From assembly GCF_000427095.1 (NCBI RefSeq), contig NC_021487.1, forward strand, positions 2,625,325-2,689,324: a stretch of 64,000 nt of DNA. The letters are read 5' to 3'. The translations under genes were made by a program, and so were the position numbers. This DNA is from Chthonomonas calidirosea T49 (GTDB lineage Bacteria > Armatimonadota > Chthonomonadetes > Chthonomonadales > Chthonomonadaceae). The notes beneath the pieces were generated by a model. It was not told where the DNA came from and ran no database searches. It saw only the letters and a program-made list of their open reading frames with translations. Below are positions 1-64,000 of the stretch, one piece after another; positions within the stretch are counted from its first letter, which is position 1, and every line of letters begins with the position of its first letter.

Positions 1-1774
1 GCAGCAGCGACTGTCCATTGACCTGACGCTCATAGATAAGAAGGTTAGAGCTGCTATAGCGGATCACCATATTACCCCGCGCATAACGGTCATGCGCATC
101 GAGGAGGGTTAGAAGAAGGTTGTCGCCTGTGCCTACAGCGTCGAATCGGCCGGCGCGCGGGAAGTCGGTATAGTCGTTAGGCTTTTGGTTATTGCCGTCG
201 TAATAGACAACGGGTCGTTCTGGCCCGGTGAGCGTGAAGGTATAGGCCTGATTACTGGCAGCTGGAGGGCCTTGATCGGCGCTTTGCACGAAGCTGACAC
301 CAAGGCTTGGCTCTAGTCCTCCGAAAGAGAAAGCGAGGCCGGTAGCGCTATCGGTGCCAAGTGTGTTGCCAAGAGTGGCACCTATGTTCCCTAAACCACT
401 GGAGTTAAACACACTATCGAGATTGTCTTTAAGCGGGAAGTCCAACAGGTTCATTCCAACCTTGCCATACTCTCGTAGCTCGTAGTTGGGGTTGACATTT
501 GGGAAGTCCTCGCCAAAAACGTAGAGATTGGGGTTAAGCCCATACAGATAGGAGAGCCAGCCCTGACCGGAGACGATGGGGCCGGGCTGGTAGTTAGAGA
601 TGGGTTGGAAGAAGGCGGGTGGAATGTAGCGAACAGCATCGAGGCGGAAGCCGTCGAAACCGAAGAAGGTTGTGAGCCACCACCCCCATCGCTTGAGGTA
701 CTGTCGCACATCTTCCGCCACCGGCTGCCTGTTAGGGTAGAGGAAGGGGTCGAGAGGTTGCCGAACGAAGGTCGGTTTACCATAGGCGTTGAAGGTGGCA
801 TAGGAGGGCAGATTAAAGGGGCCGGTTTCCGCGTCGTTGCCATCCTCTTGCGCGATATCGGCCATGCCGAGAAGGTCGAAATCGAGGGTTTGATGGGCGA
901 ACGGCGGCGTATTGTTGAAATCAACCCCGTTGTTGTTGGTATTTGAGGAGGAGAAGATATGGAAGTCCTCTGGGATCATATCGGGGTACTGGTTAATGGG
1001 GGTGGAGGCGCGATTATCGTTATGGTTGAGCACGGTGTCTTCATAGACGCTGAGGCCAAGGCGATGGGCTAGCTGGATGAGTTGAAAGAGGTCTTGTGCG
1101 GTTCCATAGTTCGTATCGAGCGAGCCGGACTGAAACCGATCGCCGAAGTCGAAACGGTCGAAGGGGTTATAGCCAACCGAAAGTCCACCTCCACCAGCTT
1201 TTTCACCGGGCGGCAGCCACAGGGCGCCATAGCCTGCGTTAACGACCTCGGGTAGGCGTTGCAAAATGATGTTATAGGGCGTATCGAACCACTCCAGGAT
1301 AGGTGAGGACAGCGGGGGCGGCATGTGGCGCACGTAGAAGCCGAAGTTTTGGAAGTTGTTGTTGTCGTAGGCCACGGAGCCGTCGGTGCCAACGGCCTTA
1401 ATATAGAATTGCACATTGGTGTTAGGTGGGAATTGAGGCAGCACAAGGAACCAGTGGGTATTACTGCTGTCGTTGTAGTCGAAGGAGAACGGGTAGGCTG
1501 TAACATGAGCGAAGTTGTCGGTTGTAACCTCCGCATAGACGCTTTGACCAAAAGCGATGGGATAGGTTTGGGTAACGACGGTAACGGTTTGTGTGGGCTC
1601 TACAAAGGCACCCTGTGTAGGAAGACCGCCTGGAACGCCGGTGAGAAAAAGTGCAGTGTTGCCGACCCACTGCACGATGGCAGCATTGGTGATGGAGAGG
1701 GCGAAGAGCAGGAGTGCCAGTGTTGTACTAAGAACGAGCAGGCCTCGCGCTTTAGGTTGTTGAGATCTAGGCAT
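1..1774 (-). CDS. Secreted GH13 alpha-amylase-family glycoside hydrolase (partial, C-terminus off the window)
   Basis: The frame is open from an ATG at 1774 to the window edge (591 codons and still open). Residues 1-31 form a signal peptide with a basic start and a long hydrophobic core. GH13 motifs occur in order: region I as EDTVLNHN, region II as GFRLDAVRY with nucleophile Asp about residue 379, region III as FGED with the acid/base Glu about 422, and region IV as LDAHD with His-Asp at 561-562. The sequence at the window edge resembles the start of the amylase C-terminal beta domain. It probably hydrolyses alpha-glucans outside the cytoplasm; substrate and exact subfamily cannot be told. 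An N-terminal domain of about 120 residues precedes the barrel. The nearest upstream gene on this strand starts about 290 bases away, so it is probably transcribed alone. Confidence 0.88.
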   Translation of the reverse strand, partial: MPRSQQPKARGLLVLSTTLALLLFALSITNAAIVQWVGNTALFLTGVPGGLPTQGAFVEPTQTVTVVTQTYPIAFGQSVYAEVTTDNFAHVTAYPFSFDYNDSSNTHWFLVLPQFPPNTNVQFYIKAVGTDGSVAYDNNNFQNFGFYVRHMPPPLSSPILEWFDTPYNIILQRLPEVVNAGYGALWLPPGEKAGGGGLSVGYNPFDRFDFGDRFQSGSLDTNYGTAQDLFQLIQLAHRLGLSVYEDTVLNHNDNRASTPINQYPDMIPEDFHIFSSSNTNNNGVDFNNTPPFAHQTLDFDLLGMADIAQEDGNDAETGPFNLPSYATFNAYGKPTFVRQPLDPFLYPNRQPVAEDVRQYLKRWGWWLTTFFGFDGFRLDAVRYIPPAFFQPISNYQPGPIVSGQGWLSYLYGLNPNLYVFGEDFPNVNPNYELREYGKVGMNLLDFPLKDNLDSVFNSSGLGNIGATLGNTLGTDSATGLAFSFGGLEPSLGVSFVQSADQGPPAASNQAYTFTLTGPERPVVYYDGNNQKPNDYTDFPRAGRFDAVGTGDNLLLTLLDAHDRYARGNMVIRYSSSNLLIYERQVNGQSLL

Positions 1775-2068
1775 CGTTGCATCTCCCAGGTGAGAATTCG
1801 TATTCACAACTCCGATTCTATTGTATCAAAGTTGTTCCCCGATGTCAATATGCAATTTTACCGGAAGTGATTGTCCTTTATGGAAAGCAGACCACTAGCC
1901 TGACAACAGATGGTGGTTGTCTTTCGGCAAAAGAGCTGTTTCGCGAGAAGAGATGGGAAGGCTCTACAGCAACTAACTTGTATTAGTATAAATAGCCTTA
2001 CAGTTTCTAGCTACAGTTAGGCTGCAGCGGCAATGGGTTGATAGCGGTGGCCTGTCGTGTAAGGTGGC
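1775..2068. other. Intergenic region upstream of the GH13 gene
   Basis: No credible gene is seen; the short open frames here have no family features. It should hold the promoter of the minus-strand GH13 gene, but I see no convincing -35/-10 pair. A weak imperfect hairpin (AGCCTTA...TTAGGCT, about 1993-2022) lies just after the acyltransferase stop codon and may end that transcript. Confidence 0.4.
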
Positions 2069-2809
2069 TTAGCTCTCGTCGGTTGCCCACTCCGATGGGT
2101 AATTAGGATATCCAGCGCGGCGTTCGGCTTCACGCTCCATACGATTAAGGGCACGTTCCAACTGGGCGGCATAAGCGAGACGGCCGTTTTCATCAAGGTT
2201 GGGTGGGACATAGATCGGGTCGCCCACAAGGAAAAAGGCGCGAGCAAACGGGAGGGGAATTAGATAGGAGTCCCAGCTACGGATGAGAATACGTCGTGAG
2301 GCAGAGATACCTACCGGCACGATAGGCGCGCCGGATTTCTCCGCCATGAGAATAACGCCAGGCTGCACCTTATGGGTGGGGCCGCGAGGCCCGTCGGGCG
2401 TAAAGGCGAGCACCTCGCCTTTTTGCACTTTACGTGCCATTTCGAGGGCACCGCGCACGCCGCCACGTCCGGTAGAGCCACGCACGGTTTGGAAGCCGAA
2501 TCTGCGAAATATTCGGTTTTGCAATTCACCATCGCGAGATAGGGAGATAAGCGCCCAATAGCCGCGGTTGCGGAGAATATTGGCTGCGATAAAGGTACGA
2601 CCGTGCCAGGTCACCAAAATAGCCCCTTTATTTGGCGAGGGAACAAGGCTCTGCATATTCTCCGTTTGCACTCGCAGGGTTTTGTAGATGGCGCGGGCGA
2701 GCAACCATATCAGCCATGATAGAACGCGGTACTTAAGTTCCCTCACCTGCTGATACCGGGACGAGCGATTCGTGGAGGTTTCTGGGCTTGGTTGCGTAAG
2801 GGTGTCCAT
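2069..2809 (-). CDS. DUF374 lysophospholipid acyltransferase family protein
   Basis: 246 residues. A short hydrophobic anchor lies around 30-42. The acyltransferase motifs are WHGRTF (catalytic-type His about 69), GSTGRGG (111-117) and TPDGPRGP (137-144), the signature of the DUF374/LPLAT group often found beside KDO and lipid A genes. It probably transfers an acyl chain to a lipid A precursor or glycerolipid at the inner membrane. It is the last gene of the envelope cluster, 20 bases after the MsbA-like exporter stop, which supports a role in lipid A late acylation. That role is inference, since DUF374 proteins are distinct from LpxL/LpxM. No LpxL-like gene is seen in the window. Confidence 0.85.
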   Translation of the reverse strand: MDTLTQPSPETSTNRSSRYQQVRELKYRVLSWLIWLLARAIYKTLRVQTENMQSLVPSPNKGAILVTWHGRTFIAANILRNRGYWALISLSRDGELQNRIFRRFGFQTVRGSTGRGGVRGALEMARKVQKGEVLAFTPDGPRGPTHKVQPGVILMAEKSGAPIVPVGISASRRILIRSWDSYLIPLPFARAFFLVGDPIYVPPNLDENGRLAYAAQLERALNRMEREAERRAGYPNYPSEWATDES

Positions 2810-2829
2810 AAGAGCCGCTTACAATATGG

Positions 2830-4656
2830 CTATTCAAAGCCTTTCAGTTGGGTTTCGTAGAGGCGCGCATAATAGCCGCCAGCGTCCATAAGCTCTTGGT
2901 GCGATCCCATCTCCACGATACAGCCGTCTTGCATAGCGAGAATGCGGTCGGCATTAATGATGGTCGAGAGGCGATGGGCGATGACGAGGGTTGTACGGCC
3001 CCGCATAAGATGTTCGAGGGCCTCTTGAACGAGGGCTTCGGAGGAGGCATCGAGCGATGAAGTGGCCTCATCGAGAATAAGAATGCGTGGATTCATAAGA
3101 ATGGCACGTGCAATGGCGATCCGCTGCTTTTCGCCGCCTGAGAGGCGAATCCCGCGGTCACCCACAATCGTATCGAGGCCATGTTCCATGCCTTCAATGA
3201 AGGAGGCATTGGCAGCACGGGCTGCCTCCATAATCTCCTCATCCGTGGCATCGCGGCGTCCGTAGGCGATATTGTCGCGCAGGGTTCCTGCAAACAGCCA
3301 TGTCTCCTGAGGAACCACCCCGATCTGTCGGCGCAACGACTGAAGCTTAACGGTGCGCACATCAATGCCATCAATCAGCACGCGGCCTGCCGTGGGATCG
3401 TAGAAGCGGGGAATGAGGTCTACAAGAGTGGATTTACCTGCACCGCTCCGTCCTACAATGGCGACCACTTCGCCGGGGCGCACCTCGAAGTCAATATTGC
3501 GCAGCACCAGCGGCGAGTCGGGGCTATAGCGGAAGGAGACGTTTTCAAACCGAATGTGGCCTTCAATAGAGGGCAGTTCAACGGCGTTGGGCAGTTCCTT
3601 CACTTCCGGCTCAACATCAAGCACTTCCTCGAAGATACGAGAGGCAGCAGCGAGCGCCTGTGAGCGCATGGAGACGAAGCTACCGAGACTGCCCACCGCG
3701 CGAGCCACATTGTCCAACAGGAACAGAAAAGCGATCAAGGCTCCGGCCGTAAGTCCCCCTGGCTCGACATAGTTGCGCACGGCATCCGGCACCGGCATCC
3801 CCGGATGGAGTCGGTTAAACTGTTCCACCATGAGATGCTGTGTATGCACCGTATGGGCCACCATATTTCCGCCCACATACATCACAAGGGCGATGCCGAA
3901 GGCTCCGATGAACTCGATGAGGGGGCGTAGTTGAGCGCTGCGGCGCACCCCGCGCATAACCGCCTTGAGCGTCTGCTGGTTCTCGGTGCGGAATCGCGAA
4001 ATTTCATGATGCTCGGCTGCAAAGGTTTTGACCACTCTTACTCCGGCGACCGTCTCCTCAATGATGTTGGTGACTTCGGCCAACATGCTCTGCACGGTAT
4101 GCGAGATTTTACGGATGCGTTTGCCGATGCGTGAGATGGTGAGGGCCATAAAGGGGAGAAAAAAGATGGCGATGAGGCTAAGCCGCCAGTTCATATAGAA
4201 GAGAAGCGCCAGGCTCACCAGAATGGTGAGTGGATCGGAGATCATTTGACGCAAGCTCATGGCCGCGTTCTGGATGGCCTGCACATCGTTGGTGAGCACC
4301 GACATAATAGCTCCGGTGCGGCGACGATTGAAAAACGAAAGGGATAGGGTATGGAGATGGGCAAATATCTCCTCTCTTAAGCGAGAGACCACGCTATTGG
4401 CCGTAAGCGAGAGAAAGTAGTTTTGTCCAAAAGAGAAAATGCCCTTGATAATGAAAACCACGACGACGGCAGCGCACATGAAATTGAGGTGCCCTACACG
4501 TCCATCGAGCATCGAGTCGACCACGCTTTTGATGAACTTAGCCAGGCTTGCATCAATAGCGGAGGTAAGGGCAGCGCAAAAGAGGCCGACGGCCAAAACC
4601 CAGCGATGAGGCTTTAGATAGGCAAGAAGACGACGTTGTGTATCTTCTTTACGCAT
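2830..4656 (-). CDS. msbA: MsbA-like lipid A export ABC transporter (permease-ATPase fusion)
   Basis: 608 residues, a half transporter with six membrane helices (about 15-330) followed by a nucleotide-binding domain. Walker A is GRSGAGKST (402-410), the ABC signature is LSGGE (505-509), Walker B is ILILDE (525-530) with the D-loop next to it, and the H-loop is IAHRLS. Such proteins flip core-lipid A across the inner membrane using ATP. The start overlaps the end of lpxB by 8 bases, so it is translationally coupled to lipid A synthesis, which is the best reason to call it MsbA rather than a generic exporter. Unusual: about 30 extra residues (about 268-302, with a PGMPVP stretch) between the last two helices, predicted on the periplasmic side. 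Confidence 0.87.
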   Translation of the reverse strand: MRKEDTQRRLLAYLKPHRWVLAVGLFCAALTSAIDASLAKFIKSVVDSMLDGRVGHLNFMCAAVVVVFIIKGIFSFGQNYFLSLTANSVVSRLREEIFAHLHTLSLSFFNRRRTGAIMSVLTNDVQAIQNAAMSLRQMISDPLTILVSLALLFYMNWRLSLIAIFFLPFMALTISRIGKRIRKISHTVQSMLAEVTNIIEETVAGVRVVKTFAAEHHEISRFRTENQQTLKAVMRGVRRSAQLRPLIEFIGAFGIALVMYVGGNMVAHTVHTQHLMVEQFNRLHPGMPVPDAVRNYVEPGGLTAGALIAFLFLLDNVARAVGSLGSFVSMRSQALAAASRIFEEVLDVEPEVKELPNAVELPSIEGHIRFENVSFRYSPDSPLVLRNIDFEVRPGEVVAIVGRSGAGKSTLVDLIPRFYDPTAGRVLIDGIDVRTVKLQSLRRQIGVVPQETWLFAGTLRDNIAYGRRDATDEEIMEAARAANASFIEGMEHGLDTIVGDRGIRLSGGEKQRIAIARAILMNPRILILDEATSSLDASSEALVQEALEHLMRGRTTLVIAHRLSTIINADRILAMQDGCIVEMGSHQELMDAGGYYARLYETQLKGFE

Positions 4657-6028
4657 GGAAGCCTATCTCCGTATCCTCACTTGGGAGAGCGTCGTTTATG
4701 TTGCAAGCGAGAGCTAGGGCAATGCGCGCCGTTCTGGCGCTCGCTCCAGGTTCACCTAAAAGATTTCGTACATCCAAAAGGGCTTGTCGCATCTGCTTTC
4801 GTGCACAAAGATCGGTAAGTAGGTTCACAGCTCGCTCCGCAATCGTTTGAGGCGTTGCCTGTTGCTGTATCAGCTCGGGCACGATGGAACGATCGGCCAG
4901 AATATTCGGCAGGGCAATGTATTTTATTTCCTGCACCTTTTTATCCATACGTCGCAAGCGGTACTCTAGCTCCATCCACTTCGAAACCCTGTAGAGCACT
5001 ATCATAGGTGTTTGCAGAACGGCGGCCTCTAGGGTGGCCGTACCAGAGCAGACCAGCAGCAGATCGGCGTGCGCCATGAGGTCATAGGTAGACCCTTGGG
5101 TTAGTACGAGAGGAGGGGAGGCGGGCATGGCCACTTGGGGGCGCCACTCTTTTTGGGAGAGTTTCGGTGAGCCGATCAGAGCCCCGCCCTGAGTTGCGAG
5201 TGCCGGTTGGGGCAGCGCGTTTGGCAAACTTTTCGAGCGATGGGCCCGTTCTTGAACGTTATCGGGTCTTCGTTCTGCAGTGTAATGATGGGCTATAGGG
5301 TGCTTTCGGATAAGGTTTTGGACATACTCCAATGAGAGAGTGGGAGCTACGGCCACGGCGAATTGCGCTTTTGGCACCTCTCGAGCGATAAGAGGGATTG
5401 CTTCGAGAAGGGTTGGCAAAAGGTTATTCACCTCATGCAGACGGCTACCTGGTAGTAGACCGATAAGGGGGGCGTGAGGGTCGAGACCGAGGGATTTGGC
5501 GAATGCGTCACGTGTCGTACTGGGGGACACGCGGTCGAGCAGGGGATGGCCTACATAGAAGACGCGGGCTTTTCCCTGGCGATAGCGTTCTTGCCCCCAG
5601 GGAAAGGGCAGGGCGATGCCGTGTACAAGATGGGCTATGTCTTCGCGTAGGGCTGTGGCGCGTCGCCAGCATCCGGGAGGGATATAGTAGAGGGTTTTAA
5701 GGCCGATCTGCTGACAGTAACGCGCCATGCGAACATTGAAGGCGCCGAAGTCAATGAAGACGACGATTTCGGGGCGGCGATGGGCAAGCGTTTTGCGAAG
5801 CTTGGGCGCGATCTTAAGCGCTAGCAGGGGAATTTTGGGCAGTGAAGCCACTATACCAATAGCGCTCCACGAGGCGCTATCGGCCAAAAGCTCTACGCCA
5901 GCCTCGGCCATGGTGCGAGAGCCAAGCCCCCAAAGTTTTACTTCAGGGTCTAGCTCTCGAAGAGCCCGTGCCAGACTTGCGCCGGCCAAATCACCGGATG
6001 GCTCTCCGGTTAAGATGGCGATCTCCAT
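4649..6028 (-). CDS. lpxB: Lipid-A-disaccharide synthase
   Basis: 459 residues. LpxB (GT19) condenses UDP-2,3-diacylglucosamine with lipid X to make the lipid A disaccharide at the inner membrane face. The N-terminus has the family motif TGEPSGDLAG (7-16), followed by PPGCWR (117-122), LLPGSR (191-196) and SGTATLEA (328-335). Members are usually about 380-390 residues; the excess sits in a hydrophilic Pro/Gln-rich insertion around 248-305, before the SGTATLEA site. It starts 35 bases after lpxA and its end overlaps the msbA-like gene by 8 bases. Start is the ATG at 6028. Confidence 0.95.
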   Translation of the reverse strand: MEIAILTGEPSGDLAGASLARALRELDPEVKLWGLGSRTMAEAGVELLADSASWSAIGIVASLPKIPLLALKIAPKLRKTLAHRRPEIVVFIDFGAFNVRMARYCQQIGLKTLYYIPPGCWRRATALREDIAHLVHGIALPFPWGQERYRQGKARVFYVGHPLLDRVSPSTTRDAFAKSLGLDPHAPLIGLLPGSRLHEVNNLLPTLLEAIPLIAREVPKAQFAVAVAPTLSLEYVQNLIRKHPIAHHYTAERRPDNVQERAHRSKSLPNALPQPALATQGGALIGSPKLSQKEWRPQVAMPASPPLVLTQGSTYDLMAHADLLLVCSGTATLEAAVLQTPMIVLYRVSKWMELEYRLRRMDKKVQEIKYIALPNILADRSIVPELIQQQATPQTIAERAVNLLTDLCARKQMRQALLDVRNLLGEPGASARTARIALALACNINDALPSEDTEIGFHA

Positions 6029-6063
6029 AGAGTGCAGTTCCTGCTAGATCAAAGCCACTTAGG

Positions 6064-6864
6064 TTAAAGCGGAGGAGGGTTATTGGCCCGTCCGTTAAAC
6101 CCTTCGCGTGTTCTTTGGATGAAAGCGATAAGGTGATTGAGTTCGGGGCTGGGGTCAATCTCCTCTTCGATCGCTTCCAGCGCTTGGGAGACGTTGAGGT
6201 TAGAGCGATACAGCAGTTTATAGGCCTGCCGCAGGTCACTACGAATCTTTGCGGGCACGTTGGCGCGTCGTAGTCCGCGAATGTTGATGTCGTAGACGCG
6301 CGCCGGCCGCCCTGTGGCCAGCATGTAGGGGGGGATATCTTGGGTAACGCCTGACATGCCGCCGATCATCACCAGGGTTCCAATGGTACAGTTTTGATGG
6401 ACGCCGCAGATGCCACCGAAGTTGGCGTAGTCCTCCACGGTGACGTGGCCGCTAATGCCCACATAGGATGAGATAGTAACGTGGTTACCAATGATACAGT
6501 TATGGCCTATGTGAGCATAGGCCATGATCATGTTGTTATTGCCGATGCGAGTGTACTCACCTTCTCCGGTGGCGCGGTGGATGGTGACGTACTCTCGCAC
6601 GATGTTGTTGTCGCCGATTTCGAGATAGCTTACCTCCCCTTTAAACTTGTAGTCTTGTGGAGGACCACCCAACATAGCACCGCTATAGATCTGACAGTTT
6701 CGACCGATGCGTGTGTTTTCAAATATCTGCACGTGGCCATGCAGCACCGTCCCGGCACCGATAAAGCAGTTCTTACCGATGATGCAGTAAGGCCCGATCT
6801 CTACATCGGGCTCTATTTCGGCCCGGGGGTCAATGATGGCTGTAGGATGCCACCGTTTAGACAC
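6064..6864 (-). CDS. lpxA: UDP-N-acetylglucosamine O-acyltransferase
   Basis: First step of lipid A synthesis: 3-O-acylation of UDP-GlcNAc from acyl-ACP in the cytoplasm. The protein is a left-handed beta-helix of hexapeptide repeats (AEIEPDVEIGPYCIIG and so on), with the catalytic His in the AYAHIGHNCIIG segment and a C-terminal helical bundle. I place the start at a GTG (6864), giving 266 residues, close to the 262 of E. coli. An AGGAG lies about 9 bases ahead and the protein then begins with the family-typical SKRWHPTAIIDP. A longer frame open to 6960 would add residues with no family match. The start overlaps the fabZ stop by 8 bases. Confidence 0.95.
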   Translation of the reverse strand: MSKRWHPTAIIDPRAEIEPDVEIGPYCIIGKNCFIGAGTVLHGHVQIFENTRIGRNCQIYSGAMLGGPPQDYKFKGEVSYLEIGDNNIVREYVTIHRATGEGEYTRIGNNNMIMAYAHIGHNCIIGNHVTISSYVGISGHVTVEDYANFGGICGVHQNCTIGTLVMIGGMSGVTQDIPPYMLATGRPARVYDINIRGLRRANVPAKIRSDLRQAYKLLYRSNLNVSQALEAIEEEIDPSPELNHLIAFIQRTREGFNGRANNPPPL

Positions 6865-7339
6865 TGTTGTTATCTCCTGCCTCCACTGTGACCGGGGTGG
6901 ATCTGTTTTCCACGAGCTTAAAGAGCATTTCGCAGCTAGCCACTTCCTGCCCGTCCACACGAGCGATCATCTGCACTTTGCCCGCATCCCCATGTACTCT
7001 TAATAACGTTGCTTCAATAATCAACGTATCACCCGGAACGACGGGGCGCCGAAGTCGGCAGCGGTCTATACCACCAAGGTAGGGCAACTTATGACGGTGT
7101 TCTGGAGCAAGCAGCATAATGAGACAGGCCACTTGCGCCATCGATTCGAGGATAAGAACCCCAGGCATCACCGCCTTTTCGGGGAAGTGCCCGTTAAAGA
7201 AGGACTCGTTGATCGTGACGTTTTTTAACCCCACGACCCGTTCGCCGGGTTGCCACTCGATGATTTTGTCCACCAGAAGCATAGGGTATCTGTGCGGGAG
7301 CAACTGACGTATCGCTTCTATGTCCAGCACATGATTCAT
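6857..7339 (-). CDS. fabZ: 3-hydroxyacyl-[acyl-carrier-protein] dehydratase FabZ
   Basis: 160 residues, single hotdog domain. It dehydrates beta-hydroxyacyl-ACP in fatty acid elongation. It has the catalytic segment NGHFPEKAVMPG with His about 51 and Glu about 65 (LILESMAQ). FabZ competes with LpxA for 3-hydroxyacyl-ACP, so its position between lpxC and lpxA balances phospholipid and lipid A synthesis. It overlaps lpxC by 4 bases (ATGA) and lpxA by 8. Slightly longer than typical (about 145) because of a short C-terminal tail. Confidence 0.95.
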   Translation of the reverse strand: MNHVLDIEAIRQLLPHRYPMLLVDKIIEWQPGERVVGLKNVTINESFFNGHFPEKAVMPGVLILESMAQVACLIMLLAPEHRHKLPYLGGIDRCRLRRPVVPGDTLIIEATLLRVHGDAGKVQMIARVDGQEVASCEMLFKLVENRSTPVTVEAGDNNSV

Positions 7340-8202
7340 GCAGTTATATCTCCTTTGTGAGGCGCTTGAATGGTTCGATAGATCGCCTGCGCCAATTTTG
7401 TGTTGATGGTATGCCCTGGACGGTACACCTCTACATGCGCGTTGAAGCAGGCGCCAACCAGGGCGAGATCACCAATAAGATCGAGCAGTTTATGAGCGAC
7501 CCACTCATACTCTACCCGCAAGGGGGAGGAGAAGCAATGGGGTGGGTCAATGAGAAGGGCGTTTTCAAGGGTCCCTCCACGAGCAAGCCCTGCTGCCAAC
7601 AGCGCCTCGACCTCTTTGCGAAGGGCAAACGTGCGAGCTGGGGCGATGCGATCTTTATAGAGCGCGATACTCTGTGAACCCAACTGTAGCTCGGCGCTAG
7701 CTGTACCCTCCGGCCAATCCTCCGAAACGAACTTCACGCATAGGTGGAGAACTGGGGCCGGAGTGCACTCTGCCACGCTTTTCCCCATGGCCACGGACAA
7801 CGGCTCCTGGAGATAAAAGATCGGTACCGGCTCTTCTTGCGAGATAATTCCGGCCTCCATAATTGCCTCGACCCAAGGCCATGCGCTACCATCTAGGATG
7901 GGCAGCTCAGGGCCTTCCACCTCAATGAGGACGTTGTCCACTTCTAAGGCAAACAGGGCAGAGAGCAGATGCTCCACGGTGCTGATACGAATTTGGGCGT
8001 TGCCGAGCGTGGTACAGCGTTGGGTCTCCACTACATACTCAGCCGTTGCGGGAACGGTCTGCCCCTTTATCCAAAAGATACGGCCGAAGTTTGTAGGAGC
8101 CGGCCGTAGATGTACGGTGGCAGAGGCACCGGTGTGGATGCCTGTTCCACGCACAGAGATAGCGCTGGCTAAGGTATGTTGGGAGCGAGAATTAACTGTC
8201 AT
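7336..8202 (-). CDS. lpxC: UDP-3-O-acyl-N-acetylglucosamine deacetylase
   Basis: 288 residues. This zinc amidase is the committed step of lipid A synthesis. The zinc ligands are all visible: His78 in TVEHLL, then His237 and Asp241 in HKLLDLIGD. The general catalytic His264 lies in the RPGHTIN segment. Both LpxC subdomains are present with no fabZ fusion, unlike Bacteroidetes. It overlaps the end of lpxD by 11 bases and fabZ by 4. Numbering matches E. coli LpxC almost residue for residue. Confidence 0.96.
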   Translation of the reverse strand: MTVNSRSQHTLASAISVRGTGIHTGASATVHLRPAPTNFGRIFWIKGQTVPATAEYVVETQRCTTLGNAQIRISTVEHLLSALFALEVDNVLIEVEGPELPILDGSAWPWVEAIMEAGIISQEEPVPIFYLQEPLSVAMGKSVAECTPAPVLHLCVKFVSEDWPEGTASAELQLGSQSIALYKDRIAPARTFALRKEVEALLAAGLARGGTLENALLIDPPHCFSSPLRVEYEWVAHKLLDLIGDLALVGACFNAHVEVYRPGHTINTKLAQAIYRTIQAPHKGDITA

Positions 8203-9250
8203 TCAGTTTCGCTTCTAGCTCGGAGATCTTTTGTTCTAGGCTGCGGAGGCGCTTTAGGGTGTTGGGCAGTTCGGAGATGGCGGCGTACTCGCGCATCTTT
8301 GTCCAGTGAGAGCGCGCCGGGTAGCCCGACACGGTCTCTCCCTCAGCCACATCTCCGATGACACCGGCCTGTGCGCCCACTCGCGCTTTAGAGCCGATGG
8401 TAAGGTGATCGGCAATACCTGCTTGCCCTGCAAGAATAACGCCATCGCCTATCTTCACGCTACCGGCAATGCCCACTTGCGCCACAATAAGGCAGGAACG
8501 CCCTATCTGAACATTATGCCCTATATGCACAAGATTGTCAATTTTTGTGCCATCCCCAACACGTGTGGCCGTTGTTCGCGCTCGATCGATGCAGGTGTTC
8601 GCGCCGATCTCCACGTCGTTGCCTATCTCCACGATGCCGAGATGGGGCATCTTACGGAGGCCTGTTGGTGTGGGCACATAACCAAAGCCGTCCGAGCCAA
8701 GAACACAACCTGCATGCAGAATGCAGCGATGCCCTATTTTAACGTTGGGATAGAGCACCACATTGGGATAGATAAGACAGTCATCTCCGACGAAGCAGTC
8801 GGCCCCAATATGAACTCCTGCCCCGATACGTACTCTTTCGCCAATGCGGGTTCGCGGCCCGATCGTTGTATAGGGGCCGATGGAGACCTCTTTCCCGAGA
8901 ACCACTTCTTCACCTAGAATGGCGGTGGGATGGATACCGGTTTCGAATGGTGGGGGGGTGGCAAAGGACTCGAGAATTTTGAGGAACCCAAGCCGTGGGT
9001 TTTCGACTAGAATGAGGGGTTTCGTATCGTCTATCTGCGCCGCTAAAGCGGGCGTGGTGAGAACGGCTGTGGCCGGAGAACGAAGGGCCTTGCGAAGAAA
9101 GGTGGCATTTTCGGCGAAAACCAGGTCTCCGGGTTCGGCATCTTCAATATCGGCAACGCCGGTAATGAAAGTATCCTCTGGGGCATTTTGCAGGGAGCCG
9201 TTCAGTAGCTTGGCAATTTGTTGCAGTGAAAGCGACAAAACACAGCTCAT
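8192..9250 (-). CDS. lpxD: UDP-3-O-acylglucosamine N-acyltransferase
   Basis: 352 residues. It adds the second acyl chain from acyl-ACP to UDP-3-acylglucosamine. An N-terminal uridine-binding domain (1-100) is followed by a long left-handed beta-helix of hexapeptide repeats. The catalytic His lies in the HIGHNVQIG segment, and a C-terminal helix (about 325-352) is suited to trimer contacts. The start overlaps the stop of the preceding lipoprotein gene by 4 bases (ATGA) and the end overlaps lpxC by 11. Confidence 0.95.
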   Translation of the reverse strand: MSCVLSLSLQQIAKLLNGSLQNAPEDTFITGVADIEDAEPGDLVFAENATFLRKALRSPATAVLTTPALAAQIDDTKPLILVENPRLGFLKILESFATPPPFETGIHPTAILGEEVVLGKEVSIGPYTTIGPRTRIGERVRIGAGVHIGADCFVGDDCLIYPNVVLYPNVKIGHRCILHAGCVLGSDGFGYVPTPTGLRKMPHLGIVEIGNDVEIGANTCIDRARTTATRVGDGTKIDNLVHIGHNVQIGRSCLIVAQVGIAGSVKIGDGVILAGQAGIADHLTIGSKARVGAQAGVIGDVAEGETVSGYPARSHWTKMREYAAISELPNTLKRLRSLEQKISELEAKLNDS

Positions 9251-10365
9251 GGTAGGCTACGCTCTCTTTCCTGTTGGAGTTGCGTTTTTACAAAGTCGGT
9301 AGCATCGAAAGCTCCGGGGGTGCCTTGTGGCACAAGGTGCCAGCCCTGCTGTTGCAAAATGGCGAGCACCTCCTGGCGGAGAGCTTGGAGACGAATTTTA
9401 GCGAGCTCAGCCCCTATCTGAGCGGCCTGTATGGAGGCGTTGAGGGTTGCCCTTTGGACGGCTTGTTGTGCTGTTGGGAGCGCTACACGAGAAGGGGGGG
9501 ACAGCGTCACCGGTAGCGAGACGCCAGGTGGGGGCGTTGATGGGATAGGAGGAAGCACAAGGTTGACCTCTTGAAGGAGAGCTTGCTGGTTTTCTGCCGC
9601 CTGCATGGCTCGACGTGCTATTTCCGCAGCTTGCTGTTTACGATAGGCCTGCAGGTGGTTTTGCAGATCGGCCTCGATCTGTTGGCGTGTTTGGGAGATA
9701 GCTTGGGCGATCTGCTGATCGGCCTGTTCAACAAGCTGTTTACGACCGGCCTCTACTTGGGCGATCTGTTGGGCAATAAGCCGTTGCTGAGAGAGAGCAT
9801 CGAGGTGGGCCTGACTGTTTGCAAAGATGCCAGCGGTAGCACGTACCTGAGTTTGCACGGCTATTTCGCGAAATTGAAGCAACATCTCCTGTCGGTTCAG
9901 TTGGGCGAGTTGGCTTTGCAGTGCGCTCATGCTTTGGGCGCGAATGGTATCGGCAGCCTGTTGGAGTTGCTGTTGGGCTGCGGTTTGTTGCTCTTTTTTA
10001 TAGCGATTGAAGTCGAGTTGGGCGGCATCTTGAAGCGACTCGGTGAAGCGCTGCAGGTAACGTGCAGCATCGGCGCTAAGCTGCTGTCGTCGCGCTGCAG
10101 CTAGCGTAGCACCTATAGGAGGGGGGAAGACGAATGGAGGTGGGGGGGTTGGGAAGGCCACCGGTGTCGCAGCAGGCGCCGCAATAGCCGAGGGGGGAGA
10201 AGCGGATGATGCCGTTGCAAAAAGCGGAGGGCTATAAGGGAGAAGGGCCTGCATCCTCACGAAACAGAGTTTCGCAGAGGGGGATTTGGGGGCGCATCCC
10301 TCTCCCAAAGCGCAAGAAAGCAACAAAGCGATAGCAAAAGCCCACTGCTTTTCGGTAAAGGCCAC
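9247..10365 (-). CDS. Skp/OmpH-like coiled-coil lipoprotein, uncharacterised
   Basis: 372 residues. The N-terminus is a signal peptide with a possible lipobox (LLSC, Cys18; a second Cys lies at 24). A Pro/Ala-rich linker (about 45-85) follows, then a long Gln/Ala-rich region (about 88-270) that should form coiled coil, and another Pro-rich stretch. I do not recognise a named family. Its position between an OmpH-like chaperone and lpxD, and the helical-tentacle composition, suggest a periplasmic chaperone or scaffold for outer-membrane proteins, anchored by lipid. That role is inference. It overlaps lpxD by 4 bases, so it is part of the operon. Confidence 0.7.
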   Translation of the reverse strand: MAFTEKQWAFAIALLLSCALGEGCAPKSPSAKLCFVRMQALLPYSPPLFATASSASPPSAIAAPAATPVAFPTPPPPFVFPPPIGATLAAARRQQLSADAARYLQRFTESLQDAAQLDFNRYKKEQQTAAQQQLQQAADTIRAQSMSALQSQLAQLNRQEMLLQFREIAVQTQVRATAGIFANSQAHLDALSQQRLIAQQIAQVEAGRKQLVEQADQQIAQAISQTRQQIEADLQNHLQAYRKQQAAEIARRAMQAAENQQALLQEVNLVLPPIPSTPPPGVSLPVTLSPPSRVALPTAQQAVQRATLNASIQAAQIGAELAKIRLQALRQEVLAILQQQGWHLVPQGTPGAFDATDFVKTQLQQERERSLP

Positions 10366-10407
10366 CTACCACAACACCTCCACGTCGCCCATCTGTGAAA
10401 AGAGGCG

Positions 10408-11079
10408 CTATTTATTCAGGATTTTTAGCACATCGTCGGTGCAGTCGGCCTGTGCGTAGGGTGCCACGGAGTTGTCGAGCACAAGCGCATAGCCCTTATC
10501 CTTGGCAACGGTTGCGATGGCGTCACGAATGTTCTTGGTGAGCTGCGCCATGGCTGCATCGAGCTTATTCTGCATATCCTGTTGGAACTGCTGTTTCAAC
10601 AGATTAATGCGCGCCTCGGTCGCCTTTTCGAGGTTAAGGTAGTTATCAAGAGTCTGTTTATCTTGGGGGCTTAGATTTTGAGCTTGGGATAGGCGTTGAT
10701 AGTCGTCATTGGCTTTTTTACTCTGATCTAGTAACTGTTGTTCCTGCTGCTTTTCGGCTGGGGTAAGTCCGGCCGGTGTGTTGGCTTTTTGCAGAAGCGT
10801 GGCAAGCGTTTTTTGGTCTTGTTCAGAGAGGAAGGGGTTGTCCGTCATCACCTGCAGCAGCTGTTGTTGCTGATTCGTTTCCGCCTGCATCTGGTCACGA
10901 TACTGCTGTACCAACTTATACTCCGTTTGGATGCGGTTCATATCCACGGAGGCGAATCGGATATCGCCAGGGGCACTTTTGGCATCGGCGAGGGCGTGGG
11001 AAAGGGAGGCCACGATGCCCCAGACAATCGCAGCTAGTACAATCCAGTACAGCATGGATCGGTTATCGTGTGAACGCAT
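10408..11079 (-). CDS. Periplasmic OmpH/Skp-family chaperone
   Basis: About 223 residues from the ATG at 11079. I chose this start over upstream in-frame codons because GAGGAGA lies about 7 bases ahead. A signal anchor (about 8-30, ending SHALA) is followed by the Skp opening block (IRFASVDMNRI) and a Gln-rich coiled-coil region, then a C-terminal strand segment (DKGYALVLDNS) typical of the OmpH family. Skp holds unfolded outer-membrane proteins in the periplasm for BamA, whose gene is directly upstream. A TATAAT about 110 bases ahead (11188-11193, minus) may give an internal promoter. Confidence 0.88.
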   Translation of the reverse strand: MRSHDNRSMLYWIVLAAIVWGIVASLSHALADAKSAPGDIRFASVDMNRIQTEYKLVQQYRDQMQAETNQQQQLLQVMTDNPFLSEQDQKTLATLLQKANTPAGLTPAEKQQEQQLLDQSKKANDDYQRLSQAQNLSPQDKQTLDNYLNLEKATEARINLLKQQFQQDMQNKLDAAMAQLTKNIRDAIATVAKDKGYALVLDNSVAPYAQADCTDDVLKILNK

Positions 11080-11187
11080 AGTTCTTCTCCTCGTTAGGAA
11101 GTATGGATTTTTATGTTTAAACACTTTCCTGCGTGCAACAGATGTTGTTTCTTGCTTCAAATTCCAAGCAAGTAAGAAGATCTTATC

Positions 11188-11193
11188 ATTATA
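11188..11193 (-). promoter_or_regulatory. Possible internal -10 box ahead of the skp-lpx genes
   Basis: TATAAT on the minus strand in the 203-base gap between bamA and the OmpH gene. No good -35 hexamer is seen at 16-18 bases (ACGAAA at 17), so this is only suggestive. It could let skp-lpx be transcribed apart from bamA. Confidence 0.35.
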
Positions 11194-11282
11194 GCTGGAA
11201 CCGGAAGGTTTTTCGTACTCGCCGGTTTTTGGTGCATCATTTACTATTACGGAATCTCCAGTGATAAGCTCCTCTATGAGAT

Positions 11283-13217
11283 TTAAAAGGTAGAGCCGAA
11301 GCTGAAGTGAATGCGGCCTCCCTCACTTCCGATGCCATAGTCGAGGCGGATGAGCCCTAAGGGGGTCACAATGCGCAGGCCCGGCCCTACCCCAATGTAA
11401 GGGTGAAAACCTCGCTGTGAAAATCCGTTAATATTCACGTTGCTGTAGGGCCCGCCCCAGGCATCACCGATATCCATAAAAAGGACGCCAGTGAACTTGG
11501 GCGCAAGAGGTTGCCGCAATTCAATAGAGGTAAGGAACTCGTACTTGCCCCAAAACCGGTCGTCACGATAACCGCGCAGGGTGTCGGCTCCGCCCATGAA
11601 GAACTGTTCGAAGAAGGGTAGCGTCCCGGTAGAAGCCCCAACGAGCGCGCGCAGAGCCAACACGGTTTCGGGTTTCGTGGGGTCGTTGAGCGGTCGTTGG
11701 CCGCTGAGGCTGAAGTACTGGCGTGCTTCGAGGCTCGTGCGAAGGAAGTTGGTGCTGCCCGTGATGGTGCCGGTAACGGGAATGCCGAAGATAGTGCGAG
11801 GCGTGCTGAGGTCGGCATGGCCGATCTCGAGGCCGATCTGTTGCACACCGCCTTTTGAGGGATCGAGATAGAGGTCGCGTGTGTCGTGGCTGATGAAGCC
11901 CGTGACGGACACGATGGGGCCGTTTTGAATGATGCTGAGGTCTTGGGGGGGTAAGTTCAGCAAGTCGGTAGTTACGTTTTCGGCACGAAGAGATAGGGAG
12001 GCGCTGTAGAAGCGCCCGAAGGGGCGGGTTGCGGTGACGATGCCACCAGCGCGCTGTTCGGTATAGTAGTTATTGGTAATAGAAGCCGTTGTGCCTGGAA
12101 TGGGTGCGATGGGGCTTGCAGCGCTCAGGGCGCTGGAAAACCGATAGACCGTTTTGTCGTAAAGCTGCACATCGAGGTTGGTGTTGCGGCCGCCGAGGTA
12201 AGGTTCATCGAAGTCAAGCTCAACGCTACTCCGATCCGCGAGGCCACCTAGCTCCCCTCGCAAAGCAACACGTTCGCCTAACCCTCGAAAGTTGTTATCG
12301 GATAGTTCAACAAACCCAATAAAGCGTGCTGTGTCGCTATATCCTGCTCCCGCGTGGATCTCGCCTGTGCGCTTTTCTGTAAAGTTGAGGGTGATGGCGA
12401 TCTGCCCTGTCCCTACCACTGTTACGGAGGGCCGTACATCGTCGAAAAGCCCAGTATTAAGGAGAGCCACCCGGTCTTGGGCCAACGTATCGGTGTTAAA
12501 GTAGCCACCTACGCGTGTTTTGATAACGTGCATAATATAGGATTTACGAGTTTTATGCAACCCAACGAAATCGAGGCTAGCCACTTTCGCAACGATGATG
12601 TTGATGTGAAGCACGCCCGCGGCATCAATCGGCACGTCCTGGCTAAACGAGGCAATGTAGTGCTGCTTCTGATAGAGGTCTATGATAGCGTTGGCGTCGG
12701 TGAGGAACTGTTTGCTGTTGAACACGTTGCCCGGCTTCAGCCCCTGCAGTTGAGCCTCTACGACTTCCGGTTTTATAGGACCTGTTCCGGTAATGCTAAT
12801 ATTGGTGATCATCGGGTTTTCGTCTACCGCAATAATCACCTTGCAGGTGCCGTTAGGCGGGTTCGGCTCTTCTGCGTAGACATTCACGCCGTTGCGCGGG
12901 TCTGGGTCGAGCACACCAAAGTAGCCGGTATCTAGCAGGTTCTGTTCCATCTGGGCCTGGAGTTGTGGGGTAAAGAGGTCGCCCACTTTAGCTCCGCTAG
13001 CGCTAATGATGAAGACGCTGTTGAGGTTATGGTTTCCGCGCACCTCGATATCAGCGATGCGTGGGGCTTGTTGGGCAGTTTGTGGCGAAGCCGTTAACGA
13101 ATCGGGAGCTTGGGGAAGCAGAGCACTTTTCGCCTGATGCGATACCGTTATCAGCAGGATGCTGAGAAGAAGCGATACATGTGAGGCAAATTGTTTCCCA
13201 ATGGGCCGAAGGCTCAT
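11283..13217 (-). CDS. bamA: Outer-membrane protein assembly factor BamA (Omp85 family)
   Basis: 644 residues. A signal peptide (about 1-32) is followed by POTRA repeats (from IADIEVRGNHNLNS at about 52, to about 285) and a C-terminal 16-strand barrel of the surface-antigen family. The barrel carries the GGADTLRGY segment and the protein ends in Phe (FSFGSTF), as outer-membrane barrels do. The POTRA count appears to be three, fewer than the five of proteobacterial BamA, as is common outside Proteobacteria. It folds and inserts barrel proteins into the outer membrane. It sits directly upstream of the skp gene and within the lipid A cluster. It lies 100 bases after the sigma factor gene. Confidence 0.93.
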   Translation of the reverse strand: MSLRPIGKQFASHVSLLLSILLITVSHQAKSALLPQAPDSLTASPQTAQQAPRIADIEVRGNHNLNSVFIISASGAKVGDLFTPQLQAQMEQNLLDTGYFGVLDPDPRNGVNVYAEEPNPPNGTCKVIIAVDENPMITNISITGTGPIKPEVVEAQLQGLKPGNVFNSKQFLTDANAIIDLYQKQHYIASFSQDVPIDAAGVLHINIIVAKVASLDFVGLHKTRKSYIMHVIKTRVGGYFNTDTLAQDRVALLNTGLFDDVRPSVTVVGTGQIAITLNFTEKRTGEIHAGAGYSDTARFIGFVELSDNNFRGLGERVALRGELGGLADRSSVELDFDEPYLGGRNTNLDVQLYDKTVYRFSSALSAASPIAPIPGTTASITNNYYTEQRAGGIVTATRPFGRFYSASLSLRAENVTTDLLNLPPQDLSIIQNGPIVSVTGFISHDTRDLYLDPSKGGVQQIGLEIGHADLSTPRTIFGIPVTGTITGSTNFLRTSLEARQYFSLSGQRPLNDPTKPETVLALRALVGASTGTLPFFEQFFMGGADTLRGYRDDRFWGKYEFLTSIELRQPLAPKFTGVLFMDIGDAWGGPYSNVNINGFSQRGFHPYIGVGPGLRIVTPLGLIRLDYGIGSEGGRIHFSFGSTF

Positions 13218-13241
13218 TTGCTGTGGAACACTCCTTTGGTC

Positions 13242-13259
13242 ACGCGCCAGGAGGCGCGT
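13242..13259 (-). promoter_or_regulatory. Hairpin in the sigma factor-bamA gap
   Basis: ACGCGCC-tcct-GGCGCGT (minus sense) forms a perfect 7-bp GC-rich stem 25 bases ahead of the bamA start. No T-run follows, so attenuation, RNA processing or translational control of bamA are as possible as termination. Confidence 0.45.
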
Positions 13260-13317
13260 ACGAGTAGAGAATTCGTAAGTCGCAACAGAGTTTACCCTTT
13301 TTGGGCCTCAAATTAGA

Positions 13318-14010
13318 TTACGACCGATAGTAGGGCTCTAGCTTACGTCGCAGCATGGCACGCGCTCGGGAGAGGCGGGTTTTTACGTTTTCAAGGCTTA
13401 GGCCGGTGGCCTCCACGATTTCGTTATAAGAGAGTTGTTGAAATTCGCGCAGAATAATGACCTCGCGATACTCAATAGGTAAGGAATCGATGGCGGCAAG
13501 GATTTTCTGGTGCAGCTCTTTTTGTTCGAGCACTTGCTGAGGGGAATGAGTCCAATCCGCAATATCACGTGTGGTGAAGGAATCGTCGTCAGGGTCGGTC
13601 ATCTGTTCGAGCGACTCGATTCGAATATGGCGTTGGCGCTCACGGCGACGCAGGCGATTAATGCAGAGGTTGCGCGCTATCTGATAGAGCCAAGTGAAAA
13701 CCTTTGAGTCGCCGCGGAAGTTTGCATAGTGTTTATAGGCGCTAATGAAGGTCTCTTGTGTGACATCGGCAGCCTCTTCATAGTCCCCCAGAAAGCGGTA
13801 AACAACGTTAAATATCCGCTTTTCATATTGAGCGACAAGCTCATCAAATTCGAGGCGTCGTTCCGCCTCATCGGATGAATGGGCGTTCATGCTGACCACA
13901 TAGTCTCCGGCCGATGCGCTTGCGGCAGCGGCCCCAGAGGGCGACAACGTACACCCTCCCTTTTCGACATTGGTTGCAGAAGAACCTCTTAGGCAGGTCT
14001 GATAGAACAT
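13318..14010 (-). CDS. ECF-type RNA polymerase sigma factor (RpoE-like)
   Basis: Up to 230 residues. Region 2 spans about 55-125 with the core-binding and -10-recognition segment (DVTQETFISAYKHYANFRGD, TWLYQIARN), and region 4 spans about 165-225 with a helix-turn-helix (LSYNEIVEATGLSLENVKTRLSRAR). There is no C-terminal extension. The first 40 residues are Ala/Ser-rich with no family match, and an ATG at 13890 would give a more typical length, but neither start has a strong ribosome site (AGG 6 bases ahead of 14010). No anti-sigma gene follows; bamA does. This suggests envelope-stress control of outer-membrane assembly, which is inference. Confidence 0.9.
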   Translation of the reverse strand: MFYQTCLRGSSATNVEKGGCTLSPSGAAAASASAGDYVVSMNAHSSDEAERRLEFDELVAQYEKRIFNVVYRFLGDYEEAADVTQETFISAYKHYANFRGDSKVFTWLYQIARNLCINRLRRRERQRHIRIESLEQMTDPDDDSFTTRDIADWTHSPQQVLEQKELHQKILAAIDSLPIEYREVIILREFQQLSYNEIVEATGLSLENVKTRLSRARAMLRRKLEPYYRS

Positions 14011-14373
14011 GGTAACCTATTTATGAAGGTGTAGACAGAAGCGACGGACACCTGCTCGATGTCTGCGTTTGACCGACGCGTTAGAGCTTTCTTTGATGTA
14101 GGACGTAAAGAAACGCGCAATGTTACAGATAAAACAGTTTCAACGGGCAGGGCAAGCCGGTTTTCACCTAAAAGGCATCATGCTGTTTTTTGCGATATGG
14201 TTCAGTCGTTTCAACGACGCTGTACGCAATCTAGGCTGAGAGGCGCCGCCAACGCGCTTCCTAACCCTTAATAGGAGCGCAAAAGCCGATGCGAGGCACC
14301 GTAACGTAACTTTTTTGAGTAAAGTGGAGCGTTTAAAAGGAGAATAAGTTGAACAAAGTTTGCAGGGAAAACC
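14011..14373. other. Intergenic region between the tamB-like gene and the sigma factor gene
   Basis: No gene is supported; a 70-codon plus-strand frame (14059-14271) has no family features. It contains the ECF-type promoter candidate described separately and otherwise shows no clear terminator for the tamB-like transcript. Confidence 0.5.
14102..14127 (-). promoter_or_regulatory. Candidate ECF sigma promoter ahead of the sigma factor gene
   Basis: On the minus strand, TGTAAC, 16 bases, then CGTC. This fits the known ECF pattern (AAC-containing -35 with a CGTC or CGTA -10, as for Bacillus SigM, SigX and SigW). It lies about 90 bases ahead of the sigma gene start, so autoregulation is likely if it is real. 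Confidence 0.55.
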
Positions 14374-17300
14374 TTAGAACTGGCTTATTCCCTCTAGAAG
14401 CAAAGACTTAATACCCTGCTCATCTTGTTGGAAGGTCAGTTGGAAGCGGCGGCTAAAGCGGAAGCTTGCTCGAAACGTCTCTTGAATGTGGGCGTTGACA
14501 AGGGTGCGGGTATAGGTGAAGTAGATGGGACCGAAAAGGTGGCGGCTGATGACAAGGTTTAGCCGTTGAAAGGGATCGTAATTGAGGGCAAGCTCCTCAA
14601 ATCCGAGAACGTGAGCAGGCTGTTCGAAGATAGTGGGCAAAACGGCCCCAGCCACAAGGCTGGTAAGCTGCTGGGTAAAGAGTTGCGTTGGGTTTAGACC
14701 AAAGGTATTTTGAGAAAGCACTGGGCCGCCGAGGGCGGCAAGAAATCGCTGTTCAAGCAGCTGCTGATCGCCAACGAAGTCGGGCGGATCGGTTTGGAAA
14801 GAAAGGCGCAAACGCGAACGTTGGGTCACTGGGTCGAACACGTTGCCGGTGATAGGGCCTTGGGCATTCACGATAACCCGATAGCGTTTTTCTCCGGAAA
14901 AGGTACCGGGGGCAGCGAGTGTCATATTAGTTTGGGCGCGCAGATTGACATCAATGCCAAGAATGGGCACGTTTGGCTGTTCTGGGTCTTGGGTGGGGTA
15001 GCTCAGTGTGATGCGCCCGGGCGGCAAAATGGTAAAGCGCGCTGTGGGCAGGTTGAGACGCCCTTCCAGAATATCGAGGGTTCCGTTAAGTTGAACGGCG
15101 AGATTCGAGGAGGCACCGGTAAGGCTTGGTTCTTCTAGGGGGGCGATGTTGGCGGCACGCTGTGGCACCCCAGAAACCAGAATGGTTCCGCTCACACGGG
15201 CGCTGAGCGCCGAAGCAGATAGCTGCACGTTACGGTCAAGATGGAGGGCTATCTGGAAACGGTGGACGATTGGAATGACGAACCCTCCGGTGCCAGTACC
15301 CCCCACGTCCGATGGAGGAACGGCAAGCGCGTTGCTAAGATAGACATCGCCCTGAAGTTCTGGCTTTGTAAGCGAGCCTGCGAGTTGGAGCAGAACGCGG
15401 GCCTCTCCTCGCACGGTGCCACTGCGAAAACCGGGGATGGGCGATTCGTCGAAGATAATGTCTCCGGCTTGCAGCGTAATGCCTGTTGCGCTCTGTTGCG
15501 TGATAGGCAGCGCCCCAAAGAGATTCACCGGGTGAACGGTATTGGGCAGGACCGCGCCGGTTTTGGAGTCGAAAAGGGCTGTTTCCGCGCGAAAGTCGTT
15601 TGAAACTTGAATTTGGCTTCCGTTGAAAAGAAGTGAGCCTGCGAGGTTACGGAGGCCGGTACGCAGATAATGAGGTTTCTGTGAAGTTGGGTCGAGATAG
15701 CCAATGCGAAGACGATCGGCTTGAATATCGAGCGCACCGTTAACGTTGGGGGATTGAACGGTGTTGGTGATATGGGCCGACAGAGAGAAGACACCATCCG
15801 TGTCGAGCGCAAGGCCAGGGGCAAAGACACGGAGGAGGGCGATTTTCTGTTGGGGAACACGGGCTGTAAAATCAAGTGCTGCCGTATTGGATAGAAAAGG
15901 AGGTTTCCACGAGAAGTCAACCGAGCCGGAAAACTCCGTTTCGAACTGTTCTGGTTGGCTGTCTGCCCCGGCTACAGCGATGGATACGGTGACGGGGTCG
16001 AGGACAGCACGGGGTTCGGCAATGCGAAGATGACTTATATCAATACTATCTACACGAAAATCACGAAAAGAGGTATGCAAGAGCACATTCTTCGCATCGG
16101 CCGAGATGTCAAGAATGGGCGCTTTCGTGGTCCCAGAGGCGACAACGAAGAGATCGGCTTTCCCCTTCAACTGTGAAAGCGTCTGCAGCAGTGCACTGCT
16201 CGATGTTGCCTCCTGGCTTGAGTATTCCGTAGGGAGCCACCCAGTGAGACGGCCAAGGTCGAAATTGTAGAGGCTGAGATCGCCTTGAATGGGGCCGTGG
16301 AATGCCACGTTGATCTGTCGCGCAAAGAGGGTAGCTTCTGGGCTGTTAAGGGTTAGAGCGGGGGCGGTGCTTTGAGGCAGTGGCATGACAAGTGCCTCTT
16401 TGGTAAGTCGCCCACTGCCTTCAACAGAAGGAATGATGTTGTTGCCGAGCTGGATTTGGGCCAAGCGGAAGCGGATATCGGCAACGGGCGAATCGGCGGT
16501 GCCGGTTAGTTGAGCTGTGCCCGAGAAGCTGCCTTGAAGAGGCGGATTAAAGCTTCGAAGATAGGTGAGAACACGCTGGCCAGAGGCCGTTTGCGCCAGA
16601 GGAGAGGCTCCCAGCAGGCGGAGGAATCGAGCTAGCTGAAGCTGGTTCCATTCGACGCTGCCTGAAATCTGTTGTGATTTGAGATCATAGGTAGCATTGT
16701 GAACGGTGATCGCTTCGGTAGATTCTGAGTTTGGCGTAGAGGAGGTAGCCGAATCGGTGGGAAGAAAGGTAAGCTGGCTTACTTGGATGCGATCTTTCTG
16801 ATAGTTCCACTGGCTTGTAATTTGGCCGAGGGGATCACCACGATAGGCTAAGTTGGCTCCGTTGAGGTTGGCTGTAGCTTCAAGGTTATTGAGCGGCCCT
16901 TGTATTTGGCTGAAGAAGCCGATGGAACCGGTAAGGTCGGCATAGGGTTTGCCGGTTAGCATCGCCGCCAGATCGGGAATACTTAGGCTATCTCCTATGA
17001 GAACAAGGTGCATTTGATGGTCGGGCGTCAGCGTGCCATGCGCCACGATCTGGCCGTTTGCAGCGGTGATTTGTGCGTTTTGTAGCTGAAAGCCCTGATG
17101 AGATGTATAGAAGAGAGTGGCCTCCGCGTTCGGTATAGCGACGCCGTTAAGAGAGGCGTGTTGTACGCTAAACGTAACGGGGTGAAGGAGATGAAGATCG
17201 TGAAGTGTGCCGCCCACATCTATTTCGGAGCTTTCTAGGCTGCCGACAATGGAGTCGGGGCGAATGGAGGCCTTTTGCAGAGAGTTCGAAGCCCCTAGCT

Positions 17301-19428
17301 GTTCGAGAAGATCGGCCACATCTACATGACGCACCGCAGCGACGAGGGCGATACCTGGGTCGTGGCTTTGCAGGCCGCTGACGGTTCCACGGAGGGTAAG
17401 CTCGCCGGGGTACTGCTCTGCAAGCCCCCTTACAATCTGGAGCGAATTTGGGGTTAATTGGAACCCTGCGCTGATTCTATCGAATCCCAAACGTCCCGCT
17501 TGAATGGAAAAGGCGTTCAGCACACCGGTTACCTGCGGTTGATGGAAAGACCCTCCAATATGTGCTCTCAGGTAGCCAACTCCCTTAAGCTGTGCGAGGT
17601 CGAAAAGGGCGCTGGAAGATGAGGTGGAACCACTGCTCTCTTCGGTGAAAAGGGGGGCTCTTGTTGGTTTTGCTTGGGTGAGTTCACGCCAAAGTCCACC
17701 AATATCCACCTCATCTGCGACCAGTCGGAGATTCAGTTTTTGATGAGCGATATCCACGAGGCCGTGGGCCAAAGCGATGCCCATATCGTCTTCTAGGCGC
17801 AGGTTTCGGACGAAAACTTGTTGAGGGGTTCCCTGCGCCCGAAGGTAGGCAAGGGCGATGCGGCGCCCTTTTGAGCGGAAGTTGTTGAGCTCTACTTGGG
17901 TGTTAAACTGAGGTTCATGGCCGTTCTGTATTCGAAACGCCACATCGGCTTTGACGGTGCCCTCCATAGGTTGGTGAAGGAGACTGCCAAGCGTTTGCAG
18001 TCGCAGGTCTTGTGCGTGCGCTTGACCGACGAGCGCGAGTTTCGGTGAGGTGATGGCGTTCACTCGGAGCGCGATTTGGCCGTGCGCGAGCGCGCCATGC
18101 AGGTCGGTCGTAAGCCGATTATCCGCATAGAAGGCTTTCAACTGCAGCGGGCCGGCGGTGATATTTCGGTAGTTCAGATCGTTGAGAGAGCCTTGAAGCT
18201 GTGCCACAGGATGGTTGAGAGGGCCTACCAGGGCAAAATGGAGGGAAGGAGATGTGGCATTGAGCCGTGGTAAAAGAGACCGCACTTGCGGCGAGAGGGT
18301 TTGGAACCAGGGTAGGTATCGCAGTTGAGACCAAAGCTGAGCAAAATGGAGATTCTGGCTGTCGCCCTCTACATCGGCTACGAGGTTCTGAAAGGGTTGG
18401 GTAAGGTTGGCCACGCTACCAGACATCGCGATCGGGCTTCCGGCAAAACGGGCTTTGACCGTGCCTTGGCAGAGCGTGGGAAGCAGCGTGAGGTCGGCCT
18501 GCAGACCGGTGATAGGAGCACCGAGATGGGCAGGCTGGAAAGCCGTGTTGTAGAGATGTAGATGCCCTTCAAGCTGCATCCAATGTTTCCCAATGACCCA
18601 GGCTGCCATAAGAGGATGGGGCGCTAGCAGCAGATCGGCATGGAGATCGGCCTGACCGTCCATTACCTGGCCGATTCGGCCAGGTAGAAGCTGTTGGGCG
18701 ATCGCAGGCAGGTGGAGACCCTTTCCATCAATCTGAAGCGTGAGAACCTGGTTCGGTTGGAGAAGGAGAGTAGAATGAAGTGTGCCCTGGAGGCCTTGTC
18801 GGCCAACACCGCTGAGGTCGAGCCCAAAAGTGCCGTTTGGCAGTAGGGCAATAGTGCCATTGATATGGGTGAGGATGGCGTGCACAGCGGCCGTGCGCGG
18901 CGATAGCAGAGCGCTATCGCTATAGCGTAGGGTGCCGTTAGCGATGAAGATATGACGGGTGAGCGGTCGCCCCGGCTTCTTTTTGGGCTTAAGAAGTTGG
19001 CTAAAGTTCCATAGGCCCGAGCGATTGCGAGCTACGAAGAGGAAAGGATCGGTAAGTTGAATCTGTCTGACATAGGGCGTTTGGAGATCGTGAGAGAAGA
19101 GGAGAGTTGCGAGATCGTAGGACAGGCTTACCTTTGCCGCGGTTGCCAGAGGTACAGAGGACGTGTGGGGGCTTGCGGCCACGAAAACCTGATAGAGACT
19201 AACACGATTTGCGGTTAATCGGAAGGGGCTGTATTGGAAATGAACTCGCCCCACGCGCACGGGGCGCCCAAGGGCTTGGGTGGCCTGGTTTGAGAGGATA
19301 CGAGCCAGATTTTGGTCAGACAAGAGGAAGGCAGTCCAGCGGCGCACGCCGAAGATGCCCCCCACAAGCACGAGGCCGGCCGGCAACAGAAGAAGCAGCC
19401 CATTCAAGAGGCGGCGTACATACCGCAT
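14374..19428 (-). CDS. tamB: TamB-like translocation/assembly module or bulk lipid-transport protein (DUF490, AsmA-like)
   Basis: About 1684 residues from the ATG at 19428; a TTG at 19476 would add 16. One N-terminal membrane helix (LLNGLLLLLPAGLVLVGGIFG) is followed by an AsmA/Mid-like N-terminal segment and a very long beta-rich body. The C-terminus carries the TamB/DUF490 domain (about 1330-1684), with typical segments such as TLDILEGRLNLP and the ending FRFSRRFQLTFQQDEQG. TamB-type proteins are anchored in the inner membrane and span the periplasm; they help barrel insertion and carry phospholipids to the outer membrane. It is the first gene of the envelope cluster, followed by the sigma factor and bamA. 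Confidence 0.88.
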   Translation of the reverse strand: MRYVRRLLNGLLLLLPAGLVLVGGIFGVRRWTAFLLSDQNLARILSNQATQALGRPVRVGRVHFQYSPFRLTANRVSLYQVFVAASPHTSSVPLATAAKVSLSYDLATLLFSHDLQTPYVRQIQLTDPFLFVARNRSGLWNFSQLLKPKKKPGRPLTRHIFIANGTLRYSDSALLSPRTAAVHAILTHINGTIALLPNGTFGLDLSGVGRQGLQGTLHSTLLLQPNQVLTLQIDGKGLHLPAIAQQLLPGRIGQVMDGQADLHADLLLAPHPLMAAWVIGKHWMQLEGHLHLYNTAFQPAHLGAPITGLQADLTLLPTLCQGTVKARFAGSPIAMSGSVANLTQPFQNLVADVEGDSQNLHFAQLWSQLRYLPWFQTLSPQVRSLLPRLNATSPSLHFALVGPLNHPVAQLQGSLNDLNYRNITAGPLQLKAFYADNRLTTDLHGALAHGQIALRVNAITSPKLALVGQAHAQDLRLQTLGSLLHQPMEGTVKADVAFRIQNGHEPQFNTQVELNNFRSKGRRIALAYLRAQGTPQQVFVRNLRLEDDMGIALAHGLVDIAHQKLNLRLVADEVDIGGLWRELTQAKPTRAPLFTEESSGSTSSSSALFDLAQLKGVGYLRAHIGGSFHQPQVTGVLNAFSIQAGRLGFDRISAGFQLTPNSLQIVRGLAEQYPGELTLRGTVSGLQSHDPGIALVAAVRHVDVADLLEQLGASNSLQKASIRPDSIVGSLESSEIDVGGTLHDLHLLHPVTFSVQHASLNGVAIPNAEATLFYTSHQGFQLQNAQITAANGQIVAHGTLTPDHQMHLVLIGDSLSIPDLAAMLTGKPYADLTGSIGFFSQIQGPLNNLEATANLNGANLAYRGDPLGQITSQWNYQKDRIQVSQLTFLPTDSATSSTPNSESTEAITVHNATYDLKSQQISGSVEWNQLQLARFLRLLGASPLAQTASGQRVLTYLRSFNPPLQGSFSGTAQLTGTADSPVADIRFRLAQIQLGNNIIPSVEGSGRLTKEALVMPLPQSTAPALTLNSPEATLFARQINVAFHGPIQGDLSLYNFDLGRLTGWLPTEYSSQEATSSSALLQTLSQLKGKADLFVVASGTTKAPILDISADAKNVLLHTSFRDFRVDSIDISHLRIAEPRAVLDPVTVSIAVAGADSQPEQFETEFSGSVDFSWKPPFLSNTAALDFTARVPQQKIALLRVFAPGLALDTDGVFSLSAHITNTVQSPNVNGALDIQADRLRIGYLDPTSQKPHYLRTGLRNLAGSLLFNGSQIQVSNDFRAETALFDSKTGAVLPNTVHPVNLFGALPITQQSATGITLQAGDIIFDESPIPGFRSGTVRGEARVLLQLAGSLTKPELQGDVYLSNALAVPPSDVGGTGTGGFVIPIVHRFQIALHLDRNVQLSASALSARVSGTILVSGVPQRAANIAPLEEPSLTGASSNLAVQLNGTLDILEGRLNLPTARFTILPPGRITLSYPTQDPEQPNVPILGIDVNLRAQTNMTLAAPGTFSGEKRYRVIVNAQGPITGNVFDPVTQRSRLRLSFQTDPPDFVGDQQLLEQRFLAALGGPVLSQNTFGLNPTQLFTQQLTSLVAGAVLPTIFEQPAHVLGFEELALNYDPFQRLNLVISRHLFGPIYFTYTRTLVNAHIQETFRASFRFSRRFQLTFQQDEQGIKSLLLEGISQF

Positions 19429-19517
19429 GGTCAAGCTCGTCCGTCGTTTCTTTCTTAGCAAGAGTTTACCACTCAACGCTCGGTTTTGAAGGAGGGTGGG
19501 TTACGGAATATAAGCTG

Positions 19518-19546
19518 TTGACAAATCTATAAAGCAAAATATATCT
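19518..19546 (+). promoter_or_regulatory. Possible sigma-70 promoter for the O-methyltransferase gene
   Basis: A perfect TTGACA (19518-19523) is followed 17 bases on by ATATCT, or 16 bases on by TATATC. The -10 match is poor. It is the only TTGACA in the divergent 230-base gap between the tamB-like gene and the methyltransferase. Confidence 0.4.
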
Positions 19547-19663
19547 GTTATAGATGGTGAAAGATACATACAAACCTAACCTTTTGTAGAGGGTGAGATA
19601 GGCAGGAAAAACGTTTGTACTTGAGAAATAGGCTCTGCAGAAATTTCTTAGACGGAGGATAGA

Positions 19664-20305
19664 ATGCCTGACCTTTTTCACCCACAGATGATGGGCTATC
19701 TTGAGAGCCTTGTACCCCAACGCCATGAGGTTATGCTGGAGATGGAGGCGCGCGCTCGTGAGATTGGCTTTCCCATTATCGGCATTGCGGGAGGGCAGTT
19801 TCTTTACCAGATCGCGCGTATGATGAAAGCGACCCGCATTTTTGAGCTAGGCTCTGGGTACGGCTATTCAACCGCTTGGTTTGCGCGTGCTGTTCGTGAA
19901 AACGGCGGCGGAGTGGTGCACCACGTGGTTTGGGATGAGAAGCTGTCCTCACAGGCAAAGGACTATTTAGGGCGCCTCGGCTATTCTGATATCGTTCAGT
20001 TTCACGTGGCGGAAGCGGTGGAGACGTTGAAAGCAACCGAAGAGCGTTTTGATCTTATCTTTAACGACATTGACAAGGTGGGCTATCCGGCCTCGATACC
20101 GGTGATCAAAGAGAGATTACGCCCTGGTGGCGTTTTGTTAGTGGATAACATGTTCCTTCACGGCTCTATTTTCGATCCGGCGAACACTTCGGAGGCGGTA
20201 CAGGCTATCCGCACGACGACCAAGCTGCTCACGCAGGACCCACAGTTTATCAGCAGCCTCATTCCCATTCGGGACGGCATTATGCTGAGCTACTATGTGC
20301 CCTAG
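19664..20305 (+). CDS. SAM-dependent O-methyltransferase (family 3, caffeoyl-CoA/catechol type)
   Basis: 213 residues. The Rossmann methyltransferase core has the SAM motif ELGSGYGYST (61-70) and a metal-binding set characteristic of the family: an FNDIDK segment and DNMFLHG. Lys-Asp motifs fit a divalent-cation-dependent O-methyltransferase. The substrate is unknown. A ribosome site (GGAGG) lies 5-6 bases ahead of the ATG. It stands alone, diverging from the tamB-like gene and converging on guaB, with only 15 bases between the two stops. Confidence 0.88.
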   Translation: MPDLFHPQMMGYLESLVPQRHEVMLEMEARAREIGFPIIGIAGGQFLYQIARMMKATRIFELGSGYGYSTAWFARAVRENGGGVVHHVVWDEKLSSQAKDYLGRLGYSDIVQFHVAEAVETLKATEERFDLIFNDIDKVGYPASIPVIKERLRPGGVLLVDNMFLHGSIFDPANTSEAVQAIRTTTKLLTQDPQFISSLIPIRDGIMLSYYVP

Positions 20306-20320
20306 GGTTCAGCGCCTGGT

Positions 20321-21850
20321 CTAATCGCGGCTGCCCTCATTAAAAGCGTATTCGCTGGAGTAGTTGGGGGGTTCTTTGGTTATCCAAACGTCGTGTACGT
20401 GGCTTTCACGCAGTGAGGCAGACGTTTGGCGCACGAATCGCGCTTTTTGGTGAAGTTCCTTAATGGTTCGTGCCCCCACATAACCAAGCCCAGAGCGAAT
20501 GCCGCCGAGAAGTTGATAGATGGTGTCGTTCATTGCGCCTTTGTAGGGAACCCTTCCCTCGACGCCTTCGGGAACGTAGCGGGAGGCGTTCTCAAGGCCA
20601 TAGCGGTCGCTAGAGCCTTCTTGGAGGGCACCTTCGCTACCCATGCCGCGATACTCTTTGTAGGCGCGTCCTTGGTAAAGGATCACCTCGCCTGGGGCTT
20701 CGTCGGTACCGGCCAACATATTGCCCACCATAACCGCTGCGGCCCCTGCCGCCAGGGCTTTGGTGGCATCACCGCTCCACCGAATCCCGCCATCGGCAAT
20801 GACGGGGATGCCATAGCGAGCGGCCTCTTCAGCGCACTCCATCACTGCGGTGAATTGAGGGACTCCCACGCCGCTGACAATGCGGGTAGTGCAGATGCTG
20901 CCAGCCCCAAGCCCAACCCGTATAGCGTCGGCGCCGGCCTCAATGAGGGCTCGGGTGCCTTCGCGCGTGGCGACATTGCCGGCAATAACCGGCAGATCCG
21001 GAAACTTCTGTTTGATGGCGCGCACGGCGTTGATAACGTCGAGCGAATGACCATGGGCAGCATCAATAACAATCACATCTACACCAGCCTCTACAAGAAC
21101 CGCCGTTCGCCCCACTGGATCGCGCAAAGGGCCTACAGCCGCTCCACATCGGAGTCGTCCACGGGCATCCTTCGTTGCGTTGGGGTACTCACGAACCTTT
21201 TGGATATCTTTGATGGTGATAAGCCCAAGAAGTCTACGGTTTTCGTCCACGATAGGCAGTTTCTCGATGCGGTGCGCTTGCAGTATCTGTTGCGCCTGCT
21301 CTAAAGTGGTGCCGAGCGGGGCGGTAATCAGCCCCCCGGGTCGTGAGGCGTCGGTGGTCATCACCTCATAGATGGGGCGGTTGTAGTTGGTTTCAAAGCG
21401 GATGTCGCGGTTGGTAAGGATGCCAACGAGTTTGCCGGTGTCCGGCTCGGTGATGGGCACTCCGGAGATATGGTAGCGCTCCATGATCTGCAGGGCGTCT
21501 CGAATGGTGCGATCTGGGGGTAGGCTAATGGGGTCTACGATAATTCCATGTTCGGAGCGCTTCACCTTATCCACTTCTTGTGCCTGTGCGGTTGGGCTCA
21601 TGTTACGGTGAATAATGCCAAGCCCTCCCTCGCGGGCCATTGCGATGGCCATGCGTGCGCCTGTAACGCGATCCATAGGCGAACTCAACACGGGCGCTTT
21701 CAGCCAAATGCCGCGTGCAATCTCCGTTCTCAAATCCACATCGGCGGGGCGCACATCGCTTTCTCCTGGCACCAACAGAACGTCATCGAAGCTTAGCCCC
21801 TCGCGTATTTTGACATCCGTCTCCTGCATCTCTCCGATCCCCACTCCCAT
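20321..21850 (-). CDS. guaB: Inosine-5'-monophosphate dehydrogenase
   Basis: About 509 residues. It oxidises IMP to XMP with NAD, the committed step of GMP synthesis. The opening [16 protein letters not shown] is canonical, two CBS domains sit in the middle (about 95-215), and the catalytic loop is [15 protein letters not shown] with the thioimidate Cys. The mobile-flap region ([10 protein letters not shown]) is also present. Start choice: the frame is open to a GTG at 21865, but that would lie about 10 bases after the expected transcription start. The ATG at 21850 (GAGGAG ahead, tight spacing) or at 21829 is better. Confidence 0.95.
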
Positions 21851-21881
21851 TGGCTCCTCGATCACTGCAAAGTTAGTAGAA

Positions 21882-21887
21882 ATTATA
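21882..21887 (-). promoter_or_regulatory. guaB -10 box
   Basis: TATAAT on the minus strand, 31 bases ahead of the ATG at 21850. The -35 region is weak (ACCACA at 17 bases). No purine riboswitch core was seen in the short leader. Confidence 0.5.
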
Positions 21888-21937
21888 CCTTCTTCCTCGC
21901 TGTATGTGGTTTACAGAGTAAGAGAACCTCTGACTTT

Positions 21938-21952
21938 CGCGGCGAAGCCGCG
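21938..21952 (-). terminator. Small GC-rich hairpin after the hem operon
   Basis: CGCGGC-ttc-GCCGCG (minus sense), 6-bp perfect stem, about 170 bases after the hemX-like stop and ahead of guaB. No strong T-run follows, so termination is only probable. Confidence 0.4.
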
Positions 21953-22122
21953 TTCTGTTTCTACCCGTTCAGCAAAATCTGCCGTAACTAGGGAATATGC
22001 AGATTTAGCGCTGTTTGTAGGAAGGGGCATCGGTCTTGGGGTAAGTGGAGGGGGAATGTTAACTGGGGAGGGCAAGAGGTTCCCGATACTATCAGAAACC
22101 TCATGGCTCGCTGTGTGAAATT

Positions 22123-22968
22123 TCACTGAGGAAAGTGATGGGTTGGAGAGGGAAGAAGATAGAGAATCAGCAGGAACGGCAGGCCAGCCACTAGTACATA
22201 TTGAAGGCGAATGCCGCGCCAGCCAAACGCCAAACGCGCTAGTAGATAGAAGGCATAGAGAAACCAGGTAAGAAAGGCGGCGAGGTTATGAGGGTCTGCC
22301 AGCCAAAGCAACGGCGAGGTATGGAGATAGAAAATATAGGCCACGCCTAGCGCTAGGCCCAGCGTTAGGAGGGGCAAGCCGTAGGCCACTGAGAGATAGG
22401 CCGCCCGGTCGAGGGTGGCGAGCGGAGGTAGTAAACGGAAGGGGCCGGCGACACGGCGTGCCTTTAGCAGGCGGTTTTGCAAGAGATAGAGGCATGCGCA
22501 AGCGAAAGCGAGCACGAACAATGCGATCCCTGCCACGATGGTCATGACGTGCAGGCTGACGACCTGTGTTTCGATCATCTTGTTCTTGGCTAAGGGACCG
22601 TTTGTATTGAGAAGCCCCAAAACAAGAAAGAGGATAACAATAGGCGATGCCGCTGCGCCGAGCGCGCGAAGGCGTAGGCGCAGGTCGAAGAAAAGCAGCA
22701 GAATCGCCAAAGTCCATGCCATAACGGCGAGTGTGCCGTACTTGCTGGCGAAGGGTGATAGATGGGTGAGGACGCACCAGGAACCGGTGGCCGCCAGCTG
22801 AAGCAGTATGGCGGAAACGAGAGCGACGCGAGCCCAAAGCAGTAGCGACGTGTTGTTGGTGGATGGAGCTTTGGGAGCGAGTAAGACCAGGGAGGCCCCA
22901 TAGCAGATGGCGGCAATGACGTAAAGAATAAGTGCCAGCTCATTGAGAAGGATGGAAGGTTCGATCAT
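22123..22968 (-). CDS. HemX/CcsA-like cytochrome c assembly membrane protein
   Basis: 281 residues with about eight hydrophobic segments and the CcsA/ResC/HemX layout. It contains ASKYGTLAVMAWTLA and SLHVMTIVAGIALFVLAF, the latter carrying a likely heme-ligand His. Family members handle heme in cytochrome c maturation or, as HemX next to hemA, modulate GluTR level. It overlaps hemA by 4 bases (ATGA), the same pairing as hemA-hemX in Bacillus, so the HemX assignment is favoured. The WWD motif of true CcsA is not seen. Confidence 0.82.
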   Translation of the reverse strand: MIEPSILLNELALILYVIAAICYGASLVLLAPKAPSTNNTSLLLWARVALVSAILLQLAATGSWCVLTHLSPFASKYGTLAVMAWTLAILLLFFDLRLRLRALGAAASPIVILFLVLGLLNTNGPLAKNKMIETQVVSLHVMTIVAGIALFVLAFACACLYLLQNRLLKARRVAGPFRLLPPLATLDRAAYLSVAYGLPLLTLGLALGVAYIFYLHTSPLLWLADPHNLAAFLTWFLYAFYLLARLAFGWRGIRLQYVLVAGLPFLLILYLLPSPTHHFPQ

Positions 22969-24341
22969 CTCTCTGGTTCCGTTGGGGCTGCAGAAAGTGT
23001 CGTGACGTCGGGATCAGCGTCTATATCAGGAGCGGTTGTGTGGGCAGGGAGGGACGGAGATGGCTCGGCCGCCGTTATTCCGAAAAGTTCACAAAGCGCG
23101 CGGGGTAGATCGTAGTCGCTTGTGTTCTCTAACGCCGCCGTTTTTAAGCGTTGTATGGGGTCTTTGGCCACTCTGTCTATCATCGCATCCATCATGGTGC
23201 GGATGGTTTGACGATCTTTTTCAGGCAGGTGGGCGAGGCGTGGAGCAAAGATCTGCCAATACTCCTGCTTGATCTGTTCGAGATGCGCGCGTAGGGCGCC
23301 GATGGCCGGCGTCACTTCGCGCGTCTTACGCCAGGCAAGGAAACGCACTCGCTCTTCGTCAACAATGGCTTCGGCTCGGTGGATCTCGGCTTCTCGGTTT
23401 TGAATGTGTTCGTTGAGATAGGCTTGAAGGTCATCAAGATTATAGACGAACACGTTCTCTAGGTCGTTGACGTCCTCCGCGACATCGCGTGGGAGGGCGA
23501 TATCTATAAGGAAGAGAGGTTTTCCGCGTCGTCGCCTCATGATGGGCAAGAGATTATCTTTGCGTAGAATAGGATGCGGGGCTGCCGTAGAGGAGATAAC
23601 GATGTCTGCTTGGACAAGCCCAGTTTCGAAGGCCTCTTCAAAGTGAATGGCCTGCCCACTGAGGCGATGCGCCATGTCGCGGGCGCGTTCGTAGGTGCGG
23701 TTGGCCACCACCACGAACCGCACGCCGTTTTGAATGAGATGCCGAGCGGCCAGTTCGCTCATTTTGCCGGCCCCAAGAATGAGAATCTGGGCGTGGGTGA
23801 AATCGTCGAAGATCCGACTTGCGAGTTCTACAGCGACGTGACCGATGGAGAAGCCCCCGCGCCCGATCTCTGTTTCTGTACGAACGCGTTTCCCTGCTGT
23901 AAGGGCGTGCTCAAAGAGCCGCGAAAGCAACGGCCCAGCGGCACCCACGCTTTGTGCGGTGCGCAGCGCTTCTCGCACTTGACCTAAGATCTGCGCTTCG
24001 CCGATCACCATCGAGTCGAGGCTGCAGGCTACGCGCAGGAGGTGATGAACAGCCTCCTCCTCCATTTTGCGGTAGAGGAGCGAGGCGAACTCTGTGGCGG
24101 GCACGTTGTGAAATCGTGAGATATGGGTGATGAGCTCTTCACAAAGCTGGGCAGGAGAAACCGATCCGACCGCATAGACCTCTACGCGATTGCATGTAGA
24201 AAGGATGACACACTCTTGAACCGAAGAGGCCGTGCTGAGCGCTTTAAATGCAGCGGGAAGCGCATGTTTTTGGTAGCTTAGCCGTTCTCGCAGAGCGAGA
24301 GGAGCGCTTTGATGATTCATACCCACGAGAACGATGGGCAT
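22965..24341 (-). CDS. hemA: Glutamyl-tRNA reductase
   Basis: 458 residues. It reduces Glu-tRNA to glutamate-1-semialdehyde with NADPH, the first committed step of C5-route tetrapyrrole synthesis. The N-terminal catalytic domain has ILSTCNRVEVY with the catalytic Cys about 50, then the substrate and NADPH domain (ILGAGKMSELAA about 188-199), then the dimerisation helix. I take the ATG at 24341, one codon inside a GTG; this ATG overlaps the upstream stop by one base (TGATG), a reinitiation arrangement. A hydrophilic tail of about 35 residues follows the dimer domain. Confidence 0.96.
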   Translation of the reverse strand: MPIVLVGMNHQSAPLALRERLSYQKHALPAAFKALSTASSVQECVILSTCNRVEVYAVGSVSPAQLCEELITHISRFHNVPATEFASLLYRKMEEEAVHHLLRVACSLDSMVIGEAQILGQVREALRTAQSVGAAGPLLSRLFEHALTAGKRVRTETEIGRGGFSIGHVAVELASRIFDDFTHAQILILGAGKMSELAARHLIQNGVRFVVVANRTYERARDMAHRLSGQAIHFEEAFETGLVQADIVISSTAAPHPILRKDNLLPIMRRRRGKPLFLIDIALPRDVAEDVNDLENVFVYNLDDLQAYLNEHIQNREAEIHRAEAIVDEERVRFLAWRKTREVTPAIGALRAHLEQIKQEYWQIFAPRLAHLPEKDRQTIRTMMDAMIDRVAKDPIQRLKTAALENTSDYDLPRALCELFGITAAEPSPSLPAHTTAPDIDADPDVTTLSAAPTEPER

Positions 24342-25012
24342 CACTGTTGTCCCTCTTTTGGTAACGGCTGATGAAGAAGATAGTTTAAAACGGCACGCGC
24401 CTCCTGTTCTGGGTCAAGCCCTGCCCGGATCATCGCTAGGAGCTTTGGGGTTTGCGCATGGAGCCGTTCTAGCGCCTCTTGGCGAAGCGGTGAGTTGGCA
24501 GGGGTGGCGGAGAGAATCTCATTGCGCAGTTTTCCAAGAAGTTGTAAAAGCTTTTCATACTCGGTGCCGTAGCGTTCGGCGAGCTCGTCGGCAATTTGTG
24601 CTGCCAGTTTCGGCTGCTGGCCACCTGTGCCAACGCAAAGGCACAAGTCGCCACGACGCACCACGGAGGGAACGATAAAATGGCCTTGCTCCGGAGCGTC
24701 TGCGACGTTCACCAAAAGGTTTCGCTCCTTGGCGCTTCTGGCCACCCACTCGTTAAGGGCACGTTCGTTTGTAGCGGCAAAAACCAACATGGCATCGTCC
24801 AGATGAGCAGGTTGAAAGGGTTCCATCCGCAACTCAATGCAACCCATAGCGGCCCACTGTTGAAGTCGTTCTGTTGCCGTAAGGCATACCACGCGCACCC
24901 GCGCGTGGGCATCGAGCAGCCCACTTACACGGCGTTCTGCTACAGGCCCTCCGCCGATGACAACGCACAGCTGGTCGCTAATATCCAGCAAAATCGGATA
25001 GAACGGTCTCAA
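24341..25012 (-). CDS. Precorrin-2 dehydrogenase / sirohydrochlorin ferrochelatase (siroheme synthase, Met8/CysG-N type)
   Basis: 223 residues. An NAD-binding Rossmann domain (VVIGGGPVAERR about 18-28), the LVNVADAPEQGHFIVPSVV segment and the GTGGQQPKLA segment define the Met8/CysG N-terminal module; no methyltransferase domain is fused. It makes sirohydrochlorin or siroheme from precorrin-2. The start appears to be TTG at 25012, overlapping the rex stop by 4 bases (TTGA). It lies between rex and hemA in a fully overlapping operon. Confidence 0.9.
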   Translation of the reverse strand: MRPFYPILLDISDQLCVVIGGGPVAERRVSGLLDAHARVRVVCLTATERLQQWAAMGCIELRMEPFQPAHLDDAMLVFAATNERALNEWVARSAKERNLLVNVADAPEQGHFIVPSVVRRGDLCLCVGTGGQQPKLAAQIADELAERYGTEYEKLLQLLGKLRNEILSATPANSPLRQEALERLHAQTPKLLAMIRAGLDPEQEARAVLNYLLHQPLPKEGQQ

Positions 25013-25851
25013 TTTTCAATAGGTGCCTCTGTTGGGTCAGGGACTTCGGGTTCTTCGGCTGCTGCGGCATAGGTGGTCAAAGCCGTGGGATGGGGTTCTG
25101 CTAGGGCTCCTTGGTGATGGCCGTTTTGTTGTCTTTCGCGCTCTTCTTCTTCGGAGAGATGGTAGGAGAGCACGGCGAGCTCTTGGATGAAGGAGACATT
25201 GCGCACGTAGACCCCGTCAGGCACACGCAACAGAACGGGCGCGAAGTTAAGAATGGCGCGGATGCCGGCGTCTACCAAGCGTTCGCAAACGTCCTGTGCG
25301 GCGCTGGCCGGAACGGCTAGAATGGCAATGCGGGCTTTGAGAGAGCTATTTAGCTCTTTCAGGCGCGCAATATCCTGTATGATAAGGTTCCATAGAGGCC
25401 GCCCTATTTTGCCGTAGTTGTTGTCGAACACGGCCACAAGCTCGAATTGATGCTCCTTTAACCCCGGATAACCCACTAAAGCCGAACCCAAGTTCCCCGC
25501 CCCAATAAGAATAACAGGTTTAGGTCTATCTATTTTTAGGATACGTGTAATACGCTGGCGCAGTTCAGGCACGTTATAGCCAACGCCCGGTTTTCCGAAC
25601 TCTCCAAAGTAGGAGAGGTCTTTACGGAACTGAGCGGCATTGATACCTGTTTGGCGTTCCACTTCACTCGAGGAGACGGTTTCGATGTGCGCCTGATCCA
25701 GGTCATGAAGCAGGCGTAGATAGGTGGCTAACCGCTCCAGGGTGGGAACGGGCACTCTGCTATTAGGAACTTGTGTCAAGGTTTCCACCTCATTCGTGTG
25801 GTCGAACCCCGGCATCGTTGCGCGAGACAAAACGTGGTTTTCGTCTTCCAT
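25009..25851 (-). CDS. rex: Redox-sensing transcriptional repressor Rex
   Basis: 280 residues. The winged-helix domain spans about 36-110 (ERLATYLRLLHDL, GINAAQFRKDLSYFGEFGKPGVGY). An NAD(H) Rossmann domain follows, with VILIGAGNLGSAL, and FAPVLLRVPDGV near the end. Rex binds DNA when NADH is low and leaves when NADH rises. The core is normal but the protein is longer than the usual 210-225 residues, with about 35 extra at the N-terminus and about 40 polar residues at the C-terminus. The ATG at 25851 lies almost at the predicted transcription start and has no ribosome site, so the message may be leaderless; an ATG at 25815 is the alternative. It heads the heme/siroheme operon. Confidence 0.95.
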   Translation of the reverse strand: MEDENHVLSRATMPGFDHTNEVETLTQVPNSRVPVPTLERLATYLRLLHDLDQAHIETVSSSEVERQTGINAAQFRKDLSYFGEFGKPGVGYNVPELRQRITRILKIDRPKPVILIGAGNLGSALVGYPGLKEHQFELVAVFDNNYGKIGRPLWNLIIQDIARLKELNSSLKARIAILAVPASAAQDVCERLVDAGIRAILNFAPVLLRVPDGVYVRNVSFIQELAVLSYHLSEEEERERQQNGHHQGALAEPHPTALTTYAAAAEEPEVPDPTEAPIEN

Positions 25852-25859
25852 CGAAGGGC

Positions 25860-25888
25860 AGTATACCCCTTGCGAGTAGAGCCGTCAA
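25860..25888 (-). promoter_or_regulatory. rex-hem operon sigma-70 promoter
   Basis: On the minus strand TTGACG (25883-25888), exactly 17 bases, then TATACT (25860-25865). This is one of the best -35/-10 pairs in the window. The expected start site is about 25853, two bases from the rex ATG. Confidence 0.75.
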
Positions 25889-25893
25889 TTGGT

Positions 25894-25911
25894 TTGTGAA
25901 ACAATGCGCAA
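25894..25911 (-). promoter_or_regulatory. Candidate Rex operator
   Basis: TTGTGAA, 4 bases, TGCGCAA (plus sense). It matches 12 of 14 informative positions of the known Rex site TTGTGAA-N4-TTCACAA. It lies 5 bases upstream of the rex -35 box, so Rex probably controls its own operon. Confidence 0.65.
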
Positions 25912-26142
25912 TCTCTCCGTTAAGCCTTTCCATGCCTGCTAATAGGGTTTTAGGGCCTCTAGGTTATTCCATATTTTTTACCGGTGAACGCGAACGGTAA
26001 CGTGTTGATTGTGGACAGAGTGCCGATTCTCAAAAAAATTTTTTGCACACTCCTCCTTAAAAGCTCCTTAATATTCCTTTTGGTATAACTTGCTTGGAGC
26101 AAGAGCGAAGTTTGCGAGGGGAATGGAAATGTGCTGTAAACG

Positions 26143-26151
26143 TGGTACAAT
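26143..26151 (+). promoter_or_regulatory. Extended -10 promoter for the prepilin gene
   Basis: TG-g-TACAAT, an extended -10 element about 140 bases ahead of the start codon. There is no good -35, as is usual for extended -10 promoters. Confidence 0.5.
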
Positions 26152-26291
26152 GCTAACTGTATCGTTTCCAGCACTTTCTCGATCAACGTCGATCTACCCG
26201 ATCGATGCCGCTCTTTGTTCCTCACCAAAATCCACTTTGTGTCTGAACTCCACAAGGGTTCAGTCCAGCAAAACGGAAGGAGAAAGTCGGT

Positions 26292-27182
26292 ATGCAAGGA
26301 AAGAAGAAGGGTTTTACCCTCATTGAGCTTCTCGTAGTTATCGCCATTATCGCCATTCTCGCGGCGATACTCTTCCCCGTATTTGCGCAAGCGCGCGAAA
26401 AGGCATGTCAGATCTCCTGTTTGTCCAATACAAAACAGGAGATCCTCGGCCTGCTGATGTACGTGCAGGACTACGATGAGACCTGGCCGCGAAACGACGA
26501 CTGCGCAAACGGGGGTACGGTGCCTTTGCCAGGGGCGCCCTCTACGGCCATAGGGTGTAATGGACCTTACGGAGACCGAATCAACCACTACAAATGGTGG
26601 TGGTGGACCTATCCCTACACTAAGAACAACCAGATCATGTTCTGTCCAAGTCGCACTTACGATCAGCCAAGCTGGTTGTACGATGCCGAGATTTTCGGTG
26701 CTGGTTACGGACTTAACCTCGCCATTACCGGAAGTCTGAACACGTACGGAAATCCTAACCGCTATGGCGCGTTTCGCGATTCATGGACGGGTGGCAAGTT
26801 GGCCGGTCTGAACTCGCCGGCTGAAGCCATGTTGACGATGGAGACAAACTACCCTGCTGTTGGCTCTTATGATGTTGGGAACGGCACTCACCTCATCGCT
26901 TATCCAGAGGCGACGCGCGAATACTGGGCGAAGCTGATCTTTCCACCGGATGGCAACCCAAGTAATCCGGTAAACAAAAAGTTCGCCCCACATAACGACG
27001 GATTCAACATCGGCTACTGTGATGGCCATGCAAAATGGATGAAGGCCACGGCGTTCCTCGGCATGTGTCCCACTTCAGCTCAATATGGTGGAATGCCGAT
27101 TCCTAATTACGAGAACATGGCCTATTACACCACGCAGCAACCTTCGTGGACGCAGCCTTGGCCGTTGTGGAACCTCTACTAA
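26292..27182 (+). CDS. DUF1559-type prepilin / pseudopilin-like protein
   Basis: 296 residues. A type IV prepilin leader MQGKKKG is cut before Phe8 in [20 protein letters not shown], with Glu at +5 of the mature protein. The region after the helix has the H-X9-DG type motif ([16 protein letters not shown], about 237-252) and the QDYDETWP segment typical of the large families found in Planctomycetes and Armatimonadota. It is probably exported and assembled by, or cleaved for, a type II secretion or type IV pilus-like machine; no such machinery lies nearby. Ribosome site GGAGA about 9 bases ahead. Confidence 0.88.
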
Positions 27183-27196
27183 GTTGTGAGGACGAG

Positions 27197-27415
27197 ATGA
27201 AGCGACTCAGCATCTTCTTTATGTTCCTCCTGCTTATGACGGTAGGGCTAGCAGGATGCTCCTCGCAACCTTCGGAAAAGCCCTCTCCAAACCATCCGGT
27301 GAGCGAATCGGAAAAGGTACATCAGCAAGAGCAACAGATGGACCAAAGCGCCGGACAGACTATGCAATCACAACCTCCCGCTCCTGAACCGAACGCAGCC
27401 ACCAGCGGCGACTGA
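27197..27415 (+). CDS. Small secreted lipoprotein, uncharacterised
   Basis: 72 residues from the ATG at 27197, chosen because GAGGACGAG precedes it and a lipoprotein signal starts there at once. A longer frame from 27146 overlaps the prepilin. The signal ends in the lipobox LAGC (Cys21). The mature part is Ser/Pro/Gln/Glu-rich and disordered. It follows the prepilin by 14 bases and is cotranscribed with it. No function is recognised. Confidence 0.75.
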   Translation: MKRLSIFFMFLLLMTVGLAGCSSQPSEKPSPNHPVSESEKVHQQEQQMDQSAGQTMQSQPPAPEPNAATSGD

Positions 27416-27430
27416 TGGGGTAGGCTATCC

Positions 27431-27470
27431 AGCAAAGTAGGGCGAAGCAACTGCTTCGCCCTACTTTGCT
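27431..27470. terminator. Strong bidirectional terminator hairpin between convergent genes
   Basis: A perfect 18-bp stem (27431-27448 with 27453-27470) closed by AACT. The right arm contains the TAG stop (27461-27463) of the minus-strand GH5 gene. There is no long T-run on either side, only TTT beyond the plus-side arm. It ends the prepilin-lipoprotein transcript and probably the GH5 transcript. Confidence 0.75.
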
Positions 27471-28732
27471 TTAAGCGCCTGTTGAAGCGCCATTGTGAGA
27501 GAAGTATTCTCCTCGAGGTTCGCTGTTTTCACCTGATCCATTTTGGCGATCAGCGCCGACTCGCTATCCCGATAGGGATCGAGCGGCTGCGCTATGGGAT
27601 GGGTATTATGATATAGTCCCCACATGGAGGTGTCTCCATTTCGCATGGTCACTTTGTAGGTCCAGAGCGACCACGAGATCTGTTGGGCATTTAGCATTTG
27701 TGCCCATGTGACCAAGGTTTGAGGCGTGCCATGTGGCTCTAGATTGAACTCGCCGAGGTAGAAGGGGGTTTTTCGTTGTTGATAGATAGTTTGTTCTACG
27801 TTCGCGATGAGCCCTCGGAGCGCGTTCAAATGATCTTGGGCGGATTTTGCTTGGAACTGGTAGGAGTGAGCGCTAAGCACAGCGTTTGTCCAGCCAAGCA
27901 CATTAGGATAGGGCATATTGGACAGCCCAGTGTAGCCATCTTCGAAAAAGAGGAGATGCCGTTTGTCTACAGAACGTATGGCCTGGTAGAGGCGGTCTTC
28001 CGCGAGGTAGATCATGGCCGTATTAGGAGCCCCCATCGGCTCGTTCAGCAGGTCGTAACCCGCTATTTCGGGGCGATCACGATAGCGTGCGGCGATGTTT
28101 CGCCAGAGGTTCTCGGCTCTCTCCAGATAGCTAGGGTCGTAAAAAAAGCGGTTGCGCCCCTCTTCCCCCGTGTGGTGATCGCGACTTTGGCGACCTGGTG
28201 CGCCATGCATGTCCAAAACGACGTAGAGGCCGTATTTGCCTGCCCATTCAACGGCCTTATCCAACCAAAGCCAAGGGTTTGATTCCTCTTCAAACAGATC
28301 GTGGAGGAAGGGAAGGCGTACGCAGTTGAAGCCGATATCACGAATGCGCCTGAAATCCTCCTCTGTTATCCAGTGATCGCGCCAGGCGGCCATCAGACGA
28401 AGCTTACTTGCTTTGCTCAAGCGTGTTTGTAGAACGTTCCACAAAGAAACGTGATCGCGAATTGGAGGTAGATCGCTGCCGGAGGGCGGTTCGGTAATAA
28501 ACGGCAACATCCACATCTCCTCGACGAGCCACCCTCCGAGGTTAATGCCTTGAAGAACAACAGGGTTTCCCTTTTCGTCTACGATCTGCGTGCCGAGTGT
28601 CCGCAGCCAAGGCATAGTAGAGGCGCTCTCACGGTGCGGTGTTGCTGCCAATGAGGGCGCGTCCTTGGTGCTATAACAGGCAGCTGCAAGCAGTCCACAG
28701 CCATTTGCTAACAAGTGACGCCGGGAGATCAT
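27461..28732 (-). CDS. GH5-family glycoside hydrolase, Tat-type lipoprotein
   Basis: 423 residues. The N-terminus has a twin-arginine-like start (SRRHLL) and a lipobox LAAAC (Cys19), so it is likely exported folded and lipid-anchored. The (beta/alpha)8 barrel has NLGGWL near the start of the domain, the acid/base Glu231 in DLLNEP and the nucleophile Glu328 in YLGEFN. The opening resembles exo-beta-1,3-glucanase-like and related GH5 subfamilies; cellulase or mannanase activity cannot be excluded. It overlaps the upstream glycoside-hydrolase-like gene by 4 bases, so the two are translated together and may act on the same polysaccharide. Confidence 0.87.
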   Translation of the reverse strand: MISRRHLLANGCGLLAAACYSTKDAPSLAATPHRESASTMPWLRTLGTQIVDEKGNPVVLQGINLGGWLVEEMWMLPFITEPPSGSDLPPIRDHVSLWNVLQTRLSKASKLRLMAAWRDHWITEEDFRRIRDIGFNCVRLPFLHDLFEEESNPWLWLDKAVEWAGKYGLYVVLDMHGAPGRQSRDHHTGEEGRNRFFYDPSYLERAENLWRNIAARYRDRPEIAGYDLLNEPMGAPNTAMIYLAEDRLYQAIRSVDKRHLLFFEDGYTGLSNMPYPNVLGWTNAVLSAHSYQFQAKSAQDHLNALRGLIANVEQTIYQQRKTPFYLGEFNLEPHGTPQTLVTWAQMLNAQQISWSLWTYKVTMRNGDTSMWGLYHNTHPIAQPLDPYRDSESALIAKMDQVKTANLEENTSLTMALQQALKAK

Positions 28733-30612
28733 CTCTTTGAAGCCACCTCTCTACGCTCATCTATAAAGCGATAGTTGAAGCGCCCATCAGGAGCGCTGTC
28801 GCCTTCATACCAAAAGTTAATAATGTTCTCATTGCCGCCTATCGGTACGTTATCTACCCAATGAAAATCGAACGTGGTTTTCTGTAGATTCGTCAATCCG
28901 AGAATACTTCTTGGCACGATAACCATCAGCTCATTGCCTCTAGCACGGTAGGCAATGCGCCACACTTTCCCGGTGCGCAGACTCTGGATGGTCGTAACAG
29001 TAGGACTAAGCACTTTATGATTCACCACAAAGTCGTAGCCGTGCCAGCCGGTTTTGGGGTTTTGGTCGCTATCAATCAGCAATTGCATCCAGTTGGGATC
29101 CGTATAAGGGCTTAGTTTTTCTCGCGTGCGGGCATAAAAGTAGATGTTTTTTGCATCACAGGCTACTTTCGCTTCGATGATATCGTTACGGCCGGAGTTG
29201 TCCACATAGTAGTTGGTGCCCCATCCGGGCCAATCGCGGTGCATGGTGTTGCCGATGAAGTTAAGAAAATCCGGCGAGATATTTTGCCATGCCTCGAAAT
29301 CGCCAAGGGGGACGGTATGGAAGCCATGTGCAATCGGTATAGGGCGTACCCCTTTGTATCGGCGAATGTTTTCCACTAGTTGCATGTAGTAGTCATCGCC
29401 GAAGCCGCCTTTCATCGGCATGATATCTCGGCTAAACTCTTCATTGTACTCGTCCACAAAGTAGAATGTGCCCTGTGGTGCTGGTTTGCCTAGAAAATGG
29501 AGCGAAGGGCCTGGTGAGGGAAAAGCCATCGCGGTCCACTCGTTCCAGCCCGTGACAAATACAAACAACGGATCTACTTGCAGGGCGCGATCCCACTGCT
29601 CTTGGAAATAGATCCCCTTGTTCACGTCGGCAGCGATGTCCTGGTCGTTTAGAGGGGGCTCGTAGCCTCCATGGTCCGGTGCCCCATGGTAGCTTCTACC
29701 GATATCGTTTACGGGGTGGCTAGCCACGGCAACGGGCAGCTCTTCGGGAGCGTTAGGATCGGTATGCCAGCCCCAGCGCTGTGGATAGTTGTCAATCCAC
29801 TGCCACTTGTCCTGGCCTGGATCCCATGCCCATGAATAGCGCCAGGTAAAGAAGTCGCGGATTTTGGGATCGAGCGGTGAGCCATCATCCATTTTTGCGT
29901 TCTTATCGCCAAGGATAAGCGGTTTGCCTTGCCAATAGAACCAGAGGTCTGGGAAGAGGTTACGAGAGTAGAAGTCGTTATAAAGCTTCGTAACGGTGTA
30001 GCCACCCCGAGAGTGGGTAACGAAGGCGAACTGCGGGGTGGGATTACCCTGCAGGCGCATCTGTTCTGCAACGGCCATGATCTGAAGGTAGACCGGTTGA
30101 TAAGTTAGTGCATTGGTTATATCAAAGAGGATCACATCAACGCCGGCCTCTTCAAGCATCTGCAGGTTATGTCGTATCACCCAAGGGTCATCGGCCATAT
30201 AGTAGCCTACAGCCGGCTCTCCCCACCAGTAGACCGCATAAGGTTGCCAGCCCTGCGGTTTCGTGAGAGGATCTCCATGAAGTTCTCGGATGATCTCTGT
30301 GTTGTCATGTAGGTTGCGGGGCTCGTCGTAGGTGGCATGGCCGCCGGCATCGTAACGTGCCAACATGCCTTGCGTGATGAAATAAAAGATGCCGACAAAG
30401 CGGCGGCGGGGCGGATGGGTATCGGTTGCTGTTGGTAGCTTTCTGCCAAGTGCATCCACGCCTACCCATGTATCGAATGCGAGGTCGCGAACGCCGGGCG
30501 CCTGCGGCACGGGGACATCGGGAGGAGTAGGTTTTTGTTGAGCCTTGGTGGGTTTTACAAAGGAGATGAGAAGCAACAAGGCTCCCACAAGAGCTCGTAG
30601 ACAACGGGACAT
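28729..30612 (-). CDS. Secreted TIM-barrel glycoside-hydrolase-like protein (GH71/GH99-like) with C-terminal beta domain
   Basis: About 627 residues from the ATG at 30612, picked because AGGAGA lies 7 bases ahead and a signal peptide (ending PTKAQ) follows. Upstream in-frame codons to 30804 lack these. The body has VGIFYFITQG, YYMADDPWVIRHNLQMLEEA and GVDVILFDITN, resembling secreted hydrolases related to GH71/GH99, then GWNEWTA near the barrel end. The last 150 residues resemble a carbohydrate-binding beta-sandwich (KNIYFYARTREKLSP, GYDFVVNHKV). Catalytic residues are not assigned. Coupled to the GH5 lipoprotein by a 4-base overlap. Confidence 0.68.
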   Translation of the reverse strand: MSRCLRALVGALLLLISFVKPTKAQQKPTPPDVPVPQAPGVRDLAFDTWVGVDALGRKLPTATDTHPPRRRFVGIFYFITQGMLARYDAGGHATYDEPRNLHDNTEIIRELHGDPLTKPQGWQPYAVYWWGEPAVGYYMADDPWVIRHNLQMLEEAGVDVILFDITNALTYQPVYLQIMAVAEQMRLQGNPTPQFAFVTHSRGGYTVTKLYNDFYSRNLFPDLWFYWQGKPLILGDKNAKMDDGSPLDPKIRDFFTWRYSWAWDPGQDKWQWIDNYPQRWGWHTDPNAPEELPVAVASHPVNDIGRSYHGAPDHGGYEPPLNDQDIAADVNKGIYFQEQWDRALQVDPLFVFVTGWNEWTAMAFPSPGPSLHFLGKPAPQGTFYFVDEYNEEFSRDIMPMKGGFGDDYYMQLVENIRRYKGVRPIPIAHGFHTVPLGDFEAWQNISPDFLNFIGNTMHRDWPGWGTNYYVDNSGRNDIIEAKVACDAKNIYFYARTREKLSPYTDPNWMQLLIDSDQNPKTGWHGYDFVVNHKVLSPTVTTIQSLRTGKVWRIAYRARGNELMVIVPRSILGLTNLQKTTFDFHWVDNVPIGGNENIINFWYEGDSAPDGRFNYRFIDERREVASKR

Positions 30613-30799
30613 GAGGGAATCTCCTTTCGAGGAAGAGTGCTTTGCTGGATAAATTGAGGAAAAAGGGCGAACTTTCCTGCCTGTTGCTTCGGATAGGGGA
30701 ACGTTTTTCTGAGAAGGAATCTGTTTTGTAAAAAGCAAAATGGCAACTGCGATCTTCAAGTCATCGCAGAAAATGTGCCTTCCATGTCTGCTTCGGAAC

Positions 30800-30835
30800 A
30801 ACAAGGGAGTATCTTTGCGAAGATACTCCCTTGTT
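30800..30835 (-). terminator. Perfect 16-bp hairpin, probable terminator
   Basis: 16 paired bases (30800-30815 with 30820-30835) and a 4-base loop TGCG. It lies between the small four-Cys gene and the glycoside-hydrolase-like gene, both on the minus strand. Minus-side sequence after the stem is only modestly T-rich (GTTGTTCC). Confidence 0.65.
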
Positions 30836-30890
30836 TATGTCAAGCATCTCTGCTTCGTTGGCTATGTTGGCAGAGGAGATAGGGCGGGGT

Positions 30891-30923
30891 GCCTGTCTGC
30901 CTGCTGAGCAGAGGCAGGTAGGC
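30891..30923 (-). terminator. Hairpin directly after the four-Cys gene
   Basis: An outer 4-bp stem and an inner 6-bp stem (CTGCCT/AGGCAG) with a GT/GT internal loop. It begins one base beyond the TAA stop at 30925. Probably a terminator or stabilising 3' end. Confidence 0.45.
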
Positions 30924-30924
30924 C

Positions 30925-31128
30925 TTAGCTCTCTTCTTGTATGGAGCGCGGGGTTTCCGATATCTCCTCGGTCTGCCAGTTATCGCAGTCGAATCGGCGG
31001 CAATGCAGCATTCGCCGGCTTGTGCCGTTTTCCATCTCCACCGTAGCGATGGAGGCGTAGCGGCAAGATAAGCAGAGCGACGGTTCGAGAAGTCGAACGA
31101 TCTTTAAGCGTGTATCCTCATTTTTCAT
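30925..31128 (-). CDS. Small four-cysteine, putative zinc-binding protein
   Basis: 67 residues from the ATG at 31128, which has GAGGA about 8-9 bases ahead; an ATG at 31137 would add three residues. Four Cys lie in two pairs, CLSC (about 16-19) and CRRFDC (about 43-48), with basic and acidic residues between. That layout fits a small zinc ribbon or treble-clef-like knuckle. It has no signal peptide, so it is probably cytoplasmic. I know no named family. It is followed by a hairpin and lies 87 bases after the STAS-like gene, so the two may share a transcript. Confidence 0.65.
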   Translation of the reverse strand: MKNEDTRLKIVRLLEPSLCLSCRYASIATVEMENGTSRRMLHCRRFDCDNWQTEEISETPRSIQEES

Positions 31129-31214
31129 AGAGTGCATCCTCGGTATTCATCTGTCGGTCGGTGGCCTGTGTTTGGCGTGCCCTATCTGTTGGACGAAATA
31201 AGTTCTGCGTTCGT

Positions 31215-31649
31215 TCAGACGGGCTGAAGACCTCTCTCGTTATCGGGTGTCATTAGGTGCGCGCGCACCACAACACTCTGTCCGCATTGGCTTCGCCCGC
31301 GCAGATGGCAGATAGCCTCCTCTTCGGTAAGCGCCCACTGCAGGCGTTGTCTTCGTAGTGCAGAGGCGATGCGAACGTGTTCCCTGTTGCCCACAACTTC
31401 GAGACGTCCGTAATGAGCGGCGAGACGTTCTCCTAGCGTTTCGAAGGCGTGCCACCAGGCTAAGTCGAGCAAAGGAAGACGATGTGCTTTAGCGAGGTTG
31501 ATCACGACCTCGAAGTGAGCAGTGAGCAAGAGGTAGTTGATAGCCTCTGCCAACTGCTGCTGAATGCCTTCATTCCATTCGCCCTCCAGTGTGAGCACGG
31601 GTATGCCGCTATGCAGATAAAGGTGTAGCTTGCACGACGTGTTTTCCAT
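31215..31649 (-). CDS. STAS-domain-like protein, uncharacterised
   Basis: 144 residues. The pattern LHSGIPVLTLEGEWNEGIQQQL, then FEVVINLAKAHRLPLLDLAWWHAF, then GRLEVVGNREHVR follows the strand-helix order of an anti-anti-sigma (STAS) domain. The Asp-Ser phosphoacceptor pair expected after the second strand is not seen (Leu-Leu-Asp-Leu), so phospho-regulation is doubtful. No partner anti-sigma kinase lies nearby. Ribosome site GAGGA close ahead of the ATG at 31649. The fold assignment rests on pattern only. Confidence 0.55.
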   Translation of the reverse strand: MENTSCKLHLYLHSGIPVLTLEGEWNEGIQQQLAEAINYLLLTAHFEVVINLAKAHRLPLLDLAWWHAFETLGERLAAHYGRLEVVGNREHVRIASALRRQRLQWALTEEEAICHLRGRSQCGQSVVVRAHLMTPDNERGLQPV

Positions 31650-31945
31650 GGGTTCCTCAAAAGCTCTCTACCGAGAACGTTTGGCTTCATTATCGGCAGG
31701 AGCGCTTGAGAAAAGGAGGGGAAAGAGAGAACTTGGCATTCCGCTCGCTCTTTTCCTCAGGAACCACCGTTCCCAGTCTCGTTATTCCATATTTCCACCT
31801 GAAATTTACCATAAGAAAGTTTGACGGGCAGTGGGGAAGGAGGTGCGAATCGCCTCCGGCAGGAATTCTCGGATTTTTCCAGAAAGTGTAACTCCTGTAA
31901 GGGCGCCATTCATCGCGCCCCAAATCTCATCTTGAGGAGGTTTAG

Positions 31946-34942
31946 GTGGTCTCTCGATACCCCTTAATTTGCGGGATTGTGTGTTGGCTTGCACTGAGCT
32001 GCTTTGGTCTATGGACAAAGGCTGCTGCTCAGGTACCTGAGGACATTTTGCGTGAGGTTCCCCCTCACTTTGAGGTCCCTTCCGGCTCCTATACGCTTGT
32101 GGCTACATGGGCGGCTGCGGGGACGCTCTATAAACATGGAACGGGCAAGGCTGTTTCCGACCCTCAAGCCACGGAGAGCAAAGCTTGGGAGGCCTCAGTG
32201 GGGGAACCGAGCGCTGCCATGCTCTACGGACCTTACATCACAACCTTGCCCCAGGGCGATTATGTGGCATTTGCCCGTGTCGAGCGCACCAGCTCCACCG
32301 ATGAAGAGATCGTAGGCACGCTAGATGCATGCATAGATTACGGACAGAATATCCTGAACTCGGTAGATTTAGCCACGGCCGATCTTCCCCGTGAACACTA
32401 CGTGGAGATTCCGCTGCCATTCCACTATCCTGGTGGGGCGCTTGAGGTACGTGTGAACTGGGCGGGATATGCGAACTTGCGAGTGGATAAAGTGACGCTG
32501 TTTCGAGTAGAAGGGGCAAACCTCTCTCAGTTTATTCATCGAGCGCCGCCGGCCCGCGAGAGCGGGGAACCGAACCATTTAACTCCTCTCTTCGCGCCAG
32601 CAGGGACGCCTCTGTTTCCTCGCTCGCACACGCCTGCTTCCACACTAGAGGTGCTTGATCTGCGGAAGCAGGGGCCTTCTTGGCAACTCCTTTTGCTGAG
32701 CCTACAAGGGCTGGTCAATCGTCAAAGGCCCCGCATCTACTATCTCCTCAACGACCAAGACCCGTTTTGGTTGCGATGGATGCGCCAAAATGGTTGGATC
32801 AAGGGATGGAAGGAAGTAACCGATCCTCACCAGCTTCTCCAGGAGTATCGCAGCGTCTATCATGGGCTTGTGGTAACAGACCCCACACGGCCAGCATCGG
32901 TGAACGTTGCAACCATGATCGCCAGCATTGACGACCTTTTGGTCGCTACGCCCTCGTTAGCAAAAGAGCTTGGGCTTCCTGTAAAGGAGGATTTAAGAGG
33001 ACGTTGGACGACAGATGTACAGGCCTATCAGTGGGCGTTTGACAATTTGTGGCCTCACCTCAATCATGAGGTGATCTCTTGCACCTATCCGCAGCAAATG
33101 CCGCTGCGCGATTACCTTGTGGAGAATCGCATCTTTATCTTCTGGATTTCGGGGCCTATTGACGGGGCAAGGCCAGGAGCTGATCCGACAGCAGAAATGC
33201 ACCTTATGGAGCAGCTTCTTGCCAAAATGCCAGCGGACGCTCCTGTCATCAGCTATCCCTATGCCGGGCAGGATGTCGGAGTTGGCGAAGGGCCTGGAGT
33301 TACTCTCTTTGCTGAGTTTGGGCGCTATTTGGTAGGTAGTACCGACTGCAGCAACCTCAGTGTGCATAGCGGGATTCGGCTGCCGAATTTTCACCAGCGC
33401 CACCCAGCGCCGCCGAAGTTAGACCCGCGCAAAGTCTACGTCTCCTGGATCCTCTCGGATGGCGACAATCTGCCGGTACTCAGTGTTTTCAACTTCCCGG
33501 TGCTCTGGAAAAGCCCGGTACGAGGTACTATGCCCATCGGCTGGACGATATCGCCCTCGTCTTGGCTGCTTATGCCCGATATCGCCAACTACTACTACCA
33601 AACGGCCTCGCCAGATGATCAGTTCGTGGGGGCCGTCTCCGGCATTGGTTATACCTATCCTGATTCGTTCGGGGCGCGTTACAAGGCGCCTTATCGCCAA
33701 GAGGTCTTCGATCGCTTTCTGTATCAAACGGCCGAGGGCTATCGTCATATGGATATCGTGGACGGCTGGATTATGGGCATTACGCACGACTCGCTATTAG
33801 ACCGTTATGCCGAGGACATTCCCACATTGCAGGCGCTCTTCCCAGACTACGGACGCCGTGTGGGTTCTTACGATGAGGCCACCTACCCGATTGTTCGCAA
33901 CCTACCGGTGTTCCATGCGGTGACGAATTGGAATGGCCAGCTGTCACGTGAGGAGCAGATCGATTCATTAGTGGAGCAGATAAAGGCTATTACACCGGAA
34001 CGTCGCCCCGCTTTTCTGCATCTATTTGCGCTCAACTGGTTCACCGATCTCTCCATGTTACCAGAGATCATGAGGCGCTTAGGTCCCGACTATGTGGTAG
34101 TGCGCCCGGATGTGCTAGGGGCTCTCTATAGAGAGTATCTGAAGAAAGAAAAGCTGCTGGTGAGCTGTCCAAATCTCATAGCGCGTATCATTGGGTTGCC
34201 TTTACGATTCCAATGCACATTAGAGAACGTGGAATCGCATCCGGTCTCTGCACAGGTTCGAGTGACGGACGGCATGACGGACGTTGAGATAGAGGGAAAT
34301 CTAGCCGCGTTGGCTCCAGATGTGAAAGTCCCTGTAAGCGTGGCCGGTGTGCCACAAGCAGATACGGTGCAGCTTGAAGCGACGGTAGAAGGGGGCCCCT
34401 CGCACCGAACAACGGTACAGCTGCGCTCGATCGACCCAAGTGAACTTGTGGGCGGTTTAGAGGTGCTGCGGACAAAAAGTGGTACGCTTCCCACATTGAG
34501 CTATGTTCAGCATTTTGATGTGAGCGCTCTCGCCCACCAAACAGGCGCTATGGTTACGGATCCTAGAGCGATTGGGGGCAGGGCTTGGCAGGTCTTACCG
34601 GGGAAAGACCAGGCAGGTCATGCGCTTTTCGGCCCCTATGTGCCGATGCCGGCGGGAGACTACTTGGCGTTGTTCCGCATAGAGCGCGTAGGAGAACAAG
34701 AGGGCTCCGTAGGCTTAGTAGATAGCTGTGTAGGAGGTGGGGTGCCTGTGCTCGCCGAACGTGGGGTGCTCCTGTCGGAGCTGCCACTAGGCCGTTATGT
34801 GTACGTCCCTCTTGTTTTTCATCATCCCGGCGGCGCCTTAGAAACGCGCTTCTATTGGGATGGTAAGGTGGGCGTGCGGATGGATGGGGTAGATCTATGG
34901 CGCATCAGCGGCGGTACAACGACCACGATGCGTCGCCCCTAG
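31946..34942 (+). CDS. Secreted GxGYxYP-family putative glycoside hydrolase with duplicated flanking modules
   Basis: 998 residues from a GTG at 31946, with GAGGAGG about 5 bases ahead. A signal peptide (to about 28, AAAQ) is followed by a beta-rich module (about 35-198), a GxGYxYP N-terminal domain, and the family motif GIGYTYP at 566-572 within the TIM-barrel-like domain. A linker beta domain and a C-terminal module (about 838-990) follow, and the latter repeats the N-terminal module: both contain FGPYVPMPAGDYLALFRIER-like and FHHPGGALETRFYW-like segments. The family is predicted to cleave glycans, but activity is not established. Unusually large. Two hairpins follow the stop. Confidence 0.82.
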   Translation: MVSRYPLICGIVCWLALSCFGLWTKAAAQVPEDILREVPPHFEVPSGSYTLVATWAAAGTLYKHGTGKAVSDPQATESKAWEASVGEPSAAMLYGPYITTLPQGDYVAFARVERTSSTDEEIVGTLDACIDYGQNILNSVDLATADLPREHYVEIPLPFHYPGGALEVRVNWAGYANLRVDKVTLFRVEGANLSQFIHRAPPARESGEPNHLTPLFAPAGTPLFPRSHTPASTLEVLDLRKQGPSWQLLLLSLQGLVNRQRPRIYYLLNDQDPFWLRWMRQNGWIKGWKEVTDPHQLLQEYRSVYHGLVVTDPTRPASVNVATMIASIDDLLVATPSLAKELGLPVKEDLRGRWTTDVQAYQWAFDNLWPHLNHEVISCTYPQQMPLRDYLVENRIFIFWISGPIDGARPGADPTAEMHLMEQLLAKMPADAPVISYPYAGQDVGVGEGPGVTLFAEFGRYLVGSTDCSNLSVHSGIRLPNFHQRHPAPPKLDPRKVYVSWILSDGDNLPVLSVFNFPVLWKSPVRGTMPIGWTISPSSWLLMPDIANYYYQTASPDDQFVGAVSGIGYTYPDSFGARYKAPYRQEVFDRFLYQTAEGYRHMDIVDGWIMGITHDSLLDRYAEDIPTLQALFPDYGRRVGSYDEATYPIVRNLPVFHAVTNWNGQLSREEQIDSLVEQIKAITPERRPAFLHLFALNWFTDLSMLPEIMRRLGPDYVVVRPDVLGALYREYLKKEKLLVSCPNLIARIIGLPLRFQCTLENVESHPVSAQVRVTDGMTDVEIEGNLAALAPDVKVPVSVAGVPQADTVQLEATVEGGPSHRTTVQLRSIDPSELVGGLEVLRTKSGTLPTLSYVQHFDVSALAHQTGAMVTDPRAIGGRAWQVLPGKDQAGHALFGPYVPMPAGDYLALFRIERVGEQEGSVGLVDSCVGGGVPVLAERGVLLSELPLGRYVYVPLVFHHPGGALETRFYWDGKVGVRMDGVDLWRISGGTTTTMRRP

Positions 34943-34947
34943 CTCAT

Positions 34948-34967
34948 TCAGCAAGACATTCTGCTGA
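34948..34967 (+). terminator. First hairpin after the GxGYxYP gene
   Basis: TCAGCA-agacattc-TGCTGA, 6-bp perfect stem, starting 6 bases after the stop codon. Weaker than the hairpin that follows it. Confidence 0.4.
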
Positions 34968-34994
34968 GGCCTTTGTCTCTCAGTAGAGCAGGTG

Positions 34995-35022
34995 TAGGGA
35001 GCAAACTTGTGTTTGCTCCCTA
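34995..35022 (+). terminator. Second hairpin after the GxGYxYP gene
   Basis: TAGGGAGCAAAC-ttgt-GTTTGCTCCCTA, a perfect 12-bp stem. It lies between the GxGYxYP gene and the convergent hisS gene and probably serves both. There is no clear T-run. Confidence 0.65.
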
Positions 35023-35077
35023 TGTTCGCATTGCAGCGAAGCCCCGCTATTGGGTGCCGGGGTTTGCATCGTGACGA

Positions 35078-36379
35078 TCAGCCTTGCGCAAGCCGTTCTT
35101 TTATAGAGCTAACAATGCTCTCTAGAGGCAGCTCCTGCTGTTCACGGGTCGTTTGATTACGGAGGGCTACCACGCCACGAGCTAGCTCGTCCTCACCGAG
35201 AAGCAGGGTATAGGGGGCACCCAGATCGTCTGCACGTTTTAGCTGTTTCTTGAAATTTCTTCCTTGGTAGTCCATATCGGCGCATATGCCAGCCCTGCGA
35301 AGATCGTGGAGTAGGCGAACAGCGATAGGGCGCAGACGCAGGCTATCCCCTAACAAAATGAGGAACACCTGCGGGTTTTCATCCTCTACAGGTAAGACAA
35401 TGGAGAGAGCTTCCAGAGTGAGCAGGCAGCGCTCGACTCCCAGTCCAAACCCGATGCCGGGGGTTGGAGGGCCGCCACACTCCTCCACAAGGCGATCATA
35501 GCGTCCTCCTCCGCAAAGCGCGTCTTGTGCTCCCAACCCTTTGCCCTTCACCTCAAACACGGTGCCGGTGTAGTAGTCAAAACCACGAACGAGCATAGGG
35601 TCCACTACAAAAGGCGTCTCAAGGGCGTGAAGATATTCTTGCAATCGCTCGAATTGATCGCGGCTTTGCGCATCGAGATAGTCAAGCAGTTTAGGAGCTT
35701 CGGCTAAAATCTCTTTTTCTTTCGGGTCTTTGGTATCGAGCATCCGCAGCGGGTTCAGCTCGAAGCGCTTTTGGGCATCTTGGCTCATTTGGCTAAGGTA
35801 AGGACGAACATAGTTGCGCAGGGCTTCGAGATAGCGGGCACGTGCCTCAGGCGTGCCAACGGTATGGATATGCAGGGCGAGTTCCGTGATGCCCAATGCG
35901 CGATAGAAATCCATGGCAAGGGTGATGACCTCTGCATCTATAGCCGGGTCTGAGGAGCCGAACACCTCCACGCCGAGCTGCTCATGTTGTCGGTAACGCC
36001 CTTTTTGGCCTCGCTCGTAGCGGAAATTTTGGCTGGTGTAGTAGAGCTTGAGAAGAGGGTATTGGGCAAAAAGGCCATGCTCGATACAAGCCCGAACTAC
36101 GGGCGCTGTCCCCTCTGGTTTCAGAGTAAGGCTTCGCCCACCCCGATCGGTGAAGGTGAACATCTCTTTGCTGACGATGTCGGTGGTTTCACCGATGCTA
36201 CGCGTAAAGAGCTCTGTCTGCTCCAGGATCGGCGTACGAATCTCACGATAGCCGTAGTACCGACAGAGGTTTTGAAAAGTTCGTTCCACATAGCGCCATT
36301 TTGCCGAGTAGAGCCATGGCTCTTTCGATGGCGGATAGGGCAACACATCGTACATGTAGGGGGGAGCGGAATAACGCAA
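35078..36379 (-). CDS. hisS: Histidyl-tRNA synthetase
   Basis: 433 residues from a TTG at 36379. I prefer this start because AAGGAGG lies 5 bases ahead and the protein then begins RYSAPPYMYDVLP, as HisRS does; the frame stays open to 36454 but upstream residues have no family match. Class II motifs: motif 2 (NFRYERGQKGRYRQHEQLGVE), His-specific LVRGFDYYTGTVFEV and the GGGRYD segment, motif 3 (GIGFGLGVER), then the anticodon-binding domain (from about 330). It charges tRNA-His. It stands alone, with the sedolisin terminator just upstream. Confidence 0.96.
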   Translation of the reverse strand: MRYSAPPYMYDVLPYPPSKEPWLYSAKWRYVERTFQNLCRYYGYREIRTPILEQTELFTRSIGETTDIVSKEMFTFTDRGGRSLTLKPEGTAPVVRACIEHGLFAQYPLLKLYYTSQNFRYERGQKGRYRQHEQLGVEVFGSSDPAIDAEVITLAMDFYRALGITELALHIHTVGTPEARARYLEALRNYVRPYLSQMSQDAQKRFELNPLRMLDTKDPKEKEILAEAPKLLDYLDAQSRDQFERLQEYLHALETPFVVDPMLVRGFDYYTGTVFEVKGKGLGAQDALCGGGRYDRLVEECGGPPTPGIGFGLGVERCLLTLEALSIVLPVEDENPQVFLILLGDSLRLRPIAVRLLHDLRRAGICADMDYQGRNFKKQLKRADDLGAPYTLLLGEDELARGVVALRNQTTREQQELPLESIVSSIKERLAQG

Positions 36380-36452
36380 TAGGGCCTCCTTTTGCCATGA
36401 AAAAGTTCTCTGTGCATTGTACATTCTAGCCGAGAGAAACGTCAAATGAGGC

Positions 36453-36492
36453 AAAAAAACACCCTCCGCTTCACGCTGAAGAAGAGGGTGTT
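36453..36492 (-). terminator. Rho-independent terminator of the sedolisin gene
   Basis: On the minus strand a 9-bp stem AACACCCTC/GAGGGTGTT encloses an inner 5-bp stem (TTCAG-type) and is followed by seven T. It begins 20 bases after the sedolisin stop. It is the most classical intrinsic terminator in the window. Confidence 0.85.
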
Positions 36493-36512
36493 GAGCAAGC
36501 GGTCGAGAAGAT

Positions 36513-38777
36513 CTAATTCGCTGTCAAATTAAAATCGTCCACGACGAAGCTTGTGGGAGCAAAAGTGATCTGCGTACCCACAAGTCGGAGGATAATGACT
36601 TGACCTGCTAATGTAGTGGGTAGAGAGAAGGTCTCCTTTACATAGCCCGTATTGGCGTCAAGGTTTGAGAAGGTGTGAACGAGGTCAAGCAAGTTGCCAT
36701 TGGGATCTAATATCTCCACTTGAAGAGTATCCTCAGCCGTAGTGGCCGTATTCGCCGTGTCGATATGGAGGTAGAAGGAAAGGGTTATATTGGAGACAGC
36801 GCTAGGTATGCTCACAAATTGCTCTAGGATATCGGTATGCGGCAGCGGATAACCGCAAAGCCAAGCATCCCAATAGCCTGCGTGAGGAGGTTCGATCAGG
36901 CTGTCCGAAATGACGCCCGGGGTTACAATCCATGGACTTGGATCGAAACCATTTTCAAAACCCGGATTTCCGATGAGGTTTGCGGGAGGCGGCGGCTGGA
37001 CGAGTTCGGCATAGAGATTGGCACCGTTAAAGCTTCCTAAGCCAGTAGCATCGTCGTAACCGGGAACCGCCGGATAGAATCCATTATCTCCCGTTGTGAT
37101 ATCGTGGAAGTCATTGGCATACTTCGTGCTGTTTCTAGCGATATTATATAAAACAGGGTTGATAAACCCGATCGGGTTTTGATGAATGGCGGTGAGGCCT
37201 GCATTTATATCTGCTGTAAAGGCAGCCCAAAGCGGAGCAGCTGCGCTGGTGCCACCAACCGTAAACCAGCCGAAGTTGTTATTGACATATATGTCATAGC
37301 CCGTATTTGGATCGGCATCTAGGGCTACATCTGGGACATTCCGTAGAGATAGCGACCCTAGTGAAGCAGGAGAGATCAGTCCATATTGATAGCCTGGGAG
37401 AGCCCAGTAAATACTGATACCCCCTCCTCCACCACCGCCGCCGTCAATGACATCATTATTCCAAACTGTTTCTGAGGCATAGGCTCCGCCGGGTCCATTG
37501 GTAGTAAGTGTTGTTCCGCCCACACCCGTTACGAACGGCTGATCCGCGGGATTATCTACGCTCAGAGTAAAGCCATCATCATAAGCTCCATTATCGCCGG
37601 CTGCATCGAAGAAGGACTGTCCCTGCGTCGCCATTTGAACGAACGTGTAGTTTTCTGCGATAAGGTAGGAAAGGGGTGTTTGATCTTCTGGAAGGCCCCA
37701 TGAGCAGGATATCGAGGTGGCAATATCGTCGTTTGCTATGGTTGCAAAATTGAGTAGAAGATCAAAGAGACTATCTGGAGATTCGTAGACGAGAATTTCT
37801 GATGCGTTGTCAGATAAGGCGATCATCATATCTATATCTAATGTCACTTCAATTTGTCCGCCAAGGGAAACAGGTGTCCCTTTAAAGCCGTCAAGCAACA
37901 CATTTTGAAGCCTTGGCGCGTTGAGACCAAATTGGCTGACATATTGAGTTATATCTGATGCCACATAACCATCGAGCTCCACAAGCCCTAGTATTTGTTT
38001 ATCTCCACGCAGCACACTCGACGTAATGTTGTAGGCGGTTTGTATATCGCTTGGCGCAAGTCCGCCAGCAGGTCCCGTGCCAACGTTTAATGGCCTTGGA
38101 CCGGTGTAGATGGGAGGGCTATTGATAGGGACCGAAGGCCCACCTTGGGTGGGTGGATATGGACTTCCAATGAATGGTGGTTGCCCGTAACCTCCTGGAA
38201 ATTGGAGAAGCGGTTTTAATTTTCCTGCATTATCTAGCCCTACGATCCCCACAATAGGTACAGGTGGGGCTACAGGGTTCTGATCAGGCGCATAAAACTT
38301 GCTGCCGTCTGGACCGGTATATTGGCGCAGCTTCACATGGAAAGCGTTTTGAGCTTTCATTGCCGATGTGGTAACGCCGAGTAAGAGACGGTTCTTATAG
38401 GTTTGCGTTACCTGAAAACCTTGCGATTTCGCCCATTGAATCACCCTGTTGTAGTCGGCCTGGGAAAGGCCAAACATATCCCCAAACTGTTGTGGGGTTA
38501 GGTAATGATGATAAAGCGGGTCGGTAGGCGTATAAATGCGCTTAACATAGTTATCAAGTTTCTTCTGGTTCGGCATTTGGAGCACCAGCATCAGTTGCAG
38601 AGGTTGGGTTGGTGGTAAAGGTTGCCCAGGAATTGAGCGTGCGACAACGGCAGGCAGATGCCCCTCCAAGCGGTATAAAGGTTTTTGACCGATAGCGCCT
38701 TGGACCGACAGTATCAATGCACCAGCGCTGCTGAGCAGCGCGAGACGGTGCAGCAACTCCGTTAGTAAACCCCTCAT
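36513..38777 (-). CDS. Secreted sedolisin (S53 family, pro-kumamolisin) with C-terminal carbohydrate-binding-like domain
   Basis: 754 residues. A signal peptide (to about 30) is followed by the S53 pro-domain (about 35-190) with LTPQQFGDMFGLS, and by the peptidase domain (about 235-595). The catalytic set is visible: Glu310 and Asp314 (IEVTLD), oxyanion Asp395 (AAGDNGAYD) and nucleophile Ser511 in GGTSAAAP. The calcium-site segment GYDDATGLGS lies at about 573-582. Residues about 600-754 form a beta-sandwich opening NLIGNPGFENG, like CBM4/9-type modules. These are secreted serine-carboxyl peptidases that mature by self-cleavage and work in acid; kumamolisins are thermostable. Ribosome site AGGAG 8 bases ahead of the ATG. 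Confidence 0.93.
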   Translation of the reverse strand: MRGLLTELLHRLALLSSAGALILSVQGAIGQKPLYRLEGHLPAVVARSIPGQPLPPTQPLQLMLVLQMPNQKKLDNYVKRIYTPTDPLYHHYLTPQQFGDMFGLSQADYNRVIQWAKSQGFQVTQTYKNRLLLGVTTSAMKAQNAFHVKLRQYTGPDGSKFYAPDQNPVAPPVPIVGIVGLDNAGKLKPLLQFPGGYGQPPFIGSPYPPTQGGPSVPINSPPIYTGPRPLNVGTGPAGGLAPSDIQTAYNITSSVLRGDKQILGLVELDGYVASDITQYVSQFGLNAPRLQNVLLDGFKGTPVSLGGQIEVTLDIDMMIALSDNASEILVYESPDSLFDLLLNFATIANDDIATSISCSWGLPEDQTPLSYLIAENYTFVQMATQGQSFFDAAGDNGAYDDGFTLSVDNPADQPFVTGVGGTTLTTNGPGGAYASETVWNNDVIDGGGGGGGGISIYWALPGYQYGLISPASLGSLSLRNVPDVALDADPNTGYDIYVNNNFGWFTVGGTSAAAPLWAAFTADINAGLTAIHQNPIGFINPVLYNIARNSTKYANDFHDITTGDNGFYPAVPGYDDATGLGSFNGANLYAELVQPPPPANLIGNPGFENGFDPSPWIVTPGVISDSLIEPPHAGYWDAWLCGYPLPHTDILEQFVSIPSAVSNITLSFYLHIDTANTATTAEDTLQVEILDPNGNLLDLVHTFSNLDANTGYVKETFSLPTTLAGQVIILRLVGTQITFAPTSFVVDDFNLTAN

Positions 38778-38906
38778 AGATAAATCTCCTTTCTTTATCT
38801 TTCCTAAAGCTCTCCTTTACTCGCCTAATAGGATGCGGTACTCCTAGTACTTCTGTTCTAGTTTAGTCCCTTCTAATCTATGTCTGGTCTTTTTTGGTGC
38901 AAGAAA

Positions 38907-38922
38907 CACGAAATCTCTCGTG
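38907..38922 (-). promoter_or_regulatory. Palindrome overlapping the sedolisin start site, possible operator
   Basis: CACGA-N6-TCGTG, a perfect 5-bp inverted repeat beginning 3 bases after the -10 box, where a repressor would block initiation. No regulator gene is adjacent. Confidence 0.45.
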
Positions 38923-38925
38923 CCT

Positions 38926-38954
38926 ATTATATCAAACGTGCGCTTTTGGCGCAA
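38926..38954 (-). promoter_or_regulatory. Sedolisin gene promoter
   Basis: On the minus strand TTGCGC (38949-38954), 17 bases, then a perfect TATAAT (38926-38931). The leader to the ATG is about 140 bases. Confidence 0.6.
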
Positions 38955-39044
38955 GCAGTTTTTTTAGTTTGGTAGACGTGTTCGAAACTTGCTACGTTTC
39001 ATAAGTTTTAAAGAGAGCCTCGCCGGCTGGCCGCGCCAAGTAGG

Positions 39045-39845
39045 TTATCTTAATGAGGTCTGATAGATGCCGATAATGCGGTCGGCAGCCGCATAGGTGC
39101 TATCGCTAATGCGCTCTCTACGGACGATAGTGCCATCGGGGCGGGTGAAAGTACGATAGGTAATGACTCGGTAGCCGGGCACTCCGATGGAAAGGAGTCG
39201 CGCATGCAGACCATGCCCTCGGCTGTTATTAGATAGTATCATCGTTTTACGCTGTGGTTGTGTGGTAGAGAGGATCTGGGTTTCCACGTGCGCTTGGAGA
39301 GTCGGTTGCTTTGGGGCCCAAAAGCTTGCCTCTAGTGTGTCCTGGGTAGCTCGGCACTCGATACGAACGGGCCATGGATAGGGGTTTTTGAAGCGCAGAT
39401 CAATGATCGTTTGTGCCACGGCGGCATCTCTCCCCGGCGGCACGTATTCCGGACAGAAGTGATGCGGGTGCCGTTCCACAATCTGCATGCCGGCAAGGAG
39501 GGCTGCATTGTAGAGTGTGCTGGATGTTTGACACACCCCTCCCCCAACCGCGTTGACGAGCTCCCCATCGTAACTCACTGGTGCCTGCACGTAGCCATGG
39601 TCTGCCGACCAAGAGCCGACGCGTTTATCAAAAGAGAAAAGGCCTCCTGGTGGCACCACCGCACCGTTAACGGCCCATGCGGCGAGGCGGGCGTTTCGAC
39701 GCTGTGAGGGGCTTCTGCCGCGCAGGCTGCTGACATATCCTGCAATACGGACCTCCCTAGGTGGGGATGTGGCGGCGATCTGCAAAAAGCCGTAACCGCT
39801 TGCCAACGCAAACAGGCCAAGCCCGAGGGCCTCTGTCCACCGCAT
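39045..39845 (-). CDS. VanW family protein
   Basis: 266 residues. One N-terminal membrane helix or signal (7-25) is followed by the VanW domain. Characteristic segments are NGAVVPPGGLFSFDKRVG, GGGVCQTSSTLYNAALLAGM and ERHPHHFCPEYVPPGRDAAV. The biochemical role of VanW is not settled; it is an envelope protein, first found in a vancomycin-resistance cluster and widely present without it. Its ATG at 39845 overlaps the alpha-2-macroglobulin stop, so the three genes from 46332 to 39045 form one coupled unit. Confidence 0.9.
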   Translation of the reverse strand: MRWTEALGLGLFALASGYGFLQIAATSPPREVRIAGYVSSLRGRSPSQRRNARLAAWAVNGAVVPPGGLFSFDKRVGSWSADHGYVQAPVSYDGELVNAVGGGVCQTSSTLYNAALLAGMQIVERHPHHFCPEYVPPGRDAAVAQTIIDLRFKNPYPWPVRIECRATQDTLEASFWAPKQPTLQAHVETQILSTTQPQRKTMILSNNSRGHGLHARLLSIGVPGYRVITYRTFTRPDGTIVRRERISDSTYAAADRIIGIYQTSLR

Positions 39846-42800
39846 TATCGTACCTCCACACGTTCTGAGCCGGTTTCAACGTTTGTATCTGGGTCGTACA
39901 TTGCTTGGAGCCGAGTGGGCAAGGCGGTGAAACGGCCAGCCGTCTGGGCTCGCAGGTGATAATCGATGACATGCTTCCCCTTCGATAGGGAACGAATAAA
40001 GAAGGTGAGCCTGTCATCACGGATATCCATGCTAGAGAACCAGTAGTCCCAGTCGCCTTCCACATCGGCCGTGCCGCGCTCTGTAACCTCTAAACCGGCC
40101 GGTAAGGGGTCTTCCATGAGCACGTAGCTCATGTCCTTTGGCACCACAAAGCTAAGGCGCACCAGAATCGACTCGTTGGGGGCAAAGCGATCGTTGGTCG
40201 GGATCAGCTCGCCTTTGTCGGAGAGGCGATAATAGTTGCGTGTCAATTGAAAGCCGGGTAGCTTAAGCGGGGGCAGCGGCAGATCGTTTGGAGTGGTCTC
40301 AACGCTGCGTACCTCAAGGGTGTAAAAGATCGGGCTGCTGCCTTCAAGTAGCTTTAGCTCTACCGTGTTCTTGTTAAGTTGCAAGAGCCCAGGAGGCACG
40401 GTCACATCGCGCAAAGGCATCTGAGCACTTATGGGAACATGGGCAACAAGGCGGCCGTTCACCGAGATGGCAAGGGTGCCGGTTGGGCTGTGCATCCTTT
40501 TCTGCAGCAGATAGCTGCCAAGAAAACGGATGGCGAGGGCCATGTCGCGCGTGTTCATCCAGTAAGAATCGGCATGTCGCAGCAGAAACCATCGAAGGCC
40601 CGACTCGATCAAGGGGTTTTGGGGGTTGGCTGTGAGAAGCGCCTGTAAGGCTAAGAGTGTTGTGTAGGTTGAATCGGCGTAGAAGAAGCCAGGCACCGTC
40701 TGCCCCTCCCAGTGCATCAGAGCTCCTTCTATTCTTGCGCGACGAAGAAGCGCGTTGAGCGAATCGTTTAGGCTACGACCAAGCGCTTTATCTATTAGCA
40801 CGGTATAGGCTAGGTTTTCTGAGGAGAGGCCGGGAAGGATGAAGTGAGAGCGTGCTTTAGCGACAAGTTCTCGATTGCCGCATTGCAGAAGCACGTAGAG
40901 GACGAAGGGCTGGACATCGAGAGGGGTTTTGGGCAACATAGCAATAGCCGCCTTAGCACCGCTATCTATGACCTGCTGAGCCACAGGATAGCCGTACTTC
41001 ATGGCGAGTAGAAGCGATTCGAGCGCATAGGCGGTCATCCAGGGGTCGTCGTTGTCATACTGCCACCAGCCCCAAGCACCATCATCGTGTTGTAGGCGGT
41101 AGAGGCGCGCAACGTTTTCCTGAATGGCGGAGTTCATAGCGGGCGAAGCGCTCAAACCAAGCCGCGGCAGCGTTTTGGAGGCCACCAAGTTGGCAATAAG
41201 GCCACTTGCCGTCTGCTCCACACAGCTGTAGGGATAGGCACTGATTGCGTCCACGCTGTCGCTCAAGGCGGAGGCCAACGAGGGAATGAGGTGTACCTTC
41301 ACCTGAGTGGCCGAGAGCACTGTTTGAGGGTTGAGGCGAAACACCTCAACCTGCGGGTTACCGGCACCGACCTCACCGGAATAGGATGCGAGCTGGGTGC
41401 GGCCGAAGGGACGAACGGTGAGGGGCAGTTCAACGCCATCGTTAAACGACGGGCCACCGGTGGAGGTGGGCAGTGTCCAAGCAGTGGCCGTAAGCTTTGC
41501 CGAGCCGAACAAGGGGGCTGTAACCTGCCAGGAGAGTGTGGCCTGTTGGGCGTTCTCTATATGCAGCTGCTGTTGGACAGCTCCTTGAATTTGGAGGCCT
41601 TCTGCCTGTAGACGTACGATGACGTTTTGGGGTAGGCCTGTGTCGTTGCGTACGCTGGTCGTTACGGTGGCCTGGTCGCCTTGGGTAAGAAGACGAGGAA
41701 GTTCCATTTGCAACAGAAACGGCTTCGAGACTTGGATTTTGCTTATCTGCCAGCCGAACTGGGTGCTCATGGTTTGGGCGATGGCGGTTGCCCGCCATGT
41801 GGTGAGGTTATCTGGCACGGCGAAGGAAACAGTGGCATTGCCCCTGGAGTCGGTTAGCACGTCGGGTGCCCAAAGAGCGGTATCGGCGAACTTACGGCGT
41901 ATCTGAATGGTGCTCGCTGCTTTCTGCTCGCTGCCTAACGTGACGGTGTCGTTAGAGAAAGAGGTGGTCACCGAGTTCTGGCGATAGGGATAGAAGGCTC
42001 GATAAACGATATCGGGCGATTCCTCCTGAAGCTTAAAGATGGCCTCATCCACAACGGCAAAGGACAGATCGCTTTTTACCGGTCTTCCATGAGCGTCGGA
42101 GACGTGAATGTGATAGGTTACACGGCTACCGGGCAGATAGAGCGGGAGATGGTCGCCGTAGGAGGGGTGATCGGGTGTTAGGGTAACAAAAAGGCGTTTA
42201 TCTGGAACGGGAATACGTACGGAGATGCTGTTGTTGCCCGAAGCTTTAGCGCCAAGATAGCAAGCGGAGATAAAGACGTTAGGCCCGTACTCCTTGAGAA
42301 TGGGAATGGGCACCACCAGGCTATGTTGAGACATAGCCACGGTAAAGGTGCGATAGATGCGATTCCCTTCTAAGGTGATAAGCACCTTGCTCGGCACAAT
42401 AGGGCAGACGAGTAAAAGCTGTGCCGTTTCGCCTGGAGTGTAGGCGCGCTTATCGGTGAGGAGAGTGGGATCGGTGGAAGTAAAGGAAGTAGACCCTTCG
42501 TAAGATGCATCGTACACCTCGATGCTATCGGTGGTTTCGATGGAACGGCCTTTGGCGTCACGGGTGCGTAAAACGAGTTGGAGACTGCCAGCGTGCGGCG
42601 GTTGAAAGGTGAAGACAGCACGACCCAGGGCATCGGTGGTAGCATGTAGGGTTGTCCAAAGGTAGCGATGGTAGTCCGAATAGTTTCCCAACTTTTCGTA
42701 AGCAAGTTCAAGGGTTACCGGCTGCTGAGGAACGGCCTGCTGTTGCCAGGTATGCACCGTTGTCAAAACGCTGATGGACTGGCCTGGTAAGCAGAAATAG

Positions 42801-44641
42801 CCTGTGGGCTGCACATCCAGCGCGTAGTCGCCTGAGACCACAGGCACCTGGCATCGCTGCTCCTCTTGGCGGTTGTTGACGGTGACGGTAACATCAAAAT
42901 CCGCGATCTCGCGTTGGGGCAGAAACGCGAAAGAGTGGGTGGGCTTGGTTGGTACGCTGATAACCGCGTCGCCGTTCGAGTCAAGAGTCGTTTGTCCTTC
43001 CTGTTCTAGGCTGCCATAATAGCCTTCCCTTTGCGCCTCCCCCTCATCAGGCGAGGCTGGGAAAATGTCGTATTCATCCATGCTTTGTAGGTTACTCTGG
43101 TTAAACACCTGATAGGAGACAACGGCGTTGGCCAGTGGCGCTCCATAAAAGTAGGAGGCATGGACGTGGAGGCGAATGGGCTCGCCTCGCACATAAAGCG
43201 GTCGCTCTGGGGTGAGGGTTACCTGGAACTCGGGTTTGCGGTAGGCGGCCACAGCGATATCCTTTGTATAGCCCGTCACACCGTCGGGCATCTGGATAAA
43301 AAGGGTGTAAGTGCCGGTGGTTGCCTCAATTGGCAGGGTCATTTTGCCGTTAAAAGCGCCGAAGCTGTTGGTATAGAGGGTTTGGCTGTACACTTGAATG
43401 CCTTTGGGATCGTTCATCACCACGGACACGGGCGTATGGGGAGGAGGAAGCCGATAGCTCCAGGCCGAGCCGCCATCTGAGGTGCCAGTTGCCACAGGAG
43501 TTAGCTGGTTGCGACGTGCGATACCCTTAAAGTAGATGGTCTGTCCAGGTCGGTAGAGAGGTCTCTCTGTATAGATACTGACGGTGTACAGGTTGTTGCG
43601 ACTCGAGTTGAAGTTGGCTCCTTTTACGACAACCTCATCGTCGCCTCGTTGTGCGACAAAAAACTGGCTTTCGAGGAACGGGGATTGGGGATTTGTGAAG
43701 AGTGCCAGACCGTTTTGGTTTGTTTGGGTTTGCAGGCGCACTTCGTTTTCATGGTAGCATCGCACCATGCAATGTGGAATCGGATCCCCACTAGGCATAT
43801 CCACCACATAGGCGAGCGTCTGTGTATCGGCCTGTTTAAGCACCATGCCCATGTCGGTGATCTGCAGCCAACCCGCAACGCAATCCTCTTGATGGCGAAG
43901 GCGAAGAAGATACAGACCTGGAGGCAGCGGTGGAAGAGCAAAGCGTTTATAGAAAAAGCCTTCCACGTCGGGCTTTCCAATGGCCACCTCTTTCTCTAAA
44001 ACGAGTTTGGGGGTGGGCATTGTTGTGGGGTGTAGGAGGGAAGCCAGATAGTGCGTCGTGGAGATGGTATCTGCCGCGCTAAGAGCGTCTAGCGCCGAGG
44101 CAAGTTGCTTATTTTGCAGGATTTGCGACAGTTTTGTGCGATAAACTTGCACATGGTACGAGTCCTTATCTAGCGGAACTCTGTCGCTTACGTAGCCACG
44201 CACGGCGAATCGGCCTTGCTCTTTGGTGCCAAAGACCCTTTGGCGCTGCACTATCTCAAAACGGGAGAGGCTGCGCTGTAAAAATAGCGTGACCGGGGTA
44301 AGCGATCCCTCCCCCACATGGATGCGACTTATCTGGATGCTATGGGCTGGCGTGTCGGCGGAGACATCGTAATCTCCGGTGGGCACGCGCGAGAGAAGGA
44401 ACTTGCCATGTAGATTGCTGAGGGTACGCAGCTGATGGCGATAAGGGTTGTTGCCTGCAGGTGTGAGTACCACTTCGGCCCCAGCAATCGGTTTATGAAG
44501 GTCATTTAGCCAGACGGTTCCGGTAACCCCTCCTATAGGCGTATCTTGGTAGATGCGATAGGAGAGGCCAAGCCCTATGAAGGCGAGCGCGAACACAATG
44601 GGCAGGAGATGCCAAAAGGAAGAGGGTTGTTTCGTTTCCAT
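39845..44641 (-). CDS. Bacterial alpha-2-macroglobulin family protein with thioester motif
   Basis: About 1598 residues from the ATG at 44641, which has GAGGAG 7 bases ahead; an ATG at 44656 that overlaps the upstream stop has no such site. A membrane anchor (about 9-28) is followed by a carboxypeptidase-regulatory-like beta domain (about 33-105), then a chain of MG domains with the MG3-type ERPLYRPGQTIYFKGIARR, the family core, and a thioester domain with Cys1140-Val-Glu-Gln1143 (YSCVEQT). Such proteins trap proteases in the periplasm. In many Proteobacteria the partner is PBP1C; here it lies instead between a 16-17-helix membrane protein and VanW. Confidence 0.92.
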   Translation of the reverse strand: METKQPSSFWHLLPIVFALAFIGLGLSYRIYQDTPIGGVTGTVWLNDLHKPIAGAEVVLTPAGNNPYRHQLRTLSNLHGKFLLSRVPTGDYDVSADTPAHSIQISRIHVGEGSLTPVTLFLQRSLSRFEIVQRQRVFGTKEQGRFAVRGYVSDRVPLDKDSYHVQVYRTKLSQILQNKQLASALDALSAADTISTTHYLASLLHPTTMPTPKLVLEKEVAIGKPDVEGFFYKRFALPPLPPGLYLLRLRHQEDCVAGWLQITDMGMVLKQADTQTLAYVVDMPSGDPIPHCMVRCYHENEVRLQTQTNQNGLALFTNPQSPFLESQFFVAQRGDDEVVVKGANFNSSRNNLYTVSIYTERPLYRPGQTIYFKGIARRNQLTPVATGTSDGGSAWSYRLPPPHTPVSVVMNDPKGIQVYSQTLYTNSFGAFNGKMTLPIEATTGTYTLFIQMPDGVTGYTKDIAVAAYRKPEFQVTLTPERPLYVRGEPIRLHVHASYFYGAPLANAVVSYQVFNQSNLQSMDEYDIFPASPDEGEAQREGYYGSLEQEGQTTLDSNGDAVISVPTKPTHSFAFLPQREIADFDVTVTVNNRQEEQRCQVPVVSGDYALDVQPTGYFCLPGQSISVLTTVHTWQQQAVPQQPVTLELAYEKLGNYSDYHRYLWTTLHATTDALGRAVFTFQPPHAGSLQLVLRTRDAKGRSIETTDSIEVYDASYEGSTSFTSTDPTLLTDKRAYTPGETAQLLLVCPIVPSKVLITLEGNRIYRTFTVAMSQHSLVVPIPILKEYGPNVFISACYLGAKASGNNSISVRIPVPDKRLFVTLTPDHPSYGDHLPLYLPGSRVTYHIHVSDAHGRPVKSDLSFAVVDEAIFKLQEESPDIVYRAFYPYRQNSVTTSFSNDTVTLGSEQKAASTIQIRRKFADTALWAPDVLTDSRGNATVSFAVPDNLTTWRATAIAQTMSTQFGWQISKIQVSKPFLLQMELPRLLTQGDQATVTTSVRNDTGLPQNVIVRLQAEGLQIQGAVQQQLHIENAQQATLSWQVTAPLFGSAKLTATAWTLPTSTGGPSFNDGVELPLTVRPFGRTQLASYSGEVGAGNPQVEVFRLNPQTVLSATQVKVHLIPSLASALSDSVDAISAYPYSCVEQTASGLIANLVASKTLPRLGLSASPAMNSAIQENVARLYRLQHDDGAWGWWQYDNDDPWMTAYALESLLLAMKYGYPVAQQVIDSGAKAAIAMLPKTPLDVQPFVLYVLLQCGNRELVAKARSHFILPGLSSENLAYTVLIDKALGRSLNDSLNALLRRARIEGALMHWEGQTVPGFFYADSTYTTLLALQALLTANPQNPLIESGLRWFLLRHADSYWMNTRDMALAIRFLGSYLLQKRMHSPTGTLAISVNGRLVAHVPISAQMPLRDVTVPPGLLQLNKNTVELKLLEGSSPIFYTLEVRSVETTPNDLPLPPLKLPGFQLTRNYYRLSDKGELIPTNDRFAPNESILVRLSFVVPKDMSYVLMEDPLPAGLEVTERGTADVEGDWDYWFSSMDIRDDRLTFFIRSLSKGKHVIDYHLRAQTAGRFTALPTRLQAMYDPDTNVETGSERVEVR

Positions 44642-44652
44642 TAGGTCGCTCC

Positions 44653-46332
44653 TCATGAGCGTGTAGCCGCTTTGGCTTGTCGGCGCCGATCAACATAACC
44701 GCCCATCTTTCCGGCAAAAGTCGCCAGAATCAGAAAGCCTACAGCTATCAGCACGATGCGTATCTTCTCTTCCCGTGCGAAGTTGGCCACAGGAAGCACC
44801 GTTTGGCTCCATTGCAGCAGGGCGAGCATCGTGGCGATGGAGAAGAGAGTCGGTAAAAGACCGTACAGCGTTGGGTAGACTCCGTTCTGCTGGTCATCTG
44901 GTTGAAACAGCGGCAGAAGCGATGTGAGCGCCAGCCCAAAAAACAGGCTCTCGGCGCACTTGGAGCCGTAGATCAGCAAGACGAGGCCAGGGATGAGCAG
45001 CGTCAGCAGCCCAGTGAGAAATAGATGATAGAGCGGGAGGGTTTTCGTTCGGTCGAAATCTGTCCAAGAGAGCAGATAGCCTTGAACAAGCGGTGGAGCA
45101 AGAACGCCTACTAAAAACCCAAAGAGGGCGTAATGGTCGGCCAGATCGCGGTGCCAGAGGTCTGCACTATAGCGAATGAGGAAGAGGCGGTAGAGGCCTA
45201 GCTGCACGGCAAAGAGACCTATCAGCAGCATCTGTCCAAGCGTTTTCGCTCGGAGGGGATATTCGGCGACACTGGTAGAAGCGATACGCACGGCAATAAC
45301 GAGCCAGCTTCCCATAAGCATCACCCCGATACCAAAGCCCGCCAAAAGTTGGTAGGCGGCCATATATCCAACGAGCACAAGCAATGCGCTCAGCGCGCCT
45401 GTCTGCCAAGCCCATGCCCAAGCCCCATTTTGCGATCGGAGTTTACCGGTTTCGAGCAGCCACCAAACGAGAATCGTTCCAAAGCTGCCGATGGCGCTTA
45501 GGAGGGTGAACGGGGGATGATCCATCTCTTTTGCGCTGAGGAGGTGGCAGGCGCCCATCAGGAGGGCTGCGCCGACCATGGCACGCAGAAGGCGTGTGGC
45601 CTCGGCTTGTGCTGGTAGCTCTTTAAGCCACCGAAGACGGTCGGCCAGCTTCCCCAAACCGGCAAATGGCAGCGAGGCGACAAAGAGCAAGCACAGGGTG
45701 GCATCGGCAAGAGCAAAGCCAATGGCGCTCCAATGGACCGGGATGCTGGAGGCACCAAAGCGAGAGGGGCTGCGGTACTCCCCAGCAACGGCCAACAGCA
45801 GCAAGGCCAAAACAAAGCCCAAACCGGTTATCTGCTGAAGCCAGAGCCTCTGTCCCACCGCGCCCTCTTTCTCGGTCCCAAGGGCAGTGAGAAAAGTAGA
45901 TACAAACCAGCCTATGGCCACCCCGAAATGCACATCGGGCAGGCTATTGCGCATCCAAAGCGACGGCACCGCCATAACGCCCAGCGCGATAAAATAGGGG
46001 ATGGTTGAAGCGGTCGCGCCTACAGCAGCCCCGCTGGTGGGAATGGAAGGCTCTTCGACGGCCGTTTGATACAGAGCCCAAAGCCCGCCCAACGCTCCGA
46101 TGGTGCCCAAGAGGTAGCCGAGGCTGAAGCCATGGGCAAGCGTATGCGGAGTATGTATCGTAAGGCTAACGAGCTCGCCGAGTATCGCAAGGCCAACAGC
46201 GGCCAGCAGATAACGGCGAGGCAGGTGGGGACGTGGGCTTTGCCACCTAAAAATCGGCCATGACAGGAGCAGTGACGCAACGACGCCGATGCCGCAAAGC
46301 CCTAAGGCGCTACGAAATAAAAACAACTCCAT
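44653..46332 (-). CDS. Polytopic membrane protein (about 16-17 helices), uncharacterised
   Basis: 559 residues from the ATG at 46332, which has GAGGAGG about 9 bases ahead; the frame is open to 46395 through a duplicated sequence but without a ribosome site. About sixteen or seventeen hydrophobic segments run through the whole chain, with short loops and a basic C-terminus (GYVDRRRQAKAATRS). I do not recognise the family, and no conserved catalytic or cofactor motif stands out. It is coupled to the alpha-2-macroglobulin gene, whose first codons overlap or closely follow its stop. A role with that protein at the inner membrane is inference from layout only. Confidence 0.72.
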   Translation of the reverse strand: MELFLFRSALGLCGIGVVASLLLSWPIFRWQSPRPHLPRRYLLAAVGLAILGELVSLTIHTPHTLAHGFSLGYLLGTIGALGGLWALYQTAVEEPSIPTSGAAVGATASTIPYFIALGVMAVPSLWMRNSLPDVHFGVAIGWFVSTFLTALGTEKEGAVGQRLWLQQITGLGFVLALLLLAVAGEYRSPSRFGASSIPVHWSAIGFALADATLCLLFVASLPFAGLGKLADRLRWLKELPAQAEATRLLRAMVGAALLMGACHLLSAKEMDHPPFTLLSAIGSFGTILVWWLLETGKLRSQNGAWAWAWQTGALSALLVLVGYMAAYQLLAGFGIGVMLMGSWLVIAVRIASTSVAEYPLRAKTLGQMLLIGLFAVQLGLYRLFLIRYSADLWHRDLADHYALFGFLVGVLAPPLVQGYLLSWTDFDRTKTLPLYHLFLTGLLTLLIPGLVLLIYGSKCAESLFFGLALTSLLPLFQPDDQQNGVYPTLYGLLPTLFSIATMLALLQWSQTVLPVANFAREEKIRIVLIAVGFLILATFAGKMGGYVDRRRQAKAATRS

Positions 46333-46372
46333 AGGTGTGACCCTCCTCTGACACACTGAAAGACAGTGCTTA

Positions 46373-46410
46373 GCAATCCAACAAACTATTTGCAATCCAA
46401 CAAACTATTT
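46373..46410. repeat. Perfect 19-bp tandem duplication
   Basis: The 19-mer GCAATCCAACAAACTATTT occurs twice in direct contact (46373-46391 and 46392-46410). It lies 41 bases ahead of the membrane-protein start, in its likely 5' untranslated region. A small CACTG-aaaga-CAGTG hairpin adjoins it. Confidence 0.9.
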
Positions 46411-46416
46411 ATAGGA

Positions 46417-46474
46417 ACGTAAAAAGCCGCGATAAGTTTCTTCTATATGCTGCCGTAAGTCTAGCTTTTTACGT
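46417..46474. repeat. 11-bp inverted repeat with 36-base loop
   Basis: ACGTAAAAAGC (46417-46427) and GCTTTTTACGT (46464-46474) are exact complements. It lies between lacI-type and membrane-protein genes, both minus. It could be a long-loop terminator arm or a pair of regulator half-sites. Confidence 0.6.
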
Positions 46475-46582
46475 AGCGCCAACTTACTTGTAGATGAGAT
46501 TATTATAACAGAGTGATTAGTGGTTGTCAACGAAGTTTTTGGGCTTTAAAATAGTGGGAAGTAGGTTGTTGAGGTTGTTTCT

Positions 46583-47608
46583 TTAACCCCATCCTCCCAC
46601 GGTGCTAGCACGAACGTCGAGACGCATAGGGAAGCGACGAATTCGTTCAGAGGGCAGTTGACCGTTGATGATGGCAACAAGCATCTCCACAGCAGTGGCT
46701 GCTATCTCATCAAGAGGCTGCCATAGCGAGCTGATAGGAGGGTGAGCGGTAGCGCTGATCTCGGTGGAGTTAATGGTAATGACGGCGATATCTTCTGGGA
46801 TGTGCAGCCCTTGAGCGACGGCGGATTCGACAAAGTTACGCCCAATATATTCCGAGTCGATCAGCAAAGCATCAGGAAAGAAAGGCAGCTGTTTCAGAGC
46901 ATCTATCCACGCCGTGGGAGTATGGTCGCCCATTGAAGGCCAATCTGCAACAAGCAGTTCGATCTCCGGATGCTGCTGGGCAAAGCGAACCGCGCTCTGC
47001 GTACGCTCTTTTGTCCAAGAGCTTGCCGTTTGCGGAATCGCGCAGAAGATGCGTTTGCGTCCGATAGAGAGAAAGTGCTCTAGCGCCATTTGAACGCCGC
47101 CTTCGTTATCGCAATCTACCGCGAAGCAGGCTGGATGGTCTACATGATAGGAGATGCAGACGATGGGGAAGCCGTTTTCGAGAAGGGCAAAGGTTAGCGG
47201 GTCGGCGCCCTCACGACCGATGAGGATAGCTCCATCGGCTAATCCACTTTGGATATCGGCTGCTTGCGATTGCCAATCTGGGAAGTGAGCCGAGTGAAGC
47301 ACCATGTTGTAGTCATATCGTGGGAGGCTTGCGAGAATGCTAGAGAGTATCGGGCTATGGTAAGCCGACTGATAGACAAGGCTATCGGGCGTGTTGAGGA
47401 TAACCCCAATCCGTTGGGTTTTGCCTGTCGCCAAGGCGCGTGCAGCGGCATGAGGACGATAGCCAATGCGGAGCGCTACCTCACGCACATGTCGTTTGGT
47501 GGCTTCCGGAATGGAGTGAGCTCGGCCGTTAAAAACCAAAGAGACCGTTGTTGGCGACACACCCGCCACTTCCGCCACGTCCTGAATGCGCACACGTTGC
47601 TTTTTCAT
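46583..47608 (-). CDS. LacI-family transcriptional regulator
   Basis: 341 residues. The N-terminal LacI helix-turn-helix (VRIQDVAEVAGVSPTTVSLV, 6-25) and hinge helix (PHAAARALATGK about 52-63) are followed by a periplasmic-binding-like sensor domain. The sensor has segments typical of sugar-responsive members (DGAILIGREGADPL). The target is not clear; secreted glycan-active enzymes lie on both sides. Its ATG overlaps the stop of the CRTAC1 remnant by 4 bases, with AGAGGAGAGGGAAGG just upstream. About 250 bases with repeats follow the gene. Confidence 0.9.
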   Translation of the reverse strand: MKKQRVRIQDVAEVAGVSPTTVSLVFNGRAHSIPEATKRHVREVALRIGYRPHAAARALATGKTQRIGVILNTPDSLVYQSAYHSPILSSILASLPRYDYNMVLHSAHFPDWQSQAADIQSGLADGAILIGREGADPLTFALLENGFPIVCISYHVDHPACFAVDCDNEGGVQMALEHFLSIGRKRIFCAIPQTASSWTKERTQSAVRFAQQHPEIELLVADWPSMGDHTPTAWIDALKQLPFFPDALLIDSEYIGRNFVESAVAQGLHIPEDIAVITINSTEISATAHPPISSLWQPLDEIAATAVEMLVAIINGQLPSERIRRFPMRLDVRASTVGGWG

Positions 47609-48138
47609 GAAAGCCTTCCCTCTCCTCTAATCTTACCCTCTATCAAAGAGACAATACGGTTGGTCGGTATCTGTTTGTGGACATCTATCTGCCCACTCGG
47701 CCAGTACACCTCGATGTCCACTACCTTCGCTGTACCCACACCGCAATGAACCCTTTTGTCCGAAGCCGACATGTAGGAACCATCCGTCTGGCACAGGCGT
47801 AGATAGCGCTTCCCTTCCTCCGTCTTTACCCACACCAGAGCCCCCAGCCCATCGCGATTGCTGCGTGTGCCCTGCAAACGGCACTGCACCCAGTTACCTA
47901 CAGCGGGGGTTTCGTTGTGGAGGAGCAGAGGAGCTCCTTCGGCATCTACTACAAGCACGTCCAGTCGGCCGTCGTTATCGTAATCGCCGATGGCCAGCCC
48001 ACGTCCTACAATGGGCTTCAGCAGATCGGGGCCGGCCTGTGCCGTTATCTCACGAAATAGAGTTCCCTCCACGTTATGGAACAGTTGTGTCGGCTGGCGG
48101 TAGGTAGTACCGTTAGAAAATAAGTAAACCGCTTTACT
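47605..48138 (-). pseudogene. CRTAC1-type protein remnant: C-terminal FG-GAP/ASPIC-UnbV part only
   Basis: An open frame runs from just after a TAA at 48139-48141 to the stop at 47605. It encodes the last part of a CRTAC1 protein: LFSNGTTYRQPTQLFHN, an FG-GAP-like calcium loop (GDYDNDGRLDVLVV), then an ASPIC/UnbV domain (CRLQGTRSNRDGLGA, VYWPSGQIDVHK). The match begins before the first possible start codon (GTG, 48072), so homology continues upstream of any start. Intact members have several FG-GAP repeats and about 500 or more residues. The missing N-terminal part is not found in the 60 bases up to the next gene. The 155-residue product could still be made but would lack a signal peptide. 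Confidence 0.75.
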
Positions 48139-48201
48139 TTATTCTATCTTCTCCTCGAGATTGGTTGTGCTATGCCATAAGATGCAATACCCTCTCGCCT
48201 C

Positions 48202-49596
48202 CTAGTCACGATAGGGCGGCAGAGAGGCGTTTGGTAGCAGGGCTGTTGCCTCCGCTTCATAGGCCGCCGCACGCCGTCTATCTCCTGCAGGACCTAGAAG
48301 ACCCCAGTTCCCCTCAGCGGCCAGGGAGAGCAGTATCAGGCCACCAAGCTTCTGTGGGGTATCGTAGTCGATGGTTGTGAAAGCGCGACCGCTCTTTTCT
48401 GCATACTGGGCAAAACTGTCGCGAGCCTGCTGAACGTGCTCAAGGCGATAGTAGGCGAGCGAGAGATAGAGCGAAACCATGGGGTTCTGAGGCTCGAGTT
48501 GCTGGCTCTCTTTTAGGGACTGTAGGGCATCGGCGGCTTTGCCTCTCTCAAGCTGGATTTGCCCCATCTTGAGATAGATCTCTGCAGCTACCAATCGGCG
48601 TAAGGCCTCAGAGATCCCCTGGACAACCTGATCTTTCTGAGCAAGCACGGAATAGAGCAACTTCGTGTCTGGAAGGCTCCCACCGAGCGCGAACTGGAAA
48701 GACATGTCATTTTGCAGCTCTGTCTGAAAGTCCAGAGCGTTAAGGTGTGCAAGGGCGTTTTGATAGAGCTGGAGCGCGATTGCGAGATCTCCGTTGTCAT
48801 CGGCTCCTTGACCAACTCGGACAAGATCGAGCCCAAAGTTCTGTAGATGGTTCAAGGCCCCGATCAGGGATCCGAATTCCGATCGCGTTATTGGGAAACA
48901 GACATCGTAAAGGGATTGGCGAGTGACGCGCTGGCTCCACTGGGGCAACTGTGGATAGTATGGGCTTATCCGCCAAGAGAGCCGGCTATGGGGCAAGAGC
49001 GACCAGCGGTTATTGTGGCGGACGGCGTGTGCCTGCCACTGCCAGGTGATCTCTTGGATGGGGATAGGGCATCCTCCCAACGGTTGAAAGAGCAGATAGT
49101 CATGGAAGGTATCATTAACCTCTATCTCGGCGATATTGGAGGCCTTTGGTGGAGGCGCTATACTTGGAGCGTCGAAAAACGGGTAGGGCAGGCCTATGGC
49201 CATAGGTAATAGAGTGCCATTGGGAAATAGAATTTGATCGTCTAACGCCTTATCGGGGCCGGGCACGGGGGAGATCAGATGGTTTGCTAAAATATATCGC
49301 CGTTTGGGTTGGATGATCTGGCAGATGGAAAGGCTGGGAAAAACACCACTCTCTGGTTGCGAGAAGGGAACAGGGCCATCGAGACCATAGACCAAGAAAA
49401 TGCCATAGGTGCCTAGTACTCCCGTATTGTCAAGAACCGTGGTGGTATTGTTGGCGGCGTCGTGGAGCACCCAGGCGGAGAATGGGGTTGTTATTACGGG
49501 ATGGAGCACCACAAAGTCGGAGCTGGTGATCGTGAGATGATGAAACCCGCCTTTGGGAAGCGAATCGGGAGGCAGGGGAATATCGCAAGTGCACAC
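48202..49596 (-). CDS. C-terminal part of a frameshifted secreted protein, with TPR-like region
   Basis: Up to 464 residues from a GTG at 49596, but real coding continues without a start from the overlapping frame upstream (HNQLVCTCDIPLPPDS reads straight through). The end (about 330-440) has TPR-like helices, such as GKAADALQSLKESQQLEPQNP and YLSLAYYRLEHVQQARDSFAQYA. Nothing else is recognised. It should be the second half of the gene starting at 50549; see that entry. Whether it is made as a separate protein is doubtful, since no ribosome site precedes the GTG. Confidence 0.6.
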   Translation of the reverse strand: MCTCDIPLPPDSLPKGGFHHLTITSSDFVVLHPVITTPFSAWVLHDAANNTTTVLDNTGVLGTYGIFLVYGLDGPVPFSQPESGVFPSLSICQIIQPKRRYILANHLISPVPGPDKALDDQILFPNGTLLPMAIGLPYPFFDAPSIAPPPKASNIAEIEVNDTFHDYLLFQPLGGCPIPIQEITWQWQAHAVRHNNRWSLLPHSRLSWRISPYYPQLPQWSQRVTRQSLYDVCFPITRSEFGSLIGALNHLQNFGLDLVRVGQGADDNGDLAIALQLYQNALAHLNALDFQTELQNDMSFQFALGGSLPDTKLLYSVLAQKDQVVQGISEALRRLVAAEIYLKMGQIQLERGKAADALQSLKESQQLEPQNPMVSLYLSLAYYRLEHVQQARDSFAQYAEKSGRAFTTIDYDTPQKLGGLILLSLAAEGNWGLLGPAGDRRRAAAYEAEATALLPNASLPPYRD

Positions 49597-50549
49597 CAGC
49601 TGGTTATGGCGGCTTGGGGTGGGGGATAGAAATGAAGCTCTTTGGCGGTGAGATCTTTCCGTTCAAGGGGAATATAGCGGGCGACAGAATGGTATGCGGA
49701 AGCAAAATCGATGTCCCAAGCCTTGAAGGGATGGCAGTCTCCATCTATCTTCCACTGCAGATTTTGAGGGGTCAGATCGTCGGCCGTAATGGAGGCCTTA
49801 ATCCCTTCTCCTACCATGAACTCGGTACCTTCAGGGGTTTCAGGCCACCCTTCAAGCTTCATCTGTATAGGGGTAACGAACGCCTGAAAGACAATATGGA
49901 TAAACCCACCTCCTTCAAGATCGGTTCGCACGCTTGGTAGAACAACTTTTGGAGAGATCGACACGGAAAAATGGGATGCGGGATGTGCGATCAGCAAGCA
50001 GTTGGCCCCACCTATCTCATAAATTGCGTTTTTAGGTCTCTGCATCTTTATTTTAAGGGGCAGGCCTAGACCGCTGTCCATAGTGAGTTTAAGGGGTTGA
50101 GTGTTCCAGTTGACGAAGCCGGTTAGGTAAAAGCGCCTTCTCACAATGGCGTAGGCTGGTGGAGGTTCGTGACGATCGGGCACCCATGTAAACGTTGCTG
50201 TCAACGGCCCGTCAAGCTCGGAAGAGATAGAGAATCCTGCTTTGGAGCTGAAGTACGACATCTCCGCCTTATAGCCGGGGAGCGGGATCCCGTTATCGTT
50301 TGACGGTGTGGAATTTAAGGCGGTTTGCATTGGGGTAATTTTTATCTGTTGGTTGTTGTCGCGGACAGTCGTCGTGACGATCTGACCGCCACTATATGAA
50401 ACGACGTAGTGTCCTGCAAACGCTGTTGGTGCTTCAAAACAGACGAGCATAAGCGACGTTTGTAAGATGAGCAAGAGGGTCGGCTTTCGGCAAACGATAG
50501 GTGCTTGGTAGCATATCCCGGTTTTAAACCATCTTGTAAAGAACTGCAT
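49494..50549 (-). CDS. N-terminal part of a frameshifted secreted protein, uncharacterised
   Basis: The frame gives 351 residues, but the last about 35 (after HFYPPP, near 49620) look out of frame. It begins with a signal peptide ending AFA (about 45) and has a GGAGG site 7 bases ahead of the ATG. The body is beta-rich with no family I can name. Coding then continues in the frame of the 48202-49596 entry. Adding one C to the CCCCC run at 49621-49625 (minus sense) would join the two into about 780 residues, reading FYPPTPSRHNQLVCTCD across the joint. So this is a one-base loss, either a mutation or a sequence error. Confidence 0.62.
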   Translation of the reverse strand: MQFFTRWFKTGICYQAPIVCRKPTLLLILQTSLMLVCFEAPTAFAGHYVVSYSGGQIVTTTVRDNNQQIKITPMQTALNSTPSNDNGIPLPGYKAEMSYFSSKAGFSISSELDGPLTATFTWVPDRHEPPPAYAIVRRRFYLTGFVNWNTQPLKLTMDSGLGLPLKIKMQRPKNAIYEIGGANCLLIAHPASHFSVSISPKVVLPSVRTDLEGGGFIHIVFQAFVTPIQMKLEGWPETPEGTEFMVGEGIKASITADDLTPQNLQWKIDGDCHPFKAWDIDFASAYHSVARYIPLERKDLTAKELHFYPPPQAAITSWCALAIFPCLPIRFPKAGFIISRSPAPTLWCSIP

Positions 50550-50654
50550 CTCTGTCCCTCCCGCAAAGGAGAATCTTAACTTTTAGACGTTTTGATGGTA
50601 TGTGGGGTTATATTTCTTAACCGTTTTTGTAGTCTACTGGTTTCAAAAGCGGGA

Positions 50655-50690
50655 CGGCCGCGGTCTGTAGATGATATAAGACCACGGCCG
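50655..50690 (-). terminator. Terminator after the aldose-epimerase-like gene
   Basis: A 12-bp stem with a 12-base loop. One position is C-A on the plus strand but G-U in the minus-strand RNA, so the stem is complete only for the minus transcript. TTTT follows in the minus direction. It begins 11 bases after the stop of the 50702 gene. Confidence 0.7.
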
Positions 50691-50701
50691 CAAGGAGGAG
50701 A

Positions 50702-51721
50702 TTATTTTGTGGCGGCGGGGGCTGTCTCTTCAAGGATGGGCTGGAGAGCGGCGGCGATGCCGGCCTCTCCGGTGCCGAGGTCTACATTCTTAAAGAGCCA
50801 CCATTGCTCCGTGTGGGTAATGGTGCCACCTGGCGGCACGGTTTCCAGAGGCCCCAGGGTCTCTAGCTCAAGGAAGACGTTGTTGGTGAAGCTTTCGACG
50901 TTGCAGCCGAAGTCGGGGTAGGTTTGATCGTCGTGATAGTTGAAGCGTTTGAGGAAGAGGTTGCCGTTACGGTAGTAGGCGGCCCACCCTTGATGGTCGC
51001 CGATACCGATTTTTTGGGGGGCCGAACGGTTGGGATCTTGGGTGAGGGTAATAAACTGTTTGCCCCACATCCAACGAGGATCCGACATATCGGTGTATTT
51101 CCAAAGAGTTAGCGGGCGCGCTGGGCTGATATCGGCATCGTGTGAGACATAGGGCTCCTGAGGGAAGATGGCTTTTCCTCCGGCATTCATCGCAGTGAGC
51201 GCCCAGCAGGCCATCTGAACCGGAAAAAGCCCTTTGTTGGTGAGGCGGTGCACCACGGTGACGTGGCTCCCTTGAGGATCGAGGGTCACCCATATCTCTT
51301 TCTGGATGTTGGTTACCTCTTCTACTGGCTCGATGAGCTTTACCGTATTGCCGTCAATCTCGGCTTGTATCGGGTTGTTGTCGGGAACGTAGGAGCGCGG
51401 AATGGCTTCTGGTGCATGCCAAAGACGATGGCCACCTCGAATATACCAGTCGCCCAGCTCGGTCCTAAGGGTCACACCGGGGATAGTCGCAAACATATTG
51501 CCGTCGTCGCCGCTGCCCACGAAGGCATAGCGCATAATGCGCGGGCCGTAGTCGGTCGTTAGAATCAGCTCAACGGTGCCGTTGCTGATGCGAATATTGT
51601 GCGGAGTGCCAAGATAGGGCACATCGCGTTCGATCTTTACCTGGGCTTCCGCCGCACTGCCCGCACCGATGACAAACAGAGCCAGCAGAAGCCAAGTGCT
51701 TGATGGAATGTGAAATGTCAT
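50702..51721 (-). CDS. Secreted aldose-1-epimerase-like (galactose-mutarotase fold) protein
   Basis: 339 residues from the ATG at 51721, which has GGAGG 7 bases ahead and starts a signal peptide (ending AEAQ). The frame is open to 51817 without such features. The sequence has the pattern of a galactose-mutarotase-like beta-sandwich: VELILTTDYGPRIMRY, RGGHRLWHAPEAIPRSY, then TVVHRLTNKGLFPVQMACWALT and GGTITHTEQWWLF. The catalytic His/Glu set cannot be fixed from sequence alone. It could be a sugar epimerase or a domain of a polysaccharide-handling system, periplasmic or surface. Confidence 0.7.
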   Translation of the reverse strand: MTFHIPSSTWLLLALFVIGAGSAAEAQVKIERDVPYLGTPHNIRISNGTVELILTTDYGPRIMRYAFVGSGDDGNMFATIPGVTLRTELGDWYIRGGHRLWHAPEAIPRSYVPDNNPIQAEIDGNTVKLIEPVEEVTNIQKEIWVTLDPQGSHVTVVHRLTNKGLFPVQMACWALTAMNAGGKAIFPQEPYVSHDADISPARPLTLWKYTDMSDPRWMWGKQFITLTQDPNRSAPQKIGIGDHQGWAAYYRNGNLFLKRFNYHDDQTYPDFGCNVESFTNNVFLELETLGPLETVPPGGTITHTEQWWLFKNVDLGTGEAGIAAALQPILEETAPAATK

Positions 51722-52030
51722 GCAGAGGCCTCCAATAGTAGAGTGAAGCGTTCTCCTATTTCTCTCTCTCTCCAACCGATTCCTGCTTTTTGGAGAAATA
51801 ACGTTTGGTCTATTCACTCTTAAGCTCAGAGGTGAAGGCTTCCTCTACGAAGAGGTAGAGCATCTCTTGAGATCACCCCAATTCCCGCGGAGGTAGAGCT
51901 TTGCAGGTGGGATGAACTCCATCAAGCTGCGAGCGAGCACTTTTCGTGAGGTTCCAAGTTGCGGTAAAATAGCGCATAGCGTGGGGCACCGTTCCCTGGG
52001 CTTTTGATGCAGAGAAGGAAGCTATCATCT
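51722..52030. other. Divergent intergenic region
   Basis: It separates the epimerase-like gene (minus) from the nuclease gene (plus). A TAAAAT (51965-51970) could be the plus -10 box, without a convincing -35. A short inverted repeat CCTCTACG/CGAAGAGG lies around 51841-51857. No gene is supported here. Confidence 0.4.
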
Positions 52031-52876
52031 ATGCGCACAGTTCAAACAACAGATGGATCGGAGAGTGCAAAACGCAAACCCATCTTTAGCCCCACGCGAA
52101 TCGCGACCTACCTGGAGTGTGCTGTAAAGTACCGTTATATCTATCTGGATCGTATCGGTAGATTTTACCAACGTCCCCGTGCTTCCTATAGCTTTGGCAC
52201 CACGCTGCACCTCGTTTTACGCCAGTTTCACGAGCAAGGCGCATCACTGACCTCTGAGGAGCTGGTGCAGTCGCTACGGCAAAACTGGGTGCAGGCCGGC
52301 TACACCGACGCGGCAGAGGAGGCGCAGCATCTGGCGATGGGCGAGCAGATCGTTGCTGCGTACCGACAAGAGATAACCCAGCGTAGTGAGCCGCGTGAGC
52401 TTTTTGCGACCGAGAAGACGCTCTCTTACGATATGGGCCGCTATATTCTTCAAGGGCGAGTGGATCGGATTGACCGCCATCCGGACGGCACTTTAGAGAT
52501 CATTGATTATAAAAGCGGGCTTACCACGGTTACCCCAGAGGACGTGGCCTCTAGCCTTGCGATGTGTTGCTATCAACTGCTGGTAAAGCGGCTTTATCCC
52601 CAAGCTCCGGTTTGTGCGACTATCTATTGCCTGCGCACAGGGGAGGCAGCTACGGTAGCCCTTAGTGATGACGCGCTTGAAGAGTTCGCCAAAGACCTTG
52701 ATAGAATCGTAGAACAGATATTGCAGACCGATTTCACGGAGGTTTACCCCAAACGTATTCCTCTTTGTGATACGTGCGACTTTCTGTTGCGCTGCACCCG
52801 GTTTTGGCAGCAATCGAAGAGGCGAGAGGATGTTTGTGAGGAGGAACCTCCTCCTCACAATGCGGAGTCGGAGTAG
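52031..52876 (+). CDS. RecB-like PD-(D/E)XK nuclease with predicted 4Fe-4S cluster
   Basis: 281 residues from the ATG at 52031; the frame is open to a TTG at 52004, but only 52031 has a purine-rich AGAAGGAAG ahead. The PDDEXK_1 domain has GRVDRID (about 142-148) and IIDYKSG with Asp159 and Lys161, the catalytic set. Four Cys flank it in the AddB/Cas4 layout: Cys30 near the start and C-x2-C-x5-C (246, 249, 255) near the end, the predicted iron-sulfur pins. No helicase or Cas gene is adjacent. It is probably a DNA repair or processing exonuclease of the standalone RecB-like group. panB follows after 8 bases. Confidence 0.85.
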   Translation: MRTVQTTDGSESAKRKPIFSPTRIATYLECAVKYRYIYLDRIGRFYQRPRASYSFGTTLHLVLRQFHEQGASLTSEELVQSLRQNWVQAGYTDAAEEAQHLAMGEQIVAAYRQEITQRSEPRELFATEKTLSYDMGRYILQGRVDRIDRHPDGTLEIIDYKSGLTTVTPEDVASSLAMCCYQLLVKRLYPQAPVCATIYCLRTGEAATVALSDDALEEFAKDLDRIVEQILQTDFTEVYPKRIPLCDTCDFLLRCTRFWQQSKRREDVCEEEPPPHNAESE

Positions 52877-52884
52877 ATAAGAGG

Positions 52885-53700
52885 ATGCAGAGCAAAGAGA
52901 GGCGTGGGCGAATTACAGTGCCGGAGCTGCGCGCTAGGAAAGCGCAGAACGAGAAAATCGTGATGGTAACGGCCTACGATTACCCCTCCGCCTTGTTGGC
53001 TGAGCGGGCCGAGGTGGATGTTGTTCTCGTTGGGGATTCGGTGGGAATGACCATGCTTGGCTTTGCCGATGTCCTCCCGGTTACCTTGGAGATGATGCTG
53101 CACCATGTTCAAGCTGTCCGGCGTGGCCTTCATCGGGCGTTATTACTTGCCGACATGCCATTTGGTTCGTATCAAATAGGAGAGGAGGAGGCCATGCGAA
53201 GCGCTATTCGTCTGCTGAAGGAGGGAGGAGCGCAGGCGGTTAAGCTTGAGGGAGGTGCGTTGATCGCAGGGTTAATAAAAAAACTAACCGGTGCGGGCAT
53301 CCCGGTTATGGGGCATATCGGCTTAACTCCCCAATCGGTGCATCTGTTAGGAGGGCATCGGCTGCAAGGGCGTGAGCCGGAGGCTCCGGAGAGAATGGTA
53401 GCGGATGCGAAGGCGCTTGAGGAAGCAGGTGCCTTTGGTGTAGTGTTAGAGATGATCCCTGCCGATCTTGCGGCCAAGATCACCGCTTCGATCTCGATAC
53501 CTACCATAGGAATTGGAGCCGGCCCCGCCTGCGACGGGCAGGTGTTGGTTTGGCACGATCTTCTGGCCATTCCGCCAGGACGTCCCTTCCGCCATGTAAA
53601 GCAATACGCCAACATCGGAGAACAGATCGAGAGCGCTTTGCGCAGTTATGCCGAAGAAGTTCGTAGAGGAGTTTTTCCTTCAAAGGAGCAAAGTTTATAA
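52885..53700 (+). CDS. panB: 3-methyl-2-oxobutanoate hydroxymethyltransferase
   Basis: 271 residues. First step of pantothenate synthesis: ketopantoate from alpha-ketoisovalerate and methylene-tetrahydrofolate. Canonical segments are MVTAYDYPSALLAE, VLVGDSVGMTMLG (metal-binding Asp), LPVTLEMMLHHVQAV, ADMPFGSY, AVKLEGG, GHIGLTPQSVH and IGIGAGPACDGQ. It lies 2 bases ahead of panC in the same operon and 8 bases after the nuclease gene. Confidence 0.96.
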   Translation: MQSKERRGRITVPELRARKAQNEKIVMVTAYDYPSALLAERAEVDVVLVGDSVGMTMLGFADVLPVTLEMMLHHVQAVRRGLHRALLLADMPFGSYQIGEEEAMRSAIRLLKEGGAQAVKLEGGALIAGLIKKLTGAGIPVMGHIGLTPQSVHLLGGHRLQGREPEAPERMVADAKALEEAGAFGVVLEMIPADLAAKITASISIPTIGIGAGPACDGQVLVWHDLLAIPPGRPFRHVKQYANIGEQIESALRSYAEEVRRGVFPSKEQSL

Positions 53701-53702
53701 AG

Positions 53703-54602
53703 ATGCGCTTGTTTCATCAAATTGCTGAGTTACGTACCTATTTACATAGCTTGCGACAAGAAGAAAAATCGGTTGGGTTTGTGCCCACCATGGGGGCCCT
53801 GCATGAGGGGCATCTCTCCCTGTTTCGACGAGCAAAGGCCGACTGCGATATCGCTGTGGCCTCCATCTTCGTAAACCCTACCCAGTTCGGCCCAAACGAG
53901 GATTTTCAGTCCTACCCACGAACCCTGCAACAAGACCTCCAACTAGCCACAACCGTTGGGCTAGATGCGGTGTTCGCCCCCGATGTCGAAGAGATGTATC
54001 CGGCAGGTTTTCAGACCAAAGTGGAAGTCGAACACCTCAGCCGTCCTCTTGAGGGCATCCACCGACCCGGCCACTTTGCTGGAGTCGCCACGGTGGTGAC
54101 GAAACTGCTGAACATCGTACAGCCCGACCGAGCCTATTTCGGACAGAAGGACTATCAGCAGGCGGTTATTATAGAACGCATGGTTCGTGACCTCAATATC
54201 CCGACTGAGGTCGTGGTGCTGCCAACGGTGCGCGAACCCGATGGTCTTGCCCTCTCCTCACGCAATGCCTATCTTTCCCCAGAGGAGCGGCAAAAAGCAA
54301 CGGTGTTGTTCCGTGCTCTGCTGCTTGCCCAGCAAGCTCTCTGCGGGGGCGAACGCAATGCAGAGAAGATCCGAAAAGAGATGGAGGCCTTTCTGGGGCT
54401 GGAGCCTTCTGCATGGGTGGACTATGTGGCCATCGTGAACCCGGAAACTTTGGAGTCTGTTAAAACCATTGGAGAACAGGATACCGTCTTGGTGGCGTTA
54501 GCTGTGCGCATTGGCACCACACGACTCATAGATAACATGCTGCTGACCGCTCAGGGAGCCTCTCTCACCCCGATGCAGCTGCGTCGTGGGGAGAAGGGTT
54601 AG
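53703..54602 (+). CDS. panC: Pantothenate synthetase
   Basis: 299 residues. It ligates pantoate and beta-alanine with ATP. The nucleotide-binding motifs are VPTMGALHEGHLSL (HIGH-like), IFVNPTQFGPNEDF, FGQKDYQQ and LALSSRNAYLS. Its last 38 bases overlap the end of the convergent arsC gene. Normal length is about 280-290; the C-terminal tail is slightly longer. No panD is seen nearby. Confidence 0.96.
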   Translation: MRLFHQIAELRTYLHSLRQEEKSVGFVPTMGALHEGHLSLFRRAKADCDIAVASIFVNPTQFGPNEDFQSYPRTLQQDLQLATTVGLDAVFAPDVEEMYPAGFQTKVEVEHLSRPLEGIHRPGHFAGVATVVTKLLNIVQPDRAYFGQKDYQQAVIIERMVRDLNIPTEVVVLPTVREPDGLALSSRNAYLSPEERQKATVLFRALLLAQQALCGGERNAEKIRKEMEAFLGLEPSAWVDYVAIVNPETLESVKTIGEQDTVLVALAVRIGTTRLIDNMLLTAQGASLTPMQLRRGEKG

Positions 54603-55032
54603 GGGAGTCTGTGGGTTCTGCGGTTTTAAGGAGCTCCTCTTCGATATATTGCCGCAGCCTATCCCGCACCAGGCGGTAAAGATCTCGTTGCTCCTCTTCG
54701 GAGCCGGTGGCTCTCGAAGGGTCGGGCAACGACCAATGGAAGCGCCGTTTGGCGTTCGGAAAGCTAGGGCAGGCCTCCGCGGCTGCATCGCAGACGGTGA
54801 TCACAAAATCAAACGGTTCAGACAGGTAGCGTTCTAACGTCTTTGAGGTCTGCCCAGAGATGTCTATGCCGATCTCTTTCATCACTTCGATAGCGAGAGG
54901 GCGCACAAAGGTCGCCTCTGTGCCGGCGCTATAGGCCTCGAAACGCTCGCCTGCCAAGGCGCGTAGTAGCCCTTCGGCCATTTGGGAACGTGCCGAGTTG
55001 TGTGTGCAGAGAAAGAGCACTTTCTGTTTCAT
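54565..55032 (-). CDS. arsC: Arsenate reductase, low-molecular-weight phosphatase type (thioredoxin-linked)
   Basis: 155 residues from the ATG at 55032, which has GAGGAGG 5 bases ahead; the open frame upstream to 55140 lies inside acr3. The P-loop is CTHNSARSQ with catalytic Cys9, followed by [10 protein letters not shown] with the two Cys of the relay. It reduces arsenate to arsenite for export. Its ATGA overlaps the acr3 stop by 4 bases. Its end overlaps panC by 38 bases on the opposite strand. Confidence 0.94.
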
Positions 55033-56153
55033 CTTTCCTCCTCTAACAGGATATTTTGGTCTGTAAGGGAATGACAGCATCCTATCGCATCGCCAGACGG
55101 CACGGTAGCCGAGCCTGCTGAAATGTCTCCGAAATAACAACGTTGCAAAAAGAGGGCGACATGCACGAGCCCGAGCATAACAGGAACCTCGATGAGAGGA
55201 CCGATAACGGCTGTAAAAGCCTCTGGTGAGCCGATGCCAAAAAGCGATATGGCCACCGCTATGGCCAACTCGAAGTTATTGCTAGCCGCCGTGAAGGCGA
55301 TCGTGGTCGTTTGCGCATAGGGAGCTCCTATCCCCTTTCCCATCGCAAAGCTAACCAGAAACATAAGGACAAAATAGAGGAGTAGAGGAATCGCTACATG
55401 AAGCACTTCGGCGGGATCATGCAGAATAGCTTTTCCCTTAATACTGAACATAATCCCTATTGTACCTAGCAAGGCAACGAGCGTTAACGGTTGGATACTG
55501 GGCAAGAACCGTTCGACATACCACGTAGAACCGCGCTTAGAGATGAGAACAAAGCGCGTTAGAAGGGCGGCTATGAAGGGAACCCCCAAATAGAGGCTCA
55601 CACTTGAAGCAATCGCCGTTATTGCAACATGAATTCGACTTGCTCTGACTCCAAACAGCGGGGGCAGCAGAGTTAGAAAGAACCAAGCGTAGAGGCCATA
55701 GAACAGCACTTGGAACACACTGTTGAAAGCGACTAGCCCCGCTGCGTACTCTGTATTCCCTTCGGCCAACTCATTCCAAACCAGTACCATGGCAATGCAA
55801 CGTGCCAACCCAATGAGCACCAGGCCCGCCAGAAAGTCGGGAGAGTGATGGAAAAAGAGCAGCGCTAACATGAACATCAGCAGAGGGCCGATTGCCCAGT
55901 TCTGCACGAGGGAAAGTACCAGTATTTTTCTGCTGGAAAAGACGATAGGTAGCGCCTCGTAGTTTACCCTGGTTAAAGGTGGGTAGATCATCAAAATCAA
56001 ACCTATTGCAATTGGCACATTGATCGTGCCTATCTGAAACCGGCCAATCCAGGTAGAGAATGCAGGCCACAGGGCGCTGATGCCCAGCCCTAGGAGCATG
56101 GCGAGGCCAATCCATACGGTTAGCCAGCGGTCTCTTATGGAGATTCGTTTCAA
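55029..56153 (-). CDS. acr3: Arsenite efflux transporter, ACR3 family
   Basis: 374 residues from a TTG at 56153 (AAGGAAG ahead; no better start is close). Ten hydrophobic segments follow the ACR3 layout, with the essential Cys119 in [16 protein letters not shown] and the paired motif [11 protein letters not shown]. It exports arsenite, probably driven by the proton gradient. It lies between arsR and arsC; an ArsR-type inverted repeat in the 79-base gap before it suggests separate control or internal promotion. Confidence 0.95.
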
Positions 56154-56198
56154 GAAACGTCTTCCTTTCTTTTCTTAGTGTTTTCTGTTTTTATCGTC

Positions 56199-56216
56199 TA
56201 TCGTCGAAAAACGATA
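56199..56216 (-). promoter_or_regulatory. ArsR-type operator ahead of acr3
   Basis: TATCG-N8-CGATA. It lies inside a larger perfect inverted repeat TTTATCGT...ACGATAAA (56190-56218). It shares the arm and 8-base spacing with the site ahead of arsR. Confidence 0.6.
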
Positions 56217-56232
56217 AAATCAATGTAAAAAA

Positions 56233-56553
56233 TTAGGGTAGTTCTGCCACGAGCGCTTTGAACTCGGCCAATGTCTCTTGATGGAGCCAGTAGCAGGTTC
56301 GAGGGCCTTCGATCTCCCCCTGAATCCAGCCGGCCTCTTTGAGAATTTTGAGGTGCTGGCTCACGGTGGACTGGGCGAGAGGAAGCTGTTTGACGATATC
56401 GCCACAAAAACAGGTGGGAACCGTTGCAAGAAACTGCAGGATTTGAAGACGTGCCGGATGCCCTAGCGCCTTGCAAAGTTTTGCCAATCGTAGACGTTGT
56501 TGCAGCCTCGCTTCCGAGATCGTTTCGGGAGCTGCATCGGCCTGACACTCCAT
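56233..56553 (-). CDS. arsR: ArsR-family arsenic-responsive repressor
   Basis: 106 residues. A winged helix-turn-helix of the ArsR/SmtB type ([14 protein letters not shown], then [21 protein letters not shown]) has a Cys pair CFC (48 and 50) at the start of the DNA-binding helix, the classical arsenite site. It should release the promoter on binding As(III). An operator-like repeat starts 16 bases ahead of its ATG. It is first in arsR-acr3-arsC. Confidence 0.94.
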
Positions 56554-56568
56554 TCACATCACCTCGTT

Positions 56569-56586
56569 TATCGCCCTTTTACGATA
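56569..56586 (-). promoter_or_regulatory. ArsR-type operator ahead of arsR
   Basis: TATCG-N8-CGATA, directly downstream of the TATAAT at 56588-56593 (minus) and 16 bases ahead of the ATG. The same arms and spacing recur at 56199-56216. Confidence 0.65.
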
Positions 56587-56587
56587 G

Positions 56588-56593
56588 ATTATA
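56588..56593 (-). promoter_or_regulatory. arsR -10 box
   Basis: A perfect TATAAT on the minus strand, 35 bases ahead of the arsR ATG. The -35 (GACGTG at 17 bases) is weak. The operator lies right after it. Confidence 0.55.
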
Positions 56594-56645
56594 CCCTAGC
56601 AGCGGTGCTTCACGTCGTGTCTCCAAGAACATATCCTTCTATCCG

Positions 56646-56654
56646 TGCTATAAT
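56646..56654 (+). promoter_or_regulatory. gatC-gatA promoter, extended -10
   Basis: TG-c-TATAAT on the plus strand, 44 bases ahead of gatC. It is divergent from the arsR promoter, with about 52 bases between the two -10 boxes. Confidence 0.6.
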
Positions 56655-56697
56655 CAATTCCACGTAGAAGAAATTTAGGGGGAGCTGAGGAACCGAT

Positions 56698-56991
56698 ATG
56701 GCTTTAACTCCGGAAGAGGTGCGAAAGGTGGCGCTTTTGGCGCGCCTGGAGCTCACCGACGAAGAGGTTTTACAACAAGCCCAGAACATTAACAACCTGT
56801 TGCAGCAGTTCGAAAAACTTCAGCAGCTCGACCTTGAAGGGGTCGAACCGACATCGCATTCTATCCCTGTCTACAACGTTTTACGCCCTGACCAAGTCAT
56901 GCCATCTATGTCACGTGAGGAGCTATTGGCCAACGCGCCTGAGGCGCGTGAGGGCTACTTTGTGGTTCCTCGCATTGTGGAGGACGCGTAA
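56698..56991 (+). CDS. gatC: Aspartyl/glutamyl-tRNA amidotransferase subunit C
   Basis: 97 residues, the normal size. Opening motif LTPEEVRKVALLARLELTDEE and the end with VLRPDQV, RVPRIVEDA-like (VVPRIVEDA). GatC stabilises GatA in the GatCAB complex, which converts Glu-tRNA-Gln and Asp-tRNA-Asn to their amidated forms. gatA follows after 3 bases; gatB is not in the window. Confidence 0.95.
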   Translation: MALTPEEVRKVALLARLELTDEEVLQQAQNINNLLQQFEKLQQLDLEGVEPTSHSIPVYNVLRPDQVMPSMSREELLANAPEAREGYFVVPRIVEDA

Positions 56992-56994
56992 GCC

Positions 56995-58461
56995 ATGTCC
57001 GAACGGCATTTTTGGTCTGTGGCGGCCATGCGCACGGCTCTTGCCAAAGGCGAGGTAAGCGCTCAGGAGCTGGCCACCCTGTTTCTGGAGCGCATTGAGG
57101 CCCTAGACCCCCATATTCAGGCCTATCTCACCGTGACCCCGGAGGAGGCGCTCGCTCAGGCGAAGGCGGTAGATGAGAAGCGTGCCCGTAAGGAGCCGCT
57201 CCATCCGTTAGCTGGCATCCCGATCGCGCTAAAGGATAACCTCTGCACGCGTGGAATTCGCACGACCGCCGCCTCGAAAATTCTTTACAATTTTGTGCCG
57301 CCCTACGATGCCACCGTGGTAGCCCGTCTTCGTGAAATCGGGATGGTCTTTTTGGGCAAGACGAATTTGGACGAGTTCGCCATGGGTTCCTCCACTGAGA
57401 ACTCTGGTTTTCGGCCGACTCGCAATCCATGGGACCTGGAGCGCGTGCCAGGAGGCTCTTCTGGCGGCTCTGCGGCCGCGGTGGCAGCGGCAGAGGCTCC
57501 ACTCGCTCTCGGTTCCGATACAGGGGGCTCCATCCGCCAGCCAGCGGCGCTCTGCGGTATTGTCGGTATGAAACCGACCTATGGGCGGGTAAGCCGCTAT
57601 GGGCTTATCGCCTACGCCTCCTCGCTCGACCAGATAGGCCCCTTTGCGCGCACGGTGGCCGATTGCGCCCTCTTGCTGCAGGCTATTAGCGGCCATGATC
57701 CCCTCGATTCCACATGTCTTAACCTGGAGGTTCCCGACTATGTGGGGGCGCTGACTGGGGAGATAAAGGGGTTACGGCTGGGCGTGCCGAAGGAGTATTT
57801 TGGGGTGGGCGTGCAGCCTGAGGTATCTGCTGCGGTGCAGCAGGCCATTGAGGTGCTCGCCAATTTAGGAGCTGTTGTAGAGGAGTGCAGCCTTCCCACC
57901 ACCGACTACGCTCTGGCCGCCTACTACATCATTGCCCCAGCGGAGTGCAGCAGCAACCTGGCACGTTTTGATGGGGTGCGTTATGGTTTACGTTCGAAAG
58001 AGTGGGTCGGCCATATCGGGCTCACCGAGAAAACGCGCGACGAGGGGTTTGGCACCGAGGTAAAGCAGCGCATCGTTGTGGGAACCTATGCGCTCTCCGC
58101 AGGCTACTATGATGCTTACTATCGTCGTGCCCAACAGACGCGAACCCTGATACGTCGCGATTTCGACCGTGCCTTCGAGCGTTTTGATGCGCTTGTTACG
58201 CCGACCTCTCCTACTCCTGCTTTCCGCATAGGGGAGAAGGCAGATCCGTTGGAGATGAAGCTGGCTGACGTGTGCACCATTCCAGTGAATATGGCGGGGC
58301 TTCCCGGCCTATCGGTGCCCTGCGGTTTCGTGAACGGGTTACCGGTGGGTTTACAGCTTATCGGAAAGCCTTTTGACGAAACCACGCTTTTGCGCATCGG
58401 CCATGCCTACGAACAGGCTACCGGTTGGCATCGGCACCATCCAAAGATCGCAGAGAATTAG
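56995..58461 (+). CDS. gatA: Aspartyl/glutamyl-tRNA amidotransferase subunit A
   Basis: 488 residues. Amidase-signature enzyme that frees ammonia from glutamine for the GatCAB complex. The Ser-cisSer-Lys triad is visible: Lys80 (IALKDN), Ser155 ([10 protein letters not shown]) and nucleophile Ser179 ([12 protein letters not shown]). The tRNA-amidotransferase form is shown by [23 protein letters not shown]. It follows gatC by 3 bases and converges on the DUF697 gene with only 3 bases between stops. Confidence 0.96.
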
Positions 58462-58464
58462 CGT

Positions 58465-59475
58465 TTAGCGGGCGCTCTCTTCCACCGTTTCCGGAGTTTC
58501 CGCGCGCTCTATGGTTTCTATAGGGAGCGGCTCTGAAGGTGAAGGGAGCGCCTTACGAGCTTTTTGAGGTGTAAGCCCACGTAGCTTCTGTTTTGCGGCG
58601 GTAAAGGCTTCCCGATACAGCTGTCGGATCTGTGCTGCGCTCATACGGCGTCCGGTTTCGTAGTAGAACTGCATGGCCCGCCCCGCGGTGATCGTTCCTG
58701 CGTAGGCGATAGCGGCGCGTGAAACAAACCCAAAAACTGGCACGAGGCCAACCAACTCACGGGCGATGGCGCGCCATCCAAAGGCGTTGCCGAGCAGCGG
58801 CGCCAGCTCGGCCAGGCGGCTTTGAAAATCCACCTCTAGCCCATAAATGGCGGCCAAGCGCATCGTCATCATCACCTGATTTTTGGTGAGGACCACGATG
58901 TCGCTGAAGGCAGCTCCGGGAATGCCGATAGCTCCTAACAGAGGCACCTGCTCCACAAGGCCGGAGAGCATGGCGAACTCGGCATTGACCAGGGCGGTCT
59001 GTTGGATGATTTTTCGGGCTACTAGGGGGCGGAAGGAAGGAAAACTGCGAGCTAAAGCAAGAGCAAGATCGGGTTTGTCCTCTAGAATACGCGCCAATGT
59101 GTTGGCCCAGCCGCCTAGCTCGGAAACGCTATAGATAGGGGCACCTTCTGGCGCCCCTTCACGAGAATCTGTGAGGGCGATGATGACGTCGTGATAGTCG
59201 GGTGCATGAGGAAAACCGTCTTCTTCTGCAAAGGAGTTATAAACAGAGAGGGAAGTAGCCCCTGGGACCACGCGAGAGGCGGTAGGAGAGGGCATGGAGT
59301 CGTCGGAAGGAAGACAGTGGAGTGCGCGGATGATCGGCTCGCGTGATTCTGCTGGTCCAACGATGCCAAGATGAATCGGCCGTTGTGCCTCACGCGCTAT
59401 TTCCGCTGCGCTTACACTCTTTACGATCTCCCAAAAGCTTTTCGGCCCTGGAAGCTTCACACCCGCACATTCCAT
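58465..59475 (-). CDS. DUF697-domain membrane protein with degenerate GTPase-like N-terminus
   Basis: 336 residues. The C-terminal half (about 150-285) has the DUF697 pattern, with two hydrophobic stretches: VPLLGAIGIPGAAFSD, QVMMTMRLAAIYGLE and ELVGLVPVFGFVSRAAIAYAG. The N-terminal 130 residues look like a G domain (IHLGIVGPAESREPII; HDVIIALTDS) but lack the Gly-Lys-Ser/Thr of a P-loop, so nucleotide binding is doubtful. It is likely associated with the inner membrane. Function unknown. Transcribed with or near the LolA-like gene upstream, 22 bases away. Confidence 0.75.
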   Translation of the reverse strand: MECAGVKLPGPKSFWEIVKSVSAAEIAREAQRPIHLGIVGPAESREPIIRALHCLPSDDSMPSPTASRVVPGATSLSVYNSFAEEDGFPHAPDYHDVIIALTDSREGAPEGAPIYSVSELGGWANTLARILEDKPDLALALARSFPSFRPLVARKIIQQTALVNAEFAMLSGLVEQVPLLGAIGIPGAAFSDIVVLTKNQVMMTMRLAAIYGLEVDFQSRLAELAPLLGNAFGWRAIARELVGLVPVFGFVSRAAIAYAGTITAGRAMQFYYETGRRMSAAQIRQLYREAFTAAKQKLRGLTPQKARKALPSPSEPLPIETIERAETPETVEESAR

Positions 59476-59497
59476 GTTTCTCTCCTTGTGAACACGC

Positions 59498-60304
59498 CTA
59501 CTTAAAAAGGCTGTCCGGCATGGGGATATTCACCTTAATGTCTCTATAAGTGGTGGCCCCTGCCAGCACCCCTTGATTATCGTCTACCTCTATCTCGGTG
59601 GGCATGTACAGTTCTGATGTTATCTTTTTGATGTTCTTATAGTACCAAATAGAGAGAAGTTTTCCCTCTTGGCTATACTCCTCACGTTTTAGAGTAACAT
59701 GTGTTTTGGGGTCTATCCATACAAGCCGAAAAGAGGTGTCGAGGTTTTTATCGCGGTAGCTAATACGGAAGACAGCACAGGGAATCCCTTTAAACGGACG
59801 CACTCCCTGAAACTCAGCTTCGGTGTAGGAGAGATAGTATGGGGAGATGAGCCCCATGTCCAAGAGGGTTTTACGTTTCCCAGGGCTCTTGCCAAGGTCA
59901 CGCACATCTTTAAACCCTATACTCAGCCGCACGATCTGTGTGGTGCCGTTGATAATAAACACGCCCGATTGGGCGCCAAAACGGCCATCTAGGCGAAACA
60001 TGTCGGGTTCTTTGTAGCGAACAAGCAAATCACCCTGGGCTTTTTGCATCCACTCGTAGATCAAGCCAAAGTCCTTGTTGATACGTCGCCCCGCTTCTGC
60101 GTTGTAACGTAAGAGGTGAATATAGGCCTGGAAGTCCTGCAGGTCTTTCACCACATAGCTTTGAATGTCGGGGCTAATGGCATCGGCTAGAGCCTGCGAT
60201 GGGTGATAGCAAGATAACACTGTGAGCCCTATCGCTGAGGTTAAAAACGCTCTCCGAGCAGGGTCATACGCGAAAGGCACCTTCTTTCTTCTCCTTCTCT
60301 CCAT
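59498..60304 (-). CDS. DUF1571/LolA-like exported lipoprotein
   Basis: 268 residues. The N-terminus has a twin-Arg-like start and hydrophobic core ending in a possible lipobox (RRAFLTSAIGL, then VLSC). The body is a half-barrel pattern similar to LolA/outer-membrane lipoprotein-sorting proteins and DUF1571: VRYKEPDMFRLDGRFG, then FRLVWIDPKTHVTLKREEY and MPTEIEVDDNQG. Probably binds a lipid or lipoprotein tail in the periplasm; this is inference from fold pattern. 22 bases ahead of the DUF697 gene. Confidence 0.68.
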   Translation of the reverse strand: MERRRRKKVPFAYDPARRAFLTSAIGLTVLSCYHPSQALADAISPDIQSYVVKDLQDFQAYIHLLRYNAEAGRRINKDFGLIYEWMQKAQGDLLVRYKEPDMFRLDGRFGAQSGVFIINGTTQIVRLSIGFKDVRDLGKSPGKRKTLLDMGLISPYYLSYTEAEFQGVRPFKGIPCAVFRISYRDKNLDTSFRLVWIDPKTHVTLKREEYSQEGKLLSIWYYKNIKKITSELYMPTEIEVDDNQGVLAGATTYRDIKVNIPMPDSLFK

Positions 60305-60383
60305 AAAATAGGGGAGGGTTTGTCTACCCTCCTACTATACGTCCAAAACGCACACGTCTTTCTCATGTGACGCACGGTGCGGG

Positions 60384-61652
60384 TTATACCGCCACCGCTT
60401 GCTCCTCTCTGAGGGCGGCAATGCGTTCCACATCCTCATCTCGGAAGGTAAACATGTAGGCCACGGCGCAGATCAGCGTGGTGATGGCGGGAAGAATGAA
60501 CACCGGTGGCCAATCGGTTTGGCCGTTCACGGTGAAATGCTGTTGTACCCATCCGCTAAAGTAGCTACCGATGACGTTACCAACGCCCAAAGTGAAGAAG
60601 TTGATCATGTTTTGGGCGCTTGCCCGAATATCGCGCGGCGCCACGCGGTCTATGTAGAGCTGCTGTACCACCATGACAAAGGCATAGCCGAAGCCGTGCA
60701 GGCCCAACGAGGCCACCACAAGCCAGAGCGGTTTTTGAAGCGCAAAAATAAAATAGCGCAACGGCCACGCAAAACTGCCGATGAGTAGGCACCAGCGCAT
60801 GCCAAATTTTGGCAACCAAAGCGGCAACAGCACGCCCAGCGCGATGACCTCGGTGGCTTGACTAATGGACTTGGTGATGGGGATGAGGTTGCGCGGTATG
60901 TGCAGGCTGTCGAGGAAGGGGGCCGAGAGATTATAGAAAAACATGAACTCCGTGGCGGCAAAGAAGGAGATGATGATAAAGATGGTGAAGCCGGGCACCT
61001 CTCGAAAAAGACGAAATGCCTCGCGAAAGGCTAGAGGATCTACCTTCTTCTCTTTCACGGGCGGCGTGTTCGGAAGGATAAAGAAACAGGTGACGGCCAT
61101 CACGAGGTTGAGGATGCCGGTAAGCATCATCTCTGCGATGGGGGTGTTGAGGTTTTCCGCCTGATAGTGGGTGAGCCGTGTATAGGCTAAGTAGAGAAAT
61201 GCGGCCACAATCCACCCGATGGTGCCCGCCGTACGAATGATGGAGAACTCGCGTTCACGAATCTTTTCGTTCTCCACATAGCGCGAAACATGGTGCAAGG
61301 TAATGGAGTTCGTGATGCCCAACGTGGGGGCAAAAACGAGCGACCATGCCAGCATGGAGGCATAGAGGCCGATGACGGAATGCTGGTGTGCCATGGTAAA
61401 GGCTGCAATGGCCGCGAGAATATGGGCAATCCCGAGGAATATCTGGCTAGGCATGAAGCGGTCGGCAATCTGCCCGCCGATGAAGGGGGTGATGACGCAC
61501 CCAAGCCAGAAGGCTCCGAAGATCGCGCCCGTACTGGTAGCGCTGATCCCTCGATGTTCTAATGTGTCGCTGATGATAGGCATCCAGGCACCCCAGGCGG
61601 CATACTCCCAAAACATCATGAGAATTAGGCGCATCCGTAAGAAAAAAGGCAT
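60384..61652 (-). CDS. MFS transporter, nucleoside:H+ symporter (NupG) family
   Basis: 422 residues with twelve hydrophobic segments. The first segment (RLILMMFWEYAAWGAWMPI) and the pattern GAIFGAFWLGCVITPFIGGQIADRF match the NupG/XapB group. Substrates in this family include nucleosides; the true substrate here is unknown. It stands alone, with 78 bases to the LolA-like gene on one side and the plus-strand holin-like gene on the other. Confidence 0.85.
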   Translation of the reverse strand: MPFFLRMRLILMMFWEYAAWGAWMPIISDTLEHRGISATSTGAIFGAFWLGCVITPFIGGQIADRFMPSQIFLGIAHILAAIAAFTMAHQHSVIGLYASMLAWSLVFAPTLGITNSITLHHVSRYVENEKIREREFSIIRTAGTIGWIVAAFLYLAYTRLTHYQAENLNTPIAEMMLTGILNLVMAVTCFFILPNTPPVKEKKVDPLAFREAFRLFREVPGFTIFIIISFFAATEFMFFYNLSAPFLDSLHIPRNLIPITKSISQATEVIALGVLLPLWLPKFGMRWCLLIGSFAWPLRYFIFALQKPLWLVVASLGLHGFGYAFVMVVQQLYIDRVAPRDIRASAQNMINFFTLGVGNVIGSYFSGWVQQHFTVNGQTDWPPVFILPAITTLICAVAYMFTFRDEDVERIAALREEQAVAV

Positions 61653-61793
61653 GGGTTCTCTTTACTCCTCTCTCTATTTCTCGAAACTGCTCTATATATA
61701 CACCTTCGCCTAAGCGACTTCCTGCAGACCGCTGTGAGAGGGGTATACTTTTAGCGTGGCGAATCCCCTATGCAATTTTGAGGAGGTGTAGCT

Positions 61794-62165
61794 GTGCGCA
61801 ATTGGATTACCCGATGGGCTGTGAGTGCGCTCGCGCTCTACATTCTGGTTCAGTTCTACCCAAGCATTCAGATTCACGCAAAGGGAACGGAGTATGTGGT
61901 CACCATCCTCTTGGTATCGGTCATATTAGGGCTGTTTAACTCGTTGATTCGTCCCATCATCCTCTTTTTTGCCTGGCCTATCAACTGCCTCACGTTTGGG
62001 CTATTTGGATTTGCTCTGAATGTGGCCTGTTTTTGGATTCTGGGCACAGTGCTTCCTACCTTTCGTATCACCAGTCCAAAGGCCGCCCTGTTCGGCTTTA
62101 TCGCGATGGGACTTATTAGCGGACTTCTCAACTTCTTTTTAAAGGATAGGGGAGAGCGCAGTTAA
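61794..62165 (+). CDS. 4-TM phage-holin-family membrane protein (PF04020 type)
   Basis: 123 residues from a GTG at 61794 with GGAGG ahead. Four hydrophobic segments and the family motif LGLFNSLIRPIILFFAWPINCLTFGLFGFALN. Despite the holin name, such proteins are common chromosomal membrane proteins and no phage genes are near. A TATACT (61744-61749) is a possible -10. The HIT gene follows after 21 bases. Confidence 0.88.
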   Translation: MRNWITRWAVSALALYILVQFYPSIQIHAKGTEYVVTILLVSVILGLFNSLIRPIILFFAWPINCLTFGLFGFALNVACFWILGTVLPTFRITSPKAALFGFIAMGLISGLLNFFLKDRGERS

Positions 62166-62186
62166 ACATTTAGGGAGATAGGAGTT

Positions 62187-62528
62187 ATGGCAGAAAACTG
62201 TGTGTTTTGTCGGATCGCTGAAGGAAGCATTCCGGCAGAGAAGGTGTACGAGAACGACGAGTTTGTGGCCTTTCGCGATCTGAACCCGCAGGCCCCGGTA
62301 CATGTCCTGCTGATACCTCGCCAACACTTCGCCACTCTTTTGGACGTAGAGGACACCGCTCTGCTTGGCCGAGCTTTGCGTTGCGTGCAGGAGGTGGCCA
62401 AGCAGTTGGGGCTTGCCGACGACGGTTTTCGTGTGGTGGTGAACTGTCGGGAAAATGGTGGACAGACAGTTTATCATCTTCATTGGCACATTCTTGGTGG
62501 TCGTTTTATGACGTGGCCTCCCGGCTAA
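62187..62528 (+). CDS. HIT-family (HinT-like) hydrolase
   Basis: 113 residues, the normal size. It has the HinT N-terminal CVFCRIAEGSIPAEKVYEND and the histidine triad HLHWH (His97, 99, 101). It cleaves adenosine 5'-phosphoramidates and related P-N bonds. Probably cotranscribed with the preceding membrane protein. Confidence 0.93.
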   Translation: MAENCVFCRIAEGSIPAEKVYENDEFVAFRDLNPQAPVHVLLIPRQHFATLLDVEDTALLGRALRCVQEVAKQLGLADDGFRVVVNCRENGGQTVYHLHWHILGGRFMTWPPG

Positions 62529-62622
62529 CACTCTAGGGGCGACAGATGCCTTGGCCTTCTCACACGCGATAAGGAGAACCCCACTCTGGAAGACTTACCT
62601 AGTCCTGTATAGCAAAAATTTC

Positions 62623-62652
62623 TTGGTAATTGGCCTCGATCTGTGCTATACT
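62623..62652 (+). promoter_or_regulatory. Promoter for the DUF1844 gene
   Basis: TTGGTA (62623-62628), 18 bases, TATACT (62647-62652) with an extended TGC ahead of it. The ATG is 64 bases downstream. Confidence 0.55.
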
Positions 62653-62715
62653 CTCTTCTGCAGAAGGGCAAGAGATGGGAAATTAGAGGGTTCAGGAGCC
62701 TGAGGGAGGGGGACG

Positions 62716-63150
62716 ATGGAAGATCAGACACCGGATTTTCGTGTGATAGACCGTCGCGCGTCAACCGCCGCCGAGCGTGAGGAGGCGGAGCCATCGTCTG
62801 TAGAAGCGTCATCATCTCAGCCAACAGCCGATACGGTATCCCCCAAGAGCGAAGAGGGGATGCCAAGCCCGGAGATGTTGTTGCCTCTCATTGCTTTACA
62901 GATGGAGGTAAAACAGCTGGCGTTAGCGCTCGTAGGTATTTTTGATGCTCATGCGTGGCGCGCTTTGGGGCTTCATGCAAACCCTAAAACCGGCCAAGCC
63001 GAGGAGAACCTACCGGCGGCGCAGCTTGCCATAGACTGTATGCAGTTTCTTTTGAGCAAAGTGGAGCGCGATCTGCCGGAGCAGGAGTTGCGTGAACTGC
63101 GACGTCGTTTAACCGATCTACGCCTTAACTACGCTGCTCGTGCCAAATGA
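62716..63150 (+). CDS. DUF1844 domain protein
   Basis: 144 residues. A disordered acidic, Ser-rich N-terminus (1-50) precedes a helical region with the DUF1844 pattern: ALALVGIFDAHAWRALGLHANPKTGQ, then NLPAAQLAIDCMQFLLSKVE and LRRRLTDLRLNYA. The family is common in Acidobacteria, Planctomycetes and relatives and has no known function. Ribosome site GAGGGGGACG ahead of the ATG. Confidence 0.85.
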   Translation: MEDQTPDFRVIDRRASTAAEREEAEPSSVEASSSQPTADTVSPKSEEGMPSPEMLLPLIALQMEVKQLALALVGIFDAHAWRALGLHANPKTGQAEENLPAAQLAIDCMQFLLSKVERDLPEQELRELRRRLTDLRLNYAARAK

Positions 63151-63214
63151 AGGCGTGTTCTAGGCCGCACTTCTCCCTTTGAAACGCCTCTGACACGGCT
63201 AGGTGGCGGATTCT

Positions 63215-63238
63215 TTCTCCTCCAATTGGGGGAAAGAT
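63215..63238 (+). promoter_or_regulatory. Hairpin between the DUF1844 gene and glmU
   Basis: CTTTCTCCT-ccaatt-GGGGGAAAG pairs over 9 positions with G-U pairs. No T-run follows, so it may be a leader structure of glmU rather than a terminator. Confidence 0.4.
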
Positions 63239-63305
63239 AGGCTGAAGGCGGGCATAGGGGGCCTTTCTGTGCTCGAAAGCGATTTCGTCGGATGGAGTTA
63301 TCTGC

Positions 63306-64000
63306 ATGACACACGCCACTTACCAAGATGTCTCTTCTGAAGGGGAACAGCCCTTGCCGCCCACGGTAGCTGTACTGCTTGCGGCCGGCAAATCTACCCG
63401 TATGCGCTCGCGTCTACCAAAATCGCTGCATCCTCTTTGCGGTTTGCCCGTTACGGCGCATGTGGTTCGGGCCTGTAGGGAGGCCGGCGTCGAGCGCGTG
63501 ATCGTGGTGGTGGGGCATGAAGCGGAGCGGGTGCGCTCGGGGCTTATTGAGGCGATACCGGATGGGCACCTACTGGAGTTTGCGCATCAAGAGCGGCCTC
63601 TGGGCACCGGAGATGCTGTGCGCGCTGCTCAAAGCCTTTTGGCAAGCTGGCCACATACTGTGCTTGTATTAGCCGGAGATACCCCCCTATTGCGCCCACA
63701 GACTCTTCGACAGCTTGTTGAGACCAGAGTGCGGACTCATGTTCCCGCTGTTATGTTGACGATGGAGCTGCAAAACCCGACCGGTTACGGTCGTATTCTT
63801 CGTGATGAGAAGGGGCGTGTGATCGGGGTTGTGGAGGAGCGTGATGCCACGCCGGAGCAGCGCCGATGTTGCGAATGCAATTCGTCTATCTATGCCTTTG
63901 ATGGATCGCGGCTTTGGGAGGCGCTTGCCCAGCTGCGCCCAAACAACGCTCAAGGAGAGTACTACCTTACGGACGTCATCGGCTGGTTTGTGCAGCAAGG
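63306..64000 (+). CDS. glmU: Bifunctional UDP-GlcNAc pyrophosphorylase/GlcN-1-P acetyltransferase (partial, C-terminus off the window)
   Basis: 231 codons from the ATG at 63306 to the edge, still open. GGAG lies 8 bases ahead. The nucleotidyltransferase signature LLAAGKSTRMRSRLPKSLHP is at about 24-43, with QERPLGTGDAV, AGDTPLL and NPTGYGRI, then GEYYLTDVIG at the edge, all typical of GlmU. The acetyltransferase beta-helix would lie beyond the window, so the bifunctional call is inference. It makes UDP-GlcNAc, the substrate for LpxA and for peptidoglycan. Confidence 0.92.
   Translation, partial: MTHATYQDVSSEGEQPLPPTVAVLLAAGKSTRMRSRLPKSLHPLCGLPVTAHVVRACREAGVERVIVVVGHEAERVRSGLIEAIPDGHLLEFAHQERPLGTGDAVRAAQSLLASWPHTVLVLAGDTPLLRPQTLRQLVETRVRTHVPAVMLTMELQNPTGYGRILRDEKGRVIGVVEERDATPEQRRCCECNSSIYAFDGSRLWEALAQLRPNNAQGEYYLTDVIGWFVQQ

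Follow-up and report, generated by a model that had tools for sequence, protein, structure and literature searches.

An alpha-2-macroglobulin, a VanW protein and a predicted non-catalytic relative of membrane-integral pyrophosphatases in a gene unit conserved across Armatimonadota

Gene layout and recurrence of the unit

Three genes encoding a many-helix membrane protein, an alpha-2-macroglobulin (A2M) and a VanW protein run without gaps, and in this order, along the minus strand from position 46332 to 39045 of the window, the 64,000-nucleotide stretch of the Chthonomonas calidirosea T49 genome analysed here (host genome G000, 3.44 Mb in a single contig). Their layout is as follows.

46502..46530, minus strand: sigma-70-like promoter match, TTGACA-17-TATAAT with an extended -10, 12/12, a consensus match only
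44653..46332, minus strand: membrane protein gene, ATG at 46332, stop at 44653, 559 aa, GAGG 5' of the start
39845..44656, minus strand: A2M gene, 1603 aa from the first ATG, 1598 aa from the ATG at 44641
39045..39845, minus strand: VanW gene, 266 aa, with an N-terminal transmembrane (TM) helix, VanW domain and C-terminal G5-like domain

The membrane protein and A2M genes overlap in an ATGA and the A2M and VanW genes meet in a TAATG, so that the preliminary description, in which the genes were tied by overlaps, is borne out. The alternative A2M start at 44641 lies five codons downstream of the first ATG and has the better AGGAG spacing; the thioester cysteine earlier numbered Cys1140 is counted from this second ATG, and is the same residue as Cys1145 counted from the first. 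The promoter match lies 170 bases 5' of the membrane protein gene and is the sole strong candidate, a consensus scan having returned no strong sigma-70-like match within the three-gene unit. The presumed leader between this match and the membrane protein gene contains two tandem copies of a 19-nt unit, with one mismatch between them (46370-46407).

A search with the single membrane protein sequence found it in 29 of 201 Armatimonadota genomes, with ORF maps showing the three genes to recur, and a 32-member profile found it in 88 of the 201. Among the 83 genomes with a strong match, the membrane protein lies immediately 5' of A2M in at least 69, VanW immediately 3' of A2M in at least 70, and all three genes stand in order in at least 55, these counts being lower bounds obtained by crossing the positions of membrane protein profile matches with those of A2M and VanW profile matches. 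Many Armatimonadota assemblies are broken, and in G001, G008 and G126 the contig ends at the membrane protein. Fourteen of the 83 genomes carry the membrane protein apart from A2M, several of them at contig ends, and in G119 the order is A2M-VanW-membrane protein. Linkage is retained among membrane proteins that have diverged to 15-32% identity, and the 4-base overlaps recur in many genomes. The gene order, which the preliminary description had proposed to seek in relatives, thus proved phylum-wide, and the contrary outcome, an order conserved in no relative, did not occur.

Since flanking genes vary between related loci, the neighbouring sedolisin and LacI regulator are placed outside the unit. 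The suggestion that the system guards against the sedolisin found no backing, as none of 28 related loci taken from other genomes contains a relative of the window's sedolisin. Upheld, on the other hand, was the proposal of a separate unit lacking PBP1C, in that its order recurs across the phylum and neither of the host's two transglycosylase ORFs lies near either of its two A2Ms; adjacency to pbpC, a common and not strictly defining criterion, is therefore not seen here. One of these ORFs (L035, 823-3048) has, by eye, a long multi-TM N-terminus and no obvious C-terminal transpeptidase domain. The host's second A2M (1552 aa) has the motif CFEQ, and the 798-aa ORF that follows it (both within L064, 6227-13297) appears by eye to combine an alkaline-phosphatase-type domain with TM helices and is not PBP1C.

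The membrane protein and membrane-integral pyrophosphatases

No Pfam or NCBIfam entry matches the 559-aa membrane protein, only stray single matches are found among its 32 relatives, and the PDB contains no sequence relative. The preliminary description, which called it unrecognised, was accurate as regards these family databases, but fold and profile comparisons relate the protein to membrane-integral pyrophosphatases (M-PPases). An AlphaFold2 model built on a 17-sequence alignment (mean pLDDT 82, pTM 0.88) was read as 17 helices, agreeing with the earlier estimate of 16-17, and all 33 PDB matches obtained for it by Foldseek at E < 0.001 are M-PPases. VIA-align superposed the model upon the Thermotoga maritima M-PPase with Z 34.0 and an rmsd of 2.9 Å over 492 of 559 residues. 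A corresponding relation emerged at the profile level, where hhalign aligned the family collinearly with M-PPases, scoring 97-111 (in one comparison, E 4e-11 to 5e-13), the M-PPase profile comprising 19 canonical proteins from this phylum (out of 20 loci, L166 having yielded no usable protein). No reversed, column-shuffled, MurJ or Nuo profile scored above 22, and among 25 other multi-TM ORFs the highest score was 37.

A chance match between helix bundles was considered and excluded, the best other fold giving a Z of 6.7 against 34 and control profiles staying at or below 22. The Pfam family of the pyrophosphatases, PF03030, does not itself detect this homology. When the family HMM was run in whole-genome searches, its weak non-member matches within the phylum were canonical M-PPases in all five cases checked; outside Armatimonadota, 28 searched genomes yielded no full-length member and four weak matches, two of them canonical M-PPases. 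As judged from the predicted structure and the profile alignments, then, the membrane protein shares fold, homology and, as read, a 17-helix layout with M-PPases, from whose canonical representatives in the phylum it differs in being about 200 residues shorter. The host also encodes a canonical M-PPase (G000:C1:1234765-1236906). The feature may be described as follows.

44653..46332, minus strand: predicted non-catalytic relative with the M-PPase fold, 17 TM helices as read

The resemblance does not extend to the active site. Four signature motifs of M-PPases (DxGADxxGK, NxGDNxGD, D(N/T)AxG and GDTxGDPxK), each found in 13-19 of the 19 canonical proteins, occur in none of the 32 members, and their positions fall on deletions or unmatched columns of the membrane protein in the profile alignment. 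The same alignment hints that ion-gate residues of the inner helices may be lost as well. Conservation appears instead on the other side of the membrane. Under a topology inferred by adopting the M-PPase arrangement, with the N-terminus outside, cytosolic loops average 1.25 K+R and periplasmic loops 0.50, in keeping with the positive-inside rule, and the periplasmic side is the better conserved (0.401 versus 0.250, p 6e-34). Conserved residues on this predicted face include R382 (97%), R520 (88%), K458 (84%) and Y401 (88%), and the sole strictly invariant residue across the 32 members is Gly334. With every catalytic motif tested missing and conservation shifted towards the predicted periplasmic face, the family is read, from its sequences, as a non-catalytic relative of M-PPases. 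A bolder and rather improbable extension is that it represents a branch of the M-PPase superfamily that is not a pyrophosphatase, having lost the cytosolic site and gained a periplasmic working face, and that it might arm the A2M trap and the VanW cross-linker by transporting, sensing or transmitting force.

The A2M and VanW proteins and their pairing in other phyla

The features that bear on the predicted activities of the two anchored proteins are these.

42029..42463, minus strand: A2M bait-region domain, aa 732-876, PF07703 E 6.7e-13
41213..41224, minus strand: thioester motif CVEQ, residues 1145-1148, Cys1145 (1140 from the second ATG)
39462..39533, minus strand: putative catalytic segment of VanW, Cys105 (39531-39533) to His128 (39462-39464)

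Pfam domains of the A2M comprise A2M, MG2, the bait region (A2M_BRD) and bMG10, each above the Pfam cut-off, together with TED (E 1.3e-6). A CarboxypepD_reg-like domain is also present, and the N-terminus bears a TM anchor, with no nearby cysteine for a lipid anchor. The protein thus carries the marks of a type I A2M (CXEQ within TED, a bait region, MG/bMG domains), and protease trapping is predicted from these; having the thioester, it does not belong to the type II class of the mag operon. The C.EQ pattern is retained in 20 of 22 A2Ms of the module and lost in two (FVDE in L036, SVEQ in L040). Among the closest PDB relatives are YfhM and the A2M of entry 4u48, and NCBIfam S-layer-protein models give weak matches far below cut-off (E 0.0009 and 0.004). 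A FastTree phylogeny of HMM-aligned C-terminal columns, in which the long branches of YfhM and of the host's second A2M are unsure, groups A2Ms largely by partner, those linked to the membrane protein clustering together (support 93) along with a single unlinked row.

Two known A2M systems invite comparison. In the type I A2M-PBP1c pair of Escherichia coli, yfhM-pbpC, a thioester A2M likewise stands beside a peptidoglycan-building enzyme (PMC5764988), whereas here VanW takes the place of PBP1C, a TM anchor that of the lipoprotein anchor, and an M-PPase-fold protein is added; the A2M itself is placed far from YfhM, whose long branch is unsure, in the fast tree. In the type II operon magABCDEF of Pseudomonas aeruginosa, too, the A2M (MagD) is encoded with a TM-bearing protein, MagB, by which it is localised and stabilised (PMC5764988). 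MagD, however, is devoid of a thioester, MagB has just one TM helix, and the operon consists of a different set of genes.

Pfam recognises the VanW domain (PF04294, E 7e-46). The model (pLDDT 93) has a C-terminal part matching G5 domains, and this G5-like fold stands in place of a PG4 peptidoglycan-binding domain, which Pfam does not find in the protein. Work of 2024 established that the VanW family contains L,D-transpeptidases, which carry a Cys-His-small residue triad (reviewed in PMC12729407; PMC11986978), although some VanW proteins show no such activity (PMC12729407). C105 and H128, invariant in sets of 18 and of 27 aligned VanW proteins, are the putative catalytic pair. The Clostridioides difficile enzymes LdtCd4 and LdtCd5 similarly combine a VanW domain, conserved Cys and His and a TM anchor, the present protein differing from them in its lack of a PG4 match, its G5-like C-terminus and its place in an A2M operon.

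The pairing of A2M with VanW extends to several other phyla, a point that, together with the predicted pyrophosphatase kinship of the membrane protein, the preliminary description had missed. When the genome collection was scanned with an A2M profile and neighbouring genes with HMMs (phyla of MAGs as deposited), A2M was found adjoining VanW in Melainabacteria (Vampirovibrio, Obscuribacter), Omnitrophota, Geobacterales/Desulfuromonadales and Spirochaetes, and also in a single MAG of Pseudomonadota and several of Bacillota, VanW lying now on one side of A2M, now on the other. The gene 5' of A2M outside Armatimonadota usually encodes a short protein that bears an AMMECR1 domain (PF01871) and a single TM or signal segment. 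Secreted or anchored proteins of this kind separate A2M from VanW, or adjoin the two, in L087, L127, L128, L078, L133 and others. Since such a protein replaces it in these related loci, the membrane protein is dispensable to an A2M-VanW pair as such. Acidobacterial relatives have a DUF1175 (PF06672) gene 5' of A2M and a six-TM protein 3' of it. In L094 (7109-8182) and other Acidobacteria loci DUF1175 matches NlpC/P60 marginally (E 0.008) and shows a C...H pattern, possibly marking a further wall hydrolase that accompanies A2M. Directly 3' of A2M in the Spirochaete locus L133 (13172-15100) lies a protein with a penicillin-binding transpeptidase domain (PF00905, E 1e-11) and a weak SpoIID match (PF08486, E 0.008), and its counterpart in L125 (13688-15619), also a Spirochaete locus, is similar by eye.

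A proposed membrane-anchored trap and its alternatives

An envelope-defence or repair role, as originally proposed for the unit, is plausible, and the presence of L,D-transpeptidases in the VanW family (PMC12729407) makes it stronger than could have been known from the initial reading. The reading favoured here, with roughly even prospects of being correct, combines an inner-membrane-anchored protease trap with wall cross-linking in a periplasmic complex for which the M-PPase-like protein serves as platform. All three proteins would face the periplasm, A2M and VanW being each anchored by a single helix and the platform presenting its conserved outer side. Bait cleavage would expose the A2M thioester and the protease would be bound covalently, while VanW, replacing the PBP1C of classical A2M operons, would cross-link or repair peptidoglycan as an L,D-transpeptidase. 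The M-PPase-like protein would hold or position both partners, possibly in a role analogous to that of MagB, localising and stabilising the A2M. Precedents for both aspects exist in the A2M-PBP1c repair hypothesis and in the stabilisation and localisation of MagD by the TM-bearing MagB (PMC5764988). Counted against this trap-and-platform arrangement are the two thioester-less A2Ms of the module, the lack of L,D-transpeptidase activity in some VanW proteins (PMC12729407) and the substitution of an AMMECR1-domain protein for the membrane protein in related loci of other phyla.

The same two A2Ms, by implying that some species can do without covalent capture of proteases, lend themselves to a different and unlikely explanation, in which the unit builds or anchors a surface structure, with A2M as a large thioester protein in a structural or adhesive role, VanW fixing A2M or a partner covalently to peptidoglycan, much as specialised L,D-transpeptidases do with outer-membrane proteins, and the M-PPase-like protein aiding export or assembly. 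L,D-transpeptidases are able to tether proteins to peptidoglycan (PMC12729407), and the weak S-layer matches of the A2M would also fit. However, the known tethering enzymes belong to the YkuD family, tethering by VanW being unreported in the literature examined, and nearly all members retain the bait region and thioester that a trap predicts. Quite unlikely, too, is that the M-PPase-like protein is an active machine on the periplasmic side, be it an ion-gated transporter, a sensor or a handler of lipid-linked wall precursors, fuelling or signalling to A2M and VanW. Its full 17-helix architecture exceeds the needs of an anchor and its conserved Arg, Lys and Tyr residues on the predicted periplasmic face could be understood in this manner, yet the tested catalytic motifs are gone and strict invariance is confined to Gly334, with no visible set of acidic or nucleophilic positions that is invariant. 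That the three envelope genes are merely co-inherited with no functional coupling is very improbable; genomes in which the membrane protein lies apart from A2M and the changed order in G119 would be expected on such grounds, but linkage outlasts extensive sequence divergence, the short overlaps recur, and pairs of A2M and VanW, in both relative orders, turn up in several further phyla.

To our knowledge, no M-PPase relative with a different function has been reported earlier. A literature search covering few subscription journals found no report of A2M together with VanW or AMMECR1, nor of other M-PPase relatives. As far as searched, then, the theme of an A2M coupled to a wall enzyme is already known, while the VanW partner and the putative non-catalytic M-PPase relative are undescribed in the literature covered, and the phylum-wide unit points to an undescribed envelope-protection system. 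For the M-PPase fold, a scaffold kept while its catalytic site is lost and its opposite face conserved makes the conversion of an ion pump to another use testable. Uncharacterised VanW proteins gain a context, and the link between A2M and wall enzymes is widened from PBP1C to VanW in several phyla, an extension that speaks for the long-standing view of protease trapping as working hand in hand with repair of the wall.
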